Shown in pieces: positions 1 to 35,422 of a stretch of 35,422 nt of DNA. This stretch comes from Paludibacter sp. (lineage in GTDB: Bacteria > Bacteroidota > Bacteroidia > Bacteroidales > Paludibacteraceae). Within the stretch, counting starts at the first letter, position 1. Every line of letters starts with the position of its first letter. The notes under the pieces are model-generated. The model was not told the origin of the DNA, ran no database searches, and saw only the letters and a program-made list of their open reading frames with translations. Made by a program: the position numbers and the translations under genes. The DNA is taken from positions 1 through 35,422 of the forward strand of contig JAIFKX010000232.1 in assembly GCA_020049335.1 (NCBI GenBank). Direction: 5' to 3'.

Positions 1-733
1 TGTTTTTAATTTTTCGAAGCAGCGAAAGATAGTATTTATAGGCAGTTAGTACAGCTAATTTCGATCGTCCAGGAAGTCCCTTAATTCCTTCGTAGGCAAT
101 GGCAAATTCTTTTTCAATTTCTAAGATTAACTCTTTTTTATTTGCCTCACTAAAATTATTTTGGTCAAAGTTGCTAAAATAAAATCGGCCTAAACCTTCT
201 GTATCTGCTTTTAAATCGCGTAAAAAATTCACTTTTTGGAATGCCGATCCAAGCATCGCTGCTGGTTTAACCAATTTTTCGAACTGCTCGGGTTTATCGT
301 TGCAAAATACCTTGAGACACATGAGCCCAATCACATTTGCCGAACCATACACATATTGTTCTGTTTCCGTTTTAGATAAATAGAGTTTTTTGCATAAATC
401 CATTTTCATACTATTCAAAAAAGCCTCAATGTATTCGTAAGGTATATTGTATTCATTTACAGTCATTTGAAATGCATCGAGAATTGGATTTAGACTTATT
501 TTTTGCTCTAGTGCTTCTAATAAATCTTTTTCGAATTTAAGCAATAAATACTCTTTGTTGTGCCCATGAAAAGTATCTACAATTTCGTCGGCATAGCGTA
601 CAAAACCATAAATCCCAAAAATAGAATCACGCGTTTTTTTATCAAACAAAAGCGTTGATAAATAAAACGAGCTGCTATAGTTTTTGGTAACTAATGCTGC
701 TATTTTCAGATTGGTTTTATGATATAATTGCAT
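1..733 (-). CDS. crtB: Phytoene/squalene synthase family protein, 3' end outside window
   Basis: This is a partial gene missing from the ORF track because it runs off the left edge. I translated the reverse strand from an ATG at 733-731 and it stays open for 244 codons. Phytoene synthases join two geranylgeranyl diphosphates into phytoene, the first committed step of carotenoid synthesis. Both Asp-rich Mg-diphosphate motifs are visible: DEIVD at residues 49-53 and DLKAD at 173-177, the latter in the typical NFLRDLKAD setting. The family is usually about 280-310 residues, so the C-terminal part is missing. It is transcribed away from a MarR-type gene, a common arrangement for carotenoid loci in Bacteroidota. 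Squalene synthase-like HpnC/HpnD is the alternative; the regulator next door favours crtB. Confidence 0.85.
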   Translation of the reverse strand, partial: MQLYHKTNLKIAALVTKNYSSSFYLSTLLFDKKTRDSIFGIYGFVRYADEIVDTFHGHNKEYLLLKFEKDLLEALEQKISLNPILDAFQMTVNEYNIPYEYIEAFLNSMKMDLCKKLYLSKTETEQYVYGSANVIGLMCLKVFCNDKPEQFEKLVKPAAMLGSAFQKVNFLRDLKADTEGLGRFYFSNFDQNNFSEANKKELILEIEKEFAIAYEGIKGLPGRSKLAVLTAYKYYLSLLRKIKN

Positions 734-768
734 AAAATAATTTACTTATTGAACAATTTAGTACGTAA

Positions 769-786
769 TTGTATTGTATAATACAA
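769..786. promoter_or_regulatory. Palindrome between crtB and marR, candidate MarR operator
   Basis: TTGTATT and AATACAA form 7-bp arms around a 4-bp centre (18 bp in total) in the 115-bp divergent spacer. MarR dimers typically bind palindromes of this size, and MarR genes are often autoregulated with a divergent target. Binding here is inferred from position and symmetry only; AT-rich spacers can form such symmetry by chance. Confidence 0.45.
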
Positions 787-848
787 ATAAGGTACAAAAA
801 AGTTCATTGAATATCGATTTTTTTGAGCTTTAATATAAAATTTAAAAG

Positions 849-1508
849 ATGAAAACGAAAGCAATACTAAAGGAATTAATAGATTATCTAAGTTTGTATG
901 AACATGAAAACCATGATTTAGGCTCGGAACTTAATCTAACTGACTTTTTAGGTTTTCTGAACAGCCATCACATTCATCAGAATGTAAAAGTAACAGAACT
1001 TCGTGGGAATTTGCCTTCAAAAGAATTGATAGAGCAAGAGGGTCCCCACACAGATGTCTCGATTTTAATTGTTATGATGTTCCGATATGCAAAAGGCTAT
1101 ATTAAAAAGGCTCTCAAAAACAGCAAAATAAATACCGTAGACGAGTTCTCGTTTTTAATAACACTCATGACCCACGAAAGTTTAAGCAAAACAGAGTTAA
1201 TTACGAAGCAAGTTATGGAAAAAACTTCGGGCACTGAAATTATTAATAGGCTTGTAAAATTGGGCTTATTGGAGCAGTTTAACGACGAAATAGACAAACG
1301 AAGTGTTCGATTAAAAATAACAGTTTTAGGAAGGCTCGAAATTTTGAAAATATTACCCCAAATGAATACAGTCTCGCAAATTGTTACAGGTAATCTTAAC
1401 GAAACCGAAAAAGGAATGATTGCTTATATGCTTCGAAAATTGGAGCATTACCACAACGATATTTTCTTAAATAAAAAGGAGTTTGAACTGACAGAATTAC
1501 TAAATTAA
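849..1508 (+). CDS. MarR-family winged-helix transcriptional regulator
   Basis: A 219-residue protein whose second half has a MarR-type winged helix-turn-helix. The recognition-helix region is around residues 115-140 (SKTELITKQ..EIINRLVKLGLLE) and the wing reads DKRSVRLKITVLGR, matching the family's D-x-R-x3-L-x-LT-x-x-G pattern. It is longer than a typical MarR protein (~145 residues) because of a ~70-residue N-terminal part, as in Bacteroidota carotenoid-linked MarR proteins. It is divergent from phytoene synthase with a palindrome between them, so its likely role is control of carotenoid genes and itself. The ligand is unknown. A strong hairpin terminator follows the stop codon. Confidence 0.8.
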   Translation: MKTKAILKELIDYLSLYEHENHDLGSELNLTDFLGFLNSHHIHQNVKVTELRGNLPSKELIEQEGPHTDVSILIVMMFRYAKGYIKKALKNSKINTVDEFSFLITLMTHESLSKTELITKQVMEKTSGTEIINRLVKLGLLEQFNDEIDKRSVRLKITVLGRLEILKILPQMNTVSQIVTGNLNETEKGMIAYMLRKLEHYHNDIFLNKKEFELTELLN

Positions 1509-1536
1509 GTGCGTTTTAGATTCATTTTTTTTGATT

Positions 1537-1577
1537 GGCATGTAATAATTTATTTAGAATTATTACATGCCTTTTTT
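1537..1577 (+). terminator. Rho-independent terminator after the MarR gene
   Basis: A perfect 14-bp stem (GGCATGTAATAATT / AATTATTACATGCC), a 7-nt loop and six T residues begin 28 bp after the marR stop. This closes the regulator transcript before the giant gene. Confidence 0.85.
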
Positions 1578-1945
1578 GTGATCTTTTTTAGGGTTAATTT
1601 TGGTCTATATTCGAAATTGAATAATGCTATTTATTTTTGAATATATTTGCAATTGTCTTAAAAATTTTAATTTGCTTATATTCAAACAATTAAATGTATC
1701 GGAGCGATTTTTGTAGTGTTTTTTTTGTATAATAATTTTTGTACTAAAATATTATTAAACAAAATTTGATTTCAAGTGTTGTAATAGTAACTATTACATT
1801 ATTGTATTCAAATCTCGATTTTTTGTTACATTATCTTTTAGTTTTTTTTTTATAAATCAATATCTTTACTCTACTTAAAATTTTGTTTTTTAGAATAAAA
1901 TTTTGAATAAAAAAAAAGAAAATAACTTTAAAAACGAATTCTGAT
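1578..1945. other. AT-rich leader of the giant secreted protein gene
   Basis: A 368-bp spacer dominated by A and T runs with no coding potential on either strand. A TATCTTTA box near 1861-1868 is one mismatch from the Bacteroidota -7 consensus TAnnTTTG and would give a leader of about 75 nt. No clear -33 element is visible, and I see no structured RNA. Confidence 0.4.
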
Positions 1946-4900
1946 ATGAAAACTTTCATTACAATTTTACTTGCAAAATTGAGTAAGTTCAGTCATAAAT
2001 ACTTATTGGTAGCAATGAGCTTAATTACTACAACTTTGTTTTCGCAAAGTTTTAATTATCAAACCAATACAGGCACTTTAGGTCTTACCTACAGTTGGAT
2101 TGATTGTTCGGCTGGTACCGATATTATATCGGGTGACGATGATCAAGCAACAATTTCTTGGCCATTTAGTTTTCGGTTCTACAACAGCATTTACACAACC
2201 GCCAATAGCTTGAGCGTTGCAACCAATGGTTTTATTCGTTTAGATAACCTTGCTTCCACAAACTTTGCAACCGCACAGAGCTACACACTAGGTAGCGCGA
2301 GTACTGAACTTGGTCAAATTATAGCTTTGGGCGTGCAAGATGCCAATATTGGTAACGGTGGCGGCTGGGTGCGCTCTCTTACAACTGGAGTTAGTCCAAA
2401 TCGCATTTTTACAATCGAATATAACAATTTAGAAATATTCCCGAACGAAGAATTGTATGCTGACTTACAAGTTAGTTTTTACGAAACAACAAATAAAATA
2501 GTTCTTAAATTGGGAGCCACTTCTACTATAACGGAATCTGGAGCAGATATAGGTTTGCATAGCGGTGTTAGTAGTTATTTTAACAAATGGCAAGAAGTTG
2601 TTTCGGGAACAAAAAATGCTTGGATTGAATATTCATTACTACCCGTAGAAGTAAATGCAACAGGTGGAACTGCAGTAAATTTTTATAGTACAGTTAAAGG
2701 TGCTTTTGATGCTATAAACGCGGGTACACATACTGGAACACTAACAGTAAAATTGAGTGGAAATACTACTGAAACGGCTTCGGCTGTTTTAAATGCAAGT
2801 GGCACTGGATCAGCAGACTATTCGAGTTTAGTGATGTACCCTACGCAATCAGGCTTAACAGTGAGTGCTGCTATCAGTGGTAATTTAATTCAACTCAATG
2901 GTGCCGACAACGTAACTATAGATGGCCGCGTTAATCAAAGTGGTTCAGCTAATTTAACAATATCAAACACTTCAACCACTACAAATGCGCGAACAATAGA
3001 ATTAATTAACTCCGCCGAGTCAAATACCATCAATTTTTGTAATATCAAAGGAGCTGGTACTTCAAACACAAGAGGAACCATTACTATCGCAAATGCTTCG
3101 GCTGGAAATGGTAATGATGCCAACTACATACAATACAATAACTTGTCAGGTGTCTCGGCTACCGAGCGTCCATTAAATCTCATTTATTCTGCTGGTGCTA
3201 CCGGATATGTAAACGATCAAAATACAATTAGAAACAATAATTTTATTGATTTTCTATTATTAGGAACGGCTTCGAATGGCATTCATGTGTCTTCGTTTTC
3301 TAATGGATACACTATTACTGGAAATAGTTTCTATCAAACAGCTTCATTTGTTCCAACTGCTTCAGTTGAGCATACGGCTATTCGAATAAATAATACCTCT
3401 GCTACCAATTTTACTATTTCAGGAAATTTTATTGGTGGTAATGCTGCCAATGCAGCGGGTACTTGGAGTAAAACTAACGCATTTAACAATACCTTTAATG
3501 CTATTTATTTGAACATTGGAAATTCGGGCAACAGCGTTCAAAATAATACTATTAAAGGTTTTAGCTATGCCAATTCAGGAGCAGCTAATTGGTTTGGTAT
3601 TTACCTTGCTGGTGGAGCTGCCAGTATCGGAACTGCTATTGCTAACAACATTGGTGAAACAACTGGAACTGGTTCAATAACATTTACAGGTGGTGCTAAC
3701 AACGCCTCTTTATATGGTATTTACATAGCTACAACACAAAACATAACAATAGCCAACAATAATATTGGTAGTATTACAGCAGCAAACAGCATTTCTACAA
3801 ATGCAACCAATTTTTACGGCATACACAAAACAGCTACTGCGGGTGCGCTTACAATCTCCAACAACATAATCGGAAGTACAGTTACAGCAAGTAGTATTCA
3901 ATCTACTTCGGATGCCACAGGTAATTCTCAATTAGTATACGGAATTTATAACTTGGGTAACGGTGAAATTATCATTTCGGGAAATACGATTGCTAACTTA
4001 AACAATAAAACAACAGAAACAAATCGTTCTTCTCGTATTCGCGGCATTTTCTCGAATGCTGGAGCAAATACTATTGAAAGCAATACGGTATATAAAATAG
4101 AAACAACTGGTTTATCAAATGGAGCTAACTACACAAACGCTGCTATTGTTGGAATTTCGGTGATAAGTAAAACCGCAGGTAATGCTCAAACGATAACCAA
4201 AAATAAGGTTTACAATATTGAAACGACTGCTACCGGCAAAATTGAGTTATATGGCATTTATTTCGATGGACCAGATGCTATAGATGCTGTAATTTCGAAA
4301 AATTTCGTGCATACATTTGTAGTTCCTGGCTATCTTACAGGTTCAACGGGTTCGTATTTGCATGGAATATCATTGTACGATGGCGGTTTTACTGCTTCCA
4401 ACAACATTGTTTATTTAGGAAGCAATATAAACACTGGTTGTTCTATATGGGGAATGTGGACAAATACGAATGATAATGCAAAACTTTATCACAATACAAT
4501 TTACCTTTCGGGCGTTGCTCAGACTGGCACTTCTAATTCTTATGCATTCCGCTCGTTAAATTGTCCAACTACACTCGACGTTCGTAATAATATCTTATGG
4601 GATGGTCGCACCAATTTATCTGGGACAATTTCGCATTATGCTGTATATCTGAATTGTACAACTAATGTTACTATGAATTATAACGATTTTCAGTTTGCTC
4701 AACAATTTGGAATTGCCGGTGGAACAACCTATAATAATTTTGCAACTTGGAAATCAGGAACTGGATTCGATGCAAATAGTTTAGATGTAGATCCTCAATT
4801 GGTAAATTTAGGAGGTACATTGCCAATAGATTATCAAACCAGAGTGCAACTTACGGGAACTACATTAGCTGCAATACCTTCCGACTACGAAGATGTTACG

Positions 4901-7900
4901 CGTGTAACTCCAACTATGGGTGCTTGGGAGTTCTTTTCTAATCCAGTGGAGATTTGGTATAGTACAGTATATCAAAATGCCTACCCCACTCTAAAGGGAG
5001 CTTTCGATGTGATTAATGCTGGTACTTACACGGGCGATATGATCATAAAATTCCGTGGAAATACCACCGAAACTGCATCGGCAGTGCTCAATGCAAGTGG
5101 AGTTGGTGCAGCAAGTTATTCGCGCATTCTTGTTTATCCTACCCGAAGTGGTATAACCGTTACTGGAAATTTAGCTGCACCGTTAGTTGATTTGAATGGT
5201 GCCGATAATGTAACATTCGATGGTCGGGTAAATGGAAGTGGTGCTGCTTATGAATTTACGTTTACCAATACTAATTTATCCACCACTGCTGGCACTTCTA
5301 CTTTCAGGTTGCGCGAAGCAGCTGTTGGCGATACAATCAGATATTGTACTATCAAAGGTGGGGCTACTGGTGCATCTACAGCTCTGGTCCTTTTGCACGA
5401 ATCAACTGCTGGCAGTGGTAACAACAATAATGTTATTACACTAAACAAAATTACGTCACTTTCAGATGCCAATCGTCCTTTAAATGCATTATTATCAATT
5501 GGTTCCGTTGGTTTTCCAAACACAGGAAACAAAATATCCTCGAACGAATTTTTCGATTTCTTCCGCAAAGAAAGCAGTTCGAATGGAGTTAATATTCAAC
5601 CATATAGCTCAGCTACAAATATTTCTGGTAATAGTTTTTACGAAACAACTTCGTTTGCACCTACAACCGCTGCTACTTACAAAGTGATTACGGTCGAAGA
5701 TGTCAACAGCAACGATAATGTAATTTCGAATAATTATATTGGTGGAAATGCTGCTGGTGCTACGGGTACTTGGACAAAAACGAATAGTAATAACAATATC
5801 TTTCAGGCTATTAATATAACTGCTGGTACTTCTACTGCAAGTAATATTGATAATAATACAATTAGAAGTTTCAGTTATGCAAATTCGGCTAATGCATTTT
5901 GGACTGGCATTCAAGTAGCTTCTGGGGCTGTTAATGTAGGTAAAACTACTGGAAATACAATTGGAGCTGCAACTGGTACTGGTTCGATAACAGTTACAAA
6001 TGCCACAAATGCCGGTTTTGTGTATGGTATTAATATCTCAAGTGGCGGCACTGTTAATTGTGAGAACAATATTGTTGCTTCAATTACAGCAGCTAATAGT
6101 TCGGCTTCGAATGCTACAAACTTGGTGGCTATTAACAAATCGGCTTCAGCTGGTGCTACTTCAATTAGCAAAAACACAATTGGAAGCACTTCTGCTGCTA
6201 ATAGTGTACAAGCAACTTCAGGGTCAACCGGCAATGCGCAAACTGTTTATGGTATTAATTCGGCAGGAACAGGAGCTATCACTTTAAATGAAAACACAAT
6301 AGCAAATTTAAAAAATGCGACTACAAATACAACGGCAGGAACGCGTGGCCGAATTAATGGTATTTTAATTTCGGCTGGTACTGCAAATACGGTAACTAAT
6401 AATATACTTCGCGATTTATCAAGTGCTAATGCCAATACCGCAGCTACTTTCGAAATGCCTGTTGTTGGTATTAATTTAATAAATAGCATTCCCAACCGAA
6501 CAGTTACAAACAATACTATCTACAATTTAAGCAATACCTACGCAAGTTTTGCTGGCTCTATTTCTGGTATTTATTATCAAGGTGCTACTTCGGGTACAAA
6601 TACAGTTGACCGAAATTTTGTACACAGTCTTTCCACTACCAATGCAGCTGCCTCCTTAATTGGTATAGGTGCTGGTTCGGGCGTAACTACTTATTCTAAT
6701 AATATTATTTCAATTGGTAATGCTACGAATAATATTGTTTATGGCTTTTATGATGTGAATGGAACTTCTCAGGCAACTTATTTGTACTTCAATACAATTT
6801 ATATTGGTGGTGCAACTGCTGGAAACAACTCATCGTATGCTATGTTCTCGGGTAACGAAACTGGAATACGTAACTACCGAAACAATATATTCTACAATGC
6901 TCGTTCGCGATCAACAGGCACTGGTACACATGCGGCAATGAATTATTCGATAGTTGGAACAACCAATCTTACTGTAAATTACAACGATTATTTAGCCACA
7001 GGTACAGGTGCGCTTTTATGTAACTATGCCGGCACTCCATATACTTCGTTGGCCGCTATTCAAAGTGGAATTGGGCAAGATGTAAATAGCTTAGAACAAG
7101 ATCCAACCTTTACTGGAGCCTTGGGTTCTACTACTGCTACCGATTATAAGGTGGGTGTAACGCTCACTGCCGAAACGGGTACTGGAATAGGAAATGATTA
7201 TGGTTTGTTTTCGCGACCAGCTTTAACACCAACGGTGGGAGCCTGGGAGCGTAATGTGAACAAATGGAAAGGTACTACTTCAACCGATTGGGGAACCGCT
7301 TCGAACTGGACAGGAAACTTAGTGCCAGCAACGGATGCTACTATCGAATTTGATCCAGTGCCTGTTAATCATTGTATCATGGATGTCGATCGTTCGGTAA
7401 TGAATATCATTAATGCTCAAAATACCTATCGCGTTGTTACTAACGGTAAAACACTCACCATTAAAGGCGAATTGCAGTTTACAAATGGCGCCCAAATAGA
7501 TGCTTCGGCTACTTCTTCGAAAGTGATTTTTGCTGGTTCGGTTGCTCAAATTATTCCTGCTACTTCATTCTTTAATAATTTAGTTTATAATTTGGAAGTA
7601 AACAATGCAAACAATGTTTCGTTGTACGGTACAATAAAATTAGTAAACACAATAAGTTCAACAGCTGGACGATTTGATGCTTATACTAACTTTGCAAACT
7701 TTATCTACAGTGGTTCTGCTGCTCAAACAATCGAAAATAATGTATTCTTAGATAATAAAGGATACAATATGACAGTGGATAATACTGTTGGTGTTAGTTT
7801 AAATACAGATTTTACTTTGAATAATAATCTTACAGTTAATTCGGGTAAAAAGCTCCAAATAAATACGACTCGTACAATGACTGTGCTTGGTACTGTTACC

Positions 7901-9331
7901 AATTCGGCTGGTGCATCGGGCATTCTAATCAAGGCAAGTTCAACGGCTGCAAACGGGTCGCTAATTTTCTTAAACAGTTATGGCAACCCTGTAAATGCTT
8001 CGGTCGAAATGTATTCGAAATCAACTTGGGATAGAACAAAACCATCTGGTAGTCAATATAACTGGCAATTCTTTGGTATTCCGTTGCGTTCGCTTCCTGT
8101 GTTACCTACTTTTTATGGTGGCTATGTGCGCGAAAAATTGGAATCGGGAACTACAACTGCAAATCACTGGCTTCAATTAAATAACTCGTCAACGGTAATG
8201 CCATTTTATGGATACGAATTGTGTTTCCAAACACCACGGACAATTACTTTTGCGGGCGAATTGGTAAATAGTAACTTTAGTTCAGGCATGTTGCCTAAAA
8301 CGGTTGGCGCCATTTACCCCGGACAAATCTTATTTGCAAATCCTTACACTGCTGCTATCGACATTCGTCAAATTGAATTTGGAAGTGATATGGAAGCTAC
8401 TGTTTATCTCTATAATACGGGTACATATAATGCTTGGTTTTCAAGTCCTACAAAAATTGGGGATATTCCGGGTAGCTATATTTCTATCCCAAAAAACTTA
8501 GCAGGTTATGCTGGTATTCCTCGTCAAGTTCCGTCGATGAGCTCTATGATGATAAAAGTGATTAATTCCACTTCCAATGCCTATGTTAATATGAATTATA
8601 GCTCGGTGGTTATGGGAAATACCGATTTGCAACGTGCACCTGGAGTAAAGAAAGCCAAAGTAAGCGAAAAAGATGTTGTTTCAACTATAATATCAGTAAA
8701 CGGAGTTACTGCGGGTGATAAAGTCTGGCTCTTTAGTTCCGATGAATATACGCGTACATTTGATAATGGCTTTGATGGTATTAAAATGTATCCTCCAACT
8801 GGAAGGGCTCGTTTGTTTGCCTCCGAAGCTGACAACGATTACCAAATTAATGCTGTTGATAATTTTGACAACACAGCATTAAAGTTCCGCGCTGCTACGG
8901 GAGAAACAAATTATACGCTTACTTTCAATCACAAAAATACCGAGAAAAAATATGCTAGTATCTATTTGTATGATATGATCGACGATGTAACGACTGATAT
9001 TACATTAACTGGTTCTACCTACTCGTTTACTGCATCAAATACAACATCCAGCGTTTTACGCTTCCGCATTATTACAAATCCAATTAATGTAGATGGTGTT
9101 TCAACTGCAACCGATGAGCATATATATGCTGCTGATAATAACCTGTTTATTAACCTCTCGAAAGAAGTAGGCGCTACTGTTAAACTGACTGACATTACAG
9201 GTAAGTTAGTGGCTTCAACAAAAATAGGTGCAAATGGGATGGTCGTATTACCTCTCGATAAACAAAAAGTGTATATCGTAACTGTTATCTCAAAAGAAGG
9301 TACTTATTCTAAAAAAATCATGTCAAAATAG
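1946..9331 (+). CDS. Giant T9SS-exported protein with two tandem beta-helix modules
   Basis: A 2461-residue secreted protein. Residues 1-34 form a signal peptide ending LFSQ. Residues ~37-230 resemble the N-terminal beta-sandwich of Bacteroidota surface proteins (ATNGFIRLDN). Two long modules follow, about residues 233-995 and 1003-1768, each starting with a GAFD.INAGT / GNTTETASAVLNASG block and ending GAWE. Both are rich in Asn ladders typical of right-handed parallel beta-helices. A DWGTASNWTGN segment and beta-rich regions follow. The last ~75 residues are a type A T9SS sorting domain (LTDITGKLV...KVYIVTVISKEGTYSKKIMSK). The protein should be exported through the outer membrane and either anchored or released. 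Adhesion or polysaccharide binding is possible; no catalytic motif was recognised. Confidence 0.85.
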   Translation: MKTFITILLAKLSKFSHKYLLVAMSLITTTLFSQSFNYQTNTGTLGLTYSWIDCSAGTDIISGDDDQATISWPFSFRFYNSIYTTANSLSVATNGFIRLDNLASTNFATAQSYTLGSASTELGQIIALGVQDANIGNGGGWVRSLTTGVSPNRIFTIEYNNLEIFPNEELYADLQVSFYETTNKIVLKLGATSTITESGADIGLHSGVSSYFNKWQEVVSGTKNAWIEYSLLPVEVNATGGTAVNFYSTVKGAFDAINAGTHTGTLTVKLSGNTTETASAVLNASGTGSADYSSLVMYPTQSGLTVSAAISGNLIQLNGADNVTIDGRVNQSGSANLTISNTSTTTNARTIELINSAESNTINFCNIKGAGTSNTRGTITIANASAGNGNDANYIQYNNLSGVSATERPLNLIYSAGATGYVNDQNTIRNNNFIDFLLLGTASNGIHVSSFSNGYTITGNSFYQTASFVPTASVEHTAIRINNTSATNFTISGNFIGGNAANAAGTWSKTNAFNNTFNAIYLNIGNSGNSVQNNTIKGFSYANSGAANWFGIYLAGGAASIGTAIANNIGETTGTGSITFTGGANNASLYGIYIATTQNITIANNNIGSITAANSISTNATNFYGIHKTATAGALTISNNIIGSTVTASSIQSTSDATGNSQLVYGIYNLGNGEIIISGNTIANLNNKTTETNRSSRIRGIFSNAGANTIESNTVYKIETTGLSNGANYTNAAIVGISVISKTAGNAQTITKNKVYNIETTATGKIELYGIYFDGPDAIDAVISKNFVHTFVVPGYLTGSTGSYLHGISLYDGGFTASNNIVYLGSNINTGCSIWGMWTNTNDNAKLYHNTIYLSGVAQTGTSNSYAFRSLNCPTTLDVRNNILWDGRTNLSGTISHYAVYLNCTTNVTMNYNDFQFAQQFGIAGGTTYNNFATWKSGTGFDANSLDVDPQLVNLGGTLPIDYQTRVQLTGTTLAAIPSDYEDVTRVTPTMGAWEFFSNPVEIWYSTVYQNAYPTLKGAFDVINAGTYTGDMIIKFRGNTTETASAVLNASGVGAASYSRILVYPTRSGITVTGNLAAPLVDLNGADNVTFDGRVNGSGAAYEFTFTNTNLSTTAGTSTFRLREAAVGDTIRYCTIKGGATGASTALVLLHESTAGSGNNNNVITLNKITSLSDANRPLNALLSIGSVGFPNTGNKISSNEFFDFFRKESSSNGVNIQPYSSATNISGNSFYETTSFAPTTAATYKVITVEDVNSNDNVISNNYIGGNAAGATGTWTKTNSNNNIFQAINITAGTSTASNIDNNTIRSFSYANSANAFWTGIQVASGAVNVGKTTGNTIGAATGTGSITVTNATNAGFVYGINISSGGTVNCENNIVASITAANSSASNATNLVAINKSASAGATSISKNTIGSTSAANSVQATSGSTGNAQTVYGINSAGTGAITLNENTIANLKNATTNTTAGTRGRINGILISAGTANTVTNNILRDLSSANANTAATFEMPVVGINLINSIPNRTVTNNTIYNLSNTYASFAGSISGIYYQGATSGTNTVDRNFVHSLSTTNAAASLIGIGAGSGVTTYSNNIISIGNATNNIVYGFYDVNGTSQATYLYFNTIYIGGATAGNNSSYAMFSGNETGIRNYRNNIFYNARSRSTGTGTHAAMNYSIVGTTNLTVNYNDYLATGTGALLCNYAGTPYTSLAAIQSGIGQDVNSLEQDPTFTGALGSTTATDYKVGVTLTAETGTGIGNDYGLFSRPALTPTVGAWERNVNKWKGTTSTDWGTASNWTGNLVPATDATIEFDPVPVNHCIMDVDRSVMNIINAQNTYRVVTNGKTLTIKGELQFTNGAQIDASATSSKVIFAGSVAQIIPATSFFNNLVYNLEVNNANNVSLYGTIKLVNTISSTAGRFDAYTNFANFIYSGSAAQTIENNVFLDNKGYNMTVDNTVGVSLNTDFTLNNNLTVNSGKKLQINTTRTMTVLGTVTNSAGASGILIKASSTAANGSLIFLNSYGNPVNASVEMYSKSTWDRTKPSGSQYNWQFFGIPLRSLPVLPTFYGGYVREKLESGTTTANHWLQLNNSSTVMPFYGYELCFQTPRTITFAGELVNSNFSSGMLPKTVGAIYPGQILFANPYTAAIDIRQIEFGSDMEATVYLYNTGTYNAWFSSPTKIGDIPGSYISIPKNLAGYAGIPRQVPSMSSMMIKVINSTSNAYVNMNYSSVVMGNTDLQRAPGVKKAKVSEKDVVSTIISVNGVTAGDKVWLFSSDEYTRTFDNGFDGIKMYPPTGRARLFASEADNDYQINAVDNFDNTALKFRAATGETNYTLTFNHKNTEKKYASIYLYDMIDDVTTDITLTGSTYSFTASNTTSSVLRFRIITNPINVDGVSTATDEHIYAADNNLFINLSKEVGATVKLTDITGKLVASTKIGANGMVVLPLDKQKVYIVTVISKEGTYSKKIMSK

Positions 9332-9370
9332 AGTAAGGTTCGAAGTGCTAAGTTCTGAATTTTTAGTATC

Positions 9371-9414
9371 AAAAAAAACGGTGAAGTCAATAATTGACTT
9401 CACCGTTTTTTTTT
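9371..9414. terminator. Bidirectional terminator between convergent genes
   Basis: CGGTGAAGTCAA and TTGACTTCACCG pair perfectly around a 3-nt loop, flanked by A8 on the left and T9 on the right. It can therefore stop transcription from both the giant gene (+) and the sufT-like gene (-). Confidence 0.9.
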
Positions 9415-9498
9415 CGCATCTCGAAAATTGGGTTAAATAATAAACAAAACTATACACGAGTCTTTATTCTCTAATCTTTGTTCTTTAATCTATCTGTT

Positions 9499-9819
9499 TT
9501 ACAAAAATCCCAATTCCAATTTTGCCTCTTCACTCATCATTTCTTTGTCCCAAGCAGGTTCGTAAACAATATTTACTACTACATTTGTGATGCCTTCTAC
9601 ACTACCCGCTTTCATTTTCACATCTTCAACTATAAAATCAACTGCAGGGCAGCTTGGAGCTGTAAGCGTCATGTCAATATTCAAAACCCCATTTTCCTCT
9701 ACATCAATCTTGTATATTAATCCTAAATCGTAAATGTTTACAGGTATTTCAGGGTCGTATACAGTGCGAAGCATGCGCACAATTTTTTCTTCAATTTCTA
9801 AAAATTCGTTCATATTCAA
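9499..9819 (-). CDS. sufT: SufT-like Fe-S cluster assembly factor (DUF59/MIP18 family)
   Basis: A 106-residue single-domain DUF59 protein. The family acts in maturation of Fe-S proteins. Hallmarks visible are YDPEIPVNIYDLGLIY at residues 21-36 and the TAPSCPA motif with Cys57, the conserved reactive or metal-binding cysteine. The length is normal for standalone SufT/PaaD-like proteins. No suf genes are adjacent, so involvement in SUF assembly rests on family alone. It lies 79 bp downstream of the thioesterase gene on the same strand and may be cotranscribed. A PaaD-type role is less likely because no phenylacetate genes are present. Confidence 0.8.
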   Translation of the reverse strand: MNMNEFLEIEEKIVRMLRTVYDPEIPVNIYDLGLIYKIDVEENGVLNIDMTLTAPSCPAVDFIVEDVKMKAGSVEGITNVVVNIVYEPAWDKEMMSEEAKLELGFL

Positions 9820-9898
9820 TTTCTTATATCTTATTATATTATTTTTTATTCAATTTTATTATCTAACAAGTAAATCAATAAAATAGTTTTTTGCTATT

Positions 9899-10297
9899 TT
9901 ATATTTTTAAGTCAATCAATTTATCAAATTCGGGCAACGATGTGCCCAATTTGCCATTAATAACCACCACAGCATGTACTTTTGCCTTGATAGCGAGCTT
10001 GTTGTCGCTTTTTCGATAGATCGCCTGATGAAATATGTAGCGCACACCTTCTTTTTGCACATAAAGTTTTGAAACAAACCAATCGCCGGGCTTTAGTGGC
10101 ATTTTATACGATATTTCGATGCTCGACACCATAGCATCTATACCTCGATTGTGGAGTTCGGCAAAACTCACCTCGTTTTGTTCCAAAAATTCGTGTCGCG
10201 TATGTTCTAAATAATTCTGATACACCGAATTATTGACCACACCTTGTATGTCGCATTCGTAGTCGCGTACTTTTAGTTCTATTTCGAAAATATACAT
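9899..10297 (-). CDS. Acyl-CoA thioesterase, YbgC/4HBT hot-dog family
   Basis: A 132-residue hot-dog fold protein. The signature DIQGVVNNSVYQNYLEHTR (from residue 16) carries the catalytic Asp16 and the following helix seen in YbgC and 4-hydroxybenzoyl-CoA thioesterases, which hydrolyse short or aromatic acyl-CoA esters in the cytoplasm. The length fits a single-domain family member. The start at 10297 lies just downstream of a good promoter. Natural substrate is not predictable. Its upstream region overlaps the duplicated DUF4153 promoter remnant, suggesting it was once directly divergent from DUF4153. Confidence 0.82.
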   Translation of the reverse strand: MYIFEIELKVRDYECDIQGVVNNSVYQNYLEHTRHEFLEQNEVSFAELHNRGIDAMVSSIEISYKMPLKPGDWFVSKLYVQKEGVRYIFHQAIYRKSDNKLAIKAKVHAVVVINGKLGTSLPEFDKLIDLKI

Positions 10298-10320
10298 TGT
10301 TGTTTGTTTTTAATTTCGTG

Positions 10321-10352
10321 CAAAAGTAATTCATATTGCCTAATCTCACAAA
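10321..10352 (-). promoter_or_regulatory. Bacteroidota-type promoter of the thioesterase gene
   Basis: On the minus strand TTTG (10352-10349) and TACTTTTG (10328-10321) are separated by 20 bp, matching the Bacteroidota -33/-7 promoter pattern TTTG-N~19-TAnnTTTG. The start codon lies 24 bp beyond the -7 box. Confidence 0.6.
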
Positions 10353-10403
10353 AACTTTTTATCAATACAAAATTTCTCGTTTAATAATAATCGAAAAAAA
10401 AAT

Positions 10404-10492
10404 CAATTGTCACACACACTTGAAAAAACTCATTCTCAAATCATTATTAGCTGATTTTATTTCAGTTGAAAGTTTTGTTATTGTTAATTTTG
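10404..10492 (+). pseudogene. Broken 5' copy of the DUF4153 gene
   Basis: Positions 10404-10460 match 14782-14836, the leader and first codons of the intact DUF4153 gene, at about 52 of 57 positions with one 2-nt indel and a final run of 25 identical bases. The translated start reads LKKLILKSLLADFISV against MKKLNFKSLLADFIAV. The ATG has become TTG. Weak similarity continues to about 10492 and then stops beside a 23-bp tandem repeat. Upstream, AAAACTTTTTATC is also shared, but the -7 box is lost here. I read this as a dead fragment left by duplication or insertion; a 63-codon ORF across it is probably not functional. Confidence 0.75.
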
Positions 10493-10500
10493 AACAAACA

Positions 10501-10551
10501 GTGAACGGATATCACCGGGAAACGTGAACGGGTATCACCGGAATATGTACA
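10501..10551. repeat. Tandem 23-bp imperfect repeat, possible IS end remnant
   Basis: Two head-to-tail copies (10501-10523 and 10524-10546) share GTGAACGGrTATCACCGG, followed by TGTACA. Short multiple terminal repeats of this kind occur at ends of IS21-family elements. No transposase gene and no second end were found in the window, so identity as an IS remnant is tentative. It sits exactly where similarity to DUF4153 ends. Confidence 0.4.
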
Positions 10552-10580
10552 TAAGATGTTATGGGGGTAGATGCTTGTTT

Positions 10581-11714
10581 CTATTTTGTTGTTGATATTT
10601 TCGGAATCCGTAAATTCTTCGGGCTTACAATCAGATAATTGGTTTTTTTTCCAGTGTCTTCCGATTTCAAAATTTTCTTTTCAACCAAGTCCTGTAAATC
10701 ACGCAAAGCTGTATCAGTTGAACAATCAGCCAATTTTGCGTAGGTTGAAGTTCGTAAAAATCCAACCTCCTTATCGTAATTGTCGTATAAATAATTAATT
10801 GTTTTTCGTTGTCTCTCGTTAATAGTGGTGAATTTATGTATTTCCCAGAAGTGTGATTTGTCAAGTATAATCTCCAAATTCTTTTCACTTGCGAGTAACG
10901 CTCTCTCGAAACATTCTAAAAACCAAAGCAAATAAGTCGTAATGTCGCTTGTTCCTTTCTGCGTTTTTTCAATTATTTCATTGTAATGTTTATGTTCTTT
11001 GAAAATCTGATTAGACATACTGTAAAACCGAATTTTACTTCCTTCACTTCGAGCTAAAAACATATCCATAATTGCTCGGGCAAGTCGTCCATTGCCGTCA
11101 TCGAAGGGGTGAATGGTAACAAACCAAAAATGCGAAATAGCTGATTTCAAAACTAAATCCATCTGATTCTTCTCATTCAGCCAATTCAGAAATATAGCCA
11201 TTTCCAATGGAACTCTTTTGGGAGTAGGAGCTTCAAAATGCACTTTTTCTCGTCCAAACGCTCCAGAAACGACTTTCATTCCACCCAATCGAAAACGTCC
11301 AATATCAATTTTTATATTTCCACTGTAGCCTGACTGAAATAGTGAGTTGTGCCAACCAAAAAGTCGTTTGTCAGTCAGTGTTTTATCATAATTTTGAGTT
11401 GCATCCAATAGAACATCAACAATGCCTTCAATATTTCGTGGTGTAGCTGCAAACTCAGCTCCCTCAATACCTAATTTTTGAGCAATGGACGAGCGAACAA
11501 GTTCAGGATTAAGAAATTCACCTTCGATTTTAGACGTGTCAATAACGTCCAAAATTAGAGATTCCAATGTTGCGCGCTCGATTAAGTCGAAACCCAATCT
11601 TTCCATACGTCCGAGCAATCTACCTTGTAAATGTCTTACAGAGGCTAATATTGGTAAAATCTTTTCATTATCCCAAACAAAATTGTACCAGTTTTCTCTT
11701 TCGTGTATATACAT
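10581..11714 (-). CDS. Fic family protein with DUF4172 N-terminus and autoinhibitory motif
   Basis: A 377-residue Fic protein. Fic enzymes usually transfer AMP from ATP to hydroxyl side chains of target proteins. The catalytic loop HPFDDGNGR is intact at residues 202-210, with the flap near EAPTPKRVP (161-169). The N-terminus (YIHERENW..., LQGRLLGRMERLGF) matches DUF4172. SKIEGE at 61-66 fits the (S/T)xxxEG inhibitory helix of class II Fic proteins, so no separate antitoxin is expected. The last ~80 residues look like a winged helix (STYAKLADCSTDTALRDLQDL), suggesting DNA binding. Iterated TTTTTCAC(C/T)GCA boxes lie directly upstream. The gene is in an accessory block beside RloAB; its target is unknown. 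Confidence 0.87.
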   Translation of the reverse strand: MYIHERENWYNFVWDNEKILPILASVRHLQGRLLGRMERLGFDLIERATLESLILDVIDTSKIEGEFLNPELVRSSIAQKLGIEGAEFAATPRNIEGIVDVLLDATQNYDKTLTDKRLFGWHNSLFQSGYSGNIKIDIGRFRLGGMKVVSGAFGREKVHFEAPTPKRVPLEMAIFLNWLNEKNQMDLVLKSAISHFWFVTIHPFDDGNGRLARAIMDMFLARSEGSKIRFYSMSNQIFKEHKHYNEIIEKTQKGTSDITTYLLWFLECFERALLASEKNLEIILDKSHFWEIHKFTTINERQRKTINYLYDNYDKEVGFLRTSTYAKLADCSTDTALRDLQDLVEKKILKSEDTGKKTNYLIVSPKNLRIPKISTTK

Positions 11715-11719
11715 AATTA

Positions 11720-11767
11720 TTTTTCACTGCATAATTTGCGGTAAAAATAGCGTTTTTTCACCGCAAA
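11720..11767 (-). promoter_or_regulatory. Iterated boxes upstream of fic, candidate operator
   Basis: TTTTTCACTGCA (11720-11731) and TTTTTCACCGCA (11754-11765) are direct copies, with an inverted TGCGGTAAAAA (11737-11747) between them. All sit within ~55 bp of the fic start. Because the Fic protein ends in a winged-helix-like region, autoregulation is plausible, but it is an inference. Confidence 0.45.
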
Positions 11768-12086
11768 AGCAAATTTTCAATCTAAAAACTATAAAAAGTT
11801 TTTTCCTTTATTTATTTTTGCACTTTCGGCAGCTCGTCTTTTATTAATTATAGAACAAGTCGCACTACAATCTAAGTATTTTCCAAAATTAATAAAAAAT
11901 TAAATTCCAGATTGAGAGCAGTTCAAATTTCAATTAAAATTTTGCAATTGAAAATTGGAATTGAAAACCCCAAACTATATCAAATCAGTGCAACTAAATC
12001 ACAACATCCCGTCAAGAGCTCAGCTTGGCGGGGTGTTTTGCGTTCGGGGTGGTGCGTTTAAGTCCTATGATGTTAGCAGTAGGATT
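11768..12086. other. Spacer between fic and rloB with GC-rich hairpin element
   Basis: No convincing gene is present. The left part is AT-rich. Bases 12001-12070 contain 38 G/C of 70 by hand count, far above the neighbouring sequence. They hold a 12-bp imperfect stem at 12004-12035 (ACATCCCG-CAAG / CTTG-CGGGGTGT, one mismatch and one G-U pair). The spacer ends in the 15-bp inverted repeat next to the rloB stop. The hairpin is followed by TTT on the plus strand only, so it is a poor terminator for rloB. Confidence 0.5.
12071..12085 (-). repeat. Left copy of inverted repeat flanking rloAB
   Basis: TGTTAGCAGTAGGAT here is the reverse complement, with one mismatch in 15, of ATCTTACTGCTAACA at 14144-14158. 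It ends one base before the stop codon of rloB. Confidence 0.6.
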
Positions 12087-12731
12087 TTATTTTGTTCCTA
12101 TTATCTTTTTAATTTGCTCCGTGTTAAAGAACAATTGCATTTCGCTCATCCCTGAATCTGGATTATGAAAGTCAAACTTTTCTAATCTTTCTGCATTAGT
12201 AATTGCTTTTGATAATAGCGGTTTTAATCTTAAATAAATATCATTGTCTTGTTTTGTATAAAACACTTGTGATTTGTTATATTCAGGTAAATATTTCTTC
12301 AACTGTTTTGTAACTCCGTCACAAGTTTCATAATACTTAGAAGTTGTTTCAAAATGTAATAATATCCAGTACTCTAAACAAGGATTGTTAATTATAACTA
12401 CAACATTTTCAAAGCTATTATTAATTTCATCACAATACTCTTTAAATTCTAGAAGTGCAGTTTTCGTTCCTCTCTTTGCTTTAAGAGTCTCAATCTTTAT
12501 TACATCAAAATCAATTATCCAAAATACTTTGTCGTAATCTGCCGATAGCTCAACAACTTTCTTGAATTGATCATAATTTTTTTTCTTTTGTGGAATTTCT
12601 GGTTTTAAATCAACATTAATTGACTTTTCATTTCTTTTAAGCATGTGGATATACCAAAATTCACATTCGCCATCGACAACAAATGCAAATTTTTGTTTTC
12701 CTTTGGGTTGAATTGATTTAGTCTTCCTCAT
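12087..12731 (-). CDS. rloB: RloB-like TOPRIM-type protein
   Basis: A 214-residue RloB-family protein. The start FAFVVDGECEFWYIHMLKRNE has the TOPRIM-style acidic DGE (residues 20-22), followed by a DxD-like pair in WIIDFDV (Asp74, Asp76) and the family motif NNPCLEYWILLHFE (115-128). TOPRIM folds of this kind cut nucleic acid in OLD, Gabija and PARIS-type systems; nuclease activity here is inferred. The ATG overlaps the end of the ATPase gene by 14 bp, so the two are translationally coupled. Such ATPase-RloB pairs were first noted beside restriction-modification loci in Campylobacter. The serine codon TCG, frequent in neighbouring host genes, appears rare here, consistent with horizontal transfer (not counted). 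Confidence 0.8.
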   Translation of the reverse strand: MRKTKSIQPKGKQKFAFVVDGECEFWYIHMLKRNEKSINVDLKPEIPQKKKNYDQFKKVVELSADYDKVFWIIDFDVIKIETLKAKRGTKTALLEFKEYCDEINNSFENVVVIINNPCLEYWILLHFETTSKYYETCDGVTKQLKKYLPEYNKSQVFYTKQDNDIYLRLKPLLSKAITNAERLEKFDFHNPDSGMSEMQLFFNTEQIKKIIGTK

Positions 12732-14025
12732 TGGTAATATCTATAAAGTAATCACCTAGATTCGGAACCCCACCCAACTTTCCAATTTTATACGCATTAT
12801 ATACATTGCTTGTGTCTCTAATTACCGAACTATCAAAATCTGCAAGTGAATATAGCTCTGTCGCACATTCATCAGTCTTATCTGTAAACCAAATAACATC
12901 ATCCCTAAAGATATCTTTATTATTTAATATCTCTCTATTATGAGTGGTTGCGATAATTTGTGATCGTTTTGAGTTTACTAAAAATGAGAGTAAGAAATGA
13001 ACATATAGATCTGGATGTAAAGATGCTTCTAACTCGTCAATTGGAAATGCAATTGATTTTTTCAGCAAAAGACTTAAAATTCCAGCAAATCCATAATATC
13101 TTACAGTTCCTTGCGATTCAAGTTTTAGTGGAAGTGAATATTTATTATTCCCAACTGTATGCTCTAATTCTAGATTAACAGAAGTAATTTTACCTTTATT
13201 CTTTAATGCTTTAATTTTATCACCAGAATCTTTTATCTGCTTTTCAAGAAACTCGATTAATCCATCTGGGATATCTTCCTCTTCTTTTTGAATTACAATA
13301 TCAGATATATTGAAATCAGCCTTTTTTAATATGGTAACAACATCTTCTTTTTTAATTTCTTGCTTATCAATTATAGAAGTGACAAAACTATCTAATTCTG
13401 TTTTGGTATAAATCAATGGTCTAAGGTAATTTTTAAACCAATCAGTTACATCCTTAAGCTCTGTCATTTCTATATTTGTTTTGAGAAAACCTCCCAAAAC
13501 AGTATTGTTCCAAAGAGTATTTGATTCAAGCGTTTTTTCAAAAGTTTTACTCGTTTTAATTTTGCTTCCAAAAGAGATGCTCGAATATTGTTTTTCTAAA
13601 TCTGTTGTTCTTTTAAAAACGTTAGCTTTAGTTGGATTATAGTGATTCAATGTCTCATTCACTATTGCATTTTCATTAAATTCAACTTCATAATAATATC
13701 TCTTTTCTTTTTGTATGAAGTCAATAGATAGTATTGTATTTTCTTTAGAAGAAATTTTATCAAAAAGAAACGGTTTGAAATTTAGAGGTTCTGTTTTTTT
13801 TGCCTCTGGTTCTAAAACAATATCTCTTAAGAATTGGAGAGCCTTGAGAATTGTTGTTTTCCCAGATGCATTAGCACCGTAAATTAGCCCTAGTTTCAAT
13901 AATCTCAATCCATTCTCTTTAATTACGTAATAATCTTCTAAATGAATTGATTTGTCCGCTTCAAAAGAAAGTATTTGTTTGCTTTTTATTGACCCAAAAT
14001 TTTGGATACTAAAGTTTATAATCAT
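12718..14025 (-). CDS. rloA: RloA-like AAA/ABC ATPase (AAA_15 type)
   Basis: A 435-residue ATPase of the ABC/SMC-like AAA_15 group. Walker A is GANASGKTT (50-58), the signature-like segment is ESQGTVRYYGF (303-313), Walker B is FPIDELEASLHP (327-338), and the switch His lies in ATTHNREIL (359-367). The middle (~90-290) is divergent and lysine- and glutamate-rich, possibly a coiled arm. It precedes rloB with a 14-bp overlap, giving an ATPase-plus-TOPRIM pair with the organisation of PARIS (AriA-AriB) and split OLD systems, in which the ATPase senses phage and controls the nuclease. A TATATTTG promoter box lies at 14061-14054. The specific trigger is unknown, and assignment to RloA rather than another AAA_15 clade rests on the RloB partner. 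Confidence 0.82.
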   Translation of the reverse strand: MIINFSIQNFGSIKSKQILSFEADKSIHLEDYYVIKENGLRLLKLGLIYGANASGKTTILKALQFLRDIVLEPEAKKTEPLNFKPFLFDKISSKENTILSIDFIQKEKRYYYEVEFNENAIVNETLNHYNPTKANVFKRTTDLEKQYSSISFGSKIKTSKTFEKTLESNTLWNNTVLGGFLKTNIEMTELKDVTDWFKNYLRPLIYTKTELDSFVTSIIDKQEIKKEDVVTILKKADFNISDIVIQKEEEDIPDGLIEFLEKQIKDSGDKIKALKNKGKITSVNLELEHTVGNNKYSLPLKLESQGTVRYYGFAGILSLLLKKSIAFPIDELEASLHPDLYVHFLLSFLVNSKRSQIIATTHNREILNNKDIFRDDVIWFTDKTDECATELYSLADFDSSVIRDTSNVYNAYKIGKLGGVPNLGDYFIDITNEED

Positions 14026-14053
14026 TTTTGCATGTTTTTGTGTAATTATTCTG

Positions 14054-14061
14054 CAAATATA
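14054..14061 (-). promoter_or_regulatory. -7 box of rloA promoter
   Basis: The minus strand reads TATATTTG, an exact TAnnTTTG box, 29 bp upstream of the rloA start codon. No good -33 element was seen. Confidence 0.5.
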
Positions 14062-14143
14062 CGTACAATAATTGCAATTTATTCATTTTCGTGTCGAAAT
14101 TTGCACGTCAAATACAAAATTGCAGTATTTTTCTCATTTTTTA

Positions 14144-14158
14144 ATCTTACTGCTAACA
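14144..14158 (+). repeat. Right copy of inverted repeat flanking rloAB
   Basis: ATCTTACTGCTAACA matches the reverse complement of 12071-12085 at 14 of 15 positions. Both copies read CTGCTAACA outward from the rloAB pair. Confidence 0.6.
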
Positions 14159-14529
14159 CTTATATATGCTTAGTAAAATTTGGCTATACCCAGTTAACTG
14201 AACATACATCGCATTTATGCAGATGTTTTTATTTTGCTATACCATTGATATACAACGAATTGAAAATATTCCTTTGTTTTGGCTACTAACCATAGCCAAT
14301 TTGTTAATAAAATGGAATTTCGCTGGTTTTTCAATTTGAAACTCCAAAGATAATTACAATATTTTAGAAAAACACTAAGTCTTTTTATTTCATTTCTAAG
14401 TTGTCCAACGGAATTTTAATTTGAACTCCTCTCCTCTGTAATATCTCGACTGAGGAATATACCCCCCAAAAAAAAGTTTTTGCATATTTATAAAATCCTA
14501 TTGCATATTATTGCAATTTAATATTGGCT

Positions 14530-14562
14530 TATCCTGTATCTATCCTATATCTATCCTATATG
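14530..14562. repeat. Three tandem 11-bp repeats
   Basis: TATCCTGTATC, TATCCTATATC and TATCCTATATG lie head to tail with no spacer. Copy number may vary between strains. Confidence 0.75.
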
Positions 14563-14742
14563 CTTTGCATACCTATCTCGTTAGGGTATATTTATAAGAA
14601 TTTGTGTGTAAAAAACAAGGTAAACAACTTTACTATTACAAGTAATTCATGTTATTTTTTAAATAATACTGTTGCACTATGTTATAGATAATGTATTTTA
14701 CGAATAGGTGGATAGTAAAGGTGTTTTTTACCGAAAACTTTT

Positions 14743-14750
14743 TATCTTTG
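14743..14750 (+). promoter_or_regulatory. -7 box of DUF4153 promoter, fixes the start codon
   Basis: TATCTTTG is an exact TAnnTTTG box. It lies inside the ORF drawn from 14691, so that upstream start cannot be used and the ATG at 14796 is the probable start. The duplicated fragment at 10350-10362 has the same context but has lost TTTG. Confidence 0.6.
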
Positions 14751-14795
14751 CAAGAAGTCAAATTGAACAGAATTAAACAAACAATTATCACACAC

Positions 14796-16514
14796 ATGAA
14801 AAAACTCAATTTCAAATCATTATTAGCTGATTTTATAGCCGTTGTGCTTCGTTTTTATCTTGTATTAATTTCCGTTTTTGGACTTGCCATTATGTCGCTG
14901 CTCGAAATTAATGTAAAGCGTTTCGAACAGGATTTTAATGTTTGGAGCTTTTTTATTTTGGCTACAATAGCCTCATTCTCACTTACTTTGTTTTTGGAAA
15001 ATGCCAAAAACAAGCTACTCGGAATAGGGACACTCCTCCTTACTTTGTCATCTATTGCACTCTATTCTTTTTTCTATTTCAACAATAAGGTGGAATGGGA
15101 AATGATGCAATTTGCTGCTATTCTGTTTGCAACACTTTTGTCGATTACATTTGTACTCTATTTTCGGAAAAATAAAGATGCTTCATTTTGGATTTTTACT
15201 GAAAAAATTTCCCGCGAAATTATCACAACTCTCATTTACGTGTCGATTATTCAAGGTGGATTAAGTTTAGCCATTTATGCAGTTAATGTACTTTTTAATG
15301 TAAAAGTTGAGAGCGAAGTGTATGGTAGTTTGGCGGTTGTGTGTTATTTAATGGTGGCTCCCGTTTACTTTTTAATGAATTTGCCAACTAAAAGTCAATT
15401 ATACAATGATACGCCTGATTATGCAAAATTTCTTAAAATTCTTGGTTTAAATGTTTTGTTGCCTATCTTGGGATTGTATTTAGTGATACTTTATTTTTAC
15501 TTGATAAAAATTATTGTGATTTGGGAGCTGCCAAACGGCTGGGTAACAACATTGGTCTCCATTTTAGCATTGGGTGGTTATTTAGCAAAATTTCTACTTT
15601 TTCCGATTTCGGAAAATAGTGTTGTGCGCTTTCTTAATAGGTATTTTTCGGTTTTGTTGTTGCCCTTAATTGTATTAATGTCGGTAGGGCTGGCACGTCG
15701 CATCGACGATTATGGCATTTCTATTAACCGATTGTATGTGTTGGTTTTTAATATTTGGCTTTACGCTGTAAGCATTTACCTCTTTTTTACCCATTCGAAG
15801 CATTTACGATGGTTGGTTATTTCGTTTGCAGCAGTTTTGTTGCTCGTATCCGTAGGACCATGGAGTGTTTTTGCTACCACAAAGCGTGTTGTTGAGAAAG
15901 ATTTAACGACATTATTAATTGATAATAAGTTGTTTGTAAATAATCAGTTAGTAGAAAACAAATCGGATAAAATAGCAATCAAGGACAGTGTTAAAGCCGA
16001 AATTTCGGACAAAGTATATTATTACATTACTAATTTTGGGCTCGAAAGCTGGAAACTAACCTTTAATGATAAGCGTAAACTGGCGGGCGTTTTTCAGATT
16101 ACAGAATCTTTAGGCGTAAATAATTATACGCTTAACGAAAAAACACGATCGTTTTACACGTCAAATAGCTCTAAAGAAGTGTATGATATAAATGAGTACA
16201 AATACCTGATAACTAATCTTGAAATAAATGAAGATAGTAATTTGGTATTTTTGGATAAAAACTTTAAAATAGAATTTATTAAAAATAAGATTGAAATTAC
16301 TGATATGCTAAAAGCAAGCAAATTTTCATTTCCACTTCAGAAAATCGTATCTGAGCTATTTGTTTTGGATAATGAAAATGAGACGCTTAAAAACAAACTT
16401 TTAGTTCAAAAATCCAATACCTATATGTTGTTAATAAGCAATTTGTCGGTAGAATATAAGTCTTCAAGCGATTTCAAAATTACGCAAATGAGTTTTACAT
16501 TGTATTTGAAGTAG
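14796..16514 (+). CDS. DUF4153 multi-pass membrane protein
   Basis: A 572-residue protein from the ATG at 14796; the track start at 14691 precedes the promoter and is rejected. The first ~370 residues hold roughly ten hydrophobic segments. The rest is a soluble tail of about 200 residues with many charged residues (LLIDNKLFVNN, KIEITDMLKASKF). The N-terminal pattern KKLNFKSLLADFIAVVLRF resembles DUF4153 proteins of Bacteroidota. No biochemical function is known to me for the family. Its 5' end and promoter are duplicated as a dead fragment 4.38 kb upstream. It converges on the RRM gene across repeats and a shared terminator. Confidence 0.7.
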   Translation: MKKLNFKSLLADFIAVVLRFYLVLISVFGLAIMSLLEINVKRFEQDFNVWSFFILATIASFSLTLFLENAKNKLLGIGTLLLTLSSIALYSFFYFNNKVEWEMMQFAAILFATLLSITFVLYFRKNKDASFWIFTEKISREIITTLIYVSIIQGGLSLAIYAVNVLFNVKVESEVYGSLAVVCYLMVAPVYFLMNLPTKSQLYNDTPDYAKFLKILGLNVLLPILGLYLVILYFYLIKIIVIWELPNGWVTTLVSILALGGYLAKFLLFPISENSVVRFLNRYFSVLLLPLIVLMSVGLARRIDDYGISINRLYVLVFNIWLYAVSIYLFFTHSKHLRWLVISFAAVLLLVSVGPWSVFATTKRVVEKDLTTLLIDNKLFVNNQLVENKSDKIAIKDSVKAEISDKVYYYITNFGLESWKLTFNDKRKLAGVFQITESLGVNNYTLNEKTRSFYTSNSSKEVYDINEYKYLITNLEINEDSNLVFLDKNFKIEFIKNKIEITDMLKASKFSFPLQKIVSELFVLDNENETLKNKLLVQKSNTYMLLISNLSVEYKSSSDFKITQMSFTLYLK

Positions 16515-16568
16515 TGTTATGTTAAATGAAATTTATTAATGTTATGTTTCTTAGTTTATTTGTCAAGT

Positions 16569-16675
16569 GACCCCCAATCCGCCAGCTGGCGGAGGCTTTT
16601 AGACGCAGTATCTTTTATTTTCTCGTATCTTTTGAGGAGAATATGTCTTAGCCCCCTTTGGGGGTTGGGGGTCAG
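16569..16675. repeat. Compound palindromic intergenic repeat (REP-pair-like)
   Basis: The outer arms TGACCCCCAA (16568-16577) and TTGGGGGTCA (16665-16674) are inverted. Inside lie a perfect 16-bp palindrome TCCGCCAGCTGGCGGA (16578-16593) and a CCCCCTTTGGGGG palindrome. The layout parallels the element at 28472-28553. The 60-codon ORF drawn through it (16539-16721) is not a gene. Confidence 0.7.
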
Positions 16676-16736
16676 AATAAAACATATCATTAATTATCTT
16701 CGATTACTTATGAAAGCATGATTTAGATACAAAAAA

Positions 16737-16772
16737 AACTTCTACTATCATTTCGATAGCAGAAGTTCTTTT
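16737..16772. terminator. Bidirectional terminator between DUF4153 and RRM genes
   Basis: A 13-bp stem AACTTCTACTATC / GATAGCAGAAGTT (one mismatch) with a 5-nt loop is flanked by A8 on the left and a T-rich run on the right. It serves both convergent genes. Confidence 0.85.
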
Positions 16773-16791
16773 TATTTTCTGAAAACTAAAT

Positions 16792-17037
16792 TTAGTTTTT
16801 AGGAAGCGCTTCTTTAACAACCATTGGACGGCCATCAAATTCAGCTCCGTTTAATTCAGCAATTACTTTTTTTGCAGCTTCGTCATCAGACATTTCTACA
16901 AATGCAAAACCTTTAGATCTGCGAGTGTCGCGATCGATGATAAGTTTGCATGAAACTACTTGACCATACTCTGCAATTGCTTCTTTTAGGTCGTTTTCTC
17001 TAACATTGTAACTTAAGTTACCTACGTAAATGTTCAT
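16792..17037 (-). CDS. Single-RRM RNA-binding protein
   Basis: An 81-residue protein that is one RNA recognition motif. RNP2 is IYVGNL (residues 3-8) and RNP1 is RSKGFAFVEM (about 40-49). The aromatic residues needed for stacking on RNA are present. There is no Gly-rich tail, unlike many plant or cyanobacterial relatives. Small RRM proteins in Bacteroidota bind single-stranded RNA and affect mRNA levels; targets here are unknown. The leader is unusually long (~115 nt from a good promoter at 17159-17166) and contains ACCTCCTTT, identical to part of the 16S rRNA tail. Leader-based regulation is possible. Confidence 0.92.
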   Translation of the reverse strand: MNIYVGNLSYNVRENDLKEAIAEYGQVVSCKLIIDRDTRRSKGFAFVEMSDDEAAKKVIAELNGAEFDGRPMVVKEALPKN

Positions 17038-17158
17038 AAAAATATAATTTTAAATTGTAAAAAAAGAGAAGTAAAGTGTCAAATGCCTTAATCAAAACGA
17101 ACCGGAGGGTAAGTAATAAAAAAACTACAAAGGAGGTACTACATTTTCTTTTCGGGGT

Positions 17159-17166
17159 CAAAGATA
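17159..17166 (-). promoter_or_regulatory. -7 box of RRM gene promoter
   Basis: The minus strand reads TATCTTTG, with TTGT 19 bp upstream as a fair -33 element. The implied transcript has a ~115-nt leader, which excludes the ORF drawn at 17018-17209 as a gene. Confidence 0.6.
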
Positions 17167-17262
17167 TACAAATAAATTGAATAACACAATTTTGTGCGTT
17201 TTTTTTCAAAGATGTTGATGTATTAAAGTTATTCTGATACTAAATATATCACCAAAAAGCAT

Positions 17263-17270
17263 TACTTTTG
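17263..17270 (+). promoter_or_regulatory. -7 box upstream of the DMP19 gene
   Basis: TACTTTTG matches TAnnTTTG. Transcription would begin near 17277, at the edge of the track's TTG start (17279), so the ATG at 17333 is the better start. Confidence 0.5.
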
Positions 17271-17332
17271 AACAGAAATTGCAATTCAATTGTATTTTCC
17301 ATTCTACTATAAACAAAATTTCAGCTATTATT

Positions 17333-17833
17333 ATGATTCAAATACACGACAAAGCAATAGCCCAGGCTGTCGAAAAAGGCATGGACGAATTTCTTCAAGT
17401 TTTTATAGATGCTTATTTACAGGCCGTTGATGGTGAATTGACTCCTGAAAACATGCATAAATTAAACGGGTTGCAACACACTTTATTAGCCTGGCATTAT
17501 TTTTCGACCGAAATGCGCGATGGTGGTTTTGTACAATTAATTCAAAACGGATATGGTGCCTATATTTTTGCGAATCCATTTGCTAAAGCAATGAAACAAT
17601 TTGGTGCTGTGGAACTTGGAAAACTCGTTTACAAAGCAAAAGAAATTTACGATGCCAACAAAAAAGAGCTCGAACGCGAAACTACCGAAGAGGAATTTAA
17701 CGCCATGTATGTCGATTTTGAAGTGTTCGACGACCTCGAGGAGCTTTATTTCGAAATGGAAGAGCAGCAAACTGCCTTGATTGCAGCCTACGTCGACGAA
17801 CATATTTCTGATTTTTGTGAAATAATTGATTAA
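17333..17833 (+). CDS. DMP19/DUF4375 family protein
   Basis: A 166-residue cytoplasmic protein from ATG 17333, chosen over a TTG at 17279 because of the promoter position. The family core is visible as GLQHTLLAWHYFSTEMRDGGFVQLIQNGYG (near residues 42-72); the GGF..Q...NGYG part is diagnostic for DMP19-type proteins. The remainder is acidic and helical (ERETTEEEFNAMYVDFEVFDDLEELYFEMEEQ). DMP19 itself, from Neisseria, is a DNA mimic that sequesters a transcription factor, and the acidic surface would fit such a role, but function in Bacteroidota is unknown. An AT hairpin and a G-rich palindromic repeat follow. Confidence 0.7.
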   Translation: MIQIHDKAIAQAVEKGMDEFLQVFIDAYLQAVDGELTPENMHKLNGLQHTLLAWHYFSTEMRDGGFVQLIQNGYGAYIFANPFAKAMKQFGAVELGKLVYKAKEIYDANKKELERETTEEEFNAMYVDFEVFDDLEELYFEMEEQQTALIAAYVDEHISDFCEIID

Positions 17834-17887
17834 TTTTTTTTGAATTTTCAAAAAATAGAGATAAATAACTAATAACCAGCTCTTATT

Positions 17888-17912
17888 ACCCCTTTAGGGG
17901 GTTAGGGGGCAT
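17888..17912 (+). repeat. G-rich palindromic intergenic repeat, single copy
   Basis: ACCCCTTTAGGGGGTTAGGGGGCAT has the same core (CCCCTTTAGGGG then GGGGGCA) as copies at 16650-16675 and 28527-28553. It lies between the DMP19 gene and ridA. Confidence 0.6.
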
Positions 17913-17931
17913 ATAAATCAAATTTTATTTT

Positions 17932-18309
17932 ATGAAACGAATAATTAATACAACAAATGCTCCTGCAGCTATTGGTCCTTACAGTCAGGCTGTGGAAGCG
18001 AACGGAACACTTTACATTTCGGGTCAGTTACCCATCAATCCTAAAGTTGGTAAAATTGAAGCAACAGAAATTGCAATGCAAACTGAGCAGTCGTTTTCCA
18101 ACATTGCAGCAATTCTTGCCGAAGCAGGTTATACATTTGCCGATGTTGTAAAATCCACCGTTTTTCTTTCCGACATCAGTAATTTTGCAGGTATGAATGA
18201 GGTGTATAAAAAATACTATCAATCGGAATGTCCTGCTCGTTCGGCTTTTGCTGTAAAAGATTTACCATTAGGCGCTTTGGTCGAAATTGAAACTATTGCC
18301 GTAAAATAA
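17932..18309 (+). CDS. ridA: RidA family enamine/imine deaminase
   Basis: A 125-residue YjgF/RidA protein, which hydrolyses reactive enamines and imines such as 2-aminoacrylate released by PLP enzymes and forms homotrimers in the cytoplasm. Family signatures seen are APAAIGPYSQAVEANGTLYISGQ at the start and the C-terminal PARSAFAVKDLPLGALVEIE, which contains the substrate-carboxylate arginine and the conserved glutamate. The length is standard. It lies 98 bp after the DMP19 gene with a repeat between and no clear promoter, so read-through is possible. Confidence 0.95.
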   Translation: MKRIINTTNAPAAIGPYSQAVEANGTLYISGQLPINPKVGKIEATEIAMQTEQSFSNIAAILAEAGYTFADVVKSTVFLSDISNFAGMNEVYKKYYQSECPARSAFAVKDLPLGALVEIETIAVK

Positions 18310-18386
18310 ACATTTTTGATTTTTTTTCTTGTGCAATAATACACAGTAAAAAGCGTTTAAATGTAGGTAAATACGGTAAAAAATGT

Positions 18387-19082
18387 ATGTCGAAAAATAA
18401 AAAGATTTTCTTGTTATTATTTCTTGTTATGGTCGGCTTTGGAAAATTAAAAGCCCAAGGCGGTTATCGTGGCGATGATAAATTGTTGCATTTTGGTTTC
18501 TCATTAGGTATTAACACCTTAGATTTTGGTATTACACCAAGCCTTATGGATATTGGTGGAAAAGTCTATCAGGCTGATGTGTCGAGTTTAAAACCCGGGT
18601 TTTCGGTGGGTATTATTAGCGATTTAATGCTTGCAAGCCACTGGAATTTGCGTTTTACGCCTACCATGCACATTGGCGACAGAGAATTGAGTTATACCAA
18701 TAGCTTGCCAAATCCCGATGTAACTTCTTCTATTTTGGTTAGTGCACCTATTTATCTCAAATACAGTGCGGAGCGATATGGTAATTTGCGTCCGTATCTT
18801 ATTGGCGGTGCAGGTGCTTACATCGATTTGGGTAGAGATAATAATTTGGCAATTTTATTAAAACCTTTCGACCCTTTTGTGGAGGTGGGTGTGGGCTGCG
18901 ATATTTATTTTAGCTTTTTCAAGCTAGCTCCTGAGCTCAAATTTGCTCTTGGATTTAATAATATGCTAACGCCCTTAGAAAGCCGCGATACGGGGTCGAT
19001 GAAGGAAGAAAACAAAGTATACACACAGGCGATTTCAAAATTAACGTCAAGGTTAATAACCCTGACGTTTAATTTCGAATAA
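18387..19082 (+). CDS. porT: PorT-like T9SS outer-membrane beta-barrel protein
   Basis: A 231-residue protein with a signal peptide (residues 1-24, ending LKAQ) followed by alternating beta-strand segments. HFGFSLGINTLDF, GFSVGIISDLMLASHWNLRFTP, NLRPYLIGGAGAYIDLG and a C-terminal LITLTFNFE match the PorT pattern. PorT is an outer-membrane component required for T9SS secretion of proteins with C-terminal sorting domains, such as the giant protein in this window. The ATG at 18387 gives the clean signal peptide. It converges with a small conserved gene with only 14 bp between the stops. Confidence 0.82.
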   Translation: MSKNKKIFLLLFLVMVGFGKLKAQGGYRGDDKLLHFGFSLGINTLDFGITPSLMDIGGKVYQADVSSLKPGFSVGIISDLMLASHWNLRFTPTMHIGDRELSYTNSLPNPDVTSSILVSAPIYLKYSAERYGNLRPYLIGGAGAYIDLGRDNNLAILLKPFDPFVEVGVGCDIYFSFFKLAPELKFALGFNNMLTPLESRDTGSMKEENKVYTQAISKLTSRLITLTFNFE

Positions 19083-19096
19083 AAAACGAATTGCTG

Positions 19097-19375
19097 TTAA
19101 ATACTTTCGATGTCTTTTATAATTTCAGCTAATTTTTGATTCCATGATGTGTAAAGGCTTCGATAATAGGCTTTAACCAATGTTGAATTGCCATTACCAG
19201 CTGGTTTGTTGGCTCGCAAACAAAATTCGCGCGTAGTGCCTACAATTTTCAATACTATAGTTTCGACAGCCGTTTCGTCTATTTTTTTGTTTAACAAGCA
19301 TCGAAAATAGACATCTGTAATGAGCTCGGAGCTAACAAAATGAATGGTTTTCTTAAGTTTTTTGCGACTTGCCAT
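19097..19375 (-). CDS. Small conserved hypothetical protein
   Basis: A 92-residue, Lys-rich, probably helical protein with no signal peptide or known catalytic motif (SRKKLKKTIHFVSSELITDVYF at the start, WNQKLAEIIKDIESI at the end). It resembles a short protein family I associate with Bacteroidota genomes, but I cannot name a function. A TAACTTTG promoter box lies 34 bp upstream at 19417-19410. It is convergent with porT and divergent from the beta-helix lipoprotein gene, so it is transcribed separately from both. Confidence 0.7.
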   Translation of the reverse strand: MASRKKLKKTIHFVSSELITDVYFRCLLNKKIDETAVETIVLKIVGTTREFCLRANKPAGNGNSTLVKAYYRSLYTSWNQKLAEIIKDIESI

Positions 19376-19409
19376 ATTAATTATATTTTATGTGTTTTTT
19401 AATTTTTTA

Positions 19410-19417
19410 CAAAGTTA
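19410..19417 (-). promoter_or_regulatory. -7 box of the 92-residue protein gene
   Basis: The minus strand reads TAACTTTG, an exact TAnnTTTG box at a suitable distance from the start. No -33 match is evident. Confidence 0.45.
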
Positions 19418-19437
19418 ATTTAATAATTCGGAACTAA

Positions 19438-20940
19438 ATGTTTTCATTCGGTATAATAGCATCTTTTTTTAATGATTTAAAAAATTTAAAACAGTTACTG
19501 TCAGCAGTTTTTGTTGGATTATTGCTTTTTAATTTTAGTTCGTGTCAGGACGAATTATTTACAACTGACCCCGAAAACAAAATCGACTTTTCGACCGATA
19601 CGCTTACCTTCGATACTATTTTTACTTCATTGGGCAGTACAACCGAAAAATTTTTAATTTACAACAATAATTATCGCGCTTTGCGCATCGGGCGTATCAG
19701 TTTGGCAAAAGGTACAAGCTCTAAATTTAGGCTAAATGTGGATGGGGCAATTTCGGCAAACAATGTTTTTACCGATTTGGAAATTAGTGCGCGTGACAGT
19801 ATGTATGTTTTTGTAGAAACAACCATTGATACTTCCGACGACAACAATCCGGTTTTGATTGAAGATTCGGTGATTTTCGAATTTAATGGTAACAAGCAAC
19901 AAGTATTGTTAGAAGCTTTCGGACAAAATATGTACTTACTTAAAAATGAGGTCTTAAAAGCAAATACAACCTTCAAAAATGATAAACCTTACCTCATTTA
20001 TGGCGATTTGGTAGTTGATACTGCCAAAACATTAACCCTTCCTGCTGGATGTAGATTGTATTTTCATAATAATTCAAATCTGATAGTTTATGGAAATTTG
20101 AAAACGGAAGGAACATTTAATCAGCCTGTAGAAATGCGTGGCGACCGCTTGGACAAAGTCAAATTTATCGACCCTGTGCCTTATAATTATGTTGCTGGAC
20201 AATGGGGAGGCGTTTATTTGTTATCGCCAAACGGCGTACATAACATTAAAAACACCAACATTACCAGCGCTTATGTTGGCATCTATTCTCCAAATACCGA
20301 TAGAGATAACTTGCCAAACATAACAATTGAAAATTGTCGAATTCACAACTTTGTATATTATGGTATAGTGGCTCAAAATACCAATTTAACAGTAACAAAC
20401 AGTGAGATTTCAAATACTGGTAGTTACACAGTATATCTGAGTGGTGGAAAACATGTATTTATACAATCAACCATTGCCAATTATTATGCAAATAACAGCT
20501 TCGAACCCAGTACGCGCGATAAATATCCTGCAGTGCTAATTATGGGGCTGCAACGAACAGCACCCATGCAAACGGAATTTTCAAATTGCATTGTTTCGGG
20601 TACTATCGAAAACGAATTTGCCATTGCCAGTCGCTTTATAAAGGACTATAAAGGTGAATTTAGAAATTCGTATATCAAACGCACGATAAAATACGAACAA
20701 ACGCAGTTTCAGAATATTCGCTGGTATCAGAATGGCGATACTATTTTCAAACAAGCTCGATTTGATTACGAAAAGAAAAAGTACTTTGATTTTACGCCCG
20801 ATTCTGTATCGCCTGCACGTCAAATTGCTGACCCTTCAGTTGCTTCGCAATACCCGCTCGATTTGAATGGTCGAAACCGTTTTAGCGATGGTTTACCAGA
20901 TGCTGGTTGCTACGAATGGCGACCCTATAATCAATACTAA
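19438..20940 (+). CDS. Beta-helix surface lipoprotein
   Basis: A 500-residue predicted lipoprotein. The signal segment LLSAVFVGLLLFNFSSC ends at Cys36, followed by QDE, an acidic start of the kind that directs lipoproteins outward in Bacteroidota. Residues ~45-165 look like a beta-sandwich (STDTLTFDTIFTSLGSTTEKF). From ~175 to 430 a right-handed beta-helix pattern appears (NIKNTNITSAYVGIYS, ITIENCRIHNFVYYGIVAQNTNLTVTNSEI). The C-terminus carries a DLNGRNRFSDGLPDAGCYEW motif common in surface beta-helix proteins. Ligand is unknown. It follows porT closely, but the small minus-strand gene intervenes. Confidence 0.8.
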   Translation: MFSFGIIASFFNDLKNLKQLLSAVFVGLLLFNFSSCQDELFTTDPENKIDFSTDTLTFDTIFTSLGSTTEKFLIYNNNYRALRIGRISLAKGTSSKFRLNVDGAISANNVFTDLEISARDSMYVFVETTIDTSDDNNPVLIEDSVIFEFNGNKQQVLLEAFGQNMYLLKNEVLKANTTFKNDKPYLIYGDLVVDTAKTLTLPAGCRLYFHNNSNLIVYGNLKTEGTFNQPVEMRGDRLDKVKFIDPVPYNYVAGQWGGVYLLSPNGVHNIKNTNITSAYVGIYSPNTDRDNLPNITIENCRIHNFVYYGIVAQNTNLTVTNSEISNTGSYTVYLSGGKHVFIQSTIANYYANNSFEPSTRDKYPAVLIMGLQRTAPMQTEFSNCIVSGTIENEFAIASRFIKDYKGEFRNSYIKRTIKYEQTQFQNIRWYQNGDTIFKQARFDYEKKKYFDFTPDSVSPARQIADPSVASQYPLDLNGRNRFSDGLPDAGCYEWRPYNQY

Positions 20941-21056
20941 CTACGCTACAAGTGTTTTATTATTCAATCTTACTGTATCAAATATAAAAATGATTATCTA
21001 TTTAAACACCTATTAAACAACAATTTAAGTGTTGTATTGATTAAAATTGCAAACTG

Positions 21057-21064
21057 TATATTTG
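21057..21064 (+). promoter_or_regulatory. -7 box upstream of udk
   Basis: TATATTTG is an exact TAnnTTTG box. It would give a leader of about 65 nt before udk. A short ACAACA/TGTTGT hairpin lies just upstream; no other structure was noted in this 197-bp spacer. Confidence 0.5.
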
Positions 21065-21137
21065 TTTTTGTGCATTTTTTTGAAATAAAATACTTATTTT
21101 TATGCCTCGTATCTAATCATTTTTATACAAAAAAAAT

Positions 21138-21752
21138 ATGTTGATAATTGGCATTGCGGGAGGAACTGGTTCGGGAAAATCGACTGTTGTACGCAAAATT
21201 CTTGAACGACTACCCGAAGGTGAAGTAGCTATTCTTCCACAAGATTCGTATTACCGCGATAGTAGTCATCTGCCGCTCGAAGAACGGTTAGAAATTAACT
21301 TTGACCATCCGGATTCTATTGAATTTGAGTTGCTTACCAAACATTTAAAGGAACTTCGAAAAGGTAAAACCATTGAGCAGCCCATCTATTCGTATTTAAC
21401 TTGTACACGCGCTAAGGAAACTATTCCTGTAAAACCTTGTCATGTAATTATCGTGGAAGGAATTTTGGTGCTTACCAATACGGAATTGCGAAAGATGATG
21501 GACTTAAAAGTATTTGTAGATGCCGATGCCGACGATAGGTTAATTCGAGTTATCAATCGCGACATTATAGAACGTGGGCGCTCGGTGAATAAAGTAATGG
21601 AACGTTACGAGCAAACAGTAAAGCCCATGCACGTGCAATTTATTGAACCCACAAAGCGCTTTGCCGACATTATCATTCCACAAGGTGGTAATAATCATAT
21701 TGCTATCGAAATTCTCACAAATTATATCGAAAAAAATTTGAAAGAAAAATAA
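21138..21752 (+). CDS. udk: Uridine kinase
   Basis: A 204-residue P-loop kinase that phosphorylates uridine and cytidine to UMP and CMP in pyrimidine salvage. The Walker A loop is GIAGGTGSGKST (residues 5-16). DSYYRD (36-41) and NFDHPDSIEFELL are the substrate-site motifs of the family, and DRLIRVINRDIIERGRS carries the lid arginines. The length is typical. It heads a run of four same-strand genes. With cytidine deaminase and a nucleoside-permease-like protein elsewhere in the window, it completes a nucleoside salvage set. Confidence 0.95.
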   Translation: MLIIGIAGGTGSGKSTVVRKILERLPEGEVAILPQDSYYRDSSHLPLEERLEINFDHPDSIEFELLTKHLKELRKGKTIEQPIYSYLTCTRAKETIPVKPCHVIIVEGILVLTNTELRKMMDLKVFVDADADDRLIRVINRDIIERGRSVNKVMERYEQTVKPMHVQFIEPTKRFADIIIPQGGNNHIAIEILTNYIEKNLKEK

Positions 21753-21800
21753 ATCCTCTTTGCAAACTATAAACTATAAACTGCAAATGGCGTATTTCGA

Positions 21801-21818
21801 CATCCCGTGCAACGGGAC
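21801..21818. repeat. Short GC-rich hairpin in the udk-exonuclease spacer
   Basis: GTCCCGT-TGC-ACGGGATG (minus strand) forms a 6-7 bp stem within otherwise AT-rich, ATAAACT-rich sequence. The GTG start used by the ORF track (21807) lies inside this hairpin. No T run follows, so it is more likely a dispersed repeat than a terminator. Confidence 0.4.
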
Positions 21819-21833
21819 TATAAACTAAATATT

Positions 21834-22571
21834 ATGACAAACACGGAGCTACAAAAAATTATGTTTCTGGATATTGAAACAGTTCCTCAAACGGCTGAAT
21901 TAAATGAAATGTCGGAAGATTTAGTGCATCTTTGGGAGGATAAATTTCGAATGATACAGAAGCGGATGCCCGAGAAATATACCGACGAAACTACCCCTAA
22001 CGAAGCTTTTTCGAGCAGTGCGGGCATTTATGCCGAATTTGGTAAAATTGTATGTATTTCTGTTGGTTTTATCTATTTCAAAGGTCTCGAAATGTGTTTT
22101 CGTACCAAATCGTTTGCGGGCGACGATGAGAAGAAGATTTTGCAAGATTTTGCTGCTTTAATTCAAAAATTTTGTACTTCGAAGGAGCATACCCTTTGCG
22201 GCCACAATATTAAAGAGTTTGATATACCTTATATTTGTCGACGCATGTTGATAAATGGAATAAAATTACCAGCCATTTTAAATATCTCTGGGAAAAAGCC
22301 TTGGGAAATGAGTTTTATCGACACACTGGAACTTTGGAAATTTGGTGATTATAAGAATTATACGGCTCTAAAATTGTTAACCGCCGTGTTCGGAATACCA
22401 ACGCCAAAAGATGACATCGATGGAAGTCAGGTGGCAAATGTTTACTACCTCGAAAAAAATGTACAGCGAATTGCTACTTATTGCCAGAAAGATGTGGTAG
22501 CTACGGCTCAGGTATTTTTGCATTTACAAGCTCACGAAGGAATAAAAGTTGAGAATATTGAATCGCTATAA
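21834..22571 (+). CDS. PolB-like DEDDy 3'-5' exonuclease
   Basis: A 245-residue protein from the ATG at 21834; the track's GTG at 21807 lies inside a repeat hairpin and adds nine unlikely residues. It has the three exonuclease motifs of the DnaQ-like superfamily: FLDIETVP (Exo I), GHNIKEFDIPYI (Exo II) and YCQKDVVAT (Exo III, Y-x3-D), so it is DEDDy type. DTLELWKFGDYKNYTALKLL is typical of the 'predicted 3'-5' exonuclease related to PolB' family. No polymerase domain is present. A role in DNA repair or RNA processing is inferred. It is followed after 8 bp by mltF, indicating an operon. Confidence 0.85.
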   Translation: MTNTELQKIMFLDIETVPQTAELNEMSEDLVHLWEDKFRMIQKRMPEKYTDETTPNEAFSSSAGIYAEFGKIVCISVGFIYFKGLEMCFRTKSFAGDDEKKILQDFAALIQKFCTSKEHTLCGHNIKEFDIPYICRRMLINGIKLPAILNISGKKPWEMSFIDTLELWKFGDYKNYTALKLLTAVFGIPTPKDDIDGSQVANVYYLEKNVQRIATYCQKDVVATAQVFLHLQAHEGIKVENIESL

Positions 22572-22579
22572 ATCACATT

Positions 22580-23956
22580 ATGTACTTGAAAATTCACAAC
22601 ATTTTTATTTTAATAGCAATTATCGTTTTAGATATATCGTGTTCTGGAAAAATCGATACTGCCGATACCGATCAGGGAGTGGATCTCGAAACTATTCTGA
22701 ATGACGATACTTTACGTATTGGAACTATTGCTGGACCTGTTTCCTATTTTTATTATCGCGACGAAACAATGGGTTTCGACTACGAAATGGCTCAAAATTT
22801 AGCTGATAGCCTAAAATTGACTCTGAAAGTAGTTGAGGCAAGCAGCGAAACCGAATTAACCGAACTACTTGCTAATAGAATTGTTGATATTGCAGCTTAT
22901 AATTTTCATCAAACAAAAGCCCTCAAAAAGCAATTTTATTTTGTACTACCGCTCGATGACAGCTATCAAGTATTGGTGCAACCACTTGATATAAAAACAT
23001 TTAAAAATACTATTGACATTAAAGACATTACTATTACGGTGGCTTCGGGTTCGGCTTATGAACAACGAATAACGCAACTAAACGACGAAACGGGACTAAA
23101 TTTTACAATAGAACATGCAGAAGATTCCCTTACTCAAGAAGATTTAATTGAACAAGTTGCCACTGGAAAAATTGCATATACCGTAGCCGATGTTAAAGTA
23201 GCCCGACTGTATAAAAGTTATTATAAGAAATTAGATGTGCGCCTTCCAATAGGTTTTTCACAGCGAAATGGTTGGTTGGTTCGCAAAGAATCGGCTTATC
23301 TCCGAAAAGCCATTGATGACTGGAGTAAAACTTCTGATAATGAATTACTTGTTTCAAATTTGAATTTTAAATATCTTCGTAATAGCCTATTTTTTACACA
23401 GAAAAAAATTAAAATTCCAAAAGGATCCATTTCCCCATACGACAAGTTGTTTAAAAAATATGCACCAGAGATAAACTGGGATTGGAGGCTATTGGCTGCG
23501 GTGGCATTTCACGAGTCGCGTTTCGATTCTACACAAGTTTCGTGGGCGGGAGCGGCCGGTATTATGCAGCTAATGCCCCGTACTGCTTCTAATTTTGGCT
23601 TAAATCGTAAAAATATTATGAATCCCGAAAAGAATATTGAGGCTGGAGTACAGTATATCAAGAGTTTGAATCTTACATTTTCGAAAATTGAAAATAAACA
23701 GGAGCGAATAAAATTTATTCTTGCTTCGTACAATTCTGGCCCTGCTCACATACTCGATGCTCGGGCATTAGCCGAAAAATACGGTAAAAACAAAAATGTA
23801 TGGTTCGGACATGTAGAAACTTTTTTGTTGAAAAAGTCGGAACCTGAATTTTACAACGACGAAGTGGTTAAATATGGACGTTTCCGTGGACGAATTACAG
23901 TAGATTATGTCGAAAAAACATTAGCAACTTACGAAAAATACAAATCGCGAAAATGA
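22580..23956 (+). CDS. mltF: MltF-like membrane-bound lytic transglycosylase
   Basis: A 458-residue lipoprotein (lipobox DISC, Cys21) combining a solute-binding-like domain (~45-270, GFDYEMAQNLADSL, YTVADVKVARLYKS) with a C-terminal SLT lysozyme-like domain (~295-455). The catalytic Glu is in HESRF, followed by WAGAAGIMQLMP, EAGVQYI and ASYNSGPAHI. MltF enzymes cut peptidoglycan with formation of 1,6-anhydro ends, and the first domain senses muropeptides. It is coupled to the exonuclease gene upstream (8 bp) and overlaps the next gene by ATGA, so the three genes form one transcription unit. Confidence 0.93.
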   Translation: MYLKIHNIFILIAIIVLDISCSGKIDTADTDQGVDLETILNDDTLRIGTIAGPVSYFYYRDETMGFDYEMAQNLADSLKLTLKVVEASSETELTELLANRIVDIAAYNFHQTKALKKQFYFVLPLDDSYQVLVQPLDIKTFKNTIDIKDITITVASGSAYEQRITQLNDETGLNFTIEHAEDSLTQEDLIEQVATGKIAYTVADVKVARLYKSYYKKLDVRLPIGFSQRNGWLVRKESAYLRKAIDDWSKTSDNELLVSNLNFKYLRNSLFFTQKKIKIPKGSISPYDKLFKKYAPEINWDWRLLAAVAFHESRFDSTQVSWAGAAGIMQLMPRTASNFGLNRKNIMNPEKNIEAGVQYIKSLNLTFSKIENKQERIKFILASYNSGPAHILDARALAEKYGKNKNVWFGHVETFLLKKSEPEFYNDEVVKYGRFRGRITVDYVEKTLATYEKYKSRK

Positions 23957-24594
23957 AAACAGCAATTTTACTTGGAGCTACCGGAATGGTAGGAGCCGCA
24001 CTATTAAATCAGTTACTTGCAAACGATGAATACGCTGCCGTGCTTATTTTTGTACGTCGGCCAACACAGCTAAATCACCCGAAATTAACAGAATATGTGG
24101 TTGACTTTGACCAACCATCTCAATGGTCTAAATTGGTGCAAGGCGATGTGCTTTTTTCGTGTTTAGGAACTACTTTGGCTGTGGCTGGCTCAAAAACAAA
24201 TCAATATAAGGTGGATTTTACCTATCAGTACGAAATGGCAAAAATAGCATCAGACAATGGTGTAAAACAGTTGGTTCTGGTGTCGTCGGCTGGTGCAAAA
24301 GCACAATCAAGAAATTTTTATTTGAGCATGAAAGGCAAACTCGATGAGGCTGTACGTATGCTTAACTTCCAATTTTTGAGCATCTTACGACCTGGCCAGC
24401 TCTATGGAAATCGTCAGCAAAAACGTAAGATGGAACAAATAGCCATTCAGCTAATGTTTTTCATAAATCGCTTGGGATTATTACGCAACTATCGCCCTAT
24501 CCATGCCAATGAAGTAGCTCAAGCCATGCAAAAAGTTGCGAAATCTTCAAAATCAAGCGTATATACCCTCAGCGAATTATTTCAGCTCTTGTAG
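23953..24594 (+). CDS. NAD(P)-binding Rossmann protein, atypical SDR
   Basis: A 213-residue atypical short-chain dehydrogenase of the NAD(P)H-binding/HTATIP2-like type. The nucleotide loop GATGMVG is at residues 8-14 and VSSAGAKAQSRNFYLSMKG supplies Ser and the YxxxK pair. The remaining part (ILRPGQLYGNRQQ) matches family members used as oxidoreductases. The substrate is unknown. Its ATG overlaps the mltF stop as ATGA, implying translational coupling. The stop codon lies in the first arm of a large repeat hairpin. Confidence 0.78.
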   Translation: MKTAILLGATGMVGAALLNQLLANDEYAAVLIFVRRPTQLNHPKLTEYVVDFDQPSQWSKLVQGDVLFSCLGTTLAVAGSKTNQYKVDFTYQYEMAKIASDNGVKQLVLVSSAGAKAQSRNFYLSMKGKLDEAVRMLNFQFLSILRPGQLYGNRQQKRKMEQIAIQLMFFINRLGLLRNYRPIHANEVAQAMQKVAKSSKSSVYTLSELFQLL

Positions 24595-24667
24595 AGACGA
24601 AGCGCGCTCCGTCTCTTTCTAAAAATCACGCTCCGTCTCTTTTTTTTTTAAAATCGTGCTTCGTCTC
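24593..24667. repeat. GAGACG palindromic repeat, likely bidirectional terminator
   Basis: AGAGACGAAGCGCG (24593-24606) and CGTGCTTCGTCTCT (24654-24667) are inverted arms with one mismatch; two further CGCTCCGTCTCT copies and a T9 run lie between. The structure fills the whole 76-bp space between two convergent genes and probably ends both transcripts. Confidence 0.65.
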
Positions 24668-24670
24668 TAT

Positions 24671-25396
24671 TTACAATCTTGCCGCAGCAGCTTTATCTAC
24701 CATAAAATCAACTTTCCCTTTGGGGTTAGCAATATGTGCTGCCGGATAATTTTTAGCATTGGGCTTATTTTCAACAATTTCTTTCAGAATTTTCGATTTG
24801 CTTTCGCCGGTTATCATAAATACAATCTGTTTGGCATTGTTGATTGTATTTCCTGTTAGCGTCAATCTCTTTTGCAATGTGTATGGATTTACTGTGGCAG
24901 CTACCGAAAGTTCCGAATCGAGCAGCGACATATCGTTTGGAAATATAGAAGCGGTATGTCCATCGTTACCCATTCCAAGCAAAATTAGGTCGAAAACAGG
25001 ATAACCACCGCTTGCAGGTAATTCTTTTAACAACAAATTGCTGTATCTTTCGGCTTCATATTCGGGAATTTCTTCGCCACGCATGCGGAATATATTTTCG
25101 CCTTGCACAAGGGTTTTTTGCAAAAAAGCATCGTAAGTCATGCCAAAATTACTTTCACTGTCCGTTGGTTCTACACAGCGCTCATCCACCCAAAACAAAC
25201 GAACTTTTTTCCATTCGATAGATGAACCGTATTCATTTCCAAGCAGTTCGAAAAGCATACGAGGTGTTGTACCTCCCGAAATGGCTATGTTTAAAAAACT
25301 CGAATCTGGTGTTTCTTTGATTTTTTCTTTAATAAGTTCGGCAACAGCATACGAAGCTGCAGTTCCGTTTTCGAAAACCTGAAGATTAATTTGCAT
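24671..25396 (-). CDS. pgl: 6-phosphogluconolactonase
   Basis: A 241-residue DevB/SOL-type lactonase that hydrolyses 6-phosphogluconolactone, the second step of the oxidative pentose-phosphate pathway. Motifs seen are NIAISGGTTPRMLFELLG (sugar-phosphate loop), VRLFWVDERCVEPTDSESNFGM and LILLGMGNDGHTASIFP, which holds the catalytic region. Length is normal. It follows zwf on the same strand after 77 bp, giving a zwf-pgl operon in pathway order. A gnd gene, often next to these in related genomes, is not in the window. Confidence 0.95.
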   Translation of the reverse strand: MQINLQVFENGTAASYAVAELIKEKIKETPDSSFLNIAISGGTTPRMLFELLGNEYGSSIEWKKVRLFWVDERCVEPTDSESNFGMTYDAFLQKTLVQGENIFRMRGEEIPEYEAERYSNLLLKELPASGGYPVFDLILLGMGNDGHTASIFPNDMSLLDSELSVAATVNPYTLQKRLTLTGNTINNAKQIVFMITGESKSKILKEIVENKPNAKNYPAAHIANPKGKVDFMVDKAAAARL

Positions 25397-25416
25397 AAAA
25401 ATTAGTAGAAATATTA

Positions 25417-25477
25417 TGTGTTTTTATTGTGTTTTTATCGTATCTTTTTATCGTATCTTTTTATTCTGTTCTTTTAT
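25417..25477. repeat. Degenerate 11-13-bp tandem repeats between pgl and zwf
   Basis: Consecutive units read TGTGTTTTTAT twice, CGTATCTTTTTAT twice exactly (25439-25451, 25452-25464) and TCTGTTCTTTTAT. The array fills most of the spacer and includes the zwf stop codon (25474-25476). Confidence 0.7.
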
Positions 25478-26991
25478 TCTGTTTTAAATTTGCTAAAAGG
25501 GTTGCGCCATTTCATAAATTTATCATCGTAGAGATTGTTCGATTCTTTTGGTCCCCATGTATTGCAATCGTAATAATAAAGTGGAATTTCAGTGTCGTTT
25601 TTCCAAGCATTCAAAATGGTATCTACAAATTTCCAACTTGCTTTTACGGCATCGGCACGGGCATAAAGTGTCGAATCGCCTATCATACAGTCTAATATAA
25701 GTCGCTCATAAGCTTCTGCAATTTTTTTGTCGGCTAAGTCGGAATAATGAAATGCCATATTTACATTCTGAACTTTAAATCCGGCTCCAGGTATTTTCAT
25801 GCCAAAATCGATAGCAACCCCTGCATCTGGATGGATGCGCAATATAATCATATTGTTGGGCTCGGTTAGGCAAAGCTGCTTGAAGAGTTGATGTGGAGCG
25901 GGTTTTAAGTGTATTACGACCTCTGTTACACGCTCAGGGAGTTGTTTACCCGTACGAATGTAAAATGGAATATCGCCCCAGCGCCAGTTGTCGATAAATA
26001 ATTTTAGCGCCACAAAAGTTTCTGTTTTTGAACTTGGGGCAACACCTTTTTCTTCGCGATAGCTTTTTTGAAGCACACCATCTACTGCACTCGAAATATA
26101 CTGACCTCGTACTACATAATCAGCCACTTTGCCCGAAGGAATAGGACGAAGAGCTTGTAGTACTTTCACGGTTTCGTTACGTATCGAATCCGAATCGAAA
26201 ACGGCTGGCGGCTCCATAGCCACCACAGCCATTACCTGCAAAAGATGATTTTGAATCATATCGCGCAAAGCGCCCGAAGTATCATAATAACCACCACGAT
26301 CTCCTACACCAATTTTTTCGGAAGCGGTAATTTCAACTCTGTCAATATACTTTCTATTCCAAATAGGTTCAAAAAATCCATTCGAAAAGCGTGTAACCAT
26401 TATGTTTTGTACTGTTTCTTTGCCCAAATAATGGTCGATACGATAAATCTGATCTTCGTTAAATCCCTTGTGTAACTTTTTGTCTAAATCGATGGCTGAG
26501 TCGTAACTATATCCAAATGGTTTTTCGACAATAATGCGCTTCCAACCATTTTCTTCGTTGTTAAGTCCAAATTTTACCAAATTTGCTGCTACTACTTCGT
26601 ATAAAAAAGGAGGTATTGAAAAATAGTATACTATATTTTGCTTAATGTTAAGTGTTTGCGCAATATTGTCGATATAGCTTTTTAATGCCCCAAAATCTTC
26701 CTCTGTTTGATTGTTTACTTTTTGGTAAAATACTTTTTGGAGAAAAGCATCCAACTTGTCGCTGTATTCGATGTACGAATTTTTTGCAAAAGTTTTAAGC
26801 GCATCGTTTACATCTGCTCGGTAGGCTATTTCATCTTTTTCCTGACTACCAGCACCAAGTACAATAAATCTTTCGGGCAGAAGGCCGTCGATAAATAACT
26901 GAAAAACAGCAGGAAGTAATTTCCGTTTTGAAAGGTCGCCATTCGAACCAAAAATAACTAATATTTGATCTTCAATATTGTTTTTTTTCAT
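25474..26991 (-). CDS. zwf: Glucose-6-phosphate 1-dehydrogenase
   Basis: A 505-residue enzyme oxidising glucose 6-phosphate to 6-phosphogluconolactone with NADP+ or NAD+. The dinucleotide loop is IFGSNGDLSKRKLLP (from residue 13), and the substrate/active-site motif RIDHYLGKE is complete near residue 190, with the following NIMVTRFSNGFFEPIWNR also characteristic. VEKPFGYS supplies the conserved Lys-Pro. Length is normal (about 480-515). It sits upstream of pgl on the same strand, with the MFS gene further upstream across a 175-bp spacer with a palindromic repeat. Confidence 0.97.
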   Translation of the reverse strand: MKKNNIEDQILVIFGSNGDLSKRKLLPAVFQLFIDGLLPERFIVLGAGSQEKDEIAYRADVNDALKTFAKNSYIEYSDKLDAFLQKVFYQKVNNQTEEDFGALKSYIDNIAQTLNIKQNIVYYFSIPPFLYEVVAANLVKFGLNNEENGWKRIIVEKPFGYSYDSAIDLDKKLHKGFNEDQIYRIDHYLGKETVQNIMVTRFSNGFFEPIWNRKYIDRVEITASEKIGVGDRGGYYDTSGALRDMIQNHLLQVMAVVAMEPPAVFDSDSIRNETVKVLQALRPIPSGKVADYVVRGQYISSAVDGVLQKSYREEKGVAPSSKTETFVALKLFIDNWRWGDIPFYIRTGKQLPERVTEVVIHLKPAPHQLFKQLCLTEPNNMIILRIHPDAGVAIDFGMKIPGAGFKVQNVNMAFHYSDLADKKIAEAYERLILDCMIGDSTLYARADAVKASWKFVDTILNAWKNDTEIPLYYYDCNTWGPKESNNLYDDKFMKWRNPFSKFKTE

Positions 26992-27086
26992 ACTATCATT
27001 TTTTATCTCTCAAAGTGGAATTACTAAGTAAGTGGAATAAAATAATGTCGCATAATTTTATTTGTTGCAGACCGCAGTTCCCTCTC

Positions 27087-27113
27087 TTGCCCCCCTCTCC
27101 TAAAGGAGAGGGG
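27087..27113 (-). repeat. Palindromic intergenic repeat, CCCCTCTCC type
   Basis: CCCCTCTCC-TAAA-GGAGAGGGG is a perfect 9-bp stem. On the minus strand it reads like a longer relative of the CCCCTTTAGGGG...GGGGGCA family found at 17888 and 28527. It lies between the MFS gene and zwf. Confidence 0.65.
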
Positions 27114-27165
27114 ATTTAAAATGCTATATTATATTCGTCCTATTACTTAAATGTTTTTCAAAACT

Positions 27166-27189
27166 CTTAATTCTTAATTCTTAATTCTT
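27166..27189. repeat. Heptamer tandem repeat at the MFS gene 3' end
   Basis: CTTAATT is repeated three times, followed by a partial copy, and covers the last codons and stop of the MFS gene. Slippage would only alter the extreme C-terminus. Confidence 0.6.
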
Positions 27190-28441
27190 CCGGATTATGC
27201 TTGTATTTAAACGATACTGCAAATAATAAGGCTACAACCATCGAATAAGCAGCAAAACTAAACCAGATTCCTTGCCAATCTTTAACGTGTGTTGTTGGGT
27301 CTTCAAACCATTTTGCTATAACTAATCCGGCAATAATATTACCTAAAACAGCACCTACACCATTAGTCATTAGCATAAATACTCCTTGTGCCGATGATTG
27401 AATTCTTGATTCGGTATTTTTTTCGACAAATAATGCACCCGAAATGTTGAAAAAATCGAATGCCAACCCGTAAATTATACAGGACGAAATAATAAATACA
27501 AATCCTATTTCGGTGTTTTCGGCAATTCCAAATAATCCAAATCGTAGCACCCAAGCAATCATGCTAAAGAGCATCACATTTTTAATCCCAAATTTTTTCA
27601 TAAAAAATGGAATTGCCAATATAAATAAGGTTTCGGATATTTGTGATACAGATAATATTATGGTTGAAAAATTATTTATCAATCCACCAATTTCAAACAC
27701 ATTGGCATCTTGCAAAAAGCTATCACCGTAAGCATTTGTGAGTTGCAAAGCTGCACCAAGCAACAAACTAAACAGAAAAAAGAGTGCCATTTTCTTTTGT
27801 TTGAATAAAACAAAAGCTTCCAATCCTAATTTTTGTGTCCACGTTTTTTTTACATTGCTCACTATAATTGGTTCCTTTTTTAGTGTAGGCAGCAAGAAAA
27901 ACGAGAAGAGGGATAAGCAGAATGCAAAAATAGCCGATATAATAAATGAGACTTTAATACTTTGACCAAAACCCCACTCTTTTGTGAATATATTTGTAAT
28001 CCACATGGCAACAATAAAGCCGATTGTACCCCAAACACGGATAGGTGGAAAATAAGTAGTAGGGTCTTTTCCTTCATCTTTCAAAATCTTGAAACCAATC
28101 GAATTATTTAGTCCAATGGTAGGCATATAAAAACTCATTGCCAATAATAATGTCCAAAAAAACGGTATTGGATTATCAATCAAGGGTAAAAAGCACATAG
28201 TTGCACCAAATAGTAGATGCAAAATGGCAAACACATAATTTGCTTTCCATTTGTCGGCTAAAATGCCAAATAAGGTAGGCATTAAAAGCGAGGCAAATCC
28301 CATAGTGGAAAACACCAAGCCAAATTCGGCGCCATCCCATTGTTTTTCTACGAATCCATAATGTCCCAAAGTCATCATCCACGATCCCCATACGAAGAAT
28401 TGTAGAAAATTCATTATTATTAATCTGATTTTTAAGCTCAT
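27167..28441 (-). CDS. MFS transporter, nucleoside:H+ symporter (NupG-like) family
   Basis: A 424-residue inner-membrane protein with about 12 hydrophobic segments. The opening LIIMNFLQFFVWGSWMMTLGHYGF and YFPPIRVWGTIGFIVAMWI around residues 130-150 match the nucleoside:proton symporter family of the major facilitator superfamily. Nucleoside uptake is therefore likely and would fit udk and cdd in the window, but substrate is inferred. The last codons lie in a heptamer repeat. Upstream is a compound palindromic repeat that separates it from the DUF151 gene. Confidence 0.85.
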   Translation of the reverse strand: MSLKIRLIIMNFLQFFVWGSWMMTLGHYGFVEKQWDGAEFGLVFSTMGFASLLMPTLFGILADKWKANYVFAILHLLFGATMCFLPLIDNPIPFFWTLLLAMSFYMPTIGLNNSIGFKILKDEGKDPTTYFPPIRVWGTIGFIVAMWITNIFTKEWGFGQSIKVSFIISAIFAFCLSLFSFFLLPTLKKEPIIVSNVKKTWTQKLGLEAFVLFKQKKMALFFLFSLLLGAALQLTNAYGDSFLQDANVFEIGGLINNFSTIILSVSQISETLFILAIPFFMKKFGIKNVMLFSMIAWVLRFGLFGIAENTEIGFVFIISSCIIYGLAFDFFNISGALFVEKNTESRIQSSAQGVFMLMTNGVGAVLGNIIAGLVIAKWFEDPTTHVKDWQGIWFSFAAYSMVVALLFAVSFKYKHNPEELRIKN

Positions 28442-28471
28442 ATATTTTTAAAGTTAGAAATTTATTTTTAT

Positions 28472-28553
28472 ACTGCCCCAAGCCCCTAAAGGGGATGTAA
28501 AATAGTTTCGAATAGTATTTTTTCTTACTCCCCTTTAGGGGTTGGGGGCAGTT
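28472..28553. repeat. Compound inverted pair of CCCCTAAAGGGG repeats
   Basis: ACTGCCCCAAGCCCCTAAAGGGG (28473 on) and ACTCCCCTTTAGGGGTTGGGGGCAGT (28527 on) are inverted copies about 30 bp apart. Each has its own CCCCTAAAGGGG palindrome, and together they can fold into one large hairpin. The architecture matches 16569-16675. Confidence 0.75.
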
Positions 28554-28577
28554 ATTTCATATTTTCAAATTGAAACA

Positions 28578-29177
28578 TTATTTCTCATCTTTCCGCTTTA
28601 TAGCATCGCGGATATTCACTGCTAGTTCATATTTTTCTTCGTGTAATGCCATGCCTAATAATTCCTCTAAATCTAACATGCTGAGCAAATCGAGTTCGTC
28701 GGAAGTCAAATCTTCTGCATTTACTTCCTCTTCTGTTTCTTCCTTACTTTCTGGAATCAACGTTTCGACTACGGTACCTACAATATCTAAAATTTCGGAG
28801 CTAATATAAATAGGGGCATCGCTTCTCACAGCCAAGGCCACGGCGTCCGAAGTGCGAGCATCAACGATTAAAATCTCCTCGTCATTTTTTCTTATATGCA
28901 ATTCGGAGTAAAACACATCACTTATCATATTGTATATAAGTATCTTGTCGAGTTTTGTGCCGAGCACATTTAATAAATTATTTATCAAATCGTGCGTAAG
29001 TGGACGGGGCGATTTTTTGTTATTTAGCTTCATTGCTATAGATTGGGCTTCGGGTTCGCCTATCATTACCGAAAAACGACGGTTGCCATCTATCTCGCTC
29101 AAAACTAATCCGTAAGTGCCTACAATTGTCTGATTATAAACTAATCCAGTAATCGAAAGTCTTTTTTCATTATCCAT
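28578..29177 (-). CDS. Bifunctional nuclease (DUF151/BFN) protein with UVR motif
   Basis: A 199-residue protein. Residues ~5-135 are a DUF151/BFN domain (RRFSVMIGEPEAQSIAMKLNN, EILIVDARTSDAVALAVRSDAPIYIS), described as a nuclease with RNase and DNase activity in other organisms. An acidic linker (ESKEETEEEVNAEDL) leads to a C-terminal UVR motif (LEELLGMALHEEKYELAVNIRDAIKRK) of the UvrB/UvrC type, a protein-protein contact. This two-domain form is usual in Bacteroidota. A TATATTTG box lies at 29212-29205. It is divergent from the Yip1-like gene. Confidence 0.88.
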   Translation of the reverse strand: MDNEKRLSITGLVYNQTIVGTYGLVLSEIDGNRRFSVMIGEPEAQSIAMKLNNKKSPRPLTHDLINNLLNVLGTKLDKILIYNMISDVFYSELHIRKNDEEILIVDARTSDAVALAVRSDAPIYISSEILDIVGTVVETLIPESKEETEEEVNAEDLTSDELDLLSMLDLEELLGMALHEEKYELAVNIRDAIKRKDEK

Positions 29178-29204
29178 ATTTCAACAGTTTTTTGTAAAAG
29201 TCCG

Positions 29205-29212
29205 CAAATATA
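29205..29212 (-). promoter_or_regulatory. -7 box of the DUF151 gene
   Basis: The minus strand reads TATATTTG, exact for TAnnTTTG, 27 bp before the start codon. Confidence 0.5.
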
Positions 29213-29334
29213 AGCAATATTTTAGGAGTATAACGTTTTAGATGCTGTTTTGTGCACTCTTTGAGCCTTAAATATTTCATATTTTTTTTTTACAAAATAA
29301 AAATATCAGTAGCTTATTAATAGAAAATTAGTTG

Positions 29335-29342
29335 TAATTTTG
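29335..29342 (+). promoter_or_regulatory. -7 box of the Yip1-like gene
   Basis: TAATTTTG is an exact TAnnTTTG box. The implied leader is about 70 nt. The rest of the 242-bp divergent spacer is AT-rich without other signals. Confidence 0.5.
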
Positions 29343-29419
29343 CACGCCGAATTTTTAAGGTATAAAATTCCAGCAAATAACGGACATTTTTTAGCGAAAT
29401 TAATAGTGTAAAGCTACAA

Positions 29420-29983
29420 ATGAAAACGAACATTCAGCTTGTTATAGAGCGCACATGGGGATTAATGACAGCTACTTCCCTATCGTGGGAAGTTGTTTTG
29501 AATGAAAAAAAGCAGAATTCATTTCAAAAATACTTTTTACCGCTTTTGTTTATTAGCGCTGCTTTAGTGTTGTTTTTTAAAACACTTTACGCTCCATCAA
29601 AACCGATTCAAGTCGGATTTGTTTACGCTGTTATCACCCTCATTTCTTATTTTAGCACTTTTTATCTTGCACGGTATTTTACCGCTACCTTTCTCAAAAA
29701 AAATCATCCAACTACGGATTATTTTCATCTAATCGAAAAATTGGTTTCTTATTCATTTGCAGTAGTTTTTCCAATCAAAATTATCACAACCATTATTCCA
29801 AGCTTATTTTTTCTGCAAATACTCAATGTTTACACCGTATATATTGTATGGGAAGGCTGTCGCATCATTTTTGACATGGACGAAGATGAACGGGGCAAAA
29901 TAATGCTTATTGTTGGCATTTCCATTATGTTTTTACCCGCCATTATCAGCAAGATAATCTTATTAATGATTCCGAGTTTCTAA
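29420..29983 (+). CDS. Yip1-like multi-pass membrane protein
   Basis: A 187-residue protein with about five hydrophobic segments after an amphipathic N-terminus (MKTNIQLVIERTWGLMTATSLSWEVV). The motif LNVYTVYIVWEGCRIIFDMDEDER, near residues 134-157, resembles the Yip1/DUF1282-type domain common in Bacteroidota. Its function is unknown. It converges on prmA with only 4 bp between the stop codons, so the two transcripts must overlap at their 3' ends. Confidence 0.65.
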   Translation: MKTNIQLVIERTWGLMTATSLSWEVVLNEKKQNSFQKYFLPLLFISAALVLFFKTLYAPSKPIQVGFVYAVITLISYFSTFYLARYFTATFLKKNHPTTDYFHLIEKLVSYSFAVVFPIKIITTIIPSLFFLQILNVYTVYIVWEGCRIIFDMDEDERGKIMLIVGISIMFLPAIISKIILLMIPSF

Positions 29984-29987
29984 CAAC

Positions 29988-30827
29988 TTACAACTTTACA
30001 GTTTTCACAACCGCCCAATTGTTTTTCAACTTCGATTTTTGCAATTCCAGTCCATTTCTATTTGCTTCGGCTTCGATTAGTGGAATGTCTTCGCTATAAA
30101 ATCCACTCATATAAAGTTCGCCACCTGCAGTAAGGCAATTGGCATATTTTTCCATATCGGCTAATAAAATATTACGATTAATATTAGCTAAAATAATATC
30201 AAAATGCATACCTTCTAACAGTTCGGCTCCGCCTTGTTTTACCTCAATTCCGGCTACATTATTCATTGCAATGTTTTCGATGGAGTTTTCGGTACACCAA
30301 CTATCAATATCAATTGCCACTAATTCCTTGGCACCACGCATAGCTGCTAAAATTGCCAACACTGACGTTCCACAGCCCATATCCAATACTTTTTTACTTT
30401 CAACAGACATACTCAATAGCTCACCAATAACCAAACTTGTAGTTTCGTGATGCCCTGTACCGAAAGCCATTTTAGGGTCTATAACAATGTCGTAGCTAGC
30501 CTTTGGTACATTTTTGTGAAACGAGCTGTGTATAACGCATTCATTATCAATAATAATAGGTTCGAAATAGTGTTTTTCCCATTCTTCGTTCCAATTTTTC
30601 GACTCGATGGCTATGGCTTTAAATTCAATTGATGTTTCGAATACAAAATCCGAAATAATTGTATTTAAGGTTTTTTCGTCGAAAAGTTTTTCGGCAATAA
30701 ATGCTTGTAAGCCATTGGCTGTTGGAACAAAAGTATCGAACCCTATTTCGCCCAATTCGGCAGCAAGCACGTCGGCAATGTACTCTTCGTAAGGAGTTAT
30801 AATCAAATCAACTTGAATAAAATTCAT
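29988..30827 (-). CDS. prmA: Ribosomal protein L11 methyltransferase
   Basis: A 279-residue SAM-dependent methyltransferase that methylates ribosomal protein L11. I place the start at the ATG at 30827 (MNFIQVDLIITPYEEY) because the track's start at 30902 adds 25 hydrophobic residues that cross the promoter box at 30852-30845. AFGTGHHETT and the SAM loop VLDMGCGTSVLAILAAMRGAKELVAIDID are characteristic, and DIILANINRNIL holds the catalytic-region motif. Length is slightly short of the usual ~290-300 but complete. It is divergent from maf. Confidence 0.93.
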   Translation of the reverse strand: MNFIQVDLIITPYEEYIADVLAAELGEIGFDTFVPTANGLQAFIAEKLFDEKTLNTIISDFVFETSIEFKAIAIESKNWNEEWEKHYFEPIIIDNECVIHSSFHKNVPKASYDIVIDPKMAFGTGHHETTSLVIGELLSMSVESKKVLDMGCGTSVLAILAAMRGAKELVAIDIDSWCTENSIENIAMNNVAGIEVKQGGAELLEGMHFDIILANINRNILLADMEKYANCLTAGGELYMSGFYSEDIPLIEAEANRNGLELQKSKLKNNWAVVKTVKL

Positions 30828-30844
30828 AATCGTGTGTTTTTTTA

Positions 30845-30852
30845 CAAAACTA
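30845..30852 (-). promoter_or_regulatory. -7 box of prmA
   Basis: The minus strand reads TAGTTTTG, exact for TAnnTTTG, 17 bp before the preferred prmA start and inside the longer track ORF, which argues for the shorter start. Confidence 0.5.
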
Positions 30853-30876
30853 ATTTTATCGAACAAAAAAAAATAG

Positions 30877-30884
30877 TACTTTTG
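30877..30884 (+). promoter_or_regulatory. -7 box of maf
   Basis: TACTTTTG lies 56 bp before the preferred maf ATG. The prmA and maf -7 boxes are only 24 bp apart, so the two promoters probably compete for polymerase. Confidence 0.5.
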
Positions 30885-30940
30885 TATTATTCTCAAGATC
30901 AATTTATTTATGAATGCAATTCGTCCTAACTTTTAATAAA

Positions 30941-31522
30941 ATGAATACACTTTTAAGAAATATCGAAAAATACAAAATTGTGCTGGCTTCTCAGTCGCCA
31001 CGTAGGCAAGAATTATTACGCGGTTTGCAAGTAGAATTTAGCGTAAAAGTAATACATGTCGACGAATCCTATCCGAGCGACATTGTTGGTGTAGATATAC
31101 CCATGTATCTAGCCGAAAAAAAAGCAGATGCCTATACTATCGACGACGAGACATTGCTCATTACTGCAGACACCATAGTATGGCACGAAGGGCAAGTGTT
31201 CGGAAAACCTCACGACAAAGCGGATGCCAAGCGAATGCTTAAACAACTTTCGGGTAAAATGCACGAAGTAATTACGGGCGTTTGTATTCGTACCAATAAA
31301 AAGCGTAAAGTGTTTCACGTAATTTCGGAGGTGCGATTTGCCAGTTTATCCGAAAACGAAATTGATTATTACCTCGAAAACTTTAAACCCTACGATAAAG
31401 CAGGTGCTTATGGAGTGCAAGAATGGATTGGTTACGTTGGTGTTGAACATATCGAAGGTTCGTATTTCAATGTAATGGGACTACCCATACAGCGCGTTTA
31501 CAACGAACTGAAAAGATGGTAG
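30941..31522 (+). CDS. maf: Maf-type nucleotide pyrophosphatase
   Basis: A 193-residue Maf/HAM1-fold enzyme that hydrolyses dTTP, UTP or modified nucleotides to monophosphates, cleaning the nucleotide pool. VLASQSPRRQELL at the start, ADTIVWHEGQVFGKPHDKADAKRMLKQLSG in the middle and YDKAGAYGVQEW near the end are diagnostic. The ATG at 30941 places the SPRR motif at the usual distance from the N-terminus; the track's 30914 start would add nine residues. The YhdE-type is more likely than the YceF-type, with moderate certainty. It converges on sulP with 17 bp between. Confidence 0.93.
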   Translation: MNTLLRNIEKYKIVLASQSPRRQELLRGLQVEFSVKVIHVDESYPSDIVGVDIPMYLAEKKADAYTIDDETLLITADTIVWHEGQVFGKPHDKADAKRMLKQLSGKMHEVITGVCIRTNKKRKVFHVISEVRFASLSENEIDYYLENFKPYDKAGAYGVQEWIGYVGVEHIEGSYFNVMGLPIQRVYNELKRW

Positions 31523-31539
31523 GCTATTAAAAGTGAGTA

Positions 31540-33207
31540 TTATTTTGATACTAACTTTCGAGCACGTTCTACTGCATCGTTAATATTCGAAAGAATATTT
31601 TCCTGCCCAAGCATTTTTTCAAGACCCGTATTAACCAATACCAAGCGTACACGCTCGTTTACGCCCGAGAGCAAGACTTGCGTTTTGTCTTTTTTCGACA
31701 TTTTAATAAAACTTTCTAAGTTATGACAGCCTGTGGAATCGATAAACGGCACTTTACGCATACGTATTATGCGAACTTTGGGCTTATCGCCAATTTGTTT
31801 CATCGTTTCCTCAAATTTGCTGGCAACACCAAAAAAGAATGGTCCTTCAATTTCGTAAATCTCAACACCTTCTGGTATCGAAAGTTTTTCGGTAGCATCG
31901 CCCACTTCGGTATAGTCTGTTGTATTTATTTCATCAGTAAATACAGATACGTTTGAAGTTTCGGATATACGACGAATAAACAAAACGACGGCCAAAAGTA
32001 AACCAATTTCGATAGCAATTGTTAAATCAAAAATAACGGTTAGCAAAAAGGTAGTTATCAGCACAGCCACATCGGCTTTGGGATTTCGGAGCAAATTTTT
32101 AAACGTGCGCCACTCGCTCATGTTATAGGCAACCACAATCAACACACCTGCCAAACAAGCCATTGGAATATGCTTTGTTAAATTTCCCAAAAATAGCATT
32201 ATCAATAACAATACAATAGCATGAATTATTCCTGCAATTGGAGTTTTTCCACCATTATTTATGTTTGTCATGGTGCGAGCAATAGCGCCTGTGGCTGGGA
32301 TTCCACCAAAAAGTGGCGTTACAACATTGGCAACACCTTGGGCAATTAACTCCGTATTGGAGTCGTGTTTGTTGCCTGTAACACCATCGGCTACTGTAGC
32401 CGATAGCAACGACTCTATGGCTCCCAAGATGGCAATTGTGAAGGCGGTAGGTATAAGCATTTGTACAATTGCAAAACTTATTTCAGGGGTTTCTGCTTTG
32501 GGTAGCGAGGGGTCGATTGTGAAGCGGTCGCCAATGGTTTCTATACTCGTAATTCCAAATTTGTTTCGCAAAAAATAAACCACTAGTGTAAGCAAAATAA
32601 TTGCGATAAGCGAACCGGGTATTTTTTTAGAAAATTTTGGCATAAGAAAAATGATAGCGATAGAAACAACACCTACGCCCAACGACCAAAAATTTATTGA
32701 GTCGAAATGCTGACTGTAAATTACCCATTTATGAATAAAATCTCCTGGCAGAGCACCAGTGTTCATACCAAAAAGGTCTTTTATTTGTGTGGTGAAAATG
32801 GTGAGCGCAATGCCGCTCGTAAAGCCTACCACTACCGGATACGGAATAAACTTAATAATGCTTCCCAGTTTGAGTAAACCCATTGCAATAAGCATAATAC
32901 CTGCTATAATGGTTGCTATTGCTAATCCGGCAACTCCAAATTCTTGAACTACACCATACACAATAACTATAAATGCACCGGTAGGCCCGCCAATTTGCAC
33001 TTTAGTACCACCCAAAAGCGAGATGATAAATCCGGCTATAACGGCTGTAAAAAGTCCCTTTTCGGGCGACACACCCGAAGCGATACCAAAAGCAATGGCC
33101 AATGGCAAAGCTACAATACCCACAATAATTCCCGACATTAAGTCGGCGTAAAAAAGTTCCTTCGAGTAGTTTTTTAGCGTACTCAATAGTTTTGGTTGAA
33201 AAAGCAT
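31540..33207 (-). CDS. SulP family anion transporter with STAS domain
   Basis: A 555-residue inner-membrane protein. The SulP core is clear: ADLMSGIIVGIVALPLAIAFGIASG near residues 20-45, GGTKVQIGGPTGAFIVIV near 65-85, and about 12-14 hydrophobic segments to ~residue 415. The C-terminal STAS domain (~440-550) holds KVPFIDSTGCHNLESF with the regulatory Ser. SulP proteins carry sulfate, bicarbonate, chloride or dicarboxylates; substrate cannot be read from the sequence. No carbonic anhydrase or sulfate genes are adjacent. It lies 19 bp upstream of a same-strand position after nth, so nth and sulP may be cotranscribed. Confidence 0.92.
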   Translation of the reverse strand: MLFQPKLLSTLKNYSKELFYADLMSGIIVGIVALPLAIAFGIASGVSPEKGLFTAVIAGFIISLLGGTKVQIGGPTGAFIVIVYGVVQEFGVAGLAIATIIAGIMLIAMGLLKLGSIIKFIPYPVVVGFTSGIALTIFTTQIKDLFGMNTGALPGDFIHKWVIYSQHFDSINFWSLGVGVVSIAIIFLMPKFSKKIPGSLIAIILLTLVVYFLRNKFGITSIETIGDRFTIDPSLPKAETPEISFAIVQMLIPTAFTIAILGAIESLLSATVADGVTGNKHDSNTELIAQGVANVVTPLFGGIPATGAIARTMTNINNGGKTPIAGIIHAIVLLLIMLFLGNLTKHIPMACLAGVLIVVAYNMSEWRTFKNLLRNPKADVAVLITTFLLTVIFDLTIAIEIGLLLAVVLFIRRISETSNVSVFTDEINTTDYTEVGDATEKLSIPEGVEIYEIEGPFFFGVASKFEETMKQIGDKPKVRIIRMRKVPFIDSTGCHNLESFIKMSKKDKTQVLLSGVNERVRLVLVNTGLEKMLGQENILSNINDAVERARKLVSK

Positions 33208-33226
33208 AACTCTATTTTTCTAATTT

Positions 33227-33868
33227 CTAATTTTTACCTTCTATATTAAAACGACACCACTCCGCTATGCCGCATTCGTCGCATTTGGGTTTGCGAGCCA
33301 CACATACATAGCGCCCATGCAAAATGAGCCAGTGATGTGCTCGTGGAATAAGATCTTGAGGTATGTGTTTGATTAATTCGAGTTCCGTTTGCAGCGGATT
33401 TTTCGATTTGGTGGTAAGACCTATTCGTTCAGAAACACGAAAAACATGCGTATCGACAGCCATAGCAGGCTTGTTGTAAATAACCGACGCTATTACATTG
33501 GCTGTTTTTCGTCCTACGCCTGGCAAAGTTTGTAATAAATCGACATCTTCGGGCACCACGCTTCCAAAATCGGATACTAATTTTTTAGCCATTCCCACCA
33601 AGTGTTTTGCTTTGTTGTTGGGATATGAAATGGATTGGATATAATCGAAAACCACTTCAGAGCTTGTTGCTGCCATCACTTCAGCCGTTGGAAAAGCCTC
33701 AAACAAGCGCGGAGTTATCATGTTTACGCGCTTATCCGTACATTGTGCCGAAAGAATAACCGCAATAAGAAGTTCGTAAGGATTGCTGTGATGAAGTTCC
33801 GTTTCGGCAATGAGTTGATTGATTATGAACCAGTCAATAATATGTTTATAGCGCTGTTTTGTTGTCAT
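33227..33868 (-). CDS. nth: Endonuclease III
   Basis: A 213-residue DNA glycosylase/AP lyase that removes oxidised pyrimidines. The start is taken at ATG 33868 (MTTKQRYKHII); the track's 33961 start adds 31 non-homologous residues overlapping the promoter box. The helix-hairpin-helix LLQTLPGVGRKTANVI contains the catalytic Lys, AVDTHVFR the catalytic Asp, and C-x6-C-x2-C-x5-C near the end (CVARKPKCDECGIAEWC) the [4Fe-4S] cluster ligands. Length is normal. It is divergent from cdd and sits 19 bp upstream of sulP on the same strand. Confidence 0.96.
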   Translation of the reverse strand: MTTKQRYKHIIDWFIINQLIAETELHHSNPYELLIAVILSAQCTDKRVNMITPRLFEAFPTAEVMAATSSEVVFDYIQSISYPNNKAKHLVGMAKKLVSDFGSVVPEDVDLLQTLPGVGRKTANVIASVIYNKPAMAVDTHVFRVSERIGLTTKSKNPLQTELELIKHIPQDLIPRAHHWLILHGRYVCVARKPKCDECGIAEWCRFNIEGKN

Positions 33869-33927
33869 TTGTAGGCGTAGCCGAAAGATAAAAAAAAATA
33901 CGGCTGTTGTTGATTTGAAAATGATAG

Positions 33928-33935
33928 CAAAGGTA
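33928..33935 (-). promoter_or_regulatory. -7 box of nth
   Basis: The minus strand reads TACCTTTG, exact for TAnnTTTG, 59 bp before the preferred start and inside the longer track ORF, supporting the shorter protein. Confidence 0.5.
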
Positions 33936-33949
33936 AAACAAATTTTTAG

Positions 33950-33957
33950 TACATTTG
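33950..33957 (+). promoter_or_regulatory. -7 box of cdd
   Basis: TACATTTG matches TAnnTTTG, 38 bp upstream of the cdd ATG. It is 14 bp from the nth box on the other strand, a closely packed divergent promoter pair. Confidence 0.5.
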
Positions 33958-33995
33958 TCATTCAAAATTCACTATACATTAAATAAATTTAAAAT

Positions 33996-34478
33996 ATGTG
34001 GCAACGAATTGTCGAAACAAAAGTTTCGGTTTATAGTTTTAATGAATTATCCGAGAGTCAACAGCTGTTGGTCGAAAAGGCTAAAATGCAGCTTGAGAAT
34101 GCTTATGCGCCCTATTCAGGCTTTCAGGTAGGGGCAGCGGTGGAACTGGCAAATAGTGTTGTTTTTGCGGGTAACAATCAAGAAAATTCTGCTTATCCTT
34201 CGGGCTTGTGTGCCGAGCGAGTAGCCCTATTTTATGCCAATGCGCAGTATCCGCAAATTAGGGTCAAAGCCATTGCTATAGCGGCTTTTACCAATGGCGC
34301 ATTTCTAAAATCGCCTGTAACACCCTGTGGCTCATGTCGACAAGTGATGCTCGAAAGTGAAACCAGATTTGATTCGGATATCGAAGTCATTTTATATGGA
34401 ACCGACGAAATTTTCGTTATCCAAAATGTAAAACAATTATTACCGCTTTGTTTCGAAAAATCAAGTTTAAACAAATAA
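33996..34478 (+). CDS. cdd: Cytidine deaminase
   Basis: A 160-residue homotetramer-type enzyme converting cytidine and deoxycytidine to uridine forms. NAYAPYSGFQVGAAVELANSVVFAGNNQENSAYPSGLCAERVAL contains the substrate motif and the zinc/proton-shuttle CAE, and PCGSCRQV the two other zinc cysteines. A ~20-residue N-terminal extension (MWQRIVETKVSVYSFNEL) is common in Bacteroidota versions. Together with udk and the nucleoside-permease-like protein it supports pyrimidine salvage. Confidence 0.96.
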   Translation: MWQRIVETKVSVYSFNELSESQQLLVEKAKMQLENAYAPYSGFQVGAAVELANSVVFAGNNQENSAYPSGLCAERVALFYANAQYPQIRVKAIAIAAFTNGAFLKSPVTPCGSCRQVMLESETRFDSDIEVILYGTDEIFVIQNVKQLLPLCFEKSSLNK

Positions 34479-34570
34479 GTTAATTGTTGAAAAAAAATTT
34501 TTATCATCGACATTATTGCTGTATATTGCGAACGTTTTAAGAATGGAATGATTGAAAAGCCATAGACGTG

Positions 34571-34954
34571 ATGTCGAAAAAGAATTTGTGTATTGAATAC
34601 TTGCTGAAAAATGCCTCTATTCCGTTATTATGGACGAGTATTGGAACACCACTCGGCTTAGCGGAATGGTTTGCCGACGGAGTAACAGTAGAGGGTGAAA
34701 ATTACACTTTTAATTGGGAAGGAGTGGAGCAAACGGCTCGCCTTATCGATAAAAAAGCAAACAGTTTTATTCGGTTTCAGTGGATTGAAGATGAAGGCAC
34801 CGAAGATCATTTTGAAATTAGAATTGTTAAAGAAGCCATTACAAGGCAATTGTCGCTTTTGGTTACCGATTATGTGGTAGAAAGCGATCGCGAAGATTTA
34901 ATCTTATTGTGGAACAAACAAATTGAAGTCCTCAGAAGAAAATCCGGAATTTGA
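34571..34954 (+). CDS. START-like domain protein (SRPBCC fold)
   Basis: A 127-residue protein from the ATG at 34571; the track's start is the GTG directly before it. The pattern IEYLLKNASIPLLWTSIGTPLGLAEWFADGV at the start and SFIRFQWIED in the middle fits the small START-like/AHSA1-type family of Bacteroidota. A hydrophobic ligand pocket is expected, but no ligand or partner is known to me. It lies 92 bp after cdd on the same strand and is followed by a very strong terminator. Confidence 0.75.
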   Translation: MSKKNLCIEYLLKNASIPLLWTSIGTPLGLAEWFADGVTVEGENYTFNWEGVEQTARLIDKKANSFIRFQWIEDEGTEDHFEIRIVKEAITRQLSLLVTDYVVESDREDLILLWNKQIEVLRRKSGI

Positions 34955-34995
34955 TATTTAGTTTAACTTTAAATATGTAGTACGTTCAAAATCAG

Positions 34996-35036
34996 AAAAA
35001 CCTCCGTTTTCATTTATTGAAAACGGAGGTTTTTTT
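34996..35036 (+). terminator. Rho-independent terminator after the START-like gene
   Basis: AAAAACCTCCGTTTTCA and TGAAAACGGAGGTTTTT form a perfect 17-bp stem with a 5-nt loop and run on into Ts. The A-rich left arm also allows use from the minus strand. Confidence 0.92.
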
Positions 35037-35062
35037 ATGAACTAAATTCTCGAAAATAAAAA

Positions 35063-35092
35063 CCGCCCAACTTCGATAGGGAAATTGGGCGG
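35063..35092 (-). terminator. Terminator of the OB-fold protein gene
   Basis: CCGCCCAA and TTGGGCGG form an 8-bp GC-rich stem; on the minus strand it is followed by TTTTTATTTT. It lies 20 bp after the minus-strand stop codon. Confidence 0.82.
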
Positions 35093-35111
35093 ATTTGGAT
35101 TGAATAAATCC

Positions 35112-35422
35112 TTATTGAGCACTTACATGGCTAAAATAAAAACCTTTTGCAAGTTGTGGATTTCCTTGAAAAGAACCTTTTGTTGCAATTACAGTAAGTG
35201 TGTCACCCACTTTAAGTACTTTGGCAGTCACCAAACCTTTTCTGAAATCGCCGGTCGCTCCAAAGCCAGGATAGCATCCATACATATACATTTCACTTGC
35301 TCCATCCTGTAAAGTCATGTTCCCGTAAACGTCACTTGCTATCGATTTAATAACGCCGGTCACCATAAAGTATGCGTTAGCATCGTCTGCTTTAGTAAGC
35401 ATTTCAGCAATTGTAGCAGTAC
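35112..35422 (-). CDS. OB-fold domain protein, 5' end outside window
   Basis: The track starts this at an internal Met (35402), but the frame stays open to the right edge (ATIAEMLTKADD), so the gene is partial and at least 103 codons. The visible part is an OB-fold like those in YhcR-type nucleic-acid-binding domains: TIAEML, AYFMVTGVIKSIAS, YGNMTLQDGASEMYMYG, VLKVGDTLTVIATKGSFQGNPQLAKGFYFSHV. In Bacteroidota such domains occur at the C-terminus of secreted or lipid-anchored proteins. The N-terminal part that would define localisation and function is not available. Confidence 0.75.
   Translation of the reverse strand, partial: TATIAEMLTKADDANAYFMVTGVIKSIASDVYGNMTLQDGASEMYMYGCYPGFGATGDFRKGLVTAKVLKVGDTLTVIATKGSFQGNPQLAKGFYFSHVSAQ

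What the first reader, a model, noticed from the sequence alone, without database searches (positions are those of the whole stretch)
10349..14836. Accessory block flanked by a broken and an intact copy of the DUF4153 promoter and 5' end
The first 57 bp around the start of the DUF4153 gene (14782-14836) recur at 10404-10460 in the same orientation, 4378 bp upstream, with 3 substitutions and one 2-nt indel, ending in 25 identical bases. AAAACTTTTTATC upstream is also shared. Between them lie fic, rloB and rloA. The left copy borders the thioesterase promoter, so thioesterase and DUF4153 probably were divergent neighbours before the block arrived. This could be an insertion with a duplicated target gene 5' end, as for elements that regenerate the gene they enter, or a decayed tandem paralogue.
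Basis: partly seen in the sequence, partly recalled or inferred. Interest (0 to 1): 0.72.

Follow-up and report, generated by a model that had tools for sequence, protein, structure and literature searches.

The report
Orphan integron-like platform beside duplicated gene start
The gene block between the two copies of a gene's start is a broken, second copy of an integron-like gene-capture platform (its integrase gene reduced to a tail) carrying probable anti-phage gene cassettes, while the duplicated gene start itself is only an old, decayed relic; related intact platforms in this Bacteroidales genus use an integrase that lacks the part thought to define integrons.

Summary
The DUF4153 promoter, leader and first ~16 codons recur beside the thioesterase; the match is longer than reported (10351-10468 vs 14735-14844; score 96, best of 1000 shuffles 36). 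The promoter half of the left copy is also in the closest relative (G004), so the duplication predates their split. In the window the left copy stops at the last ~62 bp of an IS21-family element and has lost its -7 box and ATG: a relic.

The repeats are not the ends of the block. On the minus strand it reads: integrase C-terminal remnant, promoter, attI-like site, rloA-rloB cassette, attC-like site, fic, IS21-interrupted attC. Relatives hold intact versions: a 520-608 aa tyrosine recombinase, an attI-like site 231-243 bp past its stop (227 in the window), then cassettes with complementary ends in chains of up to four. G004 carries a different cassette where the window has rloAB.

By architecture this is an integron, but the recombinase lacks ~43 residues where IntI has its defining domain and scores below the integron-integrase cut-off. 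Best call: an orphan platform of a non-canonical Bacteroidales integron. How DUF4153's 5' end was duplicated remains open.

The parts
10351..10468 (+). Left (broken) copy of the DUF4153 promoter, leader and first ~16 codons; -7 box lost, ATG changed to TTG
   Evidence: local alignment with 14735-14844, score 96 vs shuffle maximum 36; only one other strong match in the genome
14735..14844 (+). Right (intact) copy: promoter AAAACTTTTTATCTTTGC, leader and 5' end of DUF4153
14796..16514 (+). DUF4153 membrane protein gene, single copy in the genome
   Evidence: Pfam PF13687 2.6e-18; one match in own genome
9899..10297 (-). 4HBT-type thioesterase gene, left neighbour of the block
   Evidence: Pfam PF13279/PF03061
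10488..10549 (+). Terminal ~62 bp (3'-of-istB end) of an IS21-family element, body deleted; two 23-bp repeats GTGAACGG.TATCACCGG then GGAATATGTA
   Evidence: same end downstream of istB in relatives, whole istA-istB element in L088; no other copy in own assembly
10550..10567 (-). Remnant of the attC-like site of the fic gene (CCATAAC|ATCTTATG), cut by the IS21 end; longer but degenerate in G004
   Evidence: junction vs G004 ...TTTAAGA|CATAAGATGTTATGGG
10581..11714 (-). fic (DUF4172-Fic; PADLOC SoFic)
   Evidence: Pfam, PADLOC PDLC03963 1.4e-37; 97.3% identical to G004 against 91-93% for thioesterase, FeS and DUF4153 genes
11986..12075 (-). attC-like site (repeat E1) 3' of rloB, R''-like box CTGCTAAC
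   Evidence: repeat family in 9 of 48 genus genomes with a conserved edge at ...GATGTTA|; a gene points at nearly every site
12087..12731 (-). rloB (AbiLii-like), cassette gene 2
   Evidence: PF13707 8e-24; PADLOC AbiLii 7e-17
12718..14025 (-). rloA (AAA ATPase, AbiLi-like), cassette gene 1
   Evidence: PF13304 1e-32; PADLOC AbiLi 2.4e-73
12072..14157 (-). rloAB cassette: starts GTTAGCAGTAAGATT, ends AATCCTACTGCTAAC (14 of 15 complementary)
   Evidence: the same rule holds for cassettes next to intact platforms
14154..14225 (-). attI-like site (repeat E2) ...GCGATGTATGTTCAGTTAACTGGGTATAGCCAAATTTTACTAAGCATATATAAGT|GTTA
   Evidence: 13 of 48 genus genomes; lies 231-243 bp past the integrase stop in seven intact platforms
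14345..14352 (-). -7 box TATCTTTG of the presumed cassette promoter, 195 bp before GTTA (196-208 in six intact platforms)
14385..14423 (-). C-terminal remnant of the platform integrase, QIKIPLDNLEMK* (native: QIKSPLDNLEI*)
   Evidence: score 46, maximum 42 in 300 codon shuffles; stop-to-GTTA distance 227 fits the platform spacing

Best explanation
The block between the two DUF4153 5' copies is an orphan, integrase-less secondary platform of an integron-like gene-capture system native to this Bacteroidales genus. Platform order on the minus strand: integrase (only its last ~12 codons remain), promoter, attI-like site, cassettes. The rloA-rloB (AbiL-like) pair is a cassette at the attI-like site, followed by its attC-like site; fic is an older neighbour whose own attC-like site was hit by an IS21-family insertion. 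Cassettes would be exchanged by the single intact recombinase encoded elsewhere in the genome (contig C303), acting in trans; inferred, not shown. The repeated DUF4153 5' end is a separate, older event: a partial duplication of at least 118 bp that already existed in the ancestor shared with G004 and now flanks the platform. Its left copy is a relic, trimmed in this lineage by a deletion that also removed the IS21 body. Shown: repeat, IS21 end, platform parts at conserved spacing, cassette complementarity, different cassette in G004. Inferred: recombination activity, expression from the platform promoter, order of events. Not resolved: what caused the duplication (duplicative or single-crossover insertion, or a tandem copy lost except for its start).
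For: Stop-to-GTTA spacing is 231, 237, 235, 243, 237, 240 and 239 bp in seven intact platforms and 227 in the window; the -7 box lies 196-208 bp before GTTA in six of them and 195 in the window. The integrase tail scores 46 against a maximum of 42 in 300 shuffles; longer tails sit beside the same kind of attI-like site in G065:C233 and G002:C150. The rloAB cassette ends are complementary in 14 of 15 bases. Cassette chains beside intact platforms: 4 in G070, 3 in G017, 3 in G111 (another family), against shuffle maxima of 1-2; G024 and G143 give 2, no better than the shuffle maximum. attC-like sites are present in 9 of 48 genus genomes and genes consistently point at them. G004 holds DUF218 (SanA-like) plus membrane-protein genes where the window has rloAB. 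Duplication in G004: left vs right promoter part scores 46, maximum 35 in 1000 shuffles. IS21 end. The own genome has one intact integrase.
Against: The window's attC-like site folds poorly (z -1.2), unlike related copies (-6.9, -5.0, -2.3), so it may be inactive. No complementary start was found for fic. The integrase remnant is only ~12 residues; spacing carries much of the argument. Ten of 15 platforms scanned gave no chain, several on short contigs. No empty site was found. The genomes are mostly drafts and the own one is 83% complete, although G004 confirms the order thioesterase-fic-...-DUF4153.
Confidence: 0.75

Rival explanations
1. An integrative element inserted into the 5' end of DUF4153 and restored the gene; the two 5' copies are its attachment sites.
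For: Same-orientation partial and full copies flank accessory genes.
Against: No recombinase gene in the block beyond a ~12-residue tail; recognised recombination sites are internal; the right edge lies ~310 bp from the right copy; G004 keeps fic but lacks the coding part of the left copy.
Confidence: 0.1
2. Origin of the repeat, option 1: decayed tandem paralogue. A second DUF4153 gene stood beside the thioesterase, the platform entered next to it, and an IS21-associated deletion removed all but its start.
For: The left copy keeps promoter, leader and codons in order and ends abruptly at an IS21 terminus; the duplication predates the G004 split.
Against: No other DUF4153 sequence in the block of either genome; no genus member shows two full tandem copies; the 300 bp before the right copy does not resemble the DNA after DUF4153.
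Confidence: 0.35
3. Origin of the repeat, option 2: a molecule carrying the platform and a DUF4153 5' segment entered by one homologous crossover, leaving a short and a full copy.
For: A single crossover gives exactly thioesterase, short copy, cargo, 5' spacer, full gene; the 300-bp spacer before the right copy is conserved in G004.
Against: No donor with such a segment was found; the model was not tested beyond its geometry.
Confidence: 0.25
4. The flanking sites are ends of an IS91-like rolling-circle element (int plus Y2 transposase), not integron sites.
For: In G002:C150 and G008:C176 the E1 repeat lies downstream of a 303-aa recombinase and an IS91-family transposase.
Against: Most E1 sites have no transposase nearby; the attI-like site accompanies the 520-608 aa integrase at fixed spacing; complementary cassette ends and chains of 3-4 cassettes are an integron property.
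Confidence: 0.1

Closest known systems
Chromosomal integron (IntI-attI-attC cassette array)
   Same: Integrase gene beside a primary site; promoter; cassettes whose start and R'' box are complementary; hairpin attC-like sites; defence and restriction genes as cargo
   Different: Integrase lacks ~43 residues at the IntI-specific region, scores below the TIGR02249 cut-off and carries a ~290-aa N-terminal extension; attI lies 3' of the integrase gene
CALIN (cluster of attC sites lacking an integrase)
   Same: Cassette sites with no working integrase next to them
   Different: The window keeps the promoter, attI-like site and integrase tail, so it is a degraded platform rather than attC sites alone; only one clean cassette
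IS21 family (istA/istB)
   Same: Terminal repeats of the same sequence type as those past istB in relatives
   Different: Only the last ~62 bp remain; not mobile
AbiL (AbiLi/AbiLii; rloA/rloB) and SoFic
   Same: Best PADLOC matches of the cargo
   Different: Assigned by sequence only; activity untested

Membership tests
Integron | Tyrosine recombinase with the IntI-specific additional domain around patch III (stated as defining in PMC9668308) | tested here: not met
   Native integrase aligns to IntI4 (2a3v) in two blocks with ~18 residues where IntI4 has ~61; TIGR02249 215-218 bits, cut-off 265, with the first stretch ending near position 180 and the second starting near 239
Integron | attI site adjacent to the integrase gene | tested here: met
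   GTTA 231-243 bp past the stop in seven platforms, aligned with copies at other loci
Integron | Arrays of cassettes with complementary start and R'' box | tested here: met
   Chains of 4, 3 and 3 cassettes vs shuffle maxima 1-2 in relatives; one clean cassette in the window
Integron | attC folds into a hairpin as a single strand | tested here: inconclusive
   z -6.95 (G002:C150), -5.0 (G017), -2.3 (own C20), -1.2 (window)
Integron | attC x attI recombination by the integrase | not testable with these tools
   needs an assay
IS21 family | istA/istB and terminal multiple repeats | tested here: inconclusive
   Window holds only the right-end repeats; whole element with istA (554 aa) and istB (276 aa) ORFs in relative L088, named here from sequence features, not scanned against a family library
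Gene-regenerating integrative element | Own recombinase and att sites at the repeat borders | tested here: not met
   No recombinase gene in 10351-14735; sites are internal

The most novel reading that the evidence does not exclude
Bacteroidales carry a widespread second lineage of integrons whose Xer/XerA-like recombinase captures cassettes without the IntI-specific domain; secondary, integrase-less platforms scattered in their genomes hold exchangeable anti-phage cassettes. Integrase homologues occur in 64 of 151 genera of the order sampled (E at most 1e-50); for most of these an adjacent array was not examined.
Probability: 0.5. Interest if true: 0.85.

Novelty: new variant of a known kind. 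Interest (0 to 1): 0.62.

Why it matters
Integron surveys require the IntI-specific domain, and IntegronFinder 2.0 reports only one complete integron from Bacteroidetes proper (Salinibacter; PMC9024848). If the recombinase found here works without that domain, such surveys miss a whole group, and the idea that IntI became able to recombine single-stranded sites by gaining the I2 helix (abstract of PMC7790495) becomes testable on a natural system that lacks it. It also gives a mechanism for the turnover of defence genes at this locus.

Tried and rejected
Gene-regenerating insertion using the DUF4153 copies as att sites (the sites are internal). Longer left copy: nothing significant past 10468 and no DUF4153 remnant in the block. 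Simple tandem duplication: the spacer before the right copy does not match DNA after DUF4153. Empty site: none; other genus members have the two genes apart. Rfam: nothing above threshold. TIGR02249 search: all 48 genomes ring, none over cut-off, and the 14 control genomes ring too, so not diagnostic by itself. First idea that E1/E2 are ends of an IS91-like element: kept as a rival, outweighed by the array data. Integrase remnant in G004 at this locus: none found (score 22). No structure was predicted: the folding tool's stated sources do not include the whole-genome loci, so the integrase was not sent.

Full report
Observation. The left copy's only strong match in the genome is the right copy, and DUF4153 is single-copy. 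The left copy has lost the -7 box and reads TTG in place of ATG.

Age of the duplication. In the closest relative held (G004; its record is titled Porphyromonas cangingivalis MAG, a name that may be wrong) the order thioesterase-fic-other genes-DUF4153 is the same. G004 keeps the promoter half of the left copy (score 46, shuffle maximum 35) but not the coding half. Both G004 copies share AAGTCTCATT, so the duplication is probably older than the split, and the two lineages have since changed it differently. In other genus members thioesterase and DUF4153 are not neighbours, so their divergent pairing cannot be called ancestral.

What ends the left copy. Bases 10488-10549 are the terminus of an IS21-family element: the same repeats lie past istB in relatives, with a complete istA-istB element in L088. 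The outer junction falls within the attC-like site of fic, as comparison with G004 shows. A deletion from within the DUF4153 fragment to the IS end is the simplest reading.

What the block is. Downstream of rloB lies a ~90-bp repeat present in 9 of 48 genus genomes; its edge GATGTTA| is conserved, what follows is variable, and a gene points at nearly every site. In five cases, including rloAB, the bases after GTTA recur as the reverse complement at the far end of the cargo, next to a second conserved sequence. That second sequence occurs in 13 of 48 genomes, in several of them just past the stop of a 520-608 aa tyrosine recombinase. The stop-to-GTTA distance is 231-243 bp in seven platforms and 227 in the window, measured from the stop of QIKIPLDNLEMK, a remnant of the recombinase's end. 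The promoter box is equally placed. Arrays beside some intact platforms obey the cassette rule in chains of up to four. The window block is therefore read as a degraded secondary platform with one clean cassette (rloAB, AbiL-like) and fic (SoFic-like).

Membership. Arrays, attI and complementary ends fit an integron. The recombinase does not fit the usual definition: it resembles IntI4 (E 2.6e-39) but lacks the IntI-specific stretch, falls below the TIGR02249 cut-off and sits at the XerA/integron model's cut-off (219.8 and 223.6 against 220), with a ~290-aa N-terminal extension. So it works like an integron on present evidence but is not filed as a canonical one. Homologues occur in 64 of 151 genera sampled in the order. 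IntegronFinder 2.0 reports one complete integron in Bacteroidetes proper (PMC9024848); other surveys list Bacteroidota or Bacteroidetes/Chlorobi without detail (PMC8618304; PMC2426708). The held library is partial, so prior description cannot be excluded.

Mechanism. Most likely the recombinase encoded on C303 inserts and removes cassettes at this platform in trans, and the platform promoter drives rloAB; neither step was shown. The window's attC-like site folds weakly, so the locus may be frozen. The DUF4153 duplication is independent of this reaction; single-crossover entry and a lost tandem copy both remain possible.

Limits. Mostly draft genomes; no empty site; the integrase remnant is short; ten of 15 platforms showed no chain, some because contigs end soon after the integrase.

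Noticed in passing
L134 (G002:C150) 7606-9713; L135 (G008:C176) 2847-4954: A 303-aa integron/Xer-like recombinase directly followed by an IS91-family Y2 transposase, with the attC-like repeat shortly downstream in both; possibly an IS91-like element that uses or carries the site.
   Followed up: partly
L032 (G004:C2:42000-60000) about 12884-13179: About 300 bp inserted between promoter and start codon of DUF4153 in G004, with CCCGATAGCTATCGGGA-type inverted repeats; MITE-like.
   Followed up: no
window 9371-9413: Perfect 21-bp inverted repeat with one base between the arms after the 2461-aa gene (1946-9331); probably a bidirectional terminator.
   Followed up: no
L198, L200, L203 (G163:C98, G136:C26, G100:C17): Contigs end about 160-260 bp past the integrase stop, where the array should begin; repeats probably break assemblies, so arrays are under-represented in drafts.
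   Followed up: partly
L059 (G025:C8) 4726-4977: Lone sequence matching only the last 85 residues of DUF4153 at 68-69% identity, near a contig end.
   Followed up: no
L136 (G004:C58) 11177-13569: Cassette with a complete-looking restriction-modification pair (C5 methylase plus BanI-type enzyme) between the same attC-like and attI-like sites.
   Followed up: partly
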